A stretch of DNA of 64,000 bases, taken from Cryomorphaceae bacterium (GTDB lineage: Bacteria; Bacteroidota; Bacteroidia; Flavobacteriales; UBA7430). This document shows positions 1 to 64,000 of this stretch, one piece after another. Where the stretch lies: NCBI GenBank assembly GCA_019649675.1, contig BOWN01000001.1:542868-606867 (forward strand), given 5' to 3'. The first letter of the stretch is position 1. Each line of letters begins with the position of its first letter. The notes below the pieces were generated by a model. The model was not told where the DNA came from. It saw only the letters and a list, made by a program, of their open reading frames with translations, and made no database searches. Both the position numbers and the translations under genes were made by a program.

Positions 1-181
1 ATCAAAAGAATTAATCCGTTTTTTCGATGGCCCTCTGTGTGTGGGTGTTGCCCGCGATAAGCGATTACTGACTTTACAAACGCGAAAAGCAACACTGTTA
101 GCAATAAATAAGGCAAAAAACTATGAAGGTGTTTTAGTCCGATGTACATGTTTTAGGGTTTTGTTTTTACAAACTTACTAA
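1..181 (+). other. possible 3' end of an unidentified gene
   Basis: The frame starting at base 2 is open from the window edge to a TAA at 179-181 (about 59 codons). Its translation has a plausible protein composition, but I recognise no family. It could be the C-terminus of a gene cut off by the window edge or chance open sequence. Bases 182-259 hold no gene; they are the leader of the amidohydrolase gene that follows. Confidence 0.25.
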
Positions 182-259
182 TTTTAAGGGCAATGCGTAC
201 ACAAAAGAGGGGGTGCATTCCCGGAAATATATTAATTTCACGTTTGTAAAACTTAATTT

Positions 260-3200
260 ATGAAAAATCTATTGCTGTTGTTTGGCTTCTTGCTGGTTAT
301 AATACATGCAGGTGCTCAAGAAAACTTTCCCGTAAACGGGGTTGTGTCAAAATACAATACCGTGCATGCTTTAATAAATGCTGAAATTCATATTGATGCT
401 GAAACAAGCATAAAAAGAGCGGTCTTACTTGTGAAAGATGATAAAATTATTGAGGTGGGCAATGCTGTAGATATTCCTGAAAATGCAATTATTCACAATC
501 TTGAGGGGGCGCACGTTTATCCTTCTTTTATTGACCCATACACCAATTATGGGCTCCCAAAAGTGAAAAAAACAGGAATGGAAGCCTCAACCTCAAATAA
601 AAAGCAAAACTGTCGGTCCATTCTCTTGGAATGAAGCCCTTAAACCAGAGTTTGATGCCGCCGCTTCTTTTTCTCCAAACCAGGCTTCTGCCAAGTCTTT
701 CCGTAGTGCTGGGTTTGGAACCGTGTTGACTTTTCAGAATGATGGTATCGTTCGTGGAAGCTCTAGCGTTGTTAGTCTTGGTGAAGGTGGTGCGCAAAAA
801 GAATTACTTAAACCAAGGGCTATGTCACATTACGCGTTTTCTAAAGGCAGCTCTAGACAAAGTTACCCTAACTCATTTATGGGAGCAGTTGCTTTGCTGA
901 GACAATCCATTTATGATGCAATATGGGCTCACCACAATCGCGACCAAAGAAACTTAAGTTTAACGGCATTGCATAACAATTTAAAGCTTAAGCCTGTAAT
1001 TGAAGTTGACAATCACAATGCTATTCGTAACGCCTTAGACTTGAGTAAAGAGTTTAAAATGAACTTTATTATTAAAGGTTCTGGTGATGAATATTTAAGC
1101 TTAGATGGTTTAAGTGGTGCGCAATTTATTCTTCCGGTAAACTTTCCTGATGCTTATGATGTAAGTGATCCGTATGAAAGTTTGAGCTTAAGCTTAGAAA
1201 AAATGAAACACTGGGAACTTGCGCCGGCAAACGCCGCGCTGTTGGCATCTAAGGATGTTGACTTTGCATTTACTGCTTTTGGGTTAAGTAATACTGAAGA
1301 TTTCCTAGACAGGGTTAAAAGCTGTGTAAAACATGGCTTGAGCGAGGAAACTGCGCTAAAAGCCCTTACAAGTGTTCCTGCAAAAATGCTCGGAATTTCT
1401 AATTCATATGGGTCTCTTAAAAAAGGGATGAAGGCGAACTTCATTGTTTGTGAAAAAAATCTTTTTCATTCTAAAAACAAAATACTCGAAAACTGGGTTC
1501 AGGGACATGCTTTTATAATAAATCCAAAACAAGGGCACGATTATAGGGGTAGTTATATCCTAAAAATAAATGGTGAAATTTTTCCTTTAGAGATCGTTGG
1601 TGAGAAAGAAAACTTAGGATGCTATGCTTATTTCTAAAGACACAACAAAGTGTCTTTTACCATAGAAAACGAGCTTATTAAAATCTCGTATAAAGATAGG
1701 GATGGGGTGGTTCGCCTTAGTGGTCATGGCAAAGACCCTATTGAGGGTCAAGGACAACTTTCTAACGGTAACTGGGTGTCTTTTTTAATTAAAAGAAAAA
1801 AAGGGTTTGAAGGCGAACAAAAAAACGTTGAGCAAGACAATGCGTTTATAAATGCAGACCCCGTTCAAGTATTAAACGATATGGGTGAGCGGTGGTTTCC
1901 TAACTCTGCATATGGTTGGCTGGAAAAGCCCGAACAAAAAGCCATACTTTTTAAGAATGTAACTCTGTGGACCAATGAAAATGAGGGGGTTGTTAAAAAC
2001 TCTTCCTTAGCTATTCTTGATGGTAAAATTATTGCTGTGGGAAATAATGCTGTAAAAGAAATTAAAGATAAATACGCTTTTGAAATTATTGACGGTAGTG
2101 GAAAACACTTAAGTTCAGGAATAATCGACGAGCATTCGCACATCGCTTTACGAAGTGTAAATGAAGGCTCGCAATCCAGCTCAGCAGAGGTAAGAATTTC
2201 TGACGCAATTAGGCCTAATGATATTAACATATATCGCCAGCTGGCAGGGGGTGTAACTATCGCACAATTACTTCACGGTTCTGCCAACCCAATTGGTGGG
2301 CAGTCCGCCCTAATAAAAATGCGATGGGGCTCTGACGTCGAGGGTTTACTATATGATAACGCTAAACCTTTTGTGAAGTTTGCCCTTGGAGAAAACGTAA
2401 AACAAAGCAATTGGGGCGACTATTCTCGTGTTCGTTTCCCTCAAACCCGAATGGGTGTTGAGGCAGGTTTATTACGATGCTTTTATTCGGGCTAAGGAAT
2501 ATGATAAGGATTGGGTGGCTTGGCGAAAGCTTTCTGCAAGCCAGAAAAAAGAAGGCAAAATGCCTCGAAAAGATTTAGATTTAGATTGCTTATTAGAGAT
2601 ACTAAAAGATGAGAGAGAAATTACCTGCCACTCCTATCGTCAATCGGAAATAAACATGCTTATGCAGGTGGCCGACTCTATGGGGTTTACCCTAAACACT
2701 TTTACTCATATTTTAGAGGGATATAAGGTTGCCGAAAAAATAAAGGCACATGGTGCTGGTGCATCTACATTTTCTGACTGGTGGGCTTATAAATATGAAG
2801 TAAATGATGCTATTCCTCACAATGGGGCCTTGTTAAATGATATGGGAATTGTTACCGCTTTTAACTCTGATGACGCAGAAATGGCAAGGCGCTTAAACCA
2901 AGAAGCTGCTAAAGCTGTAAAATATGGAGGAGCGTCAGAAGAAGATGCCTGGAAATTTATTACACTTAACCCTGCCAAGCTGCTTCATATTGAAGATAAA
3001 ACTGGGAGCTTAAAAAAGGGTAAAGATGCTGATCTGGTTCTTTGGTCTGGTCACCCAATGTCAGTTTATAGTGTTGTAGAACAAACATACGTTGATGGGC
3101 GCCTATATTACTCTTTAAGCCTTGATCGGGAAAATAGATTGCGTAATGCAAAAGAAAGAAACCGATTAACACAAAAAATGCTTTCAGAAAAAAAGGCGGG

Positions 3201-3273
3201 AAAGAAAACACAAAAAATTAAAAAAGAACGCTCTTTTATTTTCCACTGTGACGACGAATCTTATTCGTTCTAA
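260..3273 (+). CDS. two-module amidohydrolase family protein, secreted (frameshifted in this sequence)
   Basis: One locus of about 1000 codons, read here as four fragments (260-634, 723-1637, 1650-2495, 2428-3273). Conserved sequence continues across each break in another frame, for example through 610-725, so I treat the breaks as sequence errors. An N-terminal signal peptide ends near AGAQ, so the protein is exported. The N-terminal half has an amidohydrolase-like beta-sandwich and barrel, but at the first metal site it reads SFIDPYTNYG with no histidines. The C-terminal half keeps the metal set: HSH at 2133-2141, then HSYRQ, THILEGYK and NSDD. This half is therefore the likely catalytic module and is imidazolonepropionase- or dipeptidase-like. 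The substrate is unknown. It sits 19 bp upstream of a second amidohydrolase gene, probably in the same operon. A start at 260 gives the signal peptide directly. Confidence 0.8.
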
Positions 3274-3292
3274 ATTTTAACCCGAATTAAAC

Positions 3293-4594
3293 ATGAAAAA
3301 CCTAACCTTAATTAATATTTGTTTAAGCTTCTTTGCTTTAGCTGTTGCGCAAACACCTGCGCCAGATCAAAACAAAAGAATTCTGCTATATGGCGGGATA
3401 GCCCATTTAGGAAATGGCGAGGTTATAGAAAACTCTTTGATAATTTTAGAGGGGGGAAAGATTTTAACCATTGAAGATGCAAGTAATATCCGAATAGATA
3501 TTTCGGATGCGGAATACCATGATGTCATTGGTAAACACGTTTACCCCGGCTTTATTCTTCCAAACACCACCTTAGGTTTGGCCGACATTGATGCTGTACG
3601 CGCCACCAAAGATTTTGATGAGGTGGGAGAGTTTAACCCTCATATTAGAAGCATCATTGCCTACAATACAGACTCTCCTGTTATACCTACCGTTAGAACA
3701 AATGGTGTTTTAATTGGGCAAATCACGCCTCGGGGTGGGATGGTTTCAGGAACCTCTAGCCTTGTAGAGTTTGACGCTTGGAATTATGAAGACGCTTTAT
3801 ACAAAGAAGATGATGCCATTCATGTTAACTGGCCCGAAAAGCGGATTTCTTTTGTAGAACACGATCATAAAAAAAATCATGATGATGAATATGAAAAAGA
3901 CTTGTCTGAAATTAAGAGTTTCTTTAATCGGGCTAAAAGTTATGTAAAATCGTCTGGCAAAAAAACCGACTTAGCTTTAGAGGCGATGAAGGGTGTTTTC
4001 ACTGGCTCAAAACAGCTTTTCTTCCATGTACGAACAGTAAAAGGGATCAAAAGCGCCGTTTTGTTTGCTAAAAAATTAAATCTAGACAACTTTGTTTTGG
4101 TTGGCGCTGATGATGCTTGGAGGGTTGCTGACTTTCTTGCAGAAAACGAGGTTCCCGTGGTCTTAAATCGGATACACAGACTTCCTATGAGAAAAAATGA
4201 AGATGTTGATGTTGCCTATAAAACCCCGAAGATTTTACAAGATGCTGGTGTTTTGTTTTGTTTAGATTACGAGGGTGACATGGAGCGAATGGGGGCCAGA
4301 AACCTTCCATTTACTGCTGGAACCTCTGTTGCCTACGGCTTAAGTAAAGAGGAGGCTTTGATGAGTATTACGCTTAATGCCGCTAAGATTTTAAAGGTAG
4401 ACAACTCGCTTGGTAGCCTTGAAGAAGGAAAAGATGCCACACTAATTGTGTCTGAGGGAGATGCTTTAGACGTAATGAGCAATAATATTAGCTTGGCGTT
4501 TATTCGTGGTAAAAAATTAGAGCTTAACAACCACCAAATAGATTTATTTAATAAATACAAAAAGCGTCATAAAGAATTTTCAGAAGAAGAATAA
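3293..4594 (+). CDS. amidohydrolase family protein, probably non-catalytic, secreted
   Basis: An intact 433-residue protein with a signal peptide (residues 1-19, ending AVAQ) and the usual amidohydrolase ends: an early small beta-sandwich strand region and a late region where NAAKIL and the GSLEEGKDATLIV strand close the sandwich. Where active members carry HxH, this protein reads GFILPNTTLG. The later FFHVRTVKG and CLDYEGD segments keep only part of the metal ligands. It resembles the degenerate N-terminal half of the gene just upstream, so the two gene products may form a complex with one active module and two structural ones. That is inference; the family assignment itself is firm. Confidence 0.82.
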   Translation: MKNLTLINICLSFFALAVAQTPAPDQNKRILLYGGIAHLGNGEVIENSLIILEGGKILTIEDASNIRIDISDAEYHDVIGKHVYPGFILPNTTLGLADIDAVRATKDFDEVGEFNPHIRSIIAYNTDSPVIPTVRTNGVLIGQITPRGGMVSGTSSLVEFDAWNYEDALYKEDDAIHVNWPEKRISFVEHDHKKNHDDEYEKDLSEIKSFFNRAKSYVKSSGKKTDLALEAMKGVFTGSKQLFFHVRTVKGIKSAVLFAKKLNLDNFVLVGADDAWRVADFLAENEVPVVLNRIHRLPMRKNEDVDVAYKTPKILQDAGVLFCLDYEGDMERMGARNLPFTAGTSVAYGLSKEEALMSITLNAAKILKVDNSLGSLEEGKDATLIVSEGDALDVMSNNISLAFIRGKKLELNNHQIDLFNKYKKRHKEFSEEE

Positions 4595-4636
4595 CGCTCC
4601 GCTTAAATTTACAAGCCGACACTTTTTATTCTATAT

Positions 4637-5120
4637 ATGAAATATCGCATTTTAAGCAGTAAAGAATTAGAGCCCTTAAAGGATGATTTTATAAAGTTTC
4701 TTTCTGCAAACACCGTTACCGGGGAAGACTGGGCTAAAATAAAATCCAACAAACCAAACGAGGCGTTAAAACTTGTTGAAATTTTTAGCGACATTGTTTG
4801 GGAGAAAGCATTAGATAAAAATAAAATACCTAGAACACCGAGACGATAAGTATTTAAAAGTATTTTATTGTGGTGAAAATAAAATTGAAATGGTTGGGTT
4901 TAAAGTAAACGCAAAAAATGCCCCCTCGCTTCTTGACGAAAACACATTCAAATTACTTGGGTCTGGAGAGCTTAAATTTTCTAAGCTTTGTGCTGAGTTT
5001 TCTTCTTCCGAAAAAAATTACAACACTTCCCGAAACATGGACATGTTTTCTATGGTCGAATCAGGTTGTGTTCCTTGCGAAAAAGCTTTTTTTTACGGCA
5101 TTAAATCTTTATTGAAATAG
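4637..5120 (+). CDS. DUF6495 family protein (one frameshift)
   Basis: A conserved Bacteroidota protein of about 160 residues with no known function. It begins MKYRILSSKELEPL and is read as 4637-4849 plus 4890-5120. The frame that continues after codon IPR reads EHRDDKYLKVFYCGENK from about 4830, joining the halves with a one-base correction near 4830. No signal peptide or membrane segment is visible, so it is probably cytoplasmic. It follows the amidohydrolase pair on the same strand after 42 bp and ends at a bidirectional terminator. Confidence 0.72.
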
Positions 5121-5153
5121 TTTTTACGTTAATCTTAAGATTTATTTTTAAAA

Positions 5154-5183
5154 TAAAAAACCCCTCTTGCGAAGGGTTTTTAT
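5154..5183. terminator. bidirectional terminator
   Basis: An AAACCCC / AAGGGTTT hairpin is flanked by A-runs on the left and T-runs on the right. It lies between the convergent DUF6495 and PpiD-like genes and can serve both. Confidence 0.75.
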
Positions 5184-5200
5184 GTTTCTATGAGTCTTTT

Positions 5201-6980
5201 CTAATAAAACTTAGACCTATTGTCTTCTATTTCTGCCAACTCTTTTAATGCATTATAAACCTCGAAATCCACTCTTGGCTGAAGTTGGCTCTCTAACTGC
5301 TTTTTTAATGCTGAGTAGTCTTTGGGTGCCGGTGACTCTTTAATAGCTTCTGTTGAAACAACATATACACCGTTATTACCAACAACCGGATTTGACATCT
5401 GCCCTTGCTCGACACCATAAAATGCACCTACAATATTTGGCTCAAAGCCACCTGGTACTGAGTTGGAAGAAAAAGATAAAAGCGATACTGATTCTGGAAC
5501 AAGGCTCATCTCTTTTGCTAATTCATCTATGTTGGTTGCAGTAGATAGAGACTTTTTAAACTCTTCCTTGAGAGCTTGAGCGCTTTTTTCCCTTTTTACA
5601 GCAGCCTCTGCCTGAAAACGGACATCATCTAGGCTTTGGGTTCCCTCTTCTGTAATTTTGGTTAACATTGCAACAACAATTCGGTTGTTTTGATCGTCTA
5701 ACTTTACTGTGTTTATTCTTGTATTACTACTTAGGCCCAAAACACAAGGTTTCGGGCTTCTCCAACTCCAGAAACTGTCCGGTCTGCCTCCTGAATCGTT
5801 GCTGTTGTAAGGGCAATGTTCTTCTCATCAGCCATGACTTCAAGGCCACTTAAATCTGCGGCTGTGGCCATTTCGCTTGCCTGAGCATATATTTCATTTG
5901 CTGTTTCCTCGCTAGCATCGATTGCTATTTCAATTATAGCAACCTGAACAGAATCGCTAATGCGGGCGTTTAATCTTGCTAATTTATATGTATTATCTTC
6001 TTCGTAAGGGCCATATACAAATCCAATTTCCGCGTTTCTCATTACCGATTCAATTGCCGGAGAAAGCTGTCCTTCGGCATAAAAGTGGGGTCAAGGGGTG
6101 TCTGAATAGTTGTCAACAAACAACTCAGCATCTGTTGTGTTTTTAAAGCCTTCTACCGTTTCTTTGTTTTTTGTTGTTTATTAAAAACTTCTTTGTCTTC
6201 AATCAAAGATTGCAGTTGATTTTATTTCTTCTTTGTCAGAATCTGTCGGGAGAATCTCAAAATTGCTAATGTAAGCTCTCTGGATTCATCTTGTGGATAC
6301 TCCTCTTTATTTTCTCTATAATAAGCTTGTATCTCTGAGTCTGTTACTTCAATGTTTGTATCAAAAGGCTTAAAAACATATCGCCCACTCGTTTGCGCCC
6401 CTTGATCATTATAATATACCTGCGCATCTATGTTTGAAGCGGTTAATCCCTGACGAACTAAATTTGAATATTTTTGGCTTAGGCGCTCTTTTAAAATTAT
6501 ATTTTCAAAGTACATCCACCTCAAAGGGTCGGTATCATGAATCTGTTGAATAACTGAAGCTAGCTGCTCAGAAGAAACATCTTGGGTTGCCGCACCAAAG
6601 AATTGTCTTGCTGTTGAGGACATTTCTGCTGATTTATACCCAAAAGTTAATCCCGCTAATTCTTCAGAGCTAACCATAAGACCTATATCTTCATACTGCT
6701 CGTCCATAACTACTTCATTTACCTTATCTGACCACAATTTGTCGCGTAGACCATTTCGATCTTGTTGACCATTAAAAAATCGATCTATATTCTGTGCTTC
6801 TGTTTCAAACTCTCGATAGTCAACAACTTTGTTATTTATTTCCCCTAGTATTCCCTGCGAACCATTTAATAGTGAGGTTCCTGAGTTCATCAAGTCCCCT
6901 AAAAGAAAGGCTAAAAGGGCAAAGCCTATTGCTGCTATAACGAGGCCGGAGCGCTTTCTGAGTTTATCAAGTGATATCAT
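5201..6980 (-). CDS. PpiD/SurA-like periplasmic foldase lacking the parvulin domain (frameshifted)
   Basis: Membrane-anchored periplasmic folding factor: one N-terminal membrane helix (about residues 13-30, GLVIAAIGFALLAFLLG) followed by a SurA_N-type chaperone region. It is read as 6980-6222, 6042-5731 and 5740-5201, and sequence in the other frames joins the pieces. The reconstructed length is about 593 residues against roughly 700 for Flavobacteriia relatives. The shortfall is one block: within the uninterrupted 6042-5731 frame, the sequence passes from ...NARISDSVQ straight to VAIIEIAIDASEE. In relatives the parvulin domain (starting ASHILI) sits at exactly this point. It should therefore act as a chaperone without proline isomerase activity. 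It is the last gene of a leftward operon behind the CorC-like gene. Confidence 0.75.
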
Positions 6981-7043
6981 AGTTGTTTTCTTTTTCGTTT
7001 CTCAAGTCTGCGAATATACAAAAGTTCTTGAAAAGTAGGTGTG

Positions 7044-8309
7044 TTAGGGCGGCCAGAATAGTTTTACTGTCTCTATTCGGGTCTGATCTACCTTTAATAT
7101 TTGCAAAATAAACGAACCCACCTTTATTTGTTCGTTTTGTTTTGGTATGCATTCACAGAGGTTAACTATAAGGCCGCTAAGGGTTTCATAATCATCTGAT
7201 TCCGGAAGCTTTAAGTTGTATTTTTCATTTAAATAGTCAATTTTTTGGCGGCCAGAAAAAACAAACTCGTTCTCAGAAAAGCGGGTTTCTTCATAACCTA
7301 TTAGATCGTGTTCGTCTTGAATTTCTCCAAAAATTTCCTCTATTATATCTTCGATTGTAAGAAGCCCTGAGGTGCCACCGAATTCATCAATAACCAACGC
7401 CAAGCTTTTTCTTTCTTTGATAAAGAGGTTGAGTATATTATTCGCTGTCATGGTTTCAGGGACGAGCGCTACCGGAAGCAAAATAGATTTAATATCTGCT
7501 GGCTGCTTAAAAAGTTCATAAGAATGGGTATAACCAATGATTTGATCAATGTTGTCTCTATAAATCAATATTTTAGAAAGTCCGGTTTCTACAAACCTAT
7601 TGGTTAGCTTGTTTATGTCCACACTAATGTCCATTGCTATAATTTCATTCCTCGGAACCATACATTCCCTTGCTTTTACTTTTGAAAAATCAAGTGCGTT
7701 CTGAAATATTTGAATTTCGGGATCTAGTTGATTTTTGTCTTTTGCGTTGGTCGCATGCTCCTCTATATATTGCTGTAAATCAACTCTACCAAAAACTCTT
7801 TTTTGATCAAGTTGCTCTAAGTGCATTACTTTTTTTAACACAAAATTAGAAAGAGAAACAACTAAAGATGCAAAAAAATACAACCCAAAATAACATAGGC
7901 CTGCCGGAACAGCAAATAATCGAACAAAGCGATTCGCATTTATGCTAAACAGTACCTTCGGAATAAACTCTGCTGTTACCAAAACTATTAGTGTGGAAAT
8001 TAACGTTTGACCTAACAACACGAGGCTATCATTAGTGGTAAAATGATTTTTAATGTAGGGCGCCAATACTTTAGCCATTTCTATTCCATAAACCACTAAG
8101 GCAATGTTGTTTCCAACGAGCATCGTGGCAATAAATCGAGATGGTTTTTCTAAAAAGTATGATAAAATACGGGCGTTAAACTCTCCCCGTTTTTTCATAA
8201 GCTCTATGTGTAGCTTATTAGATGCAACAAAAGCGATTTCCATGCCTGAAAAAAAGGCCGAAAACAAAAGAGATAAAATGATAGACAAAAGACTACTGTC
8301 GGGGTCCAT
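7044..8309 (-). CDS. HlyC/CorC family transporter (DUF21-CBS-CorC_HlyC)
   Basis: An intact 421-residue inner-membrane protein. It has an N-terminal DUF21 domain with about four membrane helices (residues 1-190, including the SAFFSGMEIAF motif), a pair of CBS domains (about 205-325) containing MVPRNEI and a TIEDIIEEIFGEI stretch, and a C-terminal CorC_HlyC domain (about 340-420). Family members are linked to divalent cation efflux or resistance. The neighbours lptC and ppiD suggest an envelope role. GldE is a related paralogue, but its usual neighbours (gldD, ssb, mutY) are absent here, so I do not use that name. Confidence 0.88.
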   Translation of the reverse strand: MDPDSSLLSIILSLLFSAFFSGMEIAFVASNKLHIELMKKRGEFNARILSYFLEKPSRFIATMLVGNNIALVVYGIEMAKVLAPYIKNHFTTNDSLVLLGQTLISTLIVLVTAEFIPKVLFSINANRFVRLFAVPAGLCYFGLYFFASLVVSLSNFVLKKVMHLEQLDQKRVFGRVDLQQYIEEHATNAKDKNQLDPEIQIFQNALDFSKVKARECMVPRNEIIAMDISVDINKLTNRFVETGLSKILIYRDNIDQIIGYTHSYELFKQPADIKSILLPVALVPETMTANNILNLFIKERKSLALVIDEFGGTSGLLTIEDIIEEIFGEIQDEHDLIGYEETRFSENEFVFSGRQKIDYLNEKYNLKLPESDDYETLSGLIVNLCECIPKQNEQIKVGSFILQILKVDQTRIETVKLFWPP

Positions 8310-8367
8310 TTAGGTTTAAATTTTAACTGAAATCTTTTTTTTTTTAGCAAAACTTGGCGCCCAACGC

Positions 8368-8949
8368 TTACTCTGCAAGGTCCGCTTGGCCTAAATTAAT
8401 AATTCCGCGGGTATTTTTGAGGGTATATTTACTAAAAGAAGTGTTTGACTCAAAACCTTCTCCTATAATTATTTGATCTTTATTAGTAATTTTAACCGTC
8501 GCCTCTGTAAAAATTTGTTCCCTTTTTTCATTCCAAAACAAAGACTCTGTTTCTAATTTTTCTCCTTTATTATTTTCTAAAAGAACGCCGCCCTTTGCTT
8601 TTATTGTTTTATCGTCCAAATGTTGAATTGCATAATCTGATTTCATATAAGCCTCTTGTTCTCCAAGGGTGTCAAAAGAAAAGATTTCAAGGCCCTTAGG
8701 AAACTCGATGTATTCTGTCTTAGCATCAAACCTAAGTACTTTCGGACTTGAAAGTCTGTGTGAAGGGATTCCGTTTTTTGTATACAACCACTCTACATCT
8801 TGGGATATAACCACTGGCTCTTCTGTGTCTTTTACAAGTGCATCGATTTTTTGCGTGTTAGTTTGGCAGGAAAAAACAAAAGTTGTTATGAGAAACAATA
8901 TGACCGTGATTATATTGTTTTTTTTTAAGATGATATAAATTGCTAACAA
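8368..8949 (-). CDS. lptC: LPS export ABC transporter periplasmic protein LptC
   Basis: A 193-residue lipoprotein with a lipobox-like FVFSC near residue 28 and a beta-rich LptC fold: repeated strands such as YAIQHLDDKTIKAKGGVLL and the segment ESLFWNEKREQIFTEATVKI that is characteristic of LptC. It would form part of the bridge that carries lipopolysaccharide from the inner to the outer membrane. It sits between the TPR gene (20 bp upstream) and the CorC-like gene, an order common in Flavobacteriia. The first residues are uncertain; translation may begin a few codons later. Confidence 0.85.
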   Translation of the reverse strand: MLAIYIILKKNNIITVILFLITTFVFSCQTNTQKIDALVKDTEEPVVISQDVEWLYTKNGIPSHRLSSPKVLRFDAKTEYIEFPKGLEIFSFDTLGEQEAYMKSDYAIQHLDDKTIKAKGGVLLENNKGEKLETESLFWNEKREQIFTEATVKITNKDQIIIGEGFESNTSFSKYTLKNTRGIINLGQADLAE

Positions 8950-8969
8950 TTATCCTAGTTGTAACGTGT

Positions 8970-10370
8970 TTATGGAACCCTAATTTTTACCGTTTCGCTA
9001 TACCAACAGTCTATTTTATAAGTTGCCTCATCAATAAGGCCCTCCGTAAATATGTCTGTTTTGCTTGGCATCTGTTTTGTGTACTTTTCAATTCTTTCAT
9101 TTGATTTTGTACTTAATTGTGGGTCTATTCTTTTTGCGTATTCATACTTGTCTATAGCGGCCCAGTAGCCCACTCTTTTCAAAAACTCCGTTTTCAATTC
9201 TCCACATTGACGAGAGGTTTTTGCATATAAATCACCTATTAATAAATATGGCTCTCCCCAACCAGAACGAAAGGCTGCGGCCTTTAGCGCATAGGTTTTT
9301 GCAGAATTATTTTTATTCATTGCTCCATATGTTTGTGCCAAACGGAACGCGTACTGTGCTTTGTTTATTTCATCTGGTTCGTTCTCTAAAGCATAAATAT
9401 AAAAAACCTCCGCTTTTTCGAAGTCTTTTCGTTTCAAAGATCTAATGCCCATGTTGGCTGCCGCTGATGAGGATGGGTCTATGTTGTATAGTGCTTCTGA
9501 TATAGAAAAGAAAATATCTGAATCTGTACACTCTTTTTTATTTAAAAGTTTCGCTGCTCGCTTCATCCAGCCCACATCATCTTTATTTTGTTCGAAATTT
9601 TTTGCATATAGTTCAATCAGTTTTTCACATGTGGCATGAGGGGCAAGCGTCTTTTCTAAATTGGTTTTAACATCTCCTAATGTTTTGAGTTCTTTTTTAT
9701 TCTTTTTGAGTAGCTTCTGCTCTTTAACGCTTAGCTCTTCAATTTGTTCGGCATTGTATATATCTTGTGAAAGCTTCGCTTCTTTATAAGATATAACTCC
9801 CGAAAGGTCTGAAAACAATGCAATAAGGTCTTCTACTTGTAATACTTTTGCTTGAACCAGTTTTGTTGTAGCCATAAAATAATAATTTAGCACACTGGCA
9901 GTGCTCTCGTTACCAGCCATTTCAAATGCTTTCCGTAGCTCTTCATATGAGGCTTGAAGGCCTTCTGTAGTGGTTTTCTTGTATTTATACATATCCGCCC
10001 CTTTCATTCCTATTACGTAAGCCTCTTTTCCTTTGTAATAAACATTTCTTTGATCATATACCATTATTAAGGAATCAATAAGTGGTGTAAGTCTGGATTG
10101 GTCATCAAGGTTTTTGATCAAGTCCTTTATAATTTTAGGCCCATGTAAATAAATGTTCTTTGTTCGCTTCGGGGCGTTATTAAACAAATAAGACCAGGGT
10201 TTATATGCGTCTTTGTAGTTTTTTTGCTTATAGAACTCAATATAGATAGATAGGTTTTGTTCACAAAGCTCTTTATCTAAACCATATTTTAGTCTCTCTG
10301 CCTCTTCCTGTGCAATTATTTGAAATGAAAAAAGCATGATCGTTGATAATAAAATTCTTTTAAATCTCAT
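8970..10370 (-). CDS. tetratricopeptide repeat protein, exported
   Basis: An intact 466-residue protein with a signal peptide (SFQIIAQ near residue 20) and helical repeats of TPR type, clearest in the last third (AEVFYIYALENEPDEINKAQ, AKTYALKAAAFRSGWGEPYL). It ends in a short segment with WYSETVKIRVP. No enzymatic motif is visible. In Flavobacteriia a TPR gene of this kind lies between an outer membrane protein gene and lptC, as here, suggesting a periplasmic scaffold in envelope assembly. That role is inferred from position only. Confidence 0.75.
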   Translation of the reverse strand: MRFKRILLSTIMLFSFQIIAQEEAERLKYGLDKELCEQNLSIYIEFYKQKNYKDAYKPWSYLFNNAPKRTKNIYLHGPKIIKDLIKNLDDQSRLTPLIDSLIMVYDQRNVYYKGKEAYVIGMKGADMYKYKKTTTEGLQASYEELRKAFEMAGNESTASVLNYYFMATTKLVQAKVLQVEDLIALFSDLSGVISYKEAKLSQDIYNAEQIEELSVKEQKLLKKNKKELKTLGDVKTNLEKTLAPHATCEKLIELYAKNFEQNKDDVGWMKRAAKLLNKKECTDSDIFFSISEALYNIDPSSSAAANMGIRSLKRKDFEKAEVFYIYALENEPDEINKAQYAFRLAQTYGAMNKNNSAKTYALKAAAFRSGWGEPYLLIGDLYAKTSRQCGELKTEFLKRVGYWAAIDKYEYAKRIDPQLSTKSNERIEKYTKQMPSKTDIFTEGLIDEATYKIDCWYSETVKIRVP

Positions 10371-10380
10371 GTTGTTGTTT

Positions 10381-11673
10381 TTAGTCTATTTTGCGCTGTT
10401 TAAACCACTTATCATTAAATGTAAATGCCAAGTTAAGCTTAATATATTTCTCTTCTATCAAGTCGTTGTTTGTGGTGCCCATCTTGCCAATCTGTATTCC
10501 AACGTTTGCTGTTGTGTTTGACCTTCTCATCGGGAGACCTAATCCTAGGCTTAGGCTTATATCAGTAATATCTGTTTGTGTGTTATTTGTTCCAAGTGTT
10601 GAGACAGAAAGCTGGCCTGTGTTATAATTAAAACCGGCCCTGTACTGAATTATGTTTAAATAGTTATGAACATCTTTAGAATTTGGAATCCACCACGCAC
10701 CGAACTTGAATTGAGTTGCGTCCTTTAAGTTTGGGTCTAAATCACTGAAAAGAATCGTTTGCGACCACTCTTTAAAGTCTAACTCTCCTGATACAAACCA
10801 CTTATCTGATCTTCCATTGCTATACCAATAGCATAGGACTGTGGGAGAACAAGGCCATTTGATTCACTAGAAAACATCTCTGTTGTATCTCTAATATATT
10901 CAAAGTCACCAGATGTATCATAAGTGTAGGTTACCCTCTATTCCATGCCCTTAAGTTTGATTCTGGGCAATATGTGGCACCAAAATCAACTTTTTTCCAA
11001 AACTTTCGTTAGATATTGTACCCAAAATCATAAGTATAGTCTCTGGCTGTGTAGGTATATTCATCTCTTCGATTAAGTATGTCTGGTTGTGAAAAAACGG
11101 CTTCTCTTTTATTCTTTATTGTTCCAAATATCATTGAAGCTGTTGCCCCTAAAGAAAAGCCTTTAAAAAGTTCGGCCCCAATATTAGCATATACCCTATT
11201 TAACCCACCAGATCCGCTGTGATTTACATCATATAACAAATTATTATCATTGATTGACAGAACTGTATTTTGAGTCACTTCAAACCCTTTGAATGAATAT
11301 GGAAGCAGACCCCCACTAATAACAACGCCGCGGTGTACTGGAAAACCCAAACTAAGGTATGAAAGCCTAGATGTAAAAGTCTCTTGAGATAAGATGTTGT
11401 CTGTTAAATAAATAGCGGTACCCCGTTATTCCTGCATCAAAAACCGTTGTGGTTATTGCGCTCAATGATGCCGGATTTATTGGATTTAAATAATTCGCTC
11501 GTTCTTAGTGCTACCCCAACACCACCAAGGGAGTTATTTAAAGAAAAACCTTGTTCCTGTGGCTCGCCTATTCCGAAAGAGGAGTATGGGGAGATTGTAT
11601 TTTGTTGTGCTAATAGAAATGCTGGTAAGAAAACAAAAGAAATTATTCCCGCTATATATTTACTTATTTGCAT
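10381..11673 (-). CDS. outer membrane beta-barrel protein (frameshifted)
   Basis: An outer membrane protein of about 430 codons with a signal peptide (MQISKYIAGIISFVFLPAFLLAQ) followed by the ISPYSSFGIGEPQ start seen in a Bacteroidota barrel family. It is broken at several places: 11673-11437 then 11350-11009, with further coding sequence to a TAA at 10381. After the first break, the other frame reads INPASLSAITTTVFDAG, matching the family. The last residues are NDKWFKQRKID. The barrel resembles FadL/PorV-like transporters, and the substrate is unknown. Its ATG lies inside the end of coaX, so the two are probably translationally coupled. Confidence 0.65.
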
Positions 11674-12389
11674 AATGTTTTTGTATAAAATACATTCCCT
11701 TTAGTAAAATATCTTCATCGGCAAAGATGCTATTTTTTAATTTCTTATCAAAAAAACCTAAGTCTCCACCTGTAATTACAACTATTGTGTCAGGATAACG
11801 CTTTTTATAAGTATCTATTGTACCGTCAAGCTCTTTTATAGCCCCATTAACGACCCCAGAAAGAATAGAGTTTTTCAGTAGAGTCCCCTATAAGCTTGTG
11901 TGGCAGACGAAGATTAATTAGCTGGTAGCGCACTTGTTTGGCTTTTTAAGGCGTTTAATCGCATTTGAAGGCCAGGAGAAATCGAGCCCCCTAGATGATT
12001 TTTTTTACTATCTACAAAATCAAATGTTATACAAGTTCCAGCATCGATAATCAAAACCGGTCTATTTGGAAAAACAGAAACCGCTCCCGCAATCAAAGCT
12101 AGTCTATCTGACCCCAATGTTTTTGGTGAATTATAACTTGTTTTGAAGGGCATTTCTAGTTCTGAGGACAAAACAATAAGCTTACAGTCCTTGTTCTTAG
12201 ATTTAGATAAAACGAGTGTCTGGTATTGGTTTTACAGAGCTTAACATTATGTTCTTCACTTTTTCCGAATAAACAAATACAATTTTTGATGTCTCTTCAA
12301 GTGTTGCAAAACCCCTTTTCTTTTATAAAGTCACCTACAAATTGTGCGTACTTTGTTTTTGTGTTTCCTATGTCAATCATTAAACTCAT
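11660..12389 (-). CDS. coaX: type III pantothenate kinase (frameshifted)
   Basis: Catalyses the ATP-dependent phosphorylation of pantothenate, the first step of coenzyme A synthesis. The start at 12389 gives MSLMIDIGNTKTKYAQF, which contains the family's phosphate-binding Asp motif. The middle fragment (12171-11914) holds GSDRLALIAGA and VLIIDAGTCITFDFV, the second Asp motif, plus GGSISPGLQMR. At least two frame breaks separate these segments, one near 12290 and one near 11910. Reading through them gives about 243 residues, normal for CoaX. The stop at 11660 overlaps the start of the outer membrane protein gene. Confidence 0.82.
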
Positions 12390-12491
12390 AAGGCCTTATT
12401 CTTTTCCAAAAGTATGAATATTGTAAATTATTATTCCTTTTTCTTTGATAGATAAAATGCATGTGATTATATTTGCTGCCTCGACAATTAA

Positions 12492-12564
12492 GGTGCTATA
12501 GCTCAGTTGGTAGAGCAAAGGACTGAAAATCCTTGTGTCCCCGGTTCGATTCCTGGTAGCACCA
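12492..12564 (+). tRNA. tRNA-Phe (GAA)
   Basis: A full cloverleaf: acceptor GGTGCTA/TAGCACC, anticodon loop CTGAAAA inside stem AAGGA/TCCTT giving anticodon GAA, and T-loop GGTTCGATTCC. The discriminator is A. CCA is not encoded. Confidence 0.96.
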
Positions 12565-12569
12565 CAAAC

Positions 12570-12600
12570 GGAACCAATACTTTGTTTTGGTTCCATTTTG
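12570..12600 (+). terminator. terminator after tRNA-Phe
   Basis: Stem GGAACCA (12570-12576) pairs with TGGTTCC (12588-12594), followed by ATTTTG. It begins 5 bp after the tRNA. Confidence 0.7.
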
Positions 12601-12663
12601 ATTAAGCCACCTCTCTGAAGTCGGTAGGCCTCTTTTCTGTTTGAGAGGTTCTTTGTAAATACA

Positions 12664-12687
12664 AAAGCCCTGTTTAAACAAGGCTTT
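12664..12687. terminator. hairpin, probable terminator of the small membrane protein gene
   Basis: AAAGCC (12664-12669) pairs with GGCTTT (12682-12687). It lies 23 bp past the stop of the leftward small gene at 12710. A further imperfect hairpin, ACCTCTC/GAGAGGT at 12609-12649, lies between this and the tRNA terminator. No gene fits in 12565-12709. Confidence 0.5.
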
Positions 12688-12709
12688 ACTACATGTTATT
12701 GTGCTCTTA

Positions 12710-12945
12710 TTACTGTTTCTTAAAAACAGAATATAAAACCAGCAAGGTCGCTATCCCAATAAAGTTACTTTGCCCCATTGAGTTAATGGCGCTTTGTATG
12801 TTTTTAATTGGATTCCAACCAAAAATACTCTCTCCAACAATTAGTTGAACCACAACGCCTAAGCATAAAAATGGAACTGCTACCTCTAATGTGTTTCGTA
12901 AAAACTTTTTAGTAAGCTTTAATTGTTCTTTGAGTTTTTTGTCAT
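12710..12945 (-). CDS. small integral membrane protein B (one indel), paralogue of its neighbour
   Basis: A 78-residue protein revealed by allowing one extra A in the A6 run just after the start: MTKKLKEQLKLTKKFLRN, a first hydrophobic helix (EVAVPFLCLGVVVQLIVG), a linker with FGWNPIKNIQSAINS, and a second helix (NFIGIATLLVLYSVF) ending KKQ. As given, the ATG at 12945 runs into a stop after 8 codons. The arrangement and several residues match the 74-residue protein upstream, so I read the pair as diverged duplicates. The function is unknown. It lies just behind a strong hairpin, so expression would need read-through or its own promoter. Confidence 0.6.
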
Positions 12946-12963
12946 CTGATTATGCCTTTAAAC

Positions 12964-12993
12964 AATTAAAGCCCTCACTTGAGGGCTTTAATT
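12964..12993. terminator. strong hairpin between the two small membrane protein genes
   Basis: A 14-bp perfect inverted repeat, AATTAAAGCCCTCA / TGAGGGCTTTAATT, with a 2-base centre. It starts 4 bp after the stop of the upstream small gene. It is a terminator or RNA 3'-end stabiliser. Confidence 0.75.
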
Positions 12994-12996
12994 AAA

Positions 12997-13221
12997 TTAA
13001 TTATTTTTACCCATGAAGGATAAAATTACTAGTAATGCTATTAGACCTGCAAGATCTGCTGATGCGAAATCAGAAACTAGACCAGTAATTGAGCCAATAA
13101 CATCAAATCCACTCCAGCCTATTCCTAAAACTTGAGCCGTAATTCCAAGCCCTATTAAAGACATTAATAAAGCAGTTAAACCTGAGATTAAATCTCCTAG
13201 CATTTTAAAAGCGTTAGCCAT
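12997..13221 (-). CDS. small integral membrane protein A
   Basis: An intact 74-residue protein with two hydrophobic segments (about residues 11-33 and 56-70), a linker GWSGFDVIGSITGLVSDF and a C-terminal GKNN. It has no signal peptidase site and no known motif. It has its own recognisable promoter 30 bp upstream and a strong hairpin immediately after the stop, the layout of a short, independently transcribed and possibly abundant mRNA. Similar small two-helix proteins occur in other Bacteroidota, but I know of no assigned function. The next gene downstream appears to be a paralogue. Confidence 0.7.
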   Translation of the reverse strand: MANAFKMLGDLISGLTALLMSLIGLGITAQVLGIGWSGFDVIGSITGLVSDFASADLAGLIALLVILSFMGKNN

Positions 13222-13250
13222 AACAATTTATTTTTAGTTAGTTAATGGCT

Positions 13251-13282
13251 CAAATATAAGGACATCGAAATTTTTCCTCCAA
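13251..13282 (-). promoter_or_regulatory. Bacteroidota-type promoter
   Basis: On the minus strand, a perfect -7 element TATATTTG (13258-13251) has TTG (13282-13280) 21 bp upstream. This fits the TTG-N(19-21)-TAnnTTTG pattern of Bacteroidota housekeeping promoters. Transcription would start about 20-25 bases before the 74-residue membrane protein gene. Confidence 0.7.
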
Positions 13283-13462
13283 AAAATAACGGCTTACACC
13301 TAATTGTATTTTTTTGTTTTTTTAATGTTTTTTTAATGCAATCTATTTTAATTGTTTGATTTTCAGGTTTTTATTTTTTTCTATAGCGAAGTTGTTGTGT
13401 TTTTATGCTGGTTATCAACACCTGCTTGTTATTAACTATAACCCTCTCTATAGGGGTTATTT

Positions 13463-15230
13463 TTACTGGATTTTTGCTAAAATATTGAGTGTTTTTCGCT
13501 TTATGACAGGTTTTTTTGTTTTCTTGTTAATTTTTATTGTAGAATATTCATTTCTGTCTGATTTTAACAATTTTTTTGTCAATTTTTCCTTTGTACTTAA
13601 ATATTCTGATTTAGATGAAAGGAGTTCTTGAACTGAAAAATAGTATTTAATCTTAGGCTCTGTGCCGGATGGGCGCGCGGTTACCTTTGTTCCTTTGTTT
13701 GTAATAAATTGTAAAACATTTGATTTTGGTAAGCCTGTTTTTTGTGATTCTAAATAATCAATAACCTTTGAAACCTTTTCGCCAGCAATTGTTTTAGGGG
13801 GGTTTTTTCGTAAGTTACTCATCTTTTCAGAAATTTCTTCTTGTCCTGATCGCCCCTGTTTTGTTATAGAGATAAGGTCTTCTAAATAAAAACCATGTTC
13901 CATATACATCTCTTCCATTAAGTTAAATAGCGTTTTACCTGAGGATTTCGCCCAAGCAACCATTTCTGCTATTAATGCGCAAGACATTACAGCATCCTTG
14001 TCTCTAACAAAGTCTCCCGATAAATATCCATAACTTTCTTCTCCCCCCCCTATAAATTGCTCCTGGCCTTCTAGTTTTTTTATGATTGCTCCTATGTGCT
14101 TAAAGCCTGTTAATGTGTTATAAACCTTTACTTTTTTTGCGGTAGCTATTGTGTCTATTAAATCTGTTGTCACAATTGTTTTAGCAACAAATTCATTTCC
14201 CCTTATTTTACCTAGTTCTTGCCATCTTGATATTAAATAATTAACTAATAATGAGGCCGTTTGATTTCCATTTAATAAAACGTATTCTCCTTCTGAATTT
14301 GGAACAGCTATACCTACTCTATCTGCATCTGGATCTGTTCCCATCACCAATTCTGCTCCCTTTTCTTTGGCTAGTAATATTGCTTGTTCTAGCGCTGCTG
14401 GCTCCTCTGGATTGGGCGACTGTACTGTGGGAAAATTTCCGTCTATAACATCTTGCGATGCAACTGTTGTAACATTATTAAAACCAAATGCCTTTAGTGC
14501 TTTTGGGACCATAACTGCACCTGTTCCGTGTATTCCAGTAAAAACAATTGGAAGATCTTTTTGTTTTATTATCACCTCTGGGGAAAGGCTTAGTGTTTTT
14601 AAGCGCGACAGATAAGTGTTATCCATCTCGGCTCCCAAACCAAATATTAACTCTTTGTTTACATTAAAGTTAACCTCGTCAATAGACAAACTTCTTACCT
14701 TGTTTATTAATTCGGTGTCAAAAGGGCTTACTATTTGAGCTCCCGTCTGCACCATATACTTTAAAGCCGTTGTATTCTTTTGGGTTGTGAGAGGCCGTTA
14801 TAACCACACCTCCTTTACAACCCAATTCTCTTACTGCAAAAGAAAGTTCGGGTGTTGGTCGTAAAGAGTTAAATAAATAGGCTTTTATTCCGTTTGCTGT
14901 TAGAACCTCTGCCACATTTAGTGCAAGTTTATTAGAGTTGTTTCGACAGTCATAAGCAATCGCAACAGAAATGTCTTTACCTTCATATACGCTAATTAGA
15001 GTGTTTGCTAAGCCTTGAGTGGCCTTACCGATTGTATATTTGTTAATTCGGTTGGGTCCAACTCCCATTATCCCCCTTATACCTCCTGTGCCAAAATCCA
15101 ATTCTTTATAAAATGACTCTATTAACTCTTCTCCCCCCTTTTCAATAAGGGACTTAACCTTTTCTTGAGTTATTTTATCATAAGGAGAGGTAAGCCAGCA
15201 CTTCGCAGTTTTTAAGCTTTTTTCGTACAT
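13463..15230 (-). CDS. phosphohexomutase (phosphoglucomutase/phosphomannomutase), with frameshifts
   Basis: Interconverts hexose 1- and 6-phosphates. The signature set is present: GTGGIRG near residue 49, the catalytic serine loop TASHNPKEYNGFKVY, the metal loop GTDPDADRVG, the sugar-binding GGGEESYGYL and the phosphate-binding RPSGTEPKIKYYF. One base is missing near 14740, splitting the gene into 15260-14718 and 14755-13463. A second indel, in the A-run near 13575, replaces the natural end (KKIVKIRQK, stop at 13550-13548) with a false tail of about 28 residues to 13463. I place the start at 15230 (MYEKSLKTAKCW); the upstream in-frame codons overlap the transporter gene. Confidence 0.87.
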
Positions 15231-15237
15231 TTTTAAC

Positions 15238-16067
15238 TTATTGGTTTTTGAAAATAGCATTTAATATTACACCCGAAAGTAATAGGAATATTCCAAATAC
15301 ACTCAAAAATGAATAGGTTTCTTTAAAAATAAAATACCCGTAAATAAACGCAAAAACAACCCCAACATATTTGTATGTCATTATGTTTCCTGCTGAGTCA
15401 CTTTGAATGCCTTTGGTCATAAAAACTTGTGCCACTTGTGTTACTACTCCAAGTACTAGAATATAAAACCAATCCAAACCCTGTGGGTTAACCCAATTAA
15501 AAATTGACAAAACCCCCATTATTGGTGTTGCCACAAGTGGAAAATAAAAAACAACAACTAATGTTGATTCAGTTGTTCTTAAATAGCGAATGCAGTTGTA
15601 TGCCAAACCAGAAAAACAAGCTGAAACAACTCCAATTAGAATAAAATAATAAGATATTTGTCCTGAAACATCAAAACCCTTTAATAGGCATACTCCTGTA
15701 AAGGCAAGGATAAAAAAACCACTGAACTTTTTTTACACGCTCTCCTAATAAAACTACTGCAAATAGCGTCGTAAAAACAGGTGACAAATATTGTATTGTT
15801 ACCGCTCCTGCTAATGGAATATTTTGAAGGGTTATAAAAAATAAACAAAGACCAATTGTTCCGAACATCCCCCTTGCAAAAGCACTTTTTGTTATTGCCA
15901 AAAATTGGCGTTTTACCTTTGTTCAAATAAAAAAGGTAATCATTAAAGAGCCTAATGACCTAAAAAACCAACTCAAAAACAGGTATGTGTGGCATTGCCT
16001 TAACACATAAATGCATTAAAGAAAAAGCAAAAGAAGAGATTACCATATAATGAGCACCCTTGTTCAT
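15238..16067 (-). CDS. EamA/DMT-family drug/metabolite transporter (frameshifted)
   Basis: An inner-membrane transporter of about 275 residues, normally ten helices. The start at 16067 (MNKGAHYMVISSFAFSLMHL) is followed by a break near 15965. The middle fragment 15901-15671 reads ARGMFGTIGLCLFFITLQNI and YLSPVFTTLFAVVLLGERV, a typical end of an EamA repeat. The last fragment, 15606-15238, holds a second EamA repeat ending in YFIFKETYSFLSVFGIFLLL. The substrate is unknown. The stop is 8 bp from the mutase start, so the two genes are probably cotranscribed. Confidence 0.78.
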
Positions 16068-16202
16068 CTATTTTGTTTTTCGCAAAGATAAGCTGCTTTA
16101 TTATAAATTATTGTTTCCTACATTAAATACTAGTATTTTTTGATTCTTCTAATTTCTATCTATCAAATTACCTTATATTAGCTCTTTACCTTAATAAAAA
16201 GC

Positions 16203-19014
16203 ATGACAACACCGGTAGAGAAAAACTTTTTCTGTTTGACGCGTTTGCGCTGATATATAGAGCATACTTTGCTTTTGCTAAAAACCCTAGAATTAACTCT
16301 AAAGGTCAAGACACTTCTGCTGTGTTGGGTTTGGTGAACACATTAATGGACGTTCAAATTAAAGAGCAACCAACGCATTGGGCTATTTGCTTTGACACCT
16401 CAGAACCAACAGAGCGCCATATTGAATACAAAGAATATAAAGCTCAACGCGAAGCGATGCCTGAAGGTATTTCTTCTGCGCTTCCATATATTTTTAAATT
16501 AATGGAGGCTCTTAATATCCCCGTAATAGCTAAGCCCGGTTTTGAGGCAGATGATATTATAGGAACACTTGCAAAAAAGCGGAGAAGGCGGGATTTGTTA
16601 CTTACATGATGACGCCTGATAAAGATTTTGCCCAGCTAGTCTCTGATAATATTTACATGTACCGACCACCACGAATGGGCAATAGTGCTGAGATTTGGGG
16701 GATACCAGAGGTGCTTAAAAATTTGAGATAAATCGTATAGATCAGGTCGTTGATTATTTAGGAATGATGGGAGATGCCTCAGACAATATACCAGGAATAC
16801 CTGGTGTTGGAGACAAAACAGCAAAAAAATTATTGGCTCTATATGATAATATGGAGGGTTTGTATCTTCATACACACGAATTAAAAGGAAAACAAAAAGA
16901 AAAAGTAGAAGCCAACAAAGACTTAGCTTTTCTTTCTAAAAAATTAGCAACAATAAACATAAATGTTCCTATAGAATTTAACTCCAATAATCTAATTCGA
17001 AAAGAAATGAATAAAGATGCGGTACATAGTCTTTTTGAGGAGCTGGAGTTTCGTCGTTTAGCAGAGCGTTGGTTTGGAAAAGACATACCTAAACGGGATG
17101 ATAGCTTTGTTGGAGGGGGTTTAGCTAAGGTTAAACCCTCTAAAACTGGGCAAATAGATTTGTTTGTGGCTGAAGAAATTAGGGTCAAAAATCTCTTTTG
17201 ACTCCTCGTACAAGACTATAGAAACCACTAAAGTCAATTATAAGTTAGTGGACAATATTTCTGACTGTTGCTCTTTAGTTGAAAAATTAATGATTCTTAA
17301 GTCTTTTGCTTTCGACACGGAAACCTCTTCATTAAATGCTTTGGAGGCAGAAATTGTAGGTATGTCTTTTTGTTATAAGGCTAAAGAGGCTTATTATGTT
17401 CCTACTCCCACTAACCCAAAAAAGAGACGAAATTCTCGCTGTTTTTAAACCATTATTCGAAAATGAAAGTATTGAAAAGGTCGGTCAAAACATTAAATTC
17501 GACTATCATATTCTTGCTAATTATGGTATTAAATTAAAGGGAAAATTATTCGACACAATGATTGCGCACTATCTGATTCAAGAAGATATGCGTCATAATA
17601 TGACTGTTCTTTCTGAGACCTATTTAAACTATTCTCCAATTAAAATTGAAAGCATTATAGGAAAAGGAAAAGCACAATTAAATATGCGTGACCTGCCTCC
17701 TGTAAAAATAAAGAAATATGCTTGTGAAGATGCTGATATTACTTGGCAATTAAAAGCAGTTTTTGAACCCTTTTAAAAGAAGATGATTTAATTTTCTATT
17801 CCGAGAAATAGAAATGCCTTTGGTTTCTGTATTAGCAAAAATGGAGCGAGAGGGAATTAATTTAGATCGAGATAGTTTGCAGTTGTTTTCTAAAGAATTA
17901 GAATTAGTCTGTAAAAAATATTCAAGACGAAATATTCTGTATCGCAGGAACAGAATTTAATATTTCTTCTCCAAAACAATTGGGAGAAATTTTATTCGAC
18001 CACATTAAAATAGATGATAAAGCAAAAAAACTAAAACAGGACAATATTCGACATCGGAAGAAGTGCTTTCTAAGTTAAAAAGAAACACCCTATCGTGGAA
18101 AAAGTTTTAACTTTTCGCTCCTTACAAAAACTCCGTTCTACATATGTAGACGCCCTACCAGAGCTTATTAACCCAAATACTAGGCGAATACACACCTCAT
18201 TTAACCAGGCGGTTGCTGCTACAGGAAGATTAAGTTCTAATAACCTAACTTACAAAATATTCCTATTCGTACAGAAAGAGGTCGCGAGGTTCGAAAAGCT
18301 TTTATTCCACGTGATGATAATCATATTTTACTTGCTGCTGATTATTCTCAAGTTGAACTTAGATTAATTGCTGAAATGAGTAAGGACCCGGTAATGGTTG
18401 AGGCTTTTAAACATGGCCTTGATATTCATACTACTACTGCGTCAAAAGTGTTTAATGTTCCTTTAAAAGATGTTACTAAAGAAATGCGTTCTAATGCTAA
18501 AACTGTAAACTTTGGTATTATCTACGGGGTTTCCGCTTTTGGCTTAAGTCAACAATCTTCATTGTCACGAAAAGAAGCATCTGAAATTATAAAAAACTAT
18601 TTTGCAACTTATCCTAAATTAAAAGAATATATGGATGCAAATATTGCTTTCGCTCGAGAGCATGGTTATGTAAAAACTATTATGAATAGAAAACGACGAT
18701 TAAAAGATATTAATTCTAGAAATGCTGTCGTTCGTGGCCATGCTGAAAGAAATGCTATAAATGCCCCCATACAAGGATCTGCTGCTGATATAATCAAGTT
18801 GGCTATGATTAAAATTCAAACAGAAATAGATCTTTTAGGTTTGCAATCAAAAATGTTATTACAGGTGCACGATGAATTGGTTTTTGATGTTTTAAAAACA
18901 GAGCTACCAGTGCTTAAAAAATTAATAAAAGAAAAAATGGAGGGTGTTTTAGATTTAACCGTTCCTCTTGTTGTTGATTTAGATGTGGGTAAATCGTGGT
19001 TAGATGCGCATTAA
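16203..19014 (+). CDS. polA: DNA polymerase I (heavily frameshifted)
   Basis: Full-length PolA of about 937 codons with all three domains. The 5' nuclease carries LFLFDAFALIYRAYFAF, DTSEPTERH and GDASDNIPGIPGVG. A 3'-5' exonuclease domain keeps the FDTETSSL catalytic motif, so proofreading looks intact. The polymerase domain holds LLAADYSQVELRLIAEM (motif A, about 18335-18375), KTVNFGIIYG (motif B) and QVHDELVFDV (motif C). At least seven frame breaks are visible, for example near 16225, 16590, 16725, 17190, 17430, 17780, 17940 and 18260. Every segment between them is conserved, which argues against real decay. It ends by sharing a TTAA with the stop of the convergent gene. Confidence 0.88.
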
Positions 19015-20420
19015 TTTTTTGTGTTTGAACAAATAATTTCTGTCTTTGGTATGTTTGTTCTTTTTATTGCTGCATACCCTCCTATTACATCTATTAAATT
19101 CTTATATCCTTTTGATTTTAAAATAGAAATATAAATTACTGATCGGTACCCTCCTGCACAGTGTATATGATATTTTTTTTCTTTATCTATTTCTTTATAG
19201 TGATTAAATAAATCATTTAATGGTTTATTTTTTGCTGATTCTATATGTTCTACATTATATTCTGTTGATTTTCTTACATCTAGTATATTAATTTCTTTTT
19301 TATTTTTTTCTTCTAGTTCTTTAGCGGTTTCTTGTATAATTGTATCTATTTTTCTTCCTGTTTTTTCCCAAGAAAGAAAAGATCCTTTTAAAAATCCTAC
19401 TGAATTATCGTATCCAACCCTTGCTAATCGTGTAACAACCTCTTCTTCTCTTCCTTCTGGGCAAACAATCACAATTTTTTGTTTTATATCTTTTATTAAG
19501 GTTCCTACCCAAGGAGCAAAACCTCCATCTATTCCTATAAACCAAGATCCAGGAATAAAACCTTTAACAAAATCTTTTTGATGTCGAACATCTAAAATTA
19601 AAGCTCCTTTTTTTACTTCGTTATCAAACTCTTTAATAGTTAATGGTTTTGATCCAGAAAATAATTATTTGTTCGATTGTTTTTTTTCCTATTGTTTTAT
19701 TTAATTCTACGTTTTTAGGAAAATATTGTGGTGGTGGTAAAATTCCTTGTAATACTTCTTTTATAAATTCTTCTTTTGTTAAATTTTTATTTAATGCATA
19801 ATTTGTTTGTTTTTGATTTCCTAATAAATCAAAAGTTTCTTTACTTATGTTTTTTCCGCAAGCAGACCCCGCACCATGTGCAGGATAAACTATAATATCA
19901 TTTTTTAAAGGTAGAATTTTATTTCTCAATGAATCAAAAAGAATGCCCTGCTAAATCTTCTTTTGTTAGGTTTGTTTTAACTGCTAAATCTGGTCTACCA
20001 ACATCTCCTATAAATAATGTATCTCCTGAAAAAAGGGCTCTTTCTTTTCCTTTTTCATCAATTAATAAATAACACGTTGATTCTATTGTATGACCAGGAG
20101 TATGTATGGCTTTTATTTTAATTTTTCCTACTGATATTATTTCTCCATCTTCTACCTGCTTAAATTTAAATTCTGTTTTTGCATGAGGTCCAAAAATAAT
20201 TATTGCCCCTGTTTTTTTTGCTAATTCCACATTGCCCAGAAACAAAATCTGCATGAAAATGTGTTTCTAAAATATATTTAATTTGAGAATTATTTTCTTT
20301 TGCTTTTTCTATATAAGGTTCAACTTCCCTTAAGGGATCTATAATTACTGACTCCCCTTCTGACTCAATATAATAAGCGGCTTCTGATAAACAACCTGTA
20401 TATATTTGCTCTATTTTCAT
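19011..20420 (-). CDS. MBL-fold hydrolase fused to two rhodanese domains (frameshifted)
   Basis: About 469 codons, the usual size for this family. The N-terminal metallo-beta-lactamase domain resembles persulfide dioxygenase: THFHADFVSG near residue 55, then HTPGHTIESTCYLL and FSGDTLFIGDVGRPDLA. The first rhodanese domain contains VCPEGREEE and the second HCAGGYRS, each with a candidate catalytic cysteine. Fragments are 20420-20166, 20254-19934, 19929-19633 and 19472-19011, with the frames between them still coding. The likely role is oxidation or transfer of sulfane sulfur (glutathione- or other thiol-persulfides). The TauE/SafE gene lies 2 bp upstream, so the two probably form a sulfur detoxification and export operon. 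Confidence 0.8.
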
Positions 20421-20422
20421 AA

Positions 20423-21224
20423 TTAATTTAAATAAAAAATTTTATTTAATAAAGTTCTTTTAAAAATATAAATACAGCTATAGATAAAACAAAATAGCCA
20501 AATATTTTTTTAGTTTTTCTCCTGATATAAATTTACTAATATATAAACCTATAAGAACCCCAAATAAAGAAAAACAGGAAAAACTCAATAAAAAAGACCA
20601 ATCAATATTTAATGATAATTGAAAATCTCCAATTATTCCAATTAATGATTTTAAGAAAATAATAATTAAAGAAGTACCTATTGCTTTTTTCATAGATAGT
20701 CCTGCAAATAAAACCAACATAGGAATAATTAAAAACCCTCCTCCTGCACCTATTAATCCAGTTACTATCCTATTATTAATCCCTCTATTGTAATAATAAA
20801 ATAATTAATTTCTTTTTTATTATACTGATATTCTTTTATAATCATTGATAACGCAGCTAATACCATAATAATTGATAAAAAATTAATATTAATTCATCAG
20901 TTTTATAATAAAAGTTCTCTGTAATTTTAATTTTTGAGGAAGCGAAGGTAAAATAAAACGTCTTGTAAAATATATAGATAATAAAGAAGGTAATGTAAAA
21001 ATTAATCCTATCTTAAAATCTACATTTCCTTTTTTAATATTCTTTATTACACCAAAAAAAGCCGTTACACCAACAATAAATAATGAATAAGTTGTAGCTA
21101 AAATTGGTTCAATAGTAAAAATATAAACTAAAACAGGAATAGTTAAAATAGAACCCCCACTTCCTACTAAACTTAATATTATTCCGATAATAATAGCGCT
21201 AATATATCCTATTACATCTATCAT
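20423..21224 (-). CDS. sulfite exporter TauE/SafE family protein (frameshifted)
   Basis: An inner-membrane transporter of about 265 residues. The N-terminal fragment 21224-20889 has the family repeat GIILSLVGSGGSILTIPVLV. The second repeat, VTGLIGAGGGFLIIPMLVLF, is recovered across the break near 20720. A last break in the T-run near 20490 shifts into FVLSIAVFIFLK and a natural TAA at 20425-20423. Family members export sulfite or other sulfur-containing anions. It is immediately followed by the MBL-rhodanese gene, which fits sulfur oxidation products as substrate. It is very AT-rich compared with genes beyond 23.7 kb. Confidence 0.8.
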
Positions 21225-21236
21225 TTTCTCATAAAA

Positions 21237-21263
21237 AAAGACCCTAAAAGGGTCTTTTTTTTT
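21237..21263. terminator. terminator, usable in both directions
   Basis: Stem AAAGACCC (21237-21244) pairs with GGGTCTTT (21250-21257), flanked by A-runs on one side and T-runs on the other. It lies between the thioredoxin-like gene and the TauE/SafE gene, both leftward, so these are probably separate transcription units. Confidence 0.8.
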
Positions 21264-21264
21264 T

Positions 21265-22614
21265 TCACATATTGTTCTTTAAAAATAACATAAGCTCTTG
21301 TTTTCCTTTTGGCTTACTTACAATCTTCATTTCCGTATCTAGAACAAAAAAGGCGGGTGTTTTATTTATCTTATAATCTTTACAAACAGGAGATTGATAA
21401 TTTTTAAATTGACTTACATTTATCCAATTAAAATTATTGTTTTGTATTGTTGTTTTCCATTTACTTTCATTTACATCCAAAGCAACGCCAATTACTTCTA
21501 ATCCTTTTGGTTTATATTCATTATATACAGAAACAAATCCCGGTAAATCTCTCATACAATGCCCACAATGAGAAGCCCAAAACATAATAATTGTGTATTT
21601 ATTATTAGCACAGGTATTTTTTAAATTTACTTCTGAGCCGAAATTACTTTTAATGGTAAAATCTGGTGGTATATTTCCAACCTGTAAATTTTTAATTAAT
21701 TGAGCTTTTTGTCTTAATAAATCATTTATTTCTATATCTCCACAAGCTTCCCCATAAAAATATTCTTCCATTATATAAGTAGCAATATCCTCTAATCCTG
21801 AACCATAAAAACCATCTAATAAATTATATAAAGAAAATTCGAATACCTTTTCATTTACTTTTGCTTTATTCATAATTTCATCTACAGCATTATAATATCC
21901 TACTTCTGTATGTCCACTATGTTTAATTATATAATCGGTAAATCTTGTTGCAAATACTTCAGATCTAATAAAAGATTCATTATTAAAATCTAAGTCATTA
22001 AAATATTTTTTCTTGTCGTCCTTGTTTTTTGCTTTACTAGCAACCTTTGCTTTAGAAAAATAAGTATTTGGATATTTATTAATTACACTTTGTGTATGAT
22101 TAAATTTTTCCTTTTCTATTTTTTCTATTTCATTTTTAATTTCATTCACTTTGACTTGATTGCCTTGTGATTTAAATTGTCCTATTTGTTTTTTTAAACC
22201 TTTAATAATTTTGTTTAGTTCTAATTCTTTACTTTTAAATTCCCAATATGCTTTATTTTCTACAGAATTAATTACTGTTACATCTCTTTCTAAATATACT
22301 TGACCAAACTCTAATTCTACTAAAGGTTCTTTTGGATTTAAAATAACCTCTATTATATTTTTATCATTAACCAATGATAATTTATAATAACCTAATTCAT
22401 ACTGTTTATTAGTAAATATAAATGATCCATCTTGATTAATTTTTACACTATCAATTTTATACTTATAATTTCCTTCTGTTCTAAAAAGAAATAAATTTTT
22501 GCCTTGTTGTCTTTTATTTAAAAATTTACCTTTTATTGTTTGTGCATTTACAGCCGGTTCATTTCCACAACTTAAAACAATCAAGCTTATAATTATTAAT
22601 ATTATTTTTTTCAT
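21265..22614 (-). CDS. thioredoxin-like (TlpA-type) lipoprotein with DUF4369 domain
   Basis: An intact 449-residue lipoprotein (lipobox LIVLSC at residues 11-16). A beta-rich DUF4369 domain (about 25-120) is followed by a lysine- and glutamate-rich helical region (about 125-300). A C-terminal thioredoxin fold carries FWASHCGHC around residue 350 and the cis-proline segment NKTPAFFVLD. This is the periplasmic disulfide oxidoreductase architecture common in Bacteroidota. It probably reduces or isomerises disulfides of exported proteins. Codons are strongly AT-biased, like the two sulfur genes downstream. It ends right at a terminator and begins beside the AT-rich gap. Confidence 0.87.
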   Translation of the reverse strand: MKKIILIIISLIVLSCGNEPAVNAQTIKGKFLNKRQQGKNLFLFRTEGNYKYKIDSVKINQDGSFIFTNKQYELGYYKLSLVNDKNIIEVILNPKEPLVELEFGQVYLERDVTVINSVENKAYWEFKSKELELNKIIKGLKKQIGQFKSQGNQVKVNEIKNEIEKIEKEKFNHTQSVINKYPNTYFSKAKVASKAKNKDDKKKYFNDLDFNNESFIRSEVFATRFTDYIIKHSGHTEVGYYNAVDEIMNKAKVNEKVFEFSLYNLLDGFYGSGLEDIATYIMEEYFYGEACGDIEINDLLRQKAQLIKNLQVGNIPPDFTIKSNFGSEVNLKNTCANNKYTIIMFWASHCGHCMRDLPGFVSVYNEYKPKGLEVIGVALDVNESKWKTTIQNNNFNWINVSQFKNYQSPVCKDYKINKTPAFFVLDTEMKIVSKPKGKQELMLFLKNNM

Positions 22615-23253
22615 TTCTTAAATTATTTTCATTGAAAATTTACAAATACAAAAATAGTTAAAATTATTAATGCTCAATCAAGCTATAATATTATAAATCT
22701 TTTTAAAATTTATAATTAAGTATTAAATAACATTTAACAACATTTAATTTAATTTTTTTTTTTTATAAAACATATAATAATAGTATGCTGTTTATTTCTT
22801 GTATAACATTAATAGGTTTTATTAGGAAATGTATTTTATTAAAATTAATAAACATAATTTAGAGGTTTATAAACATGTATTAAGTCAAAAGAATTCATAG
22901 AATAAGTAAAAAATTAACAACTGTTGATAACTTAAAAATGAAGTTTTAATACAATAAAATATTATAATTTTTAATGTTAAAAAGTATTTTTAAAACTCTA
23001 ATTAGGGAGTGATAAAAAACAAATAAATTACCTTGACTTTTTGGTATAAATTATTCATTGTAAAATTTATAAATAAAAACAAGAAATAGTTTTAATAAAG
23101 GTTTAACAAAAAAAAAAAAAATCAATAAATATTTGTTAATAAATATCCTAAGAAAATAAAGGTTTCATAAAAAAATTAACAAAGTTTTTTGTAATTGTTG
23201 ATAAAGATAAAAAAGCGGAATAATCATTACATTTGGTACTTAAAAAAAGGGTT
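22615..23253. other. extremely AT-rich gene-free region, candidate replication origin
   Basis: 639 bases without a credible gene, more than 85 percent A+T by eye, with T12 (22753-22764) and A14 (23108-23121) tracts. TGTTGATAA, one mismatch from the DnaA box consensus TGTGGATAA, occurs twice in the same orientation (22922-22930 and 23196-23204), and the weaker TGTTAATAA lies at 23134-23142. It separates a leftward gene from rightward rpiB, so it also holds two promoters. DnaA boxes plus an unwinding tract would fit oriC. However, dnaA is not in the window and the boxes are not consensus, so this is a weak candidate. Confidence 0.35.
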
Positions 23254-23687
23254 ATGAAAATATCAATAGCATCCGATCACGCAGGAGTTACATATAAAAC
23301 ACGTCTGGTTAACTATCTGAAAACAAAAGGGTTTGATGTAAAAGATTTTGGACCCATGAATAAAGAAAGTGTAGACTACCCGGATTATGCCCACCCTGTA
23401 GCTAAAGCAGTTAGAAAAAAAAAGATGCTGATTTAGGAATTTTATTATGTGGCAGTGGAAATGGAATTAATATGAGTGCAAATAAACATCAAGCTATTCG
23501 TTCTGCTTTGTGTTGGAAAAAGGAAATTGCCGAACTCGCACGTTTACATAATAATGCAAATATTTTAGCTATGCCCGCTCGTTTTATTTCATATGAAGAA
23601 GCACAAGAAATAGTAGAAGTTTTTTTATATACAAAATTCGAAGGAGGTAGACACGAAAGAAGAGTAAACAAAATAGCGAATATTTAA
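23254..23687 (+). CDS. rpiB: ribose 5-phosphate isomerase B (one frameshift)
   Basis: Interconverts ribose 5-phosphate and ribulose 5-phosphate in the pentose phosphate pathway. It starts MKISIASDHAG, the family start, at 23254; the in-frame GTG-like extension upstream lies in the AT-rich gap. The break near 23420 is bridged by ADLGILLCGSGNGINMSANK, which carries the active-site Cys and the CGSGNG loop. Then follow RSALCW and the C-terminal FEGGRHERRVNKI. The reconstructed length is about 145 residues, normal for RpiB. A single missing base in the A-run of codons KKK explains the break. Confidence 0.9.
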
Positions 23688-23693
23688 AAAGTT

Positions 23694-26521
23694 TTATGAT
23701 CTAAATGCTTCTGGATCGCAAAAACGACAAGGCTCTTTTCTGTTTTTATGTTCAAAAGGAATGTTCGGATTAAAAATTTCTTTTAATAGATCCTTAAACT
23801 CCTTTTCAAAATCACCCAATAAATCAGAATTTAAAAGCTTGTTTACTTTCCCATCTTCGTTGAACCCGGCAGGTAAAAAGCCTTTTTTTAAAGACCTTAA
23901 ACTCACAATACCTGCTTCCAATAATTCCTGTTCCGGATACATTTGTTGATACATGTAAGCATAGAGATATAACTGGAACCCTTTATGGAATTTTTTCTCT
24001 CGGATTAATTTCTCCATATTATCGGTTTGTAATTCACTAAGCTCTACTTTACCTGTTTTATAATCTATAATACGGAGTTGACCGTTAAGTTTATCTATTC
24101 GGTCGGCATTTCCATTAAGCTTGACATTGAAGTCGATTTCCTCAATACAAATTTCGGTTTTGAGATCTTTTTCCAAGCCTTTAATATAAATTTCATTTCC
24201 TTTTGAAATTAATTCTATCTCTTTTTTTATAAAAGAGTTTAAAAATTGCTCGGCAACCGTGTAAATCAGTTTGTTTTTACCCTTATTAAATATTTCACTT
24301 TTAAACTCTTCCAAGAAGAGTTCTTTCAGTTTAGCAGGAATTTTAGGTAGCATAGATTTTAGATTTTCTGTACTGATTTGCTGATTTAAATAAGGGCGAT
24401 AAAAATCTTCTAAAGCTCGATGAACAACCGTTCCTAAAGTGTTAGCCTCAATAGTTTCTTGCATTACAGATGGCTCTTTAATATTTAGTATTTTTTCATA
24501 ATAAAATTGCAATGGGCAGTTTTTGTAGGTGTTTAATGAAGAAGAAGAAAACCCTTTGTCTCTAGCTATTTCTTTTAACCGTCTTTTAATAACCTCATCT
24601 TTTATAATAGACAACTCTTTAGGTTCTACCTTTTTTAGTGGATGCGATAAAATCTCTTCGTTAAAATTAATCTCTTTAGGATATTTAAGCTTAAGTTCGT
24701 TTTCGAGTTGAGTGATAAACCGACTTTTTTCTCCAGAACTTAAAGCATCAGTTTCTGTATTGTAAATCAAAGTAAGCGATTTACATCGCTGTGTTAACCT
24801 GTAGAAATGATAAGCAAAAACAGCGTCTTTATCCATATAAGTTGGCAAACCTGTCTCTCTTCGAATATCGTATGGGATAAAAGAGTTATCACTTTTTCCT
24901 GTTGGCAGAAAGCCTTCGTTAGCGGAGAGTAAAATAACGTGTTCAAAATCCAAGTTGCGTGTTTCCAGCATTCCCATCAATTGTAAACCGGAAAGAGGTT
25001 CTCCGAAAAAAGAAAGGCTTTCAATTTTTGCACTTTGTTGAAAAAGGTGGTGAAGTGTTTTCAGTTCTTGAATAAACCCATATTTATCTTGTAAATTTTT
25101 AATTTGATTAAAGAGTTTTGTAAAGGCAAAAAGTTGCTCCAGAATCAATGAATATTTTCGTCCTTTCGCAACGATCTCATTTTTTATTAAAGTGGTCAAT
25201 TTTAAAGCATTATCAATAAAATGTAAAGGGTTTGAGTTTTTATAATTTAGTAGTGCATTAATCCAGGGAAAAATATCTGATTCACAAGAATTTAAAATAT
25301 CATCTTTTGATGGAAAAGAGTGGTTTTGTTTTTGTAGACGAGTCTTTAATTTTTCCAAGGAATTAGTACTTCCTGAATTTTGGAACGCTGGGTGTTGCCA
25401 TATTTTAACCAGGTCCTGGTAGTAGAATTTTGTTTTACCGCTACTCAACTTTTCTCTATTGATATGTAATTGAAAGAAGGCATCAAAAAAAGCGAACAGA
25501 GGGACGTCTCGCAAGGAATTCCCCATAGTGATGTTCAGTTTATCAATGGAATTTGGTAAGAATTCCAATACAGGCAAGAGCATTTTTTCGTCTGCCAACA
25601 CCAGGGCAACATCTTTTAATTCTTGTTTTTTTGATATAGATTTATCAAGTAAAGAACCGGCTAATTGAGCCTGGGCAACTCCTTTAGGAACTCCGTAAAC
25701 ATTTATGTTTTTTGTTTTTTTTAATTCTGAACACACCCAGTTAAATTCACGATTATTGAATTCCGGCCACTGTTTATATTGTCGTAAATACTTCCCCGCT
25801 TCCTGTTTTTTATCTTTAAGGTAATATTCATCAGCATCCCAAAATACCTCTGCAACATCTTCAGCAATAAACGTTCGTATAATATTAACCTCGCAAGGGT
25901 TCATAGCATTAAACCCAACATAATAAATAGAAGATTTAAGTGGTTTATTTTTACCTATCCATTTTGAAATATGATCCGAGGCTTTTCGGTAGGCCATTCC
26001 TTGAAAAGCGATATTTTGTTCTTCTAAGCGCGTTTTAAAATCAGAAAAAAGCAAACCCATCAGCTCCCAAAAATGAAGATAGTTTTTAACCATTTCACTC
26101 GGTTCTCCACCTAAAGGAGTCCATGCTTCAATCTTTTTTGCTTGATGGATGTAGTTGAATAATTTTTGAGGTTGCTCGAAATAAGAGTCGATATCGTTGA
26201 AGTCGGTAAGTAGAATTGGCGCCCATTTCAAAACACTTCAAACGAGTCTTGCTCATATTTAGGAAATACATTTTGGTATGAAATATACATTTCAAAAAGT
26301 AACTGCGTTTTATCTATAATGGTAAAACCAGAAAGTTCTTCCAACCACTCTTCAATAGAATAAATTTTAGGCATCCAAATTGGGATATCGCTCAAGTCAG
26401 AAAGAGCTTGCTTAAAAAATATTCCGGCTCGTTTACTCGGTAATACAATACTAAGCTTTTCTAGTTGATCCTGTTTTGTATCGTAAATTTGTTTGGCTAT
26501 TTTATTGATAAATTTATCCAT
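23694..26521 (-). CDS. AddB-like helicase-nuclease subunit (PD-(D/E)XK family), one frameshift
   Basis: About 942 codons. The N-terminus has a degenerate Walker-like segment (IVLPSKRAGIFF) typical of AddB. The middle is an inactive helicase fold (FEHVILLSANEGFLP). The C-terminal RecB-type nuclease carries NADRIDKL and RIIDYKTGKVE. Cysteines NCPLQFYYE and PCRFCDPEAF flank the nuclease, as in the iron-sulfur AddB nucleases, but only three are evident. One T is missing in GTGTTTTGAAATGG at 26231, splitting 26530-26228 from 26231-23694. It follows the AddA-like gene with overlapping ends, and the two should form a double-strand-break resection complex that feeds RecA. Confidence 0.82.
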
Positions 26522-26522
26522 A

Positions 26523-29500
26523 CTACACACTCTTCAATTTTATAGATTCATCGTTGATATAAACTAAAAGACTCTCTTTTACCTTATAGCCCATTTTTTC
26601 AATTTCAGTTTTGTATTCCAAAATTTGTTTTTCGTGCGTATTTTTTTCCAGGCCAGTTTTATAGTCAATAATGGTCACTTCATTTTCTTCAAAGACTAAC
26701 CGATCAGGTCGAAGAATACGTCCGTTACTTAAAAGAATTTCTTCTTCATTTTTTACCCTTAAACCCTCGGCAAAATAAGGTTTCATATCAACATTTTTAA
26801 GTATTATATTTAATATATACTTCATTTTTTTCGCCTCACTGTTGGCAATTAATCCCAGACGGAGTGCTTTTTTTAATGCATCATCAACATCGTTCACTGT
26901 TTTGATATAGGATAGAATTTCATGTACTCTTCGTCCTTTATCAGTCCCTTTTTCGGGATTATTGACTTCCCACATTTTTGGTGCCTGACGATTAATATGA
27001 AGTATTTTAGATAAATCCTCTACAGGTTGCGATGTCGGAAATTTTTTATTTTCTTTTTGTTTGTTATTAGTCTCTTTTACTTTTTTACCGAAGTTGTATT
27101 GTGTTTTTCCATCTTCCCAAAGCCCTTTTGATTTCAAAAAGGTATCAAAAAAGACGTTTAAATTCTTTCCTCTTTCTTTGGAAGAGGTAAATATGTATAA
27201 TCTAGTTTTAGGGCGCGTAAGAGCCACGTAAAGCATGTTTAAATTGTCTAGTAGAACTTTTGCTTTATACTCTTCATAAATAGCTTGCAACTTTTTTGTA
27301 CTTGAATTCAATTTATCATTTAATGGAATCAAGGAGCTTGGTAAACCTTCTAATTCCGGTTCATTTATTTCTACCCAGGATTTTGCATCGCGCTCACTGG
27401 TAGCATTCCAGTTCGCAAATGGAAAGAGCACTACCGGAAACTCTAAGCCTTTAGATTTATGGATAGTCATTACCTGTACGGCGTTAATGCCTTGCGGAAT
27501 AATTACAGACAACTTGTGAGCGTGTTCTTCCCAATAATTTAAAAAGCCAAACAAGTCTTGAGAATATTTTTGCTATATAGCCAGACCTCGTCGAGAAAAA
27601 ATTGCACGTAAATGCGAGCCCTTTTTTCCAGTTCAAAGGCTTTGATAATTCTATGACACAATTCGATGAGCGAAGAGGAGCGCCATTTTAACAGGTCGAA
27701 ATCGATGACAAGCTCTTTTAGAAAAGCATAAAATTGATTTGTAGAACCCTTACACAGCATTTCTAGTTTTTGATTAATCATTTCAAGCGACCAGGGACAA
27801 AATGCGTTTTCGTGTAAAAATTCGACGATCTTAAATCGATACCGAGGATGATTAGGCTCGTTTAAAAATCGAAGGAAGTTTAATATAAAACGGATTTCTG
27901 TTGATTGTTCTAATAATAATGATTCAGAAGAAATTACTGGAATATTATTCTCGGAAAGCTTTTTTACAATTAAAACCCCCTTCGCTTTGGTCCGCGTTAA
28001 AATACAGATGTCCCCATGGTTAAAACCATTTTTGTTTAGTTCTTTTACCGTTTTTAAACAACGATCCAGCTGTAGTTCATCATGTTCCATACCATTTTCC
28101 AGATATTCTAAAGAAACATAACCACCACTACCTTTTACTTCTTGTGCTTTGAGGTTTATAAAAAGCTCTTTGTATTTTTTATGCTCTATTTGATGAGCGA
28201 TGGAAGAGAATAATTCATTGTTGAAATTGACCACCTCAGCTTTGGAGCGATAATTGTTTTTGAGAGACAAGTACTCCATTTTATAGGCTACTTGCGAGTT
28301 TGGGTCTACTGCTAACTGTTGTAAGTTTATAAATTGGTCTACCTCTCCGCCTCGCCATCGGTAAATAGCTTGTTTTGCATCCCCAACAATCATTGCAGAT
28401 CCGGGTTTTTGACCATCAGCAATAGCATTTTCAATCAAGGGGATAAGGTTTTTCCACTGTAATTCGGAGGTGTCTTGAAATTCATCGATAAAGTAATTAG
28501 CGTATCGTTCACCCAATCTTTCGTAGATGAAATTACCCTCTTCATTTTGTAATACCTCAGCAATCTTTTTATTGAATTCACCTATCGGGACAATGTTGTT
28601 TTGCTCTTTGATTTGCTGCATTTCTTTCGAAACCTCGTGTAAGATCGCCACAGAATATAAGTTATGAGCGATTAACTTGAAGTGTACATATTTCGGATAT
28701 TCTTCTAAAATTTCGATTGCTTTTTTAACTAAAGGGTAAAACTTTTTTTGAACCTCATCAATTTGACCATATGCTTCTTTTGGTGTCTTTCCGGCATACC
28801 AGTTTTCTTTTTCTATATTCCTGAGGATTGAATCACTAGGCTTGTACTTCTCCCAATTTTTAGAACTCAGATATTCAAAGTATTTTGCCAGCCCAGAACG
28901 AGCCCCCCCCGCAAACCATTCGTGCTTTAAGCTGTTGTTTTTACAATGAGAAAGAAACCTTTGACCTAAAGTTGAAAGCTCATGATCTATTTTATTAGTA
29001 AAGTTTTGAATTTCATTTCTTAGTTTAAAGAAGTTGTCTAAGCTTAAATTTTTTAAATTTTCGCAATGCCCTTGACCGCTTTCTTTTAAGAGCTCCTCAG
29101 CAACTAGGTAAAAGTCTTTTTCAATTAACCAGCTTTTATCATTTGCAGTTTTATTTTGTATAAAGTTCACAAATAGCGTTGTTAACTTTTCATCTTTTCC
29201 AGTTTTATTAATTGATAAATCTACCGCCTGTTTAAGCAATAGCTTATGTTCCATTTCTACCTCAAAATTATTTGGCAAGCCAAGGTCTTGTGCAAATGTT
29301 TTAAGCACTCTGTGCGTAAATTTATCTATAGTTCCAATGGCAAACCTAGAATAGTTGTGAAGAATATTTTCAAAGATTAATTGAGCCTTAGACTTAAGTT
29401 CTTTTTTTGTAAGTCCAGTCTCTTCTAACATCAGCGACATCATATCCAGCTCGGTTTGTTCAGCTTTGTCTGGGTCTGAAAAAGCCTTTAAACTCTTTAT

Positions 29501-29674
29501 GATCCGCTCTTTCATTTCTGCTGCCGCTTTATTAGTAAATGTAATGGCAAGGATTGCCATAAATTTTTGTGGAGACTCTGCCTTCAAACAAACCTTCAGG
29601 TACTCCTTCACTAGAGTAAAGGTTTTTCCTGACCCAGCCGAAGCACTATATATTTTAAAGGGCGCGCTTTTCAT
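26523..29674 (-). CDS. AddA/RecB-like UvrD-family helicase-nuclease (one frameshift)
   Basis: About 1050 codons. A superfamily 1 helicase: Walker A ASAGSGKT near residue 12, AITFTNKAAAEMKERI (motif Ia), YFIDEFQDTSELQW (motif II), GDAKQAIYRWRGG (motif III) and VMTIHKSKGLEFPVVLFPF (motif V). A C-terminal nuclease domain contains LRPDRLVF and TIIDYKTG. The break at about 27545 separates 29674-27539 from 27554-26523 with no loss of conserved sequence. It acts with the AddB-like gene just downstream to unwind and degrade DNA ends in homologous recombination. The stop is 2 bp from the partner's ATG, indicating coupled translation. Confidence 0.87.
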
Positions 29675-30166
29675 TTGTACAAGTTTAAGGATTATTGATT
29701 AAATAAAACCAGTCTTTAAATAGCTAAAATCATTAAAACAAAACACGCACCCCCACTAATTCAAGAAACACAATATTTGTTTAATACCCATATCATGGAG
29801 GTGACCATACAATTCAGTATAAACAAGCTAAATGGTTTTTAGTTCACTTTTGATGGTTTAATTACAGTTTAAGTTAATTTCACTTATAAGATTTTGTTAA
29901 AATATCACAAGGAATCAAATAAAAACTAAATCGCACTAACCAAATTAATTCGATATTTGGGAGCTAAGTTTAAATTAATTCTGTTAAGAGGTGATTTAAA
30001 AAAGCGAACAAAGGCTGTTATTCATCAAACCATCACGACCAAAAGCCTTCAACACTAAAACAGAAAGTGTAACACCTTTTTTTAAAATAAAAACAAACAA
30101 AAAGACGTGTTAAGGTAAAACAAAAAGGAAGCGCCCCAGAACATAAATTGAAACACTTCCTTTTGA
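29675..30166. other. gene-free region upstream of the AddA-like gene
   Basis: 492 bases between the helicase start and tRNA-Cys. No open frame of believable composition, tRNA, known RNA signature or long repeat is visible. It must contain the promoter of the helicase-nuclease operon and the 3' end of the folB/tRNA-Cys unit. Confidence 0.5.
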
Positions 30167-30241
30167 TGGAGGTCGGAACCGGATTCGAACCGGTGTAGAC
30201 GGTTTTGCAGACCGCTGCCTAAGCCTCTCAGCCATCCGACC
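30167..30241 (-). tRNA. tRNA-Cys (GCA), CCA encoded
   Basis: Acceptor GGTCGGA/TCCGACC, anticodon loop CTGCAAA giving GCA, T-loop GGTTCGAATCC, discriminator T, followed by genomic CCA. It lies 70 bp downstream of folB on the same strand and could be part of that transcript. Confidence 0.95.
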
Positions 30242-30310
30242 TTACTAAAAGAGAGCAAATGTAACAAATTCAAGAGCTTTCACAAACAAACTAAAGAGAT
30301 TTTGGGACGA

Positions 30311-30667
30311 CTATTTTTTAGCTTCAAGCGCTACGCTTACACGCTTCACTTCACCCTCAATTGGCGCCGCATGCTTTACGACTAGGACCTTAGAAGATTC
30401 TAAAGAGCAGAAATCTTTCATTAGGCGGTTAATTATTCTTTGCGCTACGTGCTCAATAAGCCTTGATCTAATTGCCATCTCTTCTTGAACAATTCGACTA
30501 ACAGCAACGTAATCTATCGTATCGGCAAGTAAATCAGACTTTGCCGATAGACTTAGGTCTGTTTTTAACTCAACATCAACGCTAAAATCTGTTCCAATTA
30601 CCCCCTCTTCCTCCATACACCCGTGGTATGCAAAACACCGAATATCTTCAACACGAATAATTCCCAT
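30311..30667 (-). CDS. folB: dihydroneopterin aldolase
   Basis: An intact 118-residue enzyme of folate synthesis that cleaves dihydroneopterin to hydroxymethyl-dihydropterin and glycolaldehyde. It shows the family features CFAYHGCMEEEG (with the catalytic-region Tyr/His and Glu near residues 13-21), TIDYVAVSRIVQEEM, RLIEHVAQRI and the active-site lysine segment VVKHAAPIEG. The start lies 3 bp after the gltX stop, so it is cotranscribed with gltX. Confidence 0.92.
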   Translation of the reverse strand: MGIIRVEDIRCFAYHGCMEEEGVIGTDFSVDVELKTDLSLSAKSDLLADTIDYVAVSRIVQEEMAIRSRLIEHVAQRIINRLMKDFCSLESSKVLVVKHAAPIEGEVKRVSVALEAKK

Positions 30668-30670
30668 AAC

Positions 30671-32202
30671 CTAATTATTTAAAGAGTTTATCGCAGAGTC
30701 AAGTCTTTTTAAAACCTCTTCTTTACCTAAAAGCGATGCAATTTCATTCATTGAGGCGCCAGCACTAAGGCCAGTAACAGATAAACGAAAACCGGGCATT
30801 ACAGCGCCAAAGCTTAGGTTTTTTGATTCAAGAAAAGCTTTAAAGCACCCCCCAATGTTTTCTGAGTCGAAAGACGGAAGCTCATCTAATAAAAGACTCA
30901 ACTCTTTTAAAATTTCTGACGTTTGTTCATTCCATTTTTTATTAACAGTTTTATCATCGTAAGACTTAGGCGCTTCAAAGAAGTAGCGCCCATCAGTTAA
31001 TATGTCTTTAACAAATGTTGCCCGCTCCTTCATTATATTACAAACCCTAACAACATAGTTGTTTTCTACGTCAAACCCTCTTCTTTTAGGTAGGGCGTTA
31101 GTTCTTTAGCTAAGTCATCACCACTTCGGCTTCTTAAGTATTGCTGGTTGAACCACTTTGTTTTATCGAAATCAAATTTAGCGCCAGCTTTACCAACACG
31201 ATCTAAAGAGAAGGAGCTTATTAACTCTTTCATTGTGAATAACTCCTGGGTTGTGCCAGGGTTCCAACCTAAAAAGGCTAGCATGTTATTAAAGGCCTCA
31301 GGGTAGTAGCCACGCTCACGGTATCCAGAAGACTCTTCTCCTGTTTCGGGGTTGGTCCAATTTGTTGGAAAGACAGGAAAGCCCAAACGGTCCCCATCCC
31401 TCTTTGAAAGCTTCCCGTTTCCATCGGGTTTTAAAATAAGGGGAAGGTGCGCAAATTTTGGCATAACGCCTTGCCACCCCAAAGACTCGTATAACAACAC
31501 GTGAAGGGGGGCCGATGGAAGCCACTCCTCGCCACGAATTACATGCGTGATACCCATTAAATAGTCATCAACAACATTTGCCAAATGATATGTTGGCATA
31601 CCGTCTGATTTAAACAACACTTTGTCGTCAAGGTTTTTTGTATTAACACTCACCCAACCCCGAATAACATCTTCAAATTTAATATCCTTGTTTCGGGGCA
31701 TTTTAATTCTAATCACATAATTATCACCTCTATCAAGACGTTCCCTAACCTCCTCTGCGGGTAGCGTTAGGGAATTTTTCATACCACCTCGGGTAACTAC
31801 ATTATACTGAGGAGAAGCCACCCCTGCCGACTTCATACGCTCTCGCATTTCTGTTAGCTCCCCTGGCGTGTCAAACGCATAATAAGCAAGTTTAGACTCT
31901 ATTAATTGGTCAGCGTATTTATGGTAAATAGCCCTTCGTTCAGATTGTTTGTATGGGCCTTTTGATCCGCCAGCGGAGACACCCTCATCAACTTGAATGC
32001 CACACCAGTTAAGCGCATCAACAATATAATCCTCAGCGCCAGCAACAAAACGAGATTGGTCAGTGTCTTCTATGCGAAGTAAAAAATCACCACCGTGTTT
32101 TTTGGCAAACAAGTAGTTGTAAAGAGCGGTTCTAACTCCACCTATATGTAGCGGGCCGGTTGGGCTAGGTGCAAATCGCACCCTCACGTGTCGGTTTTCC
32201 AT
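30671..32202 (-). CDS. gltX: glutamyl-tRNA synthetase (one frameshift)
   Basis: Charges tRNA-Glu. It is a class I synthetase of about 510 residues: the HIGH motif appears as [18 protein letters not shown] near residue 20, and the KMSKS motif as GKLSKRDGD near residue 262. A missing T near 31075 splits 32202-31066 from 31033-30671. The restored frame reads [22 protein letters not shown] across the gap. The C-terminal anticodon-binding domain follows. gatA further right in the window suggests the cell also makes Gln- or Asn-tRNA by transamidation, in which case this enzyme may be non-discriminating. Confidence 0.93.
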
Positions 32203-32445
32203 TTGTGTTATAAATTAGAGGAGGCTAAAATTACGAATTATTAAATGGAAGGCTATAAATATTTAGTTGAAAATAAAAGCATGACCACAAAAAAACAAAA
32301 CACCAAAGGGGTTGGTGGTGAAGATATTGCGGTCTGTCACAAATAACTCAATCAACTGCTACAGTCTTTTATAAACAAGCCTTAACATGGTTAATCAACC
32401 CAGCAAATAAGTAAATAAGTAAAGAGAATAGTGTATTTTTGTTTT

Positions 32446-35400
32446 ATGCAAGACGCCTATTCCATATTAATAAATAAGTTAAGTGCATTTACCCAAAAGT
32501 ATTATCAAAATCAATTGATAAGGGGTTTTGCTTTATGTTTTACTTCAGTTGCTTTAGGTTTTATTGTTTTTTCTGTGTTAGAGCATTATGGTCGTTTTAG
32601 TGTTCTCACTAGAACCATTTTGTTTTGGGCGTTTGTATTGATGTCGACAGTTATTTTATGTTTATTCATTTTTAGACCAATATTCAAACTAGCGAAGCTA
32701 GGCAATAGGCTAAGCGATGACCACGCGGCAAAAATTATAGGAAGACACTTTCATGATGTATCAGATAAGTTGCTTAATGTTATACAGTTAAAAAAACAAA
32801 GTCAGGGTAACCTAGCTTTAATTGAAGCCAGTATAAATCAAAAGGCAGATGAATTAAGGCCAATCCCCTTTTTAAATGCAATTAGGTTTTCAGAAAACAA
32901 ACGATATATTAAATATGCCCTTATCCCCCTATTTATTTTTGCTGGCCTTTACGCATCAGACAGTGAAGAGCTTATTACTGAAAGCTCAGCGCGTATAATT
33001 GATTATAAAACACAGTACATACCACCTAAACCATTTGAGTTTGTTCTTTTAAATGGCGACCTAGAGTGCATACAACACCAGAATTACAAAGTTTCGGTTC
33101 AGTTACACGGAAAAGAAATCCCTACCGATGCTCATATTGAGCTGGGTGGGCAACCTATTAAAATGAAAAAAATAGAGGCCAGCTTTTTTGAATATGACAT
33201 AATTAATGTGCAAAAATCTTTAACATTTAAAGTGTATGCTGGCGGCCTTCATTCAGAGACTTATCGATTAAACGTTTTACCTTCACCCTCTTTGCTTTCG
33301 TTTGAGTTAAGAATCGAAAACCCAACATATACAGAAAAAGAAAACCAGGTTCTAGAAAATACTGGCGAAGTTTTAATTCCTGAGGGCAGCAAGGTTACTT
33401 GGGATTTCTTTACTGAAAATACAGATTCGTTTAATGTAATTTGGGGCAACCGACTTTTAAACACAGCCAAAACAGAACACAACCACTTTACTTTTTGTCA
33501 AACAGCAGAAAAATCCCTAAGCTACACCTTGCTTCCTTTCAACACGGCAGTTCAAACGCTTGATTCTGTGAGCTACAACTTTAAGGTTGTTAAAGACGGT
33601 TTCCCAGTGGTAGATGTTTCAGAGGTGGTAGATTCATCTGCCCTTAAAACACGTTATTTTCAAGGTCAAATAAAAGATGACTACGGTTTTCGTAATCTAC
33701 AGTTTGTAGTAAAAAACCTAAACAATAAATGGGATAGTATAGTGCCAATTAAAATTAATACCTCAACGAATATAGAGAGCTTCTTTTTTGTGTTTGACCT
33801 AAAAACTATTCAAATTAATAAGGGAGAGTCTCTAGAATATTACTTTGAAATTTATGACAATGATGCTGTAAATGGGTCTAAAAAGCCAAAGCAGGAGTTT
33901 GAGTTTAACGCACCCACTGAAGAAGAAATACAAGATCAACAAGAGGCAAATACCAAATCACTTAAAAAACAGCTAGAGCAAAATGTTCAGCTCGCAAAAG
34001 ACTTACAAGAAGATTTTGAAGACCTCCGAATAAAGCTTTTAAACAAAGCTGAGTTGAGCTGGGAGGATAAACAACAAGTAAGAGAGATCTTAGAGAAACA
34101 GAAAAAGCTGGAAAAGAGTATAGACGAAATTTCAGAAAAAAACAAAGAAAATAACGCGCTGTTTAATGAGTTCGCAGAGCAGGACAAAAGAATTTTAGAG
34201 AAACAGAAGCAGCTAGAAGAACTTATGGAAGAGCTCATGAGTGATGAAATGCGAGAGCTTTTTGATGAAATGGAAGCCCTTATGGAAGAAATGAAGACAG
34301 ATGAGTGGATGAAGAAGCTAGAAGAATTGCAAATGAGCAACGAGGACCTAGAAAAAGAGCTTGATAGAAACCTAGAAATGCTAAAGAAATTTGAATTCGA
34401 ACAAGCCCTAGACGAAAGCCTAGAAAAACTAGAAGAAATAATTGAGCGACAAAAGGAATTAAAGGAGTCAAACGATGAAAAATCGCAACGACAAGAATCA
34501 ATAACTGAGCAACAAAATGAGCTAAATGAAGACTTTAAAAAGCTTTCTGAAAAACTAGATGGGCTACAGCAAAAAAATGATGAGCTAGAAAAAAGTACAA
34601 ACCTTACTAAAACGGATTCGCTTCAGATTGCAATAGAGCAACAGATGCAAGAAAGTAAAGAAAACTCAGAAAAAAACAAGAAGAAGAAAACCTCACAATC
34701 TCAGCAAAAGGCTCTAGATGAAATGAAGGTGTTAAAAGAAAAGCTTCAGCAAGCAAAAAAGCAGCAGGGAGAGAGCGGACCCTCGGAGGACATGGACGTA
34801 CTAAGGCAGATTTTAGAAAACCTTATTGATCTCTCTTTTGATGAGGAAAACCTCCTTAGAGACTTAGCAAAAACCAACAATGACGACCCCGAATACGTAT
34901 CACTTATTCACTGGCAAAACAAGCTCAGCGACGACTCTAAAATTTTAGAAGACTCTCTTTACTCACTAAGCAAAAGACAAGTCCAGATAAAAGCAACAAT
35001 TAATCGAGAGATGAGGGCTATTAGCAATAATATTCAAAAATCCTTAGACAATATGTCTGAGCGCGAGTCAGATAAAGCGGTGAGTCAGCAGCAGCTAGTT
35101 ATGACATCAGCTAACAACTTAGCTCTTATGTTGAGTGATGTTCTTAAGTCAATGCAAGAGGATATGGCAAAAAAAACCCCAGGTCAGCAGCAATGTGACA
35201 AACCAGGGTCTGGTAATCCAAGCCCGTCAGATATAAAAAAGATGCAAGAGCAATTAAAGAAGCAGATGGAGGAAATGAAAAAAGGATCAGAAGGCCCCAA
35301 GAGGCAGCAACTTAGGACAAAGGGAAAAGACTTAGCCAAAATGATGGGTCGACAAGAAATGATTCGTCAGCAACTGGAAAGAATGGCTGAAAAAATACAA

Positions 35401-35742
35401 GAGTCTGAAAACGGCAACACGGATAATTTGCGTGAAGCAATTGATAAAATGGAGCAGACAGAACAGGATATTGCAAATGACAACATTACAAATGAAACCC
35501 TTAAGAGACAAAACCAAATAATTGAGCACCTTCTTGAGGCTGAAAAAGCCGAACAAGAAAAGGATAGAGATAAGAAGCGAGAGGCAAAAGAGGCTACCCA
35601 GCTTCCCCATCACGTACAAGAACTATTAGAGGAATATCAAAAAAATAAGATCAAACAATCGGAAATGCTTAGAACAATTCCTGCAGAACTAAAGCCTTAT
35701 TATAAAGACAGGGTGAAGGAGTATTTTCAGAGTATTGACTAA
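32446..35742 (+). CDS. DUF4175 family protein, large membrane-anchored coiled-coil protein
   Basis: An intact protein of about 1098 residues typical of Bacteroidota. Two close membrane helices (about residues 28-48 and 58-80) and a third near 160-175 precede a beta-rich extracytoplasmic region (about 190-495). A very long Glu/Lys/Gln-rich coiled-coil region runs from about 500 to the C-terminus and ends with EYQKNKIKQSEMLRTIPAEL and YYKDRVKEYF. The function is not established; the layout suggests an envelope scaffold. I place the start at the ATG at 32446 (MQDAYSILINK); a GTG at 32431 would add five residues. It is followed 3 bp later by ybeY. Confidence 0.85.
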   Translation: MQDAYSILINKLSAFTQKYYQNQLIRGFALCFTSVALGFIVFSVLEHYGRFSVLTRTILFWAFVLMSTVILCLFIFRPIFKLAKLGNRLSDDHAAKIIGRHFHDVSDKLLNVIQLKKQSQGNLALIEASINQKADELRPIPFLNAIRFSENKRYIKYALIPLFIFAGLYASDSEELITESSARIIDYKTQYIPPKPFEFVLLNGDLECIQHQNYKVSVQLHGKEIPTDAHIELGGQPIKMKKIEASFFEYDIINVQKSLTFKVYAGGLHSETYRLNVLPSPSLLSFELRIENPTYTEKENQVLENTGEVLIPEGSKVTWDFFTENTDSFNVIWGNRLLNTAKTEHNHFTFCQTAEKSLSYTLLPFNTAVQTLDSVSYNFKVVKDGFPVVDVSEVVDSSALKTRYFQGQIKDDYGFRNLQFVVKNLNNKWDSIVPIKINTSTNIESFFFVFDLKTIQINKGESLEYYFEIYDNDAVNGSKKPKQEFEFNAPTEEEIQDQQEANTKSLKKQLEQNVQLAKDLQEDFEDLRIKLLNKAELSWEDKQQVREILEKQKKLEKSIDEISEKNKENNALFNEFAEQDKRILEKQKQLEELMEELMSDEMRELFDEMEALMEEMKTDEWMKKLEELQMSNEDLEKELDRNLEMLKKFEFEQALDESLEKLEEIIERQKELKESNDEKSQRQESITEQQNELNEDFKKLSEKLDGLQQKNDELEKSTNLTKTDSLQIAIEQQMQESKENSEKNKKKKTSQSQQKALDEMKVLKEKLQQAKKQQGESGPSEDMDVLRQILENLIDLSFDEENLLRDLAKTNNDDPEYVSLIHWQNKLSDDSKILEDSLYSLSKRQVQIKATINREMRAISNNIQKSLDNMSERESDKAVSQQQLVMTSANNLALMLSDVLKSMQEDMAKKTPGQQQCDKPGSGNPSPSDIKKMQEQLKKQMEEMKKGSEGPKRQQLRTKGKDLAKMMGRQEMIRQQLERMAEKIQESENGNTDNLREAIDKMEQTEQDIANDNITNETLKRQNQIIEHLLEAEKAEQEKDRDKKREAKEATQLPHHVQELLEEYQKNKIKQSEMLRTIPAELKPYYKDRVKEYFQSID

Positions 35743-35745
35743 TAA

Positions 35746-36168
35746 ATGGCTACATCAAAAATTTCATTTCAGTCCGCAGACACATTCTCCTTAAAAACAG
35801 AACCCAAAGTAATAAAGTGCATTGAGTTATTGGCGAAAGAAGAATTGCGAGAAATAGGAGGCATTGCTTTTGTGTTTTGTGATGATAACTATCTACACAA
35901 AATAAATCTCGAGTTTCTTAAACACGACACCTTTACGGACATCATAACCTTTGATTATTCTGCTGGAAATGAGATTATTAGCGAGATATATATAAGCGTA
36001 GATCGTGTGGCAGATAACGCCAAAAAATACAGTCAAACCTTTGAAGATGAAATACACCGAGTAATAATTCATGGTGTGCTTCATCTTTGTGGGTACAAGG
36101 ACAGGCTTGCAGAAGACAAACAAATTATGCGAGATAAAGAAAACCATTACTTATCTTTGTTGGCTTAA
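35746..36168 (+). CDS. ybeY: endoribonuclease YbeY (16S rRNA maturation)
   Basis: An intact 140-residue metal-dependent RNase involved in 16S rRNA 3'-end maturation and ribosome quality control. The motif reads HRVIIHGVLHLCGYKDR, with two metal histidines and KD where most phyla have DH. As far as I know this is usual for Bacteroidota, not a defect. DTFTDIITFDY is the other family signature. It lies between the DUF4175 gene and mnmG, a common order in this phylum. Confidence 0.92.
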   Translation: MATSKISFQSADTFSLKTEPKVIKCIELLAKEELREIGGIAFVFCDDNYLHKINLEFLKHDTFTDIITFDYSAGNEIISEIYISVDRVADNAKKYSQTFEDEIHRVIIHGVLHLCGYKDRLAEDKQIMRDKENHYLSLLA

Positions 36169-36210
36169 GTCGCTGTCGGTCAGCACTAAATATTAATAAA
36201 AAACAAAACA

Positions 36211-36224
36211 GTTCCACGTAGAAC
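36211..36224. promoter_or_regulatory. parS-like site, one mismatch, upstream of mnmG
   Basis: GTTCCACGTAGAAC is a near-palindrome one base from GTTCCACGTGGAAC, the core of ParB-binding parS sites (consensus TGTTNCACGTGAAACA and variants). It starts 21 bp before the mnmG ATG. Confidence 0.55.
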
Positions 36225-36231
36225 CATTTGT

Positions 36232-38098
36232 ATGTTTCTAAAAGAGTATGATGTAATAGTAGTTGGCGCAGGTCATGCAGGCTGTGAAGGAGCTGCAGCT
36301 GCGGCTAATCTTGGAGCCAAAACGCTTTTGGTTACCATGAACATGGACACCATTGCTCAAATGTCATGCAACCCTGCAATGGGGGGTGTTGCAAAGGGGC
36401 AGATTATAAGAGAAATTGATGCCTTAGGCGGCTATTCTGCTATAGTTACAGACGAGACCATGATTCAGTTCAAAATGCTTAACCAATCTAAAGGGCCAGC
36501 AATGTGGAGCCCAAGAGCGCAATCAGACCGAATGCTTTTTCAAAAAATGGCGAAAAACCTTAGAGGGAATCAAAAAACCTTGATTTTTGGCAAGAAATGG
36601 CTGTTGGTTTAATACCAAAGATGACAAAATATTAGGGGTGCGCACAAGTTTAGGGTTAGAGATAAAGTCTAAAACGGTTATACTTACAAACGGCACCTTT
36701 TTGAATGGTCTCATTCATATAGGAGATAAAAACTTTGGTGGAGGAAGAGCAGCAGAGCGATCATCCACCGGAATAACAGAAGACCTAGAAGCGCTCGGTT
36801 TTGTTTCTGGTAGAATGAAAACAGGAACCCCCCCTCGTGTTGATGGGCGTACGCTTGACTATTCAAAAATGGAAGAACAACCAGGAGATAAAGATCCCGG
36901 TGGCTTTTTCTTACATGCCCACAAATAAACCCACAGAGCAAAGGTCGTGCTACATTACCTATACATCCGAAGAGGTTCACAACATACTGCGAACAGGTTT
37001 TGAAAAGTCCCCAATGTACCAAGGGCGAATAAAAGGCTTGGGCCCAAGATACTGCCCATCTATAGAAGATAAAATTACGCGCTTCGCAAACAAAAATCGC
37101 CACCAAATATTTGTTGAGCCAGAAGGCTGGGAGACTTGTGAAATTTAGTCAATGGCTTTTCTACTTCCCTACCAGAAGAAGTTCAAATAGAGGCACTTCA
37201 AAAGGTGCCAGGTTTTGAGAAAGCTAAAATGTTTCGACCTGGCTACGCCATAGAATATGATTACTTCCCTCCCACTCAATTAAAACACACCCTTGAAACA
37301 AAGCTGGTCAAAGGGCTTTATTTCGCAGGACAAATAAACGGCACAACTGGTTATGAAGAAGCCGCCTGTCAGGGATTTATGGCAGGCATAAATGCAGCGC
37401 TGTTTATAAAAGAAAAAGAGCCGTTTATTCTAAATCGGTCAGAGGCATACATTGGAGTTTTAATAGATGATTTGATTACGAAAGGAACAGAAGAGCCTTA
37501 CAGGATGTTTACCTCTAGAGCCGAGTACAGAATTCTATTACGACAAGACAACGCAGACATAAGGCTGACCAAAAAGGGATATGATTTAGGTCTTGTTACA
37601 CAAAGCAGGTTTGACCGACTCAATGATAAGCTCAATTACATAGAAAGGCTTAACAACTTCTTTAACAAAACATCAGCAATACCTCAAGAAATTAATCCAG
37701 TATTAGACAGGTTAAAGGCCTCGCAAATATCTCAAAAAACAAAGCTGGTTAAATTAGTTTCGCGACCACAGGTTGATTTTAACTCAATTGAACATCTTCG
37801 GTCGGTTCAACAATTTTTGTCAGAAAACGGAAAAGACAAGGAAGCAATTGAACAAACAATAATACAGATAAAGTATAGCGGCTATATAAATAGAGAAAAA
37901 GAAAACGCCGAAAAAATTACTCGCCTAGAAAATATCTCGATTCCTGAAGATTTTGAATACAAAAAGCTTGCGTCACTTTCTTCTGAGGCAAAACAAAAGC
38001 TCGGACTAATAAGGCCAAAAACAATTGCTCACGCGGGAAGGATTTCTGGCGTTTCTCCGGCAGACATTTCTGTTTTGTTGGTATATATGGGTCGCTAG
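36232..38098 (+). CDS. mnmG: tRNA uridine-5-carboxymethylaminomethyl modification enzyme MnmG (frameshifted)
   Basis: FAD enzyme that with MnmE installs carboxymethylaminomethyl at the wobble uridine of several tRNAs. About 622 codons, the normal length. It shows the dinucleotide-binding [60 protein letters not shown], the C-terminal [16 protein letters not shown], and an ending in [19 protein letters not shown]. Frames change near 36595, 36910 and 37145, each bridged by conserved sequence. It is flanked by two parS-like palindromes. mnmG (gidA) is a classic neighbour of oriC and parAB in many bacteria; parA and parB are not in this window. Confidence 0.93.
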
Positions 38099-38111
38099 TT
38101 CCACGTGGAAC
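38098..38111. promoter_or_regulatory. parS-like palindrome at the mnmG stop
   Basis: GTTCCACGTGGAAC is a perfect 14-base palindrome that begins on the last base of the mnmG TAG stop. It matches 14 of 16 positions of the parS variant TGTTCCACGTGGAACA; the outermost pair is A/C instead of T/A. I saw no other full match in the window. Confidence 0.65.
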
Positions 38112-38245
38112 CAAAAAGAAACAGAAAAAAACAAAATAAAGACCGTTGGCGGAACCCTATCATAAAACATGCAGAATTGCCTTAAGGGTTTTTATAGACG
38201 CGCCAGACGCAAGAAAAAGGACCTCTTTTTTTTACCGAAAAGATT

Positions 38246-39163
38246 TTAATTGACAATTAGTTTCGAAATTTTATCTTTTCCACTCTCATTAATTGATTTA
38301 ATAAAGTAAAGACCTCTTTCCCAATTTGAGCAGTCTACCACAAATTGACAGTTTTTCGTAGTAAAATTTTCAATCCTTTTACCTAGAACATTATATATCT
38401 CAATACAAGAGTTTTGTTCTGTATTTATTGAGAATGTATTTCTTGCTGGATTAGGATAGACATTTAACGCTCGTTGTAATTCAGCCAGGCCCAAGCCATA
38501 TTCGTGAAAAGAAACGTTGTCTACAAAGTAGGAGTCAGGTTCATTATCCATTCCGTTTGGGTATAAATTTAATGCAGCGATTGTATTGCTAGGCCCTGTA
38601 CTTCCTTCAGACCATAACCAATTGTAAACAGAGACATCATCAAAATACAACTCCGCATAATCACCATCAACATCAATATTGATTTTAACCTCAAACCAAG
38701 TATCTACAGGGTAAGTGAAATTTGTTCCCAAATCATTTAGACCACCACCAACAGTCAAAAACCCGTTACCCCCCGAATTGAAATAAAATTGCGAAGCCCA
38801 ATTAGATGCGGCAGCAGAAAAGTAATGGAGTAAATTAAAATACGCCCCGTAGCTTTCTTCGACAAACATTTTAAATTTAAGTGTCCAGCTTCCAGAGTTT
38901 TCGTTACCAAGCGGCAATACTACATCAACTACACCACCAGACTGCAAATTAATGGAATTTTCCCCACTATATGACAGTAGATCTGTTACGTAGGTATCTT
39001 CAGGCGAACCTGTTGCGTTTGTCCAAGTTGTCCAAATTCCGTTAGATTCAGTGCCAAGATACTCTCCCGCTTTATAAGAGTCAAAGTCTTCATAAATATT
39101 CGTTTGAGCACAGCACAATGATGCGATAATAAAACAAGTAAAAGCCAGTATTAGATTTTTCAT
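38246..39163 (-). CDS. secreted protein with Por-type (T9SS type A) sorting domain
   Basis: An intact 305-residue protein: signal peptide (ends SLCCAQ), then a beta-sandwich of concanavalin/LamG type (about 25-215: SWTLKFKMFVEESYGAYFN, TWFEVKINIDVDGDYAELYFDDV). A C-terminal sorting domain follows (about 230-305) with the typical LNVYPNPARNTFSI, IEIYNVLGKRI, WERGLYFIKSI and KISKLIVN. It should be exported through the type IX system and attached to or released from the surface. It may bind a carbohydrate or another surface ligand; no catalytic motif is visible. Confidence 0.85.
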   Translation of the reverse strand: MKNLILAFTCFIIASLCCAQTNIYEDFDSYKAGEYLGTESNGIWTTWTNATGSPEDTYVTDLLSYSGENSINLQSGGVVDVVLPLGNENSGSWTLKFKMFVEESYGAYFNLLHYFSAAASNWASQFYFNSGGNGFLTVGGGLNDLGTNFTYPVDTWFEVKINIDVDGDYAELYFDDVSVYNWLWSEGSTGPSNTIAALNLYPNGMDNEPDSYFVDNVSFHEYGLGLAELQRALNVYPNPARNTFSINTEQNSCIEIYNVLGKRIENFTTKNCQFVVDCSNWERGLYFIKSINESGKDKISKLIVN

Positions 39164-39292
39164 AAAATAAAAGTTAAATTAACATATTGACATATGTGGT
39201 TAATAATATAAGGTTATTAAATTGCTTTCAATAGGTTTTACAGTGTTAAATACGCCAAAATAATCAAATTTTATTTAATTGTTTCCTATGGT

Positions 39293-39336
39293 AAAAAAGC
39301 GGAATGCTGATTCAAAATCAGGGGTATTCCGCTTTA
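39293..39336 (-). terminator. terminator after tRNA-Arg
   Basis: Stem AAAGCGGAAT/ATTCCGCTTT plus an inner CTGATT/AATCAG stem, followed on the minus strand by six Ts. It starts 2 bp past the tRNA 3' end. It is one of the strongest hairpins in the window. Confidence 0.85.
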
Positions 39337-39337
39337 G

Positions 39338-39411
39338 TGACCCCGGAGGGATTCGAACCCCCAGCCGTCAGAGCCGAAATCTGATATTCTATCCAGTTGA
39401 ACTACGGAGCC
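39338..39411 (-). tRNA. tRNA-Arg (TCG)
   Basis: Acceptor GGCTCCG/CGGGGTC (with two G-T pairs), anticodon loop TTTCGGC inside TCAGA/TCTGA giving TCG, and T-loop GGTTCGAATCC. CCA is not encoded. Confidence 0.92.
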
Positions 39412-39473
39412 AATTGTAGCAAATATATTATTTTTACTTTCCTTGCGTTCTATATTTGAGTTAAATTTAACCG

Positions 39474-41737
39474 ATGAAAAAAATTGTTTTTTTTAATCAG
39501 CCTTATTTCTTCTTTCCAAGCCATCTCTCAATCCTTAAGAGTAGGAGAGTGGCGCGACCACTTGTCATATATACACGCTTATGATGTTTGTGAGGTGGGA
39601 AATTCAATGTATATATCTACTGACCGAGCCCTATTTGAATATAATACACTTGACAACAGTATAGAGCGGCTTAACACCCTAAACAGTTTGTCTGATATAG
39701 GTGTTAGTTCTATTGGAACTTCAGAGAGCCTGCTTATTGTTGCTTACGAAAACGGAAATATCGACATGATTAGGGGCGACACTAAAGTAAATCTGCCAGA
39801 TATTAAAAGAGCCTCACTCATAGCAGATAAAAGAATCAACCATATCAACATTGACAACAACCTTGCTTATTTGTCATGCGGTTTTGGTGTTGTTGTTATA
39901 GACATTAATAGAGAAGAGGTTAAAGACACATATTTTATTGGTGAATACGGAGCGCAAGAAAATGTCTTATCAACAAGTATAGTCCACAATTACATTTATG
40001 CTGCAACAAATAAAGGGCTCTATAGGGCAGAAGCCTATGAATCAAATCTTGCCGACTATAATTCCTGGGAAAAACTATCCGCTCACTCACAGTCTTATAT
40101 TGATATGCTAGAATCTTTTAGTGGCCTGTTGTTTGTTAATTTGCACGGTGAAGAATACAACACAGACACACTTTATCATTTTGATGGAACCAACTGGGTA
40201 GTGTTTGAGCAGGAAAGCTCAAATATGTCAATTAAAGCAAGCTCAAAACAATTAGTTTTAACAAGCCGTTATAATGTTTCAGTGTTCGATCAAAACCTTA
40301 ATAGAACCCATTATTTGTATTCAGATCAGTTTAACATAGAAAATACAGATTTTAATTCAGCTATATTTTCAGATAAAGATGAGTTCTGGATTGCAGACAA
40401 GTACAACGGTTTACTCCACATTGATGGAGATTTTTTTGAGTCAATTAAACCAAGCGGGCCTTTTTTATCAGATGGAGGGCAAATAGTAAATTTTGGAGAA
40501 GAAATTTTGGTTGCTCACGGAGTAAAGAGTGAAAATTGGGATCCAATTTGGCAAAAAAGTGAGTTGTCGATTTTGAAAAAAGATAATTGGACAATATCAA
40601 ATGCTTTAAAAGAAGAAGACTTTTCAGACATTGTTTCGGTAGCCAAACGAGGTCCAACAACCTACTTGGCTAGTTTTAATAAAGGCCTTGCAGCAATGAC
40701 TGGGTTAAATTTAGATGAGATTTTCAATGAAACAAACAGTAGTCTTCAAAAAAGAGCAATTCATGATGACTGGATAGAAGTTGGGGCAATTCAATTTGAT
40801 AGTGAAGGAAATTTATGGTGCACTAACTCGCAAACATATGAGCCGCTATCTGTAAAATACGCAAATGGAGAGTGGGAATCTTTTTCGTTAGGAAGCGGGA
40901 TTACAGAAACTCAAGACCTAGCCAAATTACTTATTGATAAAAATGATCAAAAATGGGTGCAGTTAAAGAATAATGGTCTTATTGTTTTTGATGAGCGCCG
41001 GCAGGGAATAAAGTCCAGAAAACTCACAAATAGCGAAAACCAAGGGAAACCTAGCCTCAAACCGCGTACACTCATTTGCAGAAGACTTAGAGGGAGAAAT
41101 TTGGATAGGAACCGACAATGGAGTTAGTGTTTTTTATGATTCAAATTCAATATTTCAAGGAGAAAATGCTTCACAGATTGTTGTGACCCTAGGAGAATAC
41201 AATTCATATCTCCTCGAGGGCCAGCAAATCAACGATATAGAAATAGATGGTGCAAACAGGAAGTGGTTTGCTACCAACAACAGTGGAGTGATTGTGACAA
41301 CAGCAAATGGCACTGAGGAAATACACCATTTTACAACAGAAAACAGCCCACTTTTTTCTAACAAAGTGCTAGACATTGAAATGAACAACGTAACAGGAGA
41401 GGTGTTTTTTGCCACGGAAAAAGGGCTAATATCTATGCGGTCAGAATCGACAGAAGGAAATACTGATTTTTCAGAGGTCTTGGTTTTTCCAAACCCAGTT
41501 AAACCCGATTACAGTGGGCCCATAACAATTAAGGGCTTAATAACAGACGCGGTGGTCAAAATTACTGACATTAGTGGAAATTTAATTTACGAAACGGTTG
41601 CTCTTGGTGGGCAGGCAGTTTGGGATGGAAAGTCATTTGATGGGCAAAAAGCCCACACTGGAGTTTATCTTGTTTTTTGTTCAGATCAGGAAGGCACCGT
41701 ATCTCACGTTACAAAGCTTTTATTTATAAGAGGCTGA
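39474..41737 (+). CDS. porZ: PorZ-like type IX secretion system protein (frameshifted)
   Basis: A surface component of the type IX secretion attachment machinery, related to PorZ, which binds anionic LPS. About 755 codons. The ATG at 39474 leads through MKKIVFF and, after one T is removed, into FLISLISSFQAISQ, a signal peptide. The PorZ beta-propeller start follows (VGEWRDHLSYIHAYDVCEVG). A second break near 41005-41060 is bridged by SFAEDLEGEIWIGTDNGVSVFYD. The C-terminus is a sorting-type domain (VFPNPVKPDYSGPITIKGL, GVYLVFCSDQEG). A TATATTTG box lies 16 bp before the ATG, without a clear partner element. The stop TGA shares its A with the recO ATG. Confidence 0.82.
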
Positions 41738-42465
41738 TGCATCAATCTAGAGCCATAGTTTTACGTCAAATAAAGTACTCTGAAACGAGTCTTATTCTTA
41801 AAATATACACAGAAAAAGAAGGGCTTCTATCGTTTATAGCAAAAGGGGTTAGGGGTAAAAAAGGTAAGCTTCGCTCAGCACAGTTTCAAACCCTAAACTT
41901 GCTCGATATAAGTTATCGAGAGGCTCGAAAATCAGAACTTCGTCACATTCTGGATTTAAAAGTTATAGACCCTTTTACAGATTTACCTTTTAACCCTGTA
42001 AAGCGAAGTCTTGCAATATTTATAGCAGAGTTGCTACAAAATGCTATAAAAGAACAAGAACAAAACCTTAAATTATTTCAGTTTTTATACAACTCTATCC
42101 ATTGGATTGATTTAAGCAAACAAGGTTATGGACACTTTCATCTTCTGTTCATGATTAAGCTCACTAAATATCTGGGTTTTTATCCGATGCTTAAAGGGTA
42201 CAAGGAGGCACAGTATTTTGATTTGCAGCAGGGAGTTTTCAGTGGTTTGAGGCCACAGAACACCCAATATATAGACTCCGAGGAGCTTAAGGCTTGGAAG
42301 CAACTTATTAACGCTAAATTGGAATCAAACAACCGTCTTATGTTTTCCAACACACTTAAAAGAAAGCTTTTACAGACCATGATCCGCTACTATAAATTGC
42401 ATTTGATTCATTTCAAAGAGTTAAATTCGCATCATATTTTGCAAAGTGTGTTTAACGATGAATAA
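41737..42465 (+). CDS. recO: DNA repair protein RecO
   Basis: An intact 242-residue protein: N-terminal OB fold (AIVLRQIKYSETSLILKIYT, LLSFIAKGVRG) and a helical C-terminal domain. It loads RecA on SSB-coated DNA with RecR in the RecFOR pathway, complementing the AddAB-like complex further left. The ATG at 41737 overlaps the porZ stop (TGATG); an upstream in-frame extension lies within porZ and is unlikely. There is no obvious zinc-cysteine cluster, as in many Bacteroidota RecO proteins. Confidence 0.9.
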   Translation: MHQSRAIVLRQIKYSETSLILKIYTEKEGLLSFIAKGVRGKKGKLRSAQFQTLNLLDISYREARKSELRHILDLKVIDPFTDLPFNPVKRSLAIFIAELLQNAIKEQEQNLKLFQFLYNSIHWIDLSKQGYGHFHLLFMIKLTKYLGFYPMLKGYKEAQYFDLQQGVFSGLRPQNTQYIDSEELKAWKQLINAKLESNNRLMFSNTLKRKLLQTMIRYYKLHLIHFKELNSHHILQSVFNDE

Positions 42466-44903
42466 ACAAAGCTTATATTAGCCTCTTTTTGTTTTTGATC
42501 TATAGATCAATAACTGCTCAGGAACTCACCGTTTGATGAGCTTGGTAGTCCCATACGTGATGTTTATCTCGTTAATAATGACGCAAGCGCCTTTGCATTT
42601 ACCGGTAAAAGTGGCCGTCGTTTCCTAAGTTCTTTTTCGGAAAAGACCTTATAACAATAAGTCATTCGGGCTTTTTAACCACCTCGAAAACAAAAGATGA
42701 ATTACAAGCCCAAGGAAATGTAATTACATTAATCTTTGATCCCGAAGCCCTAGGGAGAGGTTGTGCTATTAACCCGTATTGATGATGAAAACTTAAAAAC
42801 AACCGCAGACCGAAGGGTTATATTACACAGTAAAGAGATAGAGCGTTTAAACACCCAAACAACTGCTGAATTGCTTGAAAAAGAGCTGGTATTAATGTTC
42901 AAAAAGCCAAATGGGAGGGGGAGCCCGGTTATTAGAGGTTTTGAGGCAAATAGAATATTCTTGTTGTGGATGGGGTCCGTTTAAACAACGCCATATAAGA
43001 GGGGGACACCTTCAAAATATCATTTCGATAGACAATACGACCCTCGATCAAGTTGACATTATTTTTGGACCAGGAAGTTCTGAATATGGAAGTGATGGCT
43101 TAGGGGCGTTATTCATTTAAAAACCAAGCGACCAAAGTTTACTAAAAAACCCAGAGTTTAAGCACGCTTATATGACGAGGTTTGCTTCGGCAAACAAAGG
43201 CATTAGTCGGCACTACGATATGCAGTATACCGGCTCAGATTTTGCATTATTTACATCTTTAACCCACAGCGATTTTGATGATTTACGAATGGGCTCACGT
43301 CGAAGTCATGGTTATGAAGACTGGGGTAAAGTATACCACTATATTGAAGATGGCGAGCAAGTTGAGAACCCCAATCCCAATATTCAGAAAAACACCGGAT
43401 ACTCACAGACGGATTTTATGCAAAAGGTAATTTTAAAACTTCACCCAAAATGGATGCTTACAGGAAACATACAATATTCGAACAGCTCAGATATACCGCG
43501 TTTTGACAATCTAAATGATTACAACTCGGTTAGTTATGACAACGAAAACGATCAGACTATCTATGAAGGATTAAAGTATGCACTTTGGAACTACGGACCT
43601 CAAAAAAGATATTTTTATTCTCTACAGATCGACCACTCTTTAAACACAAGGCTTATAGATTCAGCACAATTTATTTTTGCTTATCAGGATGTTTTTGAAT
43701 CTAGACATGTTCAAAAATTTGACCCAAATGATGAGTTAGAGCTTGTTGACCGATATGAAAATGTTGATGTGTATAGCATTAACATCAATTTAAGAAAGAA
43801 GGCCTTACGTTATGGATTAGAATATTATTACAACTCAGTTAGTTCTAATGCATTCATAACAGACGATAGAGACCAAAACAGACCCTATCCGCAAACCCGC
43901 TATCCCAACGGGGGGTCATCCATGAGCTCAATAGCAGGTTTTGCGACATACAGTAAAAATTTCATCGAGCAGTTACGTTTAAACACAGGTATCCGTTATA
44001 CACAAAATCAACTTGATGCAATATTTCATAGCGTTCCTGATGTTTGGGAGCTGCCATATGATAACCTTTCATATAAATACACCGCTTTAACGGGAAATAT
44101 TAGCCTCGCTTTTCATCCAGACGACTCCTGGAAGGTAGCACAATTGCTTCAACTGGCTTTCATGCTCCAAACATTGATGATACTGGTAAGCTTTTTTACA
44201 AGGGCAGTATTTTAACCATTCCAAATTTTAATTTGGAGCCAGAGTATGCCAAAACAATAGAACTTAATGTTACTAAAAACCTAAATAATAGATTGTTGTT
44301 AAACGCAAACACCTACTACACACTTATTGAAGATGCTATAATGCGGGTAAACACAAGTTTGGATTTTCAGATTAACCAAGATGAGTTTTTCACAGAGGCA
44401 AAAACAAACGAAAACACGGGTAATGCAGAGATATATGGCACAACAGCAAGCGCATCTCTTCGAATAGCGAGTAATTATACCTTAGAGACAGATTATACAA
44501 TTATAAAAGGGCGAAATATAGATAACGACCTGCCTTTTACCCATATTCCACCGTCTTTTGGAAAACAGCTTTTTATGCTGACTTTGACTCTTGGCGAGCT
44601 TCTTTTTTCATTATGTATAATGGAAGAAAGGCCATTGAAGAATATGATGTAGCATCGGGTACAGATAATGAAGAAGAGTCTACTCTTGAGTGGATTTTAA
44701 CAGAAGAAGGTAATTGGATTGAAGACTACCAAGGAACACCTTCGTGGTATACACTTAATTTAAGCGCTATGTACAGGTTGTCAGATTCATTTACAGCCCA
44801 AATGGCAATTGAGAATATTTTAGACCAACATTATAAAACTTTTGCCTCGGGACTTTCAGCCCCGGGAAGAAATTTTATTGTCACACTTAGGGCTAGGTTA
44901 TAG
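42458..44903 (+). CDS. TonB-dependent receptor (frameshifted)
   Basis: An outer membrane receptor of about 815 codons. It starts inside the recO stop region (ATGAATAA) with a signal peptide ending YRSITAQ, then a carboxypeptidase-regulatory-like repeat (FDELGSPIRDVYLVNN). The plug (VIRGFEANRI, GGHLQNIISIDNTTLDQVDI, GPGSSEYGSDGLG) resembles the heme/hemoglobin receptor branch. The 22-strand barrel ends in ASGLSAPGRNFIVTLRARL. At least five frame breaks lie between 42500 and 44650, with conserved sequence between them. Substrate assignment (possibly heme or iron) is only suggested by the plug. Confidence 0.8.
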
Positions 44904-44963
44904 TGCTAAACACAACAGGAGACCCGTATTATTTTCCACCTGCTTGTTTTTGCCACAAATGTT

Positions 44964-45969
44964 TTAATTCAATTTAAGCCCAGAAAGGATTGCTTCTAAT
45001 TCAAAAATATGGGCGCGCTTTCGTTCGCTCGGGCAGTAGATAAAGCCCTCGATATAGATTATTATTTGTTTTTCTTCGTCCAGAATAGCATAAGCAGTGT
45101 ATGGGCCACCCAAAAAGTCGTTTTTCATGGTCCACAACCCCTTTGTTTCAATAGTGTAAGGCATCTCTTTTATTAGTCTGTAGTCTGGAGAATAGAGCGT
45201 TTCGGTAGCCATAAATGATTCTGGTCGAGAGCCTTTAACATGCGTCTTACCTATAGAATCGCGTAATTCGATTAAGCTCTTTTTATTGAATTGTTCGGGA
45301 TTGATATAAGTCCGTGAGTGAATCCAGATGTTAGAAATAATGTTTGCTTTTGGATTGTCTTTTCGCAGCCAGATAAAACCCTTTTCTGAAGAGGCAATTT
45401 TATAACCCGTAGGAATGGTCATATTAAGTCCATAAGATTTTTGTAACTGTTTTTCCATCTCTTTATCAGCAGTGGTTTTTGAGTTTTTGTAGCCGCCTTT
45501 TTTGATCCTTGTCTACGAACCAAGTTCGAATGGTGTAAATATGTTCTTTTAGATTATTTATAAGCGCTTCTTCTGAAGCGTTTGACAGATGAACATAGAG
45601 TTGATCTTTAGACCACATTTGATCGATTCTTTCAAATTTTTCATCTTCCGAATTGGAAACCCATAAGACATTTTTGTGTGTTTTAAAGATGTTTGAAAAA
45701 TCTTTAGCTTCAATGTTATAAATATCAAAAGGGCCTCTTGTTGAGGAATGGCTTTAATGTTTTCTTGAAGTACATCAGTGATTACTTTACCTGCTGAACC
45801 TGCCCAGAGTTCTTCAGAAATCACCAGAACCAGTTCTGATAAATTTCCTGTGTTTGAAGGAAGAATCGATTGAGTAGCGGCGGTAGACTGTTTTTTATGA
45901 GTTGTTTTTTGCCACATGAGACGCACGCAATTGCAATTAAAAAACATAAAGGGCTGTGCGTAGCATCAT
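44964..45969 (-). CDS. DUF4837 family lipoprotein (frameshifted)
   Basis: About 335 codons. It begins near 45969 and, after one frame correction, reads FLIAIACVSCGKK, a lipobox. The next fragment contains LVLVISEELWAGSAGKVITD, the conserved DUF4837 start. Then the frame moves to DIYNIEAKDFSNIFKTHKNV and IYTIRTWFVDKD, and a last fragment (45458-44964) ends in GFIYCPSERKRAHIFELEAI. The function is unknown. It is the last gene of a leftward run and follows the lytic transglycosylase gene by 10 bp, suggesting an envelope role. Confidence 0.75.
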
Positions 45970-45978
45970 AATTAAATT

Positions 45979-47241
45979 TTAAACATAGTCCGGACGAACA
46001 TACAAGACCAATCTTTGACCCACTCGGATGTTGTCATTTTTTAAATTATTCCACTGCTGTATTTTTTTTACAGAACAACCATATCTTCTGGCAATTTTAC
46101 CTAAATATTCGCCACTTTTTACACGATGAACCACACGCTCATCTTGCTCAGAGTATTTTGGATAGTTTTTACGTTTTTCGGCATCTAGTTTAATGAAGTG
46201 GGCATAGATTTCTTTTTCGTTCGCCACAAAGACGCCCATTTTATCAATAGGCAACACAAGGTGATAAGTTATTCCTTCAATTTTAGGGATGACGTTAATT
46301 TTATAAGCAGGATTTAAAAACTCAAGCTCATCCAAAGAAATATCTAAGGAAGAGGACAAGTACTCAAAATCAATTCGATGTTTTACTTCTATGGTGTCAA
46401 CCTCACGGAAAAACACGCTTGGCTTCGCAGAATATATTTTGTGGTCCGAAGCATAATTCATAGCATAACAAACAGCAATGAAAGCCGGCACATAACTTCG
46501 TGTTTCTTTGGGTAAAAAACGTCTTATTTGCCAATAATTTTTTCCCCCAGAACGTCTTATCGCCTTGTTTACATTTCCCCTTCCCGAATTGTATGAGGCC
46601 AAAACCAGAGACCAGTCGCCATAAACAGAATATGACTTTTTAAAAAACTCACAGGCAGCTATCGTCGCCCTGAAAGGATCCATTCGTTCGTCTACATATG
46701 AGCTAACCATAAGGTTGTATTCTTTTCCAGTGTTGTACATAAACTGCCACAAACCAGTTGCTCCCGCCCAAGATTTAGCTTTAGGATTTAGCGCGGACTC
46801 TACAAGTGCTAAATATTTTAATTCTAGAGGCAGATTAAATTGGTCAAGAATCGTTTCAAATACTGGAAAGTAATAAGCCGCAAGCCCCATCATTCTTGAC
46901 ATTTGTTGTCGTCGTTGCTTTGTGTATACGTTTATATATTGCTTTACATATGGGTTGAATACTAGGTCTATAGGTGTTTTGGTGTCCAGGTGCTTAATGC
47001 GCGCATCATAAATACTATCTGAAAAAATAGGTGGAGTTGACTCTTCAATTGTCGAGTCATATGAGAAAAGGGCGTCTGAAAAAGACAGATTTGAGAGCAG
47101 AAGGCTGTCAAAACTTGCAACTAAAGGGTTGTCTGAAAAAATCGTCTTTAAACTATCTTTGTTTCCCTCGTCCATATTTAACGCAAAAGCTATTTGGCTG
47201 AAACTAACAAGGGACACAATAAAGACTACAAGGCGGTTCAT
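45979..47241 (-). CDS. lytic transglycosylase with LysM domain (MltD-like)
   Basis: An intact 420-residue exported enzyme: signal peptide (ends AFA or AFALN), an SLT-type catalytic domain (about residues 120-250) with the catalytic Glu in ALVESALNP followed by SWAGATGLWQFM, and ASYNSGRGNVNKAI. A C-terminal LysM domain (about 370-415: HRVKSGEYLGKIARRYGCS) would anchor it to peptidoglycan. It cleaves glycan strands to give anhydromuropeptides. The start lies 1 bp past the gatA stop. Confidence 0.9.
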   Translation of the reverse strand: MNRLVVFIVSLVSFSQIAFALNMDEGNKDSLKTIFSDNPLVASFDSLLLSNLSFSDALFSYDSTIEESTPPIFSDSIYDARIKHLDTKTPIDLVFNPYVKQYINVYTKQRRQQMSRMMGLAAYYFPVFETILDQFNLPLELKYLALVESALNPKAKSWAGATGLWQFMYNTGKEYNLMVSSYVDERMDPFRATIAACEFFKKSYSVYGDWSLVLASYNSGRGNVNKAIRRSGGKNYWQIRRFLPKETRSYVPAFIAVCYAMNYASDHKIYSAKPSVFFREVDTIEVKHRIDFEYLSSSLDISLDELEFLNPAYKINVIPKIEGITYHLVLPIDKMGVFVANEKEIYAHFIKLDAEKRKNYPKYSEQDERVVHRVKSGEYLGKIARRYGCSVKKIQQWNNLKNDNIRVGQRLVLYVRPDYV

Positions 47242-47242
47242 T

Positions 47243-48665
47243 TTAGCTTCGGTAATGCATTAAAAGTTTAGAAAAGCTTAGCAAGTCTGCTTCTTTAAAT
47301 GCACCCCCATTAGCTGAACACCGATTGGCATGTTTTTAGACGAGACCCACAAGGGTAATGAAATGGCAGGTGTGCCAGCTAAATTAGCATGGACTGTGTA
47401 GATATCTTCTAGATAAGCAACTGTTGGGTCTTCATTTTTAACCAATATCAAATGCAGTAGTAGGGGTGGTGGGCATTAAAATAAAGTCATAATCTTTTAA
47501 AAGAGCTGTTGTTCTGTCTTGAATTAGACGACGAACGCGCTGTGCCTTTGTGTAATATGCGTCATAGTAACCAGAGCTTAAAACGAAAGTCCCCAACATA
47601 ATTCTTCGCTTTACCTCTTCTCCGAAACCCTCGGTTCTTGAAAGCTTATAGGTGCTTTCTAAGTCTTTTGCATGAGGACTTCTGTACCCAAAGTGAACGC
47701 CATCAAAGCGAGCTAGGTTTGAAGAAGCCTCTGCAGTTGTTAAAACATAGTAGCTAGGCACAATAACATCCAAGTAAGAAAACGTTTGCTCTTCAACAGT
47801 ATGGCCTTGAGCTTTTAATTCCGAAATAAGGTCTAAAAACTTTTCTTTTATCTCAGCGTCTAATCCAGGAGATTCTAGATACTCTTTAAGATATGCAATT
47901 TTCTTTTTTTCTGTAGGCAACACTATGTTTTGTATGGTTCCACCACAACTGAAGAGCTAGTAGAGTCATTAGGGTCTTTTCCTGAAATAATTTCTGTAAC
48001 CAAAGCAGCATCTTCAATTGATTTTGTTATGGGACCAATTTGATCAAAAGATGAGGCATAAGCGATTAACCCGTGTCTAGAAACGCGAGAGTATGTAGGC
48101 TTTAACCCAACGACCCCACAAAATGCGCTGGTTGCCTAATAGACCCACCAGTATCACTTCCTAATGCAACTTGGCACAAGTCTGCCGCGACAGCAGCAGC
48201 AGATCCACCAGAAGACCCACCAGAAACCTTTTTAGGATTTTTAGGGTTTTTAACGGCACCGTAGTATGAGGTTTCGTTTGCCGAACCCATTGCAAATTCA
48301 TCACAATTGACTCTACCAATAATGATAGCGTCTTCTTCTAGCAGGCGCTTAACGACTGTTGCACTATATAACGACTCAAAACCATCTAATATTTTGGAAG
48401 CAGCAGTAACTTTGTGCCCTTTAAAACAAATATTGTCTTTTATTGCGACAACCATTCCTGCAAGCCTTCCAGCGGTTCCAGCAAAAAATTTTTCGTCTAT
48501 ATTTTTAGCTCGGACCAAGGCTTCCTCGGCAAAAACCTCTATATAAACATTAAGGTCTTTATGCTCATCAATACGATCGAGGTAATAATTTACCAAAGAC
48601 CGGCAGCTAACAGAACCCGACCTGATGGATTCATGAATTTCACTTAAAGAGGCAAAGTTTTTCAA
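47243..48665 (-). CDS. gatA: Asp-tRNA(Asn)/Glu-tRNA(Gln) amidotransferase subunit A (frameshifted)
   Basis: The glutaminase subunit of GatCAB, about 474 codons. The amidase catalytic triad is in place: Lys in MVVAIKDNI, cis-Ser in [16 protein letters not shown], Ser in [10 protein letters not shown]. Breaks near 48100 and 47930 separate the fragment 48665-48102 from 47923-47438. A third break near 47445 leads to [20 protein letters not shown] and the natural C-terminus KLLMHYRS with its TAA at 47243-47245. gatB and gatC are not in the window, as is common in this phylum. tatA lies 17 bp upstream. Confidence 0.9.
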
Positions 48666-48682
48666 AGCCTTAACTTTATTGC

Positions 48683-48862
48683 TTAATTGTCGATTTTATC
48701 CTTTTCCTCTTTTGTTGCATTTTTGAACTCTTTAATGCCGCTTCCTAGGCCCCTCATAAGCTCCGGGATTTTTTTACCACCGAATAATAAAAGTACCGCC
48801 AAAAGGATAACAACCCATTCGTAGCCGCCCATGAATCCAAAAAAGATAGATAAAAGTGTCAT
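48683..48862 (-). CDS. tatA: twin-arginine translocase subunit TatA/TatE
   Basis: A 59-residue protein: an N-terminal membrane helix ([22 protein letters not shown]) with the hallmark FGxKK..PEL turn, then an amphipathic helix ([15 protein letters not shown]) and a charged tail KEEKDKIDN. It forms the pore of the Tat system for folded proteins. It is short for the family but complete. It lies 17 bp upstream of gatA. The 140 bp on its other side, before the envC-like gene, hold nothing clear. Confidence 0.9.
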
Positions 48863-49006
48863 AACATTGTTTTTATACCCTTACGGGTGCTTTAAGCAAA
48901 GGTAATAATTGAAAGCAGAACATTGAAAGGTAAAGCTTAAAAGTTAAGGATTTGTATAAAACATCACTATAATTAGACCTAACGGAACAAAAATTGGGGA
49001 TACAAT

Positions 49007-50200
49007 TTATTTTTTCATCAGCCATAATTCTGGATTGAGTTTCTGTGAACTTTTCCAAAGCTGAAAGTCGATCACCGTGGACCCCTCCTGTTTGGAAGTA
49101 TATATAATCCCGATGTTTTCTTTTGTTACGACCTCTTGCCCCTTTTCAATATAGACCTCACCTAGGTTAGAGTATACACTTATGTATTCTCCATGACGAA
49201 TCATAACGACTTTTGTTCCGTTTGGCATGGTAATAACACTGCTGACCGTTCCATTGAAAATGGAACGACACAGACCTTGAGGCTCAGTTGCTATTTCTAT
49301 TCCATTATTTTCAATGTTTACTCCAGCTAGAACAGGGTGTTTTTGTTTTCCAAATTTAGAGATTATAAGCCCCTTTGAAACAGGCCAAGGCAAGCCTCCC
49401 TTGTTTGTGCTAAAACTATTAGAGAGTTTTATTGCTTCCGGTGTAGAGGCAAAACCAATTGCAGCACTTGTTTTTGAAACCTTTTTAAGCTCATCAGCGA
49501 TGATACGTTCTATTTCTTTTTGAATTTTTTTTCTTTGAAATTTTTTATTTTCCAAACTTCTTTTAAGCTCTTTTTCTTTTTCCGACAAAACGGCTAAACT
49601 AATAGCCTCTTGAGCTTGCTCTTTGTTATATGTTTCGTATTCTCGCTGCTTATTTTCGATTAAATTTTGTTTAATAGATTTTCGTTTTTTTAAAATCATT
49701 ATGCTGTTTTCTAGCTCCGTTTGTTTTGCGGAGATTATATCTGCTTGAGAAAGTCTATATTGAGAAATTTGCCGCATGTAACTAACTCTTTTGTATGCTT
49801 GCTGAAAATCTCTCGAAGAAAATAAAAACAAAATACGGTTAAAATGTTTTCTGCTTTTATATGCTTGTTGAATTAAATACGCGTAGTTAATTTTTAGTGA
49901 ATCGAGCTCTAATTCAAGGTGCAATTTTTCATTTTGGTTAAGTTGGATTTCTTCATTTATATACAAAACTTCTTTTTGAATAGTTCGAATGAGTTGAGCG
50001 CGAATCGCAATTTTTTGCTTTAGAGTTTTTAATTGGTGAAATGAAACATCTTTTTCTTTTTTTGTCTGCTCAAGAACCTTATTACTAAATTGTATTTCTT
50101 TTAGAAGTAGTTTTTTGCGCTCTTGTAACCTGGCTTTTTCTTGAGCCATTAAATTGTTACACAACAGAAGTAATAAAAAAAACTTAGCGAATAACTTCAT
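49007..50200 (-). CDS. EnvC-like murein hydrolase activator (coiled coil plus degenerate M23 domain)
   Basis: An intact 397-residue exported protein: signal peptide (ends NNLMAQ), a long coiled coil (about 20-245) and a C-terminal LytM/M23 fold (about 275-397). The zinc-binding HxGxD stretch of active peptidases is replaced by ENNGIEIAT, and the last ligand region reads VIDFQLWK. Only the MIRHGEYISVYSNLG strand keeps its histidine. This matches EnvC-type proteins that activate amidases instead of cutting peptidoglycan. It overlaps the DUF4292 gene by 17 bp. Confidence 0.87.
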   Translation of the reverse strand: MKLFAKFFLLLLLCNNLMAQEKARLQERKKLLLKEIQFSNKVLEQTKKEKDVSFHQLKTLKQKIAIRAQLIRTIQKEVLYINEEIQLNQNEKLHLELELDSLKINYAYLIQQAYKSRKHFNRILFLFSSRDFQQAYKRVSYMRQISQYRLSQADIISAKQTELENSIMILKKRKSIKQNLIENKQREYETYNKEQAQEAISLAVLSEKEKELKRSLENKKFQRKKIQKEIERIIADELKKVSKTSAAIGFASTPEAIKLSNSFSTNKGGLPWPVSKGLIISKFGKQKHPVLAGVNIENNGIEIATEPQGLCRSIFNGTVSSVITMPNGTKVVMIRHGEYISVYSNLGEVYIEKGQEVVTKENIGIIYTSKQEGSTVIDFQLWKSSQKLNPELWLMKK

Positions 50201-50987
50201 AACTCTCGGGAACGGAAAAAGGAAACTTAAATGCTTTATTTAAGTTGATCTTAGAATACGACAAATTTAAGCTTATTTCCTTGTTTGTTATAATACTCAG
50301 GTTTACAGATTCAGCTATAAATAGGTCTCCATGCATTTCAAAATCCTCATATTTAACATTAAGCTCTCTATTTAACTTTAAGTTTTTGTACTTCTGAGAA
50401 TAAACTTTAGAAGTTTTTGGATTAATCGAAGCCAAGTAAATCTCATGGCTTGGTTTTCTTTTGTTACGAATCCATTTTTTTATTTGTTTTTCAGTAGCAG
50501 ACGAAAGCTTAAAGGTTTGGTTTTCTAACCAAGAGAAATGTTTTTTTGATTTAAAATCACTCATCGCGTTTCCCACTAATAGAGACTGAATTCTCATGAA
50601 ACTCAGAGGGCTTTCTGTTTTTTCACTTAGCTCAGCATAACTGCTTTTATAATATGTTTTTTCAAATCGATTCATAAAATGGACGGAATCTAAGTCTAAA
50701 AGAACTCGACCTAGTTCCAATCCTAAACCAGGACTTATAGAAATCCAAATGAGGCTGTCTTTTCGAATTTTCATATTTCCTTTAAAAGAGAAATTCTGAT
50801 TTGAGTCACTAAATTTTCCTGAAACTTTAGCGCTCATCCAGTTAAACTTAAAATGAGCGGATTCCACAGATTCTATTAGCGCCTCTGCCTTTGGAGCCTT
50901 TGTGTATAGGGTTTTTGTAGTTTTTGTGGAACGGCAACTTGCGAACATCAAAAAAACATAAATTGTGAATAGCATCTGTTTATTCAT
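50184..50987 (-). CDS. DUF4292 family lipoprotein
   Basis: A lipoprotein of about 267 residues (lipobox FMFASC after MNKQMLFTIYV). The beta-rich body resembles LolA/LolB-like lipoprotein carriers, with segments LIWISISPGLGLELGRVLLD and KTYYKSSYAELSE. No catalytic motif is seen. The start at 50987 overlaps the TPR gene's stop (ATGAATAA). The gene sits between a TPR lipoprotein and the EnvC-like protein, an arrangement conserved in Flavobacteriia, so a role in envelope assembly is likely but unproven. Confidence 0.82.
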   Translation of the reverse strand: MNKQMLFTIYVFLMFASCRSTKTTKTLYTKAPKAEALIESVESAHFKFNWMSAKVSGKFSDSNQNFSFKGNMKIRKDSLIWISISPGLGLELGRVLLDLDSVHFMNRFEKTYYKSSYAELSEKTESPLSFMRIQSLLVGNAMSDFKSKKHFSWLENQTFKLSSATEKQIKKWIRNKRKPSHEIYLASINPKTSKVYSQKYKNLKLNRELNVKYEDFEMHGDLFIAESVNLSIITNKEISLNLSYSKINLNKAFKFPFSVPESYEVIR

Positions 50988-52731
50988 ACAATACACCTTC
51001 ACTGACTTTTTTGTTTAGTAGCTCCGAGTCGCCCCCATTATTTTTAGCTTTTTTCCAGTATTGAAGAGCCTCTTTTTTAAGGTTTAATTGGTAAAGTACA
51101 TCTCCGTAGTGTTCTGTTATGACAGGGCTTTTGCCGTCCCCCTCAACAGCCTTTTTAAGCCACTCTCTAGCCTCATCAAACCGTTTTAGCTTATATAGTA
51201 CCCACCCATAAGTGTCTTGGTAAGTAGATTGATTTGGGCTTTGCTCAACACACTGCTTAGACATGCGTTCAGCTTTTTCTAAATCTTTCTCTCTCAGACA
51301 TAAATAGTAGCTATAGTTGTTAAGAACGACGACATTGTCTGGAATCAAGTCTAAGGATTTTTCATAGCATTCATCTGATTTTTTATCGTTTCCAAAAAAG
51401 TGGTATGAATCCCCTAAATAATTATAAAACTCCGCTTTTAATGGCCTATTGTTTACAACATAATTTAATCCTTTGTTGAAAAGGGTAATGGCCTTTTCGT
51501 GTTCTTTGTTATAAGATGCGGCAAACCCCGAAAACAAATAAAGTGTTGGTTGTATAGGGTGTAACTGAATGGCTCTCATCCCGTTATTATATACGCGATC
51601 ATATTCTTGAAGTTCAATACCTAAAATCAAATACCGGTTCCAAATTAAAAAATCAGTTATCCCAATACTTAATGCTTTTTCGTAGGCTTCAAAAGCTTTT
51701 TTTGAGTCATTTAGTTGAAAATATACATCCCCAGAAAGCACATGAAAGGGTGCTTCATTAGGGTGGTTAATTAAAGTTTTGTTTAGTAAAGAAAGCAAGG
51801 GGTCTAAATACTTTTGTTCCTCTATGGCCATTTGGAAATAAGAGGTAAGTATTTGAAACACCGTCTGCAAATCGAAGACATCGTTGTCGAAACAAAATGT
51901 TAAATAATCTAAGGCCTTTAAATGGTTGTTGTTAGCCCGATAGTGTTCTGCCAAAGCTACATTTGCAGCAGAGTTTTTTGGATCTATCTCAAGGATGTCA
52001 TTGTAAACAGCAATTGATTTTTCGGTTAGATTATTTGCTTGATAAAGTTCGGCAAGCATGCCAAGAAAACGAATTTCATTTGGAAAGGCTGCAATTAGTT
52101 TCATTATTTCTGCGGCAGCCAAATCGACATCACCCAAGGTAATGTAGAGGTACTCTTTAGTTACTGACAATTCTTCTGAAACACCTATTTTAGATTCAAT
52201 TTCATTATAGACTTGTATGGCCCTTTTATAGCTCCCTTTTTTTGAATGCGCTGTTGCTATAAGAAATAAGTACTCAACAATATTTGATGGGTCTTTTTCG
52301 ATTAAATTTTTATAGGCACTTAATTCTCCATCAATGTTTCCAGAAATTTGGTAAAGTTGAGATAAGAGTCGGCTGACCCATATATTATTAGGGTCTAATT
52401 CATATGATTTTTTTGCATGAAATAAAGCGTCTTCTATCCGTTCAATTGAAACATATAACGTGGCCATTTCATAATGAGCATCAGCATTTAAAGGGTCAAT
52501 AGAGAGGCATTGCTCCATTAGCGCAGCTGCTTTGTCAAACTCTTCTAATGCCTCAAGGCGTTGAGACTCAAAAAACATCGACTTGAAACGAAACTGGTTT
52601 TTATAACTTATGTCACCATCAGTATAAGTGTTAAGCTGCGTGTCACTTTTTTGTGAAACGGTTTTAATACTCGAGCAAGCCCCAAAACAAATTATCACGA
52701 AAAAGAGTAGTATGTTTACTTTTAGCTTCAT
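50980..52731 (-). CDS. tetratricopeptide repeat lipoprotein
   Basis: An intact 583-residue protein with a lipobox (CFGACSS near residue 19) and at least eight TPR units from about residue 55 to the end, for example ALMEQCLSIDPLNADAHYEM, ADAHYEMATLYVSIERIEDA and AFEAYEKALSIGITD. It is a protein-protein scaffold on the periplasmic side of a membrane. Its ATG overlaps the stop of the nucleotidyltransferase gene (ATGA), and DUF4292 overlaps its own end, so the three are translationally coupled. Confidence 0.88.
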   Translation of the reverse strand: MKLKVNILLFFVIICFGACSSIKTVSQKSDTQLNTYTDGDISYKNQFRFKSMFFESQRLEALEEFDKAAALMEQCLSIDPLNADAHYEMATLYVSIERIEDALFHAKKSYELDPNNIWVSRLLSQLYQISGNIDGELSAYKNLIEKDPSNIVEYLFLIATAHSKKGSYKRAIQVYNEIESKIGVSEELSVTKEYLYITLGDVDLAAAEIMKLIAAFPNEIRFLGMLAELYQANNLTEKSIAVYNDILEIDPKNSAANVALAEHYRANNNHLKALDYLTFCFDNDVFDLQTVFQILTSYFQMAIEEQKYLDPLLSLLNKTLINHPNEAPFHVLSGDVYFQLNDSKKAFEAYEKALSIGITDFLIWNRYLILGIELQEYDRVYNNGMRAIQLHPIQPTLYLFSGFAASYNKEHEKAITLFNKGLNYVVNNRPLKAEFYNYLGDSYHFFGNDKKSDECYEKSLDLIPDNVVVLNNYSYYLCLREKDLEKAERMSKQCVEQSPNQSTYQDTYGWVLYKLKRFDEAREWLKKAVEGDGKSPVITEHYGDVLYQLNLKKEALQYWKKAKNNGGDSELLNKKVSEGVLYE

Positions 52732-53726
52732 CCTATTTTTGAGTAGTCACCAATACTAATTCGTTTTTTTCCGCCCTTATATTCTACGTGGTTTCCAATC
52801 ATAGAGTCTTCTAAATCAGCATCTACAATGGTTGTGTTGTTTTGAATAATTGTGTTTTTAATTATACTATTTATTATACAAGTATCGCTCCCAACAGAAA
52901 CATAAGGTCCTATGGTGCAGTTTTTTAATTGAACATTTGCGCCAATAAAACAAGGCTCAAGAATATGGGTGTTTTCAATGCTTAGAGCTTTTCTGGCCTC
53001 ATCGTTTGCTGTGTATTCCAAAACGCGCTTATTTGCATGTACCGCTGCTATCGGATTTCCACAATCAAGCCATTCGTCAACTTTTCCTGGATAAAATTCA
53101 GCACCTTTTTGTTTCATGTTTTCTAAAGCATTGGTTAGCTGAAACTCACCATTTTCTGTAATATTGTTGTCAATTAAATATTGAAGTTCGGCACTTAATT
53201 TAAGGCCATCTTTAAAGAAGTAAATTCCAATAATGGCTAAATCAGACACGAATTCTTGCGGTTTTTCAACGAAATCTGTAATAACATTATTCTCATTCAT
53301 TTTAATAACCCCATAAGCCCTAGGGTCTTCAACTTTTTGAACCCATATAATTCCGTCTTTTTGGGTATCAAGAGTAAAGTCAGCTCTAAATAATGTATCT
53401 GCAAAAGCAACAACCACAGGTCCCTCCAAGGCTTCTTTTGCGCATAAAATAGCATGTGCCGTTCCTAAAGCCTCATCTTGATGATATATAGTGCCTTTTG
53501 CGTTTAAACTTTTAGCTATTTCAAGCAATTCAGTTTCAACTACAGCCCCAAAATCACCAATAATAAAGGCAATTTCATCGACTTTTTGTCCGCAAACTCG
53601 GGTAATATCCTCTACTAGTCTAAGTACAATAGGCTTACCTGCAATAGGAACTAAAGGTTTTGGTACTGTTAATGTATGAGGCCTTAAACGAGAACCTCTA
53701 CCTGCCATTGGGACAATAATTTTCAT
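52728..53726 (-). CDS. sugar-nucleotide nucleotidyltransferase (NTP transferase with left-handed beta helix)
   Basis: An intact 332-residue protein. The N-terminal Rossmann-like domain carries the nucleotidyltransferase signature MAGRGSRLRPHTLTVPKPLV, with GTAHAILCAKEAL, and FADTLF holding the metal Asp. A C-terminal run of hexapeptide-like repeats follows (CFIGANVQLKNCTIGPYVSV, TIVDADLEDSMIGNHVEY). It activates a sugar 1-phosphate for polysaccharide or LPS synthesis; GlmU-like or RmlA-like substrates are both possible. The flippase gene upstream supports a surface-glycan role. Confidence 0.85.
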   Translation of the reverse strand: MKIIVPMAGRGSRLRPHTLTVPKPLVPIAGKPIVLRLVEDITRVCGQKVDEIAFIIGDFGAVVETELLEIAKSLNAKGTIYHQDEALGTAHAILCAKEALEGPVVVAFADTLFRADFTLDTQKDGIIWVQKVEDPRAYGVIKMNENNVITDFVEKPQEFVSDLAIIGIYFFKDGLKLSAELQYLIDNNITENGEFQLTNALENMKQKGAEFYPGKVDEWLDCGNPIAAVHANKRVLEYTANDEARKALSIENTHILEPCFIGANVQLKNCTIGPYVSVGSDTCIINSIIKNTIIQNNTTIVDADLEDSMIGNHVEYKGGKKRISIGDYSKIG

Positions 53727-53735
53727 ATACTATTT

Positions 53736-54170
53736 TTATTTTTTTCCTGTACTTCCAAAGCCACCCGAACCTCGTTCAGTTATTGACAACTTTTTAACTT
53801 CAGCCCACCCCACCTTAGTGTATGGAGCCACAATCATCTGCGCAATTCGCTCACCATCTGCAACAACAAAATCTTCTTTTGATAAATTAATCAAAATCAC
53901 ACCAATTTCTCCACGATAATCGGCATCAATTGTTCCCGGGCTATTTAGTACGGTAACTCCTTTTTTATACGCCAAACCACTTCTAGGTCTTATTTGTGCT
54001 TCATAATTGTCTGGCAAAGCTATAAATAAGCCTGTTTTTATCAAAGCCCTTTGCATGGGCTTTAGAAGTATTTCCTCATTAATATTAGCATAGAGATCCA
54101 TTCCGGCAGACAACAGTGTTTCGTATTTTGGGAGCGGATGCTTTGAGCGATTTATAATCTCAACCTTCAT
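53736..54170 (-). CDS. dut: dUTP diphosphatase
   Basis: An intact 144-residue trimeric dUTPase with all five motifs: [27 protein letters not shown] (catalytic Asp), GERIAQMIV and [10 protein letters not shown]. It removes dUTP and supplies dUMP for thymidylate synthesis. It lies 17 bp after the flippase gene and 9 bp before the nucleotidyltransferase gene, within one leftward operon. Confidence 0.96.
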
Positions 54171-54187
54171 AATTCTTTCTTCTTTAT

Positions 54188-55651
54188 TTAGTGTTTGAAA
54201 GTACTTATTTTTTTTCGCTTTTCGAGTGCGATCACACTAAAGATGTAGGTTATGCAAAACATACTGCTCATGATGAAATGATTATCATGCCACAGTGTCC
54301 AAATATAAAAAAGGGACAGGGCACAGATCATATAAAATGAAATGTATTTCCACTCATAATAAATAGGGTAGTGCCTGCGACTAAACAAATAAGACATAAT
54401 ACACATAGAAGCATAACATATAAGTGTGGCCCATGCAGAACCCATATAGGACATGATGGGGATTAGTAAGATGTTTAAAACGATGGTGATAAGGGCACCT
54501 GATACAGATAAATAGGCGCCGAATCGGGTTTTTTCGCTTACCTTATACCACACAGATAGGTTATAATACATTCCTAAAAATAAATTTGCCAGCAATAAAA
54601 TTGGAACAACATCAAGGCCTTCGTGATAAGCCTCATCTCTAATAAAGTTTTTAATAACATCTATGAATACATTTATTGCTAAGAAAATAAATGCGGTGAA
54701 AGCTATAAAGTAACGCATCACCAGTGCATATTTTTCTTTGGCGTCTGTTTTTTGAGCCTGAGCAAAGAAAAAGGGTTCTGCTCCGTAACGGAAAGCCTGT
54801 ATAAAAAGGGTCATAAAAATGGCAATTTTATAACACGCGCTATAAATCCCAACTTGAGCCGTGGCAACATCTTCAGACAATAAGTGCTCCAATAATAAGC
54901 GATCAGCCATTTCATTGGTTACATAAGCCAAACCACCTATTAACAGGGGAAAACCATATTTCACCATTTTTTTCCAAACAGTAAAGTCGAATGAGAATTT
55001 AAGCCTAAAAATTTCAGGTGTAAGCAGAAGTAGCATAACAGCACTGGCGATCAAATTAGAAATAAAAATGTAGCCTATTCCCATGGTCGGGTCGTAAATG
55101 CTTTCTACAAAGTTTAAAGCAACTCTCTGCTTCAGCAAATAGGGGCAGAGCAGGTAAAAGAATAGGTTTAAACCAATGTTAACAGTAATATTTACTAATC
55201 GAATAGATGCAAAGCGCCAGGCTCTGTGGTCAACCCTTAATTTGGCAAATGGCAGTGTTGTCAAAACATCTAAAACCAAAATCCACACTAGCCATTGGAT
55301 AAAATTTGGATGTTCCGGAACATGTAAAAGATTGGCAATAGGTTTCGAATAACAAGAGCTAAACACAAGGAATAGGAGAGAGGTGATCAACAAGGAGATG
55401 AAGCCTGTAGACATTACTTTTTCAGACCCCTCTTCTTTATTTGTGTAATGGAAAAAAGCGGTTTCAAAGCCATAAGTCAACACCACCATAGCAAAAGCAA
55501 CAACCGTCATTAGCACAGACAACACCCCATATTCTTCCGGGGCAAAAATACCTGTGTAAAGAGGCACCAGTAAAAAGTTGAGCAACCGCCCCACGATACT
55601 GCTTAGCCCGTAGATCGCTGTTTGACCAACTAATTTTTTTATAATGCTCAC
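54188..55651 (-). CDS. polysaccharide flippase-type membrane protein (Wzx/MATE-like)
   Basis: An intact 487-residue protein with 12-14 hydrophobic helices: [20 protein letters not shown] at the start, a central long loop, and paired helices through the C-terminal half ([37 protein letters not shown]). It probably moves lipid-linked glycan across the inner membrane. It is the first gene of the run to dut, nucleotidyltransferase and TPR. It starts about 30 bp after the enoyl-CoA hydratase stop. Confidence 0.87.
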
Positions 55652-55681
55652 TTGTCTTTTTTTTGTGATAGTAGACCCAGT

Positions 55682-56455
55682 TTAAAAATTAGCTTTTCTT
55701 TTTTCTATAAATGCGCGTGTTCCTTCGGTGAAATCTTCTGTACCAAAACAGTTTCCAAATGCATTTATTTCATAAGCCATACCATCAACTCCGGGAGCGT
55801 AATTTGCGTTTACACATTGAATAGCGGTAGCTAGCGCCATAGGCGAGTTTTTAATTATTTTCTGAGCCATTTTTTTTGCTGAATCAATTAACTCTTCTAG
55901 CGGCACGACATTGTTTGTGATACCATAGTCTAAGGCCTTAGAAGCATTAATCATTTCGGCAGATAAAATCATTTCCATGGCCCTACCTTTTCCTGCAATT
56001 TGGGCCAAACGCTGAGTGCCGCCGTAGCCAGGAATTACACCTAATGAGGTTTCGGGTAAACCAACCCTCGCGTTTTCTGAAAAGATTCGAATATGAGCTG
56101 CCATAGCCAACTCTAAGCCTCCACCTAAAGCAAAACCATTTACGGCAGCAATTACAGGTGTTTTCATTTGATCGATCAGGCTAAATAATTGGTCGTGCCC
56201 CTTTTTACTTAAATCCTTTCCTTCTTCAACAGAAAAGTCAGAAAACTCAGAAATATCGGCACCTGCAACAAATGCTTTTTCTCCCGCTCCGGTAATGATA
56301 ACGACTCTTACTGAGGTATCTTTGTCTGACGCGATGAGTGCATGGCTCAACTCTTCAATGGTTGCCTTATTTAGTGCGTTTAATTTTGAGGGTCGATTAA
56401 TTGTAATGACTTGTATTGAGTTTTCTTGCTCAACAAGGATGTTTTCATAATTCAT
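55682..56455 (-). CDS. enoyl-CoA hydratase/isomerase family protein
   Basis: An intact 257-residue crotonase-fold enzyme. Oxyanion-hole segments AFVAGADISEF and NGFALGGGLELAMA, the PETSLGVIPGYGGTQRL stretch with catalytic-region Glu residues, and a trimerisation tail EGTRAFIEKRKANF match short-chain enoyl-CoA hydratases. It adds water across trans-2-enoyl-CoA in fatty-acid or amino-acid degradation. The same strand carries a histidine kinase 24 bp upstream; the functional link is unclear. Confidence 0.9.
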   Translation of the reverse strand: MNYENILVEQENSIQVITINRPSKLNALNKATIEELSHALIASDKDTSVRVVIITGAGEKAFVAGADISEFSDFSVEEGKDLSKKGHDQLFSLIDQMKTPVIAAVNGFALGGGLELAMAAHIRIFSENARVGLPETSLGVIPGYGGTQRLAQIAGKGRAMEMILSAEMINASKALDYGITNNVVPLEELIDSAKKMAQKIIKNSPMALATAIQCVNANYAPGVDGMAYEINAFGNCFGTEDFTEGTRAFIEKRKANF

Positions 56456-56479
56456 TCTTAGTTTCTTTAGTCTGTAAAA

Positions 56480-57949
56480 TTAGTTTTTTTCTTTTAAGTG
56501 CGGAATACTAACATAAAATGTTGTTCCCTGCCCCTCACTAGATTTAAAGCTAATTGAACCATTTAAATCATTAATTATTCGCTTAACAATAGCCAAACCT
56601 AAACCCGTTCCGCTGTTTTTTGTTGTAAAGCTTGGGTTAAATATTTTTTTATGTAAAGATGTTGGAATTCCCTCACCGTTATCGCTAATAGAAAGTTTAA
56701 CACAATCGTTTATTAGTTCCATGTTAACGGTAATTAAAGGTCTTTTATTTTCAGGCACAGCTTCAACGGCGTTGTTTAATAGGTTGTTTAGTATGCGGAT
56801 GATTTGACCTTTGTCAGCATATATGTAACATGGCTTAGTTGGTTTTTCAAATACAATATTTGCTGTGTTAAAAAAATTGATAGTGTTTTCGGCTATTTTT
56901 GAAAGATCTAACCTTTCTTTTTTACTCATAGGCATTTTAGCAAAATCAGAAAATGCAGAAGCAATGTCTGAGAGCGTATCAATTTGTTCTATTATAGATT
57001 CAGAAAAGATTTTCACCTTATCTTTAACCGTGGCCCCTTCCGTTTTTAAACTCCTTTCAAAAAGTTGAACGTTAAGTTTCATTGGAGTTAATGGATTTTT
57101 TATTTCGTGAGCAACTTGTTTCGCCATTTCTTTCCAGGCGCTTTCTTTTTCATTTTGCGCTAAAATGTCTGCGCTTTTCTCTAGCTCTTTTACCATAAAA
57201 TTATACTGACGAACCAACTGACCAATTTCATCTTTAGAGTCCCAACTTAGAGGCATGAACTTTTTCATTATTGCAGCTTCTCGCATGGTTTCAGATAGCC
57301 GACTCATTGGTCCAGAAATTTGACGAGATAAGACTAGCGCAAGAAGGTTTGCACTTATAAAAAGAAAAATATAAACAGGAATAAGTGCAAGCAAATAAAC
57401 TTTAAGATCTTTTTTATAGCTTTCATTTAGCTGGAAGTATGGTATGCTAATAATTGCTATCGGATTATGGCTTTTGTCTGTGATGTATTGATAAGAATTT
57501 AGGTAATTTATATCAGCATGGGTTAAATTTTTTTTAACTCCACTCTTTTTTTCGGAAAGCGTTTCTATAAGCGCGGCGTTAATTTTATTCGGAATAATTT
57601 GTTTTTCTACAAGCGTCTTATTTGAACTTAAAACTAAATCGCCCGTCAAGCTATAAATAATGATATCTAAATTATGAATGTCAGCAAGCTCAAATATTTT
57701 ATTTTCAAAGAGCTTAAAGATGTTTTTATTATTAGGATTAACAGCATCAATGTTTTTTAAAAAATAAGAAATAGATGAGAGGGTGGCGGTTTCTTTTCTT
57801 GAGAGACGCTTTTCGTGATAGCTTTGGTTTTGTGTTTTAAAGTTGTAATAGGTAAAAACGCCAATAAAAAAAAACGCAGCCATCAATAGGGCAAGCATGG
57901 AAATGTAGATTCGTGTTAGAAGTTTGTTGCGCACTTTAAATAGTTCCAT
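56480..57949 (-). CDS. sensor histidine kinase (HAMP, class NtrB-like HisKA)
   Basis: An intact protein of about 489 residues: membrane helix (about 15-35), periplasmic sensor region (about 40-185), second helix (VYLLALIPVYIFLFISANLL), a HAMP linker, then the phospho-acceptor KQVAHEIKNPLTPMKLNVQL near residue 285. The ATPase motifs are NNLLNNAVEAVPE (N box), SDNGEGIP (G1) and GTGLGLAIVKRI (G2). No response regulator is nearby, so it is an orphan. I use the ATG at 57949 (MELFKVRNKLL); 57958 would add three residues. Confidence 0.92.
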   Translation of the reverse strand: MELFKVRNKLLTRIYISMLALLMAAFFFIGVFTYYNFKTQNQSYHEKRLSRKETATLSSISYFLKNIDAVNPNNKNIFKLFENKIFELADIHNLDIIIYSLTGDLVLSSNKTLVEKQIIPNKINAALIETLSEKKSGVKKNLTHADINYLNSYQYITDKSHNPIAIISIPYFQLNESYKKDLKVYLLALIPVYIFLFISANLLALVLSRQISGPMSRLSETMREAAIMKKFMPLSWDSKDEIGQLVRQYNFMVKELEKSADILAQNEKESAWKEMAKQVAHEIKNPLTPMKLNVQLFERSLKTEGATVKDKVKIFSESIIEQIDTLSDIASAFSDFAKMPMSKKERLDLSKIAENTINFFNTANIVFEKPTKPCYIYADKGQIIRILNNLLNNAVEAVPENKRPLITVNMELINDCVKLSISDNGEGIPTSLHKKIFNPSFTTKNSGTGLGLAIVKRIINDLNGSISFKSSEGQGTTFYVSIPHLKEKN

Positions 57950-58202
57950 TATTCTCAAAGATATAACAATTCTTGGGTTGGCAATCTATATAACCCATGT
58001 GTTCTCCAGGGGCATTAATAATGAATAAAGATAAAGTAAAGATTCTTGCCTATAAAACATTTGGAGAATTCAGAGAAAGTTGAGATAAAATGCATTAAAG
58101 CAGTTAAACCACCCAGGTAATAATTTATGGATTAAGATGCGGGCAGTAAATATTTTTTATATTGCTTAACCATGTTCTTTTAAACGAATTAAATAAAATT
58201 AT

Positions 58203-59056
58203 ATGAGCACTGCTACCATGTTGATTCACTGTCCTGACGAAAAAGGGATTATACTTTCTGTAACAAACTACATTTCTAGAAACAATGGAAACATTGTAGA
58301 CCTAGATCAACATGTAGATAGTGAACAAAAAATATTTTTTATGAGGGTTGAGTGGACAATCTCTGACTTTAACATTCCAAGAGAAAATATTGGTGCTCAT
58401 TTTGGTTCTGAAGTTGCCCAGAAATATCAAATGCAGTATACAATTCACTTTAGAGATGAAAAGATTAGAATGGCGCTTATGGTTTCTAAAATGGACCATT
58501 GTTTTAATGACATTCTCTCGAGGTATAAGTCGGGGGAGTGGAATGTAGAAATTCCACTTATTATCAGTAATCACCCCGACATGGAAGAAACGGCTAATCG
58601 TTTTGGTATACCATATCATTATATTCCTGTTTCGAAGCAAACCAAGGTTGAGCAAGAAAAAAAGCAGTTGCAACTTTTGTCAGACCACAATATTGACTTT
58701 GTTGTGTTGGCGCGATACATGCAAATATTAAGTGAAAATTTCATAAAAGATTATTCGAACCGAATAATCAATATTCACCACTCTTTCTTGCCTGCTTTTC
58801 CAGGGGCGAAGCCCTACCATTCGGCACACGAACGAGGTGTTAAAATAATTGGAGCAACTAGTCATTATGTAACAAAAGAACTAGATGCGGGACCTATTAT
58901 TGCGCAAAGCACGGCCAATATTAGCCATAAGGATAGGGTAGAAGACTTGGTTCGAAAGGTCGTGACATTGAGAAAGTCGTCCTTTCAAGGGCAATATGGT
59001 ATCACGTCAATAGACGCATATTATCTTATGGAAATAGAACAATTATTTTTGATTAA
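58203..59056 (+). CDS. purU: formyltetrahydrofolate deformylase (C-terminus altered by an indel)
   Basis: Hydrolyses 10-formyltetrahydrofolate to formate and tetrahydrofolate, balancing one-carbon pools. An N-terminal ACT domain (about 1-80; LIHCPDEKGIILSVTNYI) precedes a formyltransferase-fold catalytic domain with ARYMQILSENFI, INIHHSFLPAFPGAKPYH and ATSHYVTKELDAGPII (catalytic His and Asp). One G is missing near 58950. The given frame runs on to 59075 with an unrelated tail, while the restored frame ends RRILSYGNRTIIFD with a stop at 59054-59056, the normal family C-terminus. Confidence 0.93.
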
Positions 59057-59092
59057 GCCAGCCAGCAATTATTAAAACCCAAGGGTTCTTTA

Positions 59093-59954
59093 TTAATCGT
59101 CATTTAGGGCTTCTGCACCACCTACAATTTCGAGAATTTCGTTTGTAATTGCCGCTTGCCGCTGACGGTTGTATGTTAGCGTTAATTCATCTTTTAATTC
59201 TTGAGCATTGTCGGTTGCCTTGTGCATTGCCGTCATACGCGCACCGTGCTCTGAGGCATGAGAATCTAAAAGCGATTTATAGAACTGAATCTTTAAAGAT
59301 TTAGGGATCAAATCAACAACAATTGATGCTTTTGATGGCTCAAAAATATAGTTTGCGTTTACACTAACTTCTTCAGTTTCTTCGAAACAACAGGAATAAA
59401 TTGCTGGGTAACGACTTCCTGTGTTGCCGCATTTTTAAACTCGTTGTATATTATTTCTACTTTGTCAAATTCTCCGTCAACAAAAGCAGCCATAACTTCC
59501 TCAGCCATTAGTGCAACATGCTCATAATTGAGGTCGTTAAAAATTTCTGTATTTGAATTAAAGACTGTGTATTTTCCGGTAAAGTAGTCAGCAGATCTTT
59601 TACCAATGGCATAAACCTGCACTTCTTTTCCTTCGTATTCTTTAATGCGTTTTTCAGCTGCTTTAAAAATATTCGCATTAAAAGCACCACATAAGCCACG
59701 ATTTGAGGCAATAGCGACAATCAATACTTTTTTAACTTCTCTTTCTGGCTGTAAGCACCCTCAGCAGAACCTTCAAGTGTCGAACTAATATTGACTAAGA
59801 TCTCACGTAACTTTTCAGCATAAGGGCGCATTTGTGTGATTGCATCCTGAGCTCTTTTCAACTTTGCTGCAGACACCATTTTCATGGCACTGGTAATTTG
59901 CATCGTAGAAGCTACGGAACCAATTCGAGTACGTATTTCTTTTAAGTTAGCCAT
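59093..59954 (-). CDS. atpG: ATP synthase gamma subunit (frameshifted)
   Basis: The central stalk rotor of F1. It begins [32 protein letters not shown], the family's N-terminal helix, and continues in 59724-59359 ([20 protein letters not shown]) and 59311-59093 (the C-terminal helix with [19 protein letters not shown] and [20 protein letters not shown]). Two one-base breaks near 59722 and 59340 split it; restored, it has about 287 residues. It is the last gene of the operon seen here; atpD and atpC are elsewhere, as in other Bacteroidota. Confidence 0.94.
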
Positions 59955-60002
59955 TTCAATATTTATTGAATGTGAGAGGGCAACCCCCTCACTTGTTCAG
60001 TC

Positions 60003-61580
60003 TTATTCGTATTTAGATGAAATTTCAGCGGCAGCACTTTCAATTGCTTTTATGGCCTCATCTGTTAATTTACCTGCTTTTAAAGATGTCAACTCCGCAG
60101 CGTATTTATTCCGCATGAATGACAAGAATTCAATTTCAAATTCTTTTATTTTCTCAACAGGAACATTAGACATCAGGTTTTTCGTACCACAATAAATGAT
60201 AGAAACTTGTTCCTCTACTGGAAGAGGTGCATTTAATCCTTGCTTCAACATCTCAACGTTACGCTTCCCCTTGTTGATCACAAGTAAAGTGGCGTCATCA
60301 AGGTCAGAACCAAACTTAGCAAAGGCCTCTAGTTCACGGAATTGTGCTTGGTCAAGCTTTAGTGTACCAGCAACCTTCTTCATCGATTTTATTTGCGCAG
60401 AACCACCTACTCGCGATACAGAAATACCTACGTTAATGGCAGGGCGAACACCGGAGTTAAATAAATCAGCTTCTAAGAAAATTTGACCATCAGTAATCGA
60501 AATTACGTTAGTTGGAATGTACGCAGAAACGTCACCCGCCTGAGTTTCTATAATTGGTAGAGCGGTTAAAGATCCACCACCTTTAACAATTCCCTTAATT
60601 GATTCTGGTAAATCATTCATATTTTGAGCAATTGCATCTGATGCATTGACTTTCGCAGCGCGCTCTAACAATCTTGAGTGTAAGAAGAATACATCACCAG
60701 GATAAGCTTCACGCCCCGGAGGCCTTCTTAAAAGAAGGGATACCTCTCGGTATGCAACTGCTTGCTTGGAAAGGTCATCATAAACAATTAATCCATGGCG
60801 ACCAGTATCTCTGAAAAACTCGCCAATTGCAGCCCCGGCAAATGGTGCATAGAATTGCATTGGAGCAGGGTCAGAAGCGTTTGCAGCAACAACAACTGTA
60901 TAAGCCATTGCGCCCGCCTCTTCTAACGTTTTAACGATGTTTGCTACTGTAGAACCTTTTTGTCCGATGGCAACATAAATACAGTATACAGGTTCTCCAG
61001 CCTCAAAGAATTCTTTTTGGTTGATAATGGTATCAATAGCCACAGATGTTTTACCCGTCTGACGGTCGCCAATGATTAATTCACGCTGCCCACGCCCAAT
61101 AGGAATCATGGCGTCTACAGCTTTAATACCTGTTTGTAGAGGTTCATTTACCGGTTGGCGATAGATCACACCTGGAGCAGTTCGCTCTAGAGGCATTTCG
61201 TATGTTGTTCCTGTAATAGGTCCTTTACCATCAATTGGGTTACCTAGAGTGTCAACAACACGCCCGAGCATTCCGTCGCCAACATTGATAGAGGCAATAC
61301 GACCCGTACGCTTAACCGTATCACCCTCTTTAACTTCTTTTGAAGGGCCTAATAAAACAGCTCCAACATTGTCTTCTTCTAAGTTTAGTACGATTCCCTG
61401 AAGTCCTGATTGGAATTCAATCAGTTCCCCAGAACTTACATTACTTAGTCCATAAACACGAGCAATACCATCTCCAACTTGAAGAACGGTACCCACTTCT
61501 GCAACTTCTGCTTCGGTTTTTAGACCTGAAAGTTGCTCTCTTAATATTGCTGATACTTCAGCTGGTTTAACGCTTGACAT
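60003..61580 (-). CDS. atpA: ATP synthase alpha subunit
   Basis: An intact 525-residue F1 alpha subunit: OB-like start ([20 protein letters not shown]), Walker [14 protein letters not shown] near residue 170, [17 protein letters not shown] and [30 protein letters not shown] and the visible arginine-finger region [16 protein letters not shown]. It lies 48 bp upstream of atpG and 1 bp after atpH. Confidence 0.98.
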
Positions 61581-61581
61581 A

Positions 61582-62142
61582 CTAATATTCTTTTATGTAT
61601 GGGTTGTAAACAAATTCTCTTTTTAACTTTTGTAGTTTGTTGGAAACACTTGCATTAAACTCAAGGTCTCCTACACGAAGAACAAATCCACCGATAAGGT
61701 TTTCGTCTATGGATTCTTCTACTTGAACACAAGCGTCACCAACAATTGATTTTAGTTCGGCTAACACCTGTGCTCTTATTTCTTCAGTAATTTTTGTAGC
61801 TGTAGTTACATTAGCTGTTACAATATTTTTATGTTCATTGTAAAGCTTAATAAAGTTTTCCGCTATGGCGCCCAAAATTGATTCGCGCTTTTTACTGGTT
61901 ATTTTATTGATAAATGTCATGCTAAGCTCAGAAAGCTCTTTACTAAAAACCTCATTAAGAATGTTAGTTTTCTTGTCAGACTTAACAATAGGGCTCTTGA
62001 GCATGTTTCTAAATTCGCGATTTTCATCATAAACAGATTTAACTGTTTGCATGTCATCTTTTATTTGCTCTAGAATTTGTCGTTCGAGAGCTAAAGAAAT
62101 CAAAGATTTCGCGTAGCGAAGGGCAACCCTGGTTTCTTTCAT
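61582..62142 (-). CDS. atpH: ATP synthase delta subunit
   Basis: An intact 186-residue peripheral stalk subunit (OSCP family). The N-terminal six-helix bundle begins [18 protein letters not shown], and the C-terminal part reads [19 protein letters not shown], the family's most conserved stretch. It joins F1 alpha to the b-subunit stalk. Spacing to atpF is 2 bp and to atpA 1 bp. Confidence 0.95.
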
Positions 62143-62144
62143 TT

Positions 62145-62639
62145 TTAGTTCAGCTTTATGTCTTTAAGCATGTCGGCGATAAAGGCATTCTGTTTATCAA
62201 CATCTTTGAGTTCGGCTCTCAACACTTTTTCTGCAATGTCTACAGACAATGACCCAACGGTATTTTTAAGCTCTGAAATAGCGCCAGCTTTTTCGTTTTC
62301 AATAACAACTTTTGCAGAAGCAATCATTTTGTCTGCCTCATCTTTAGCCGCATTTTTTGCTTCAGAAATAATATTGGCTTTAAGTTCTCTGGCTTCTTTT
62401 AGCATTTCGTCTCTCTCTGCACGAGCTTCTTTTAAGATGCGATCGTTGTCTGCTTTTAAATTTGACATCTCGTCACGCGCATTTTTTGCCGCTTCAAGGG
62501 CCTCTTCTATACTCTTATTTCGAGCATCAACATTATTTAAAATTGGAGTCCAAGCCATTTTTTTTAACAAGACCAGTAAGATAATAAAGACTACGGAAGT
62601 CCAAAAAATCAAACCAAAACCGGGCGTAACTAAATCCAT
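62145..62639 (-). CDS. atpF: ATP synthase b subunit
   Basis: An intact 164-residue stator subunit: N-terminal membrane helix (FGLIFWTSVVFIILLVLL), the turn AWTPILNNVDARNKSIEEAL and a long charged helix rich in Glu, Lys and Ala. It anchors F1 to the membrane a subunit. A 190-bp gap with a terminator-like hairpin separates it from atpE. Confidence 0.96.
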   Translation of the reverse strand: MDLVTPGFGLIFWTSVVFIILLVLLKKMAWTPILNNVDARNKSIEEALEAAKNARDEMSNLKADNDRILKEARAERDEMLKEARELKANIISEAKNAAKDEADKMIASAKVVIENEKAGAISELKNTVGSLSVDIAEKVLRAELKDVDKQNAFIADMLKDIKLN

Positions 62640-62795
62640 TTCTTATTTTTTAATCATTAAACTTAAAATAGGACAACTAAAACGCAGTTTACCAACGAGT
62701 AATCCTAATTGTTTTATTTAGAACCTTTTCTTTATAGAGAGCTGAAATTAATAGGCATCGCTCTATAGACTGGGTTTAGTTTTGTGTTTAAAAAT

Positions 62796-62824
62796 AAATA
62801 CCCGCACATTAGGTGCGGGTATTT
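62796..62824 (-). terminator. terminator-like hairpin between atpE and atpF
   Basis: Stem TACCCGCAC (62799-62807) pairs with GTGCGGGTA (62813-62821), extended by AAA/TTT. It starts 8 bp after the atpE stop and is followed in the transcribed direction by TTTATTTTT. It probably terminates part of the transcripts, or protects the atpE mRNA 3' end. Confidence 0.75.
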
Positions 62825-62828
62825 TATT

Positions 62829-63050
<222 letters not shown>

Positions 63051-63072
63051 TTAATTAATAAATGAATACAAA

Positions 63073-64000
63073 CTAATGGTGTTCCTCTATTGCCTGCCCA
63101 ATAAATAACGCCGATAATAACGTGAAAATATAAGCTTGCAATAAAGCAACTAAAAGCTCCAGCGTGTACATGAATAAAACAAATCCAACAGACACTGGTG
63201 CTATAAAAATTGATTTAAACACAAAAATCAATGAAATTAAACTTAATATGATGATGTGTCCCGCAGTAATGTTAGCGAATAAACGTATCATCAACGCAAA
63301 GGGCTTTGTTAAAACCCCATAACTTCAATAGGAACCATAATAGGATACAAGGCTAAAGGCACCGGAGGTAAAAAATGTGTTTCCAGTAGGCTTTATTCGC
63401 AGAAAAGTTCGTCACCAACAAGGTGAATACCGAAAGAACAAGCGTAACAGCAATATTTCCAGTTACATTTGCACCACCAGGATCAGGCCCAATAAATTAT
63501 TGAAGAAAATAAAGAAAAAGGTAGTGATCAAATATGGGATGTATGTTTTGTACTTTTTTTCTCCAACATTAGGAATAATAATGTCCTCCCTAATAAAAAC
63601 AACAATGGGTTCTAAAAACGCAAGAATACCTTTAGGCGCTCCAGGGTTTTTTCTGGCGGATCTTCCGGCCGCTCCAAAAAGAGTTAGGAGAAGCACAACG
63701 GATAATAGCATTGAAAAAACATTCTTTGTTATGGAAATATCTATTGGCTTTACGGCATTTAAAGGGTGGTGCTGCTCATCAAACTCCAATGAAGAAGCAC
63801 CGTCATTTAATTGATAAATTTTTTCGTGGTATTTTACAAAGTTTGTTCCGCTCTTGGAAACAACATATGAGCCATCATCGTTGTGATGAAACGCACTTGA
63901 CATAAAGTAGACAAGCCCATTGTTTGTATATAAAATTACCGGAAGCGGAATCGAGACAGCATGTTCAACCCCCTCTGAGTCGGTGTAATCAAGAAAGTGA
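63073..64000 (-). CDS. atpB: ATP synthase a subunit, partial at window edge (frameshifted)
   Basis: The proton channel subunit. Its 5' end lies beyond base 64000; the frame is open from the edge through [20 protein letters not shown] and past an internal Met at 63903. The N-terminal periplasmic extension ([20 protein letters not shown]) is long, as usual in Bacteroidota. Membrane helices follow, including [18 protein letters not shown]. Two breaks near 63470 and 63300 separate this from the C-terminal fragment 63294-63073, which keeps the essential Arg region [15 protein letters not shown] and ends [15 protein letters not shown]. The five genes behind it run in the order E, F, H, A, G. Confidence 0.93.

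Follow-up and report, generated by a model that had tools for sequence, protein, structure and literature searches.

The window, the whole stretch of 64,000 nucleotides that was analyzed, comes from an uncultured lineage of the order Flavobacteriales and carries on its minus strand (6980-5201) a ppiD orthologue whose sequence supports its description as a PpiD-type foldase from which the canonical parvulin domain has been cleanly lost. The loss extends beyond the window genome and is ancestral to three families (f1, f14, and f7), and it is recurrent, the same module having been removed independently in f33/f35.

In the window assembly the gene (5201-6980) is broken by several frameshifts; the parvulin-less form is intact, at 595 aa, in the nearest relative (L002), a member of the same genus, whose protein aligns by tblastn to the window gene across three frames (aa 1-240, about 241-418, and 420-595). 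A preliminary description of this DNA had estimated about 593 residues for the repaired protein and roughly 700 for its relatives, and both figures were right, the long forms fetched in the order having 685-732 aa. The stretch from 6042 to 5731 (minus strand) is a single unbroken frame of 103 aa that reads LARLNARISDSVQVAIIEIAID and passes straight from NARISDSVQ to VAIIEIAIDASEE without a gap, the D-S-V|Q-V codons lying at 5955-5941. At about 5950 the end of the module that we call P1 (…LARLNARISDS) meets the start of the module P3 (VQVAIIEIAID…), with no canonical parvulin (PF00639/PF13616) between them. None of the frameshifts falls at this P1/P3 junction, which sits within one frame as had originally been noted.

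The remaining features of the gene, all on the minus strand, were placed from Pfam matches, alignments, and the AF2 model of L002. The N-terminal membrane helix and the SurA-like N-terminal chaperone region (SurA_N_2/SurA_N_3, aa 1-195) occupy 6396-6980 according to Pfam and AF2, and the Pfam match to the SurA-like region covered 6225-6980 in the window (SurA_N_2, E 2e-23; 2.9e-22 in L002), in agreement with the earlier claim that the membrane anchor and the chaperone parts were kept. In the AF2 model the first strand and helix of the module P4 (aa 196-232, 6285-6395) come next, separated from the remainder of P4 by the inserted modules. These are P1, a degenerate parvulin-like module (Rotamase_2, aa 212-344 in L002; 5959-6284 by Pfam and AF2) that holds the first frameshifts, and P3 (aa 346-446, 5651-5952), which has a parvulin-like topology on the basis of AF2 and a P3-P4 profile match and contains a frameshift at about 5733. 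Between them, alignments and block occupancy define the junction at 5941-5958 that is devoid of the canonical parvulin P2, a module of about 93-114 aa in the long forms. The Rotamase_2-like body of P4 (aa 457-550) was located at 5339-5620 by Pfam and AF2, and Pfam matched Rotamase_2 to window positions 5204-5740 (E 1e-7). The protein closes with a long helix and a conserved DNR.FY end (aa 558-595, 5204-5317; AF2 and alignment), and this helix corresponds to the one completing the E. coli PpiD NC domain (PMC9643414).

Both flanks of the junction align with full-length relatives, and the block absent between them is a canonical parvulin that runs from (P)DSV-xARHILI (also ASHILI) to FGxHxIxV. 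Pfam detected Rotamase (PF00639) and Rotamase_3 (PF13616) in the full-length proteins at 1e-22 to 1e-36 and found neither above the cut-off in the short forms or the window pieces. Block occupancy and signature columns were read from an alignment of 62 proteins (20 short rows and 42 long rows). The parvulin block is occupied by 2-3 residues in the short forms of this alignment, and by 1-3 when the alignment of the order's PpiD tree is included, versus 93-114 in all long forms; the P2 signature (H…M..F…H) is present in the long rows at 38/42 (H1), 31/42 (M), 39/42 (F), and 39/42 (H2), and the same columns are gaps in 20/20 short rows. Genome-wide scans with PF00639, which do not depend on the alignment, gave a match at ppiD in the long-form genomes and none at ppiD in the short-form genomes. 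The alignment with relatives and the Rotamase/Rotamase_3 search, both proposed in the preliminary description, therefore came out as it had anticipated, and the contrary outcome that it named, a parvulin score for this very segment in relatives, was not encountered, as their junction segment yields no canonical parvulin score. Its claim of a clean parvulin loss stands for the module with the catalytic signature but has to be qualified for the flanking modules, which are themselves degenerate parvulin-like folds.

The AF2 models of the short L002 and the long L013 proteins (pLDDT 86.6 and 87.4, respectively) both contain a membrane helix (5-38 in L002, of low confidence there), a SurA-like helical domain closed by the long C-terminal helix, and modules with a parvulin-like order of elements. 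P1 is followed by P3, and the two interrupt P4, with P2 lying between P1 and P3 in the long form; in the short model the last strand of P1 (333-343) leads directly into the first strand of P3 (346-355). P1 of L002 matched Rotamase_2 (E 1.3e-14), and in four long-form genomes of other families (G266, G320, G375, and G269) P1 reached the PF00639 cut-off. Profile comparison with hhalign matched P3 to P4 with a probability of 96, and the comparisons among P1, P2, and P3 were weak (15-43), so the case for P1 being homologous to parvulins is carried by Rotamase_2 and by the PF00639 matches in the four genomes. From the Rotamase_2 matches of P1 and P4 and the PF00639 matches of P1 it follows that short PpiD is not free of parvulin-like folds. 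What it appears to lack, judging by sequence and models, is only a catalytically competent parvulin, with P1, P3, and P4 representing degenerate parvulin-like modules. Foldseek returned the PpiD-YfgM complex 8zht as the first match of both models, and whole-length profile matches to this PpiD extend over 45-717. The fold match of the short model to 8zht_A is whole-length (E 1e-29) with a TMq of 0.68, compared with 0.76 for the long model, chain A being of the long type and matched across the parvulin columns. Single-domain parvulins such as Pin1 and PrsA-PPIase were matched by the long model with a probability of 1.00, and the short model matched them weakly or not at all.

The window assembly is rich in indels, with 11 of 19 tested genes, PpiD included, frameshifted relative to a relative, and for this reason the broken genes in the window are not to be read as pseudogenes. 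(Between 260 and 35739, 10 of the 18 other tested genes were frameshifted in comparison to the same-genus relative G001.) An assembly of this quality might have dropped about 300 bases of the window genome at the junction, but the identical junction occurs in intact single frames in 16 other genomes of the three families and in eight fetched loci of another class. An assembly deletion was rejected on the basis of these intact relatives, its probability being negligible in our estimation. The frameshifted window copy could also be taken to represent a dying PpiD in which the parvulin loss was one step of decay. The orthologues are intact across the family, however, and the dN/dS values of the three readable pieces of window ppiD are about 0.06, 0.12, and 0.11, low ratios that fit a functional gene with sequencing indels and do not fit an old pseudogene. 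Furthermore, the excision follows a module boundary and the other modules stay conserved; decay is thus highly improbable. Expression of an intact PpiD in the window genome rests on the frameshifts being assembly errors.

An unbroken short ppiD with the same junction was present in eight other f1 genomes (594-599 aa), two f14 genomes (597-600 aa), and six f7 genomes (609-617 aa), one of which carries ambiguous bases. In a survey of 258 genomes, the other families of the order had open frames of about 683-756 aa among the matches listed. An rpoB tree, which is independent of PpiD, groups f1, f14, and f7 (83/83), and in a PpiD tree calculated without the parvulin columns a single branch (SH-aLRT 97) separates all short forms from the rest. 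The two results together are consistent with one ancestral loss for the three families. Upstream of ppiD in the window, at 7044-8309 on the minus strand, lies a gene that we take to be CorC/CNNM-like, in the place expected from 57 loci; a CorC-like gene directly precedes ppiD in these loci for both forms, including the divergent f7 members, and this conserved neighbor indicates that short and long PpiD are orthologues.

The phylum-wide sample revealed frames of 592-599 aa in f33/f35, which belong to another class of the phylum, and eight fetched f33/f35 loci (L155-L162) encode proteins of 589-591 aa that lack the same block at the same boundary. (Open-frame lengths suggest that about 22 of 148 sampled genomes fall in the f33/f35 short clade.) In the PpiD tree these short forms are nested among the long forms of their own class. 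Forcing both short groups together was 212 log-likelihood units worse (p-AU 2e-47) on a tree of the quick kind with one distant row on a very long branch, and a single origin of the two short clades was rejected by this AU test. Polarity is not given by unrooted trees alone, and the short form could instead be ancestral, with P2 inserted in other lineages. Such a history is very improbable indeed: long forms lie between the two short clades, each of which is nested among long-form families, a gain would require the same domain to have been inserted several times at one site, and E. coli PpiD, from another phylum, has a parvulin as its innermost domain (PMC9643414).

We consider it very probable that the ancestor of f1, f14, and f7 excised P2 in frame and that the remaining PpiD is a membrane-anchored holdase, with isomerization left to two other proteins. 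Sequence, Pfam, trees, and models show that exactly P2 was removed from between P1 and P3, and what is left is the membrane anchor, the SurA-like N/C chaperone domain, and three degenerate parvulin-like modules, none of which bears the catalytic signature. Deletion between two similar neighboring modules is a possible route; the sequence similarity of P2 and P3 is weak by hhalign. Short PpiD would act as a PpiD-like holdase that takes polypeptides leaving the Sec translocon and would have no prolyl isomerase activity of its own, the loss of activity being expected from the loss of the signature. Holdase function and Sec association are suggested by analogy to E. coli PpiD, whose parvulin is inactive. 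As E. coli PpiD is functional without its parvulin and that domain is inactive anyway, the short form is best read as a holdase without isomerase activity. Because P1 and P4 still score as Rotamase_2, one might propose that the remaining modules took over PPIase activity and that isomerase function was kept in the protein. Neither Rotamase nor Rotamase_3 reaches the cut-off in the window pieces or the short forms, however, and the P2 catalytic columns are absent from every short row, which leaves this proposal only a slim chance. For P1, P3, and P4, the catalytic residues at corresponding positions were assessed by visual inspection of the alignment.

Under the holdase reading, prolyl isomerization in the envelope would fall to two neighboring SurA-like proteins with two canonical parvulins each, a division of labor that we infer. 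Most of the short-form genomes scanned have four canonical parvulin domains in two other neighboring proteins (about 650-720 and 450-480 aa), and three incomplete genomes gave none. These two double-parvulin neighbors are likely the remaining parvulin PPIases of the envelope. G000:C2:29653-33286 and its equivalents in relatives encode these two neighboring double-parvulin proteins, which have about 715 and 462 aa in f1. The search for a YfgM-type protein gave weak TPR matches (PF09976) in short- and long-form genomes alike.

Short PpiD resembles E. coli PpiD in its single N-terminal membrane helix, its SurA-like N region closed by the C-terminal helix, and its nested domains (PMC9643414), and the independence of chaperone function from PPIase activity in the E. 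coli protein (PMC2956729) is counted as a further likeness. E. coli PpiD retains an innermost parvulin fold that is inactive (Weininger 2010, as cited in PMC9797188), whereas short PpiD has lost this module altogether; the short form does carry P1, the additional degenerate module of PpiD in Bacteroidota. Like the artificial E. coli PpiD-delta-Parv, the window protein is PpiD minus its parvulin domain. That construct complements the surA skp lethality in vivo and prevents aggregation in vitro (PMC2956729). It was made in the laboratory and is apparently less stable than the wild type, whereas the natural form has become fixed in three families and, by an independent loss, in two more. The parvulin-less core of SurA likewise works as a chaperone without parvulin domains (Behrens et al. 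2001, as cited in PMC2956729), but SurA is soluble and keeps its parvulins here, and it is the membrane-anchored PpiD that lost its domain.

Searches of the open-licence literature on PpiD without a parvulin, on PpiD in Bacteroidetes, and on domain loss turned up no earlier report, and one elsewhere is possible; within these limits a natural delta-Parv PpiD is new, and the surprise is that the same signature-bearing module was lost at least twice, each time at the same boundary. In f1, a marine family, and in a distant group nature appears to have repeated the artificial E. coli PpiD experiment. The role of the PpiD parvulin has been an open question, given that in E. coli this domain is inactive and could be dispensed with in the assays tried. 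In the short forms, evolution has removed a module whose catalytic signature is largely intact in sister lineages, and everything else stayed conserved. The short and long sister lineages constitute a natural experiment on how a PPIase domain is used beside the translocon, and the natural delta-Parv proteins provide a clean set for structural work and chaperone assays. Orthology would label the short proteins as "peptidylprolyl isomerase" despite their having no competent isomerase domain; by its ancestry and fold the short protein belongs with the PpiD orthologues, and it is not counted among the parvulin-type PPIases.

A more tentative suggestion, and one we regard as somewhat doubtful, is that P2 in Bacteroidota is a cassette open to repeated removal (precisely and independently excised at least twice, with P1 also lost in one f7 genus) that serves as a regulatory or docking part and not as a required enzyme. 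The recurrent loss may track a changed range of clients or a changed partner at the Sec translocon, such as the loss of a partner that docks on the parvulin "hand", of the kind predicted for DsbA in E. coli (PMC9797188).

Individual lineages depart further from the common architecture. PpiD of the f7 genus g32 (L099 and L100) has 580-581 aa and also lacks most of P1, as if stripped from the inside outwards. The f7 genus g27 (L096-L098) possesses an enlarged and divergent N-terminus (664-677 aa) in which SurA_N_2 scores under the Pfam cut-off, and these proteins have no canonical parvulin. L178 (f23) lies on an extremely long branch in the PpiD tree, and its parvulin region is aberrant.
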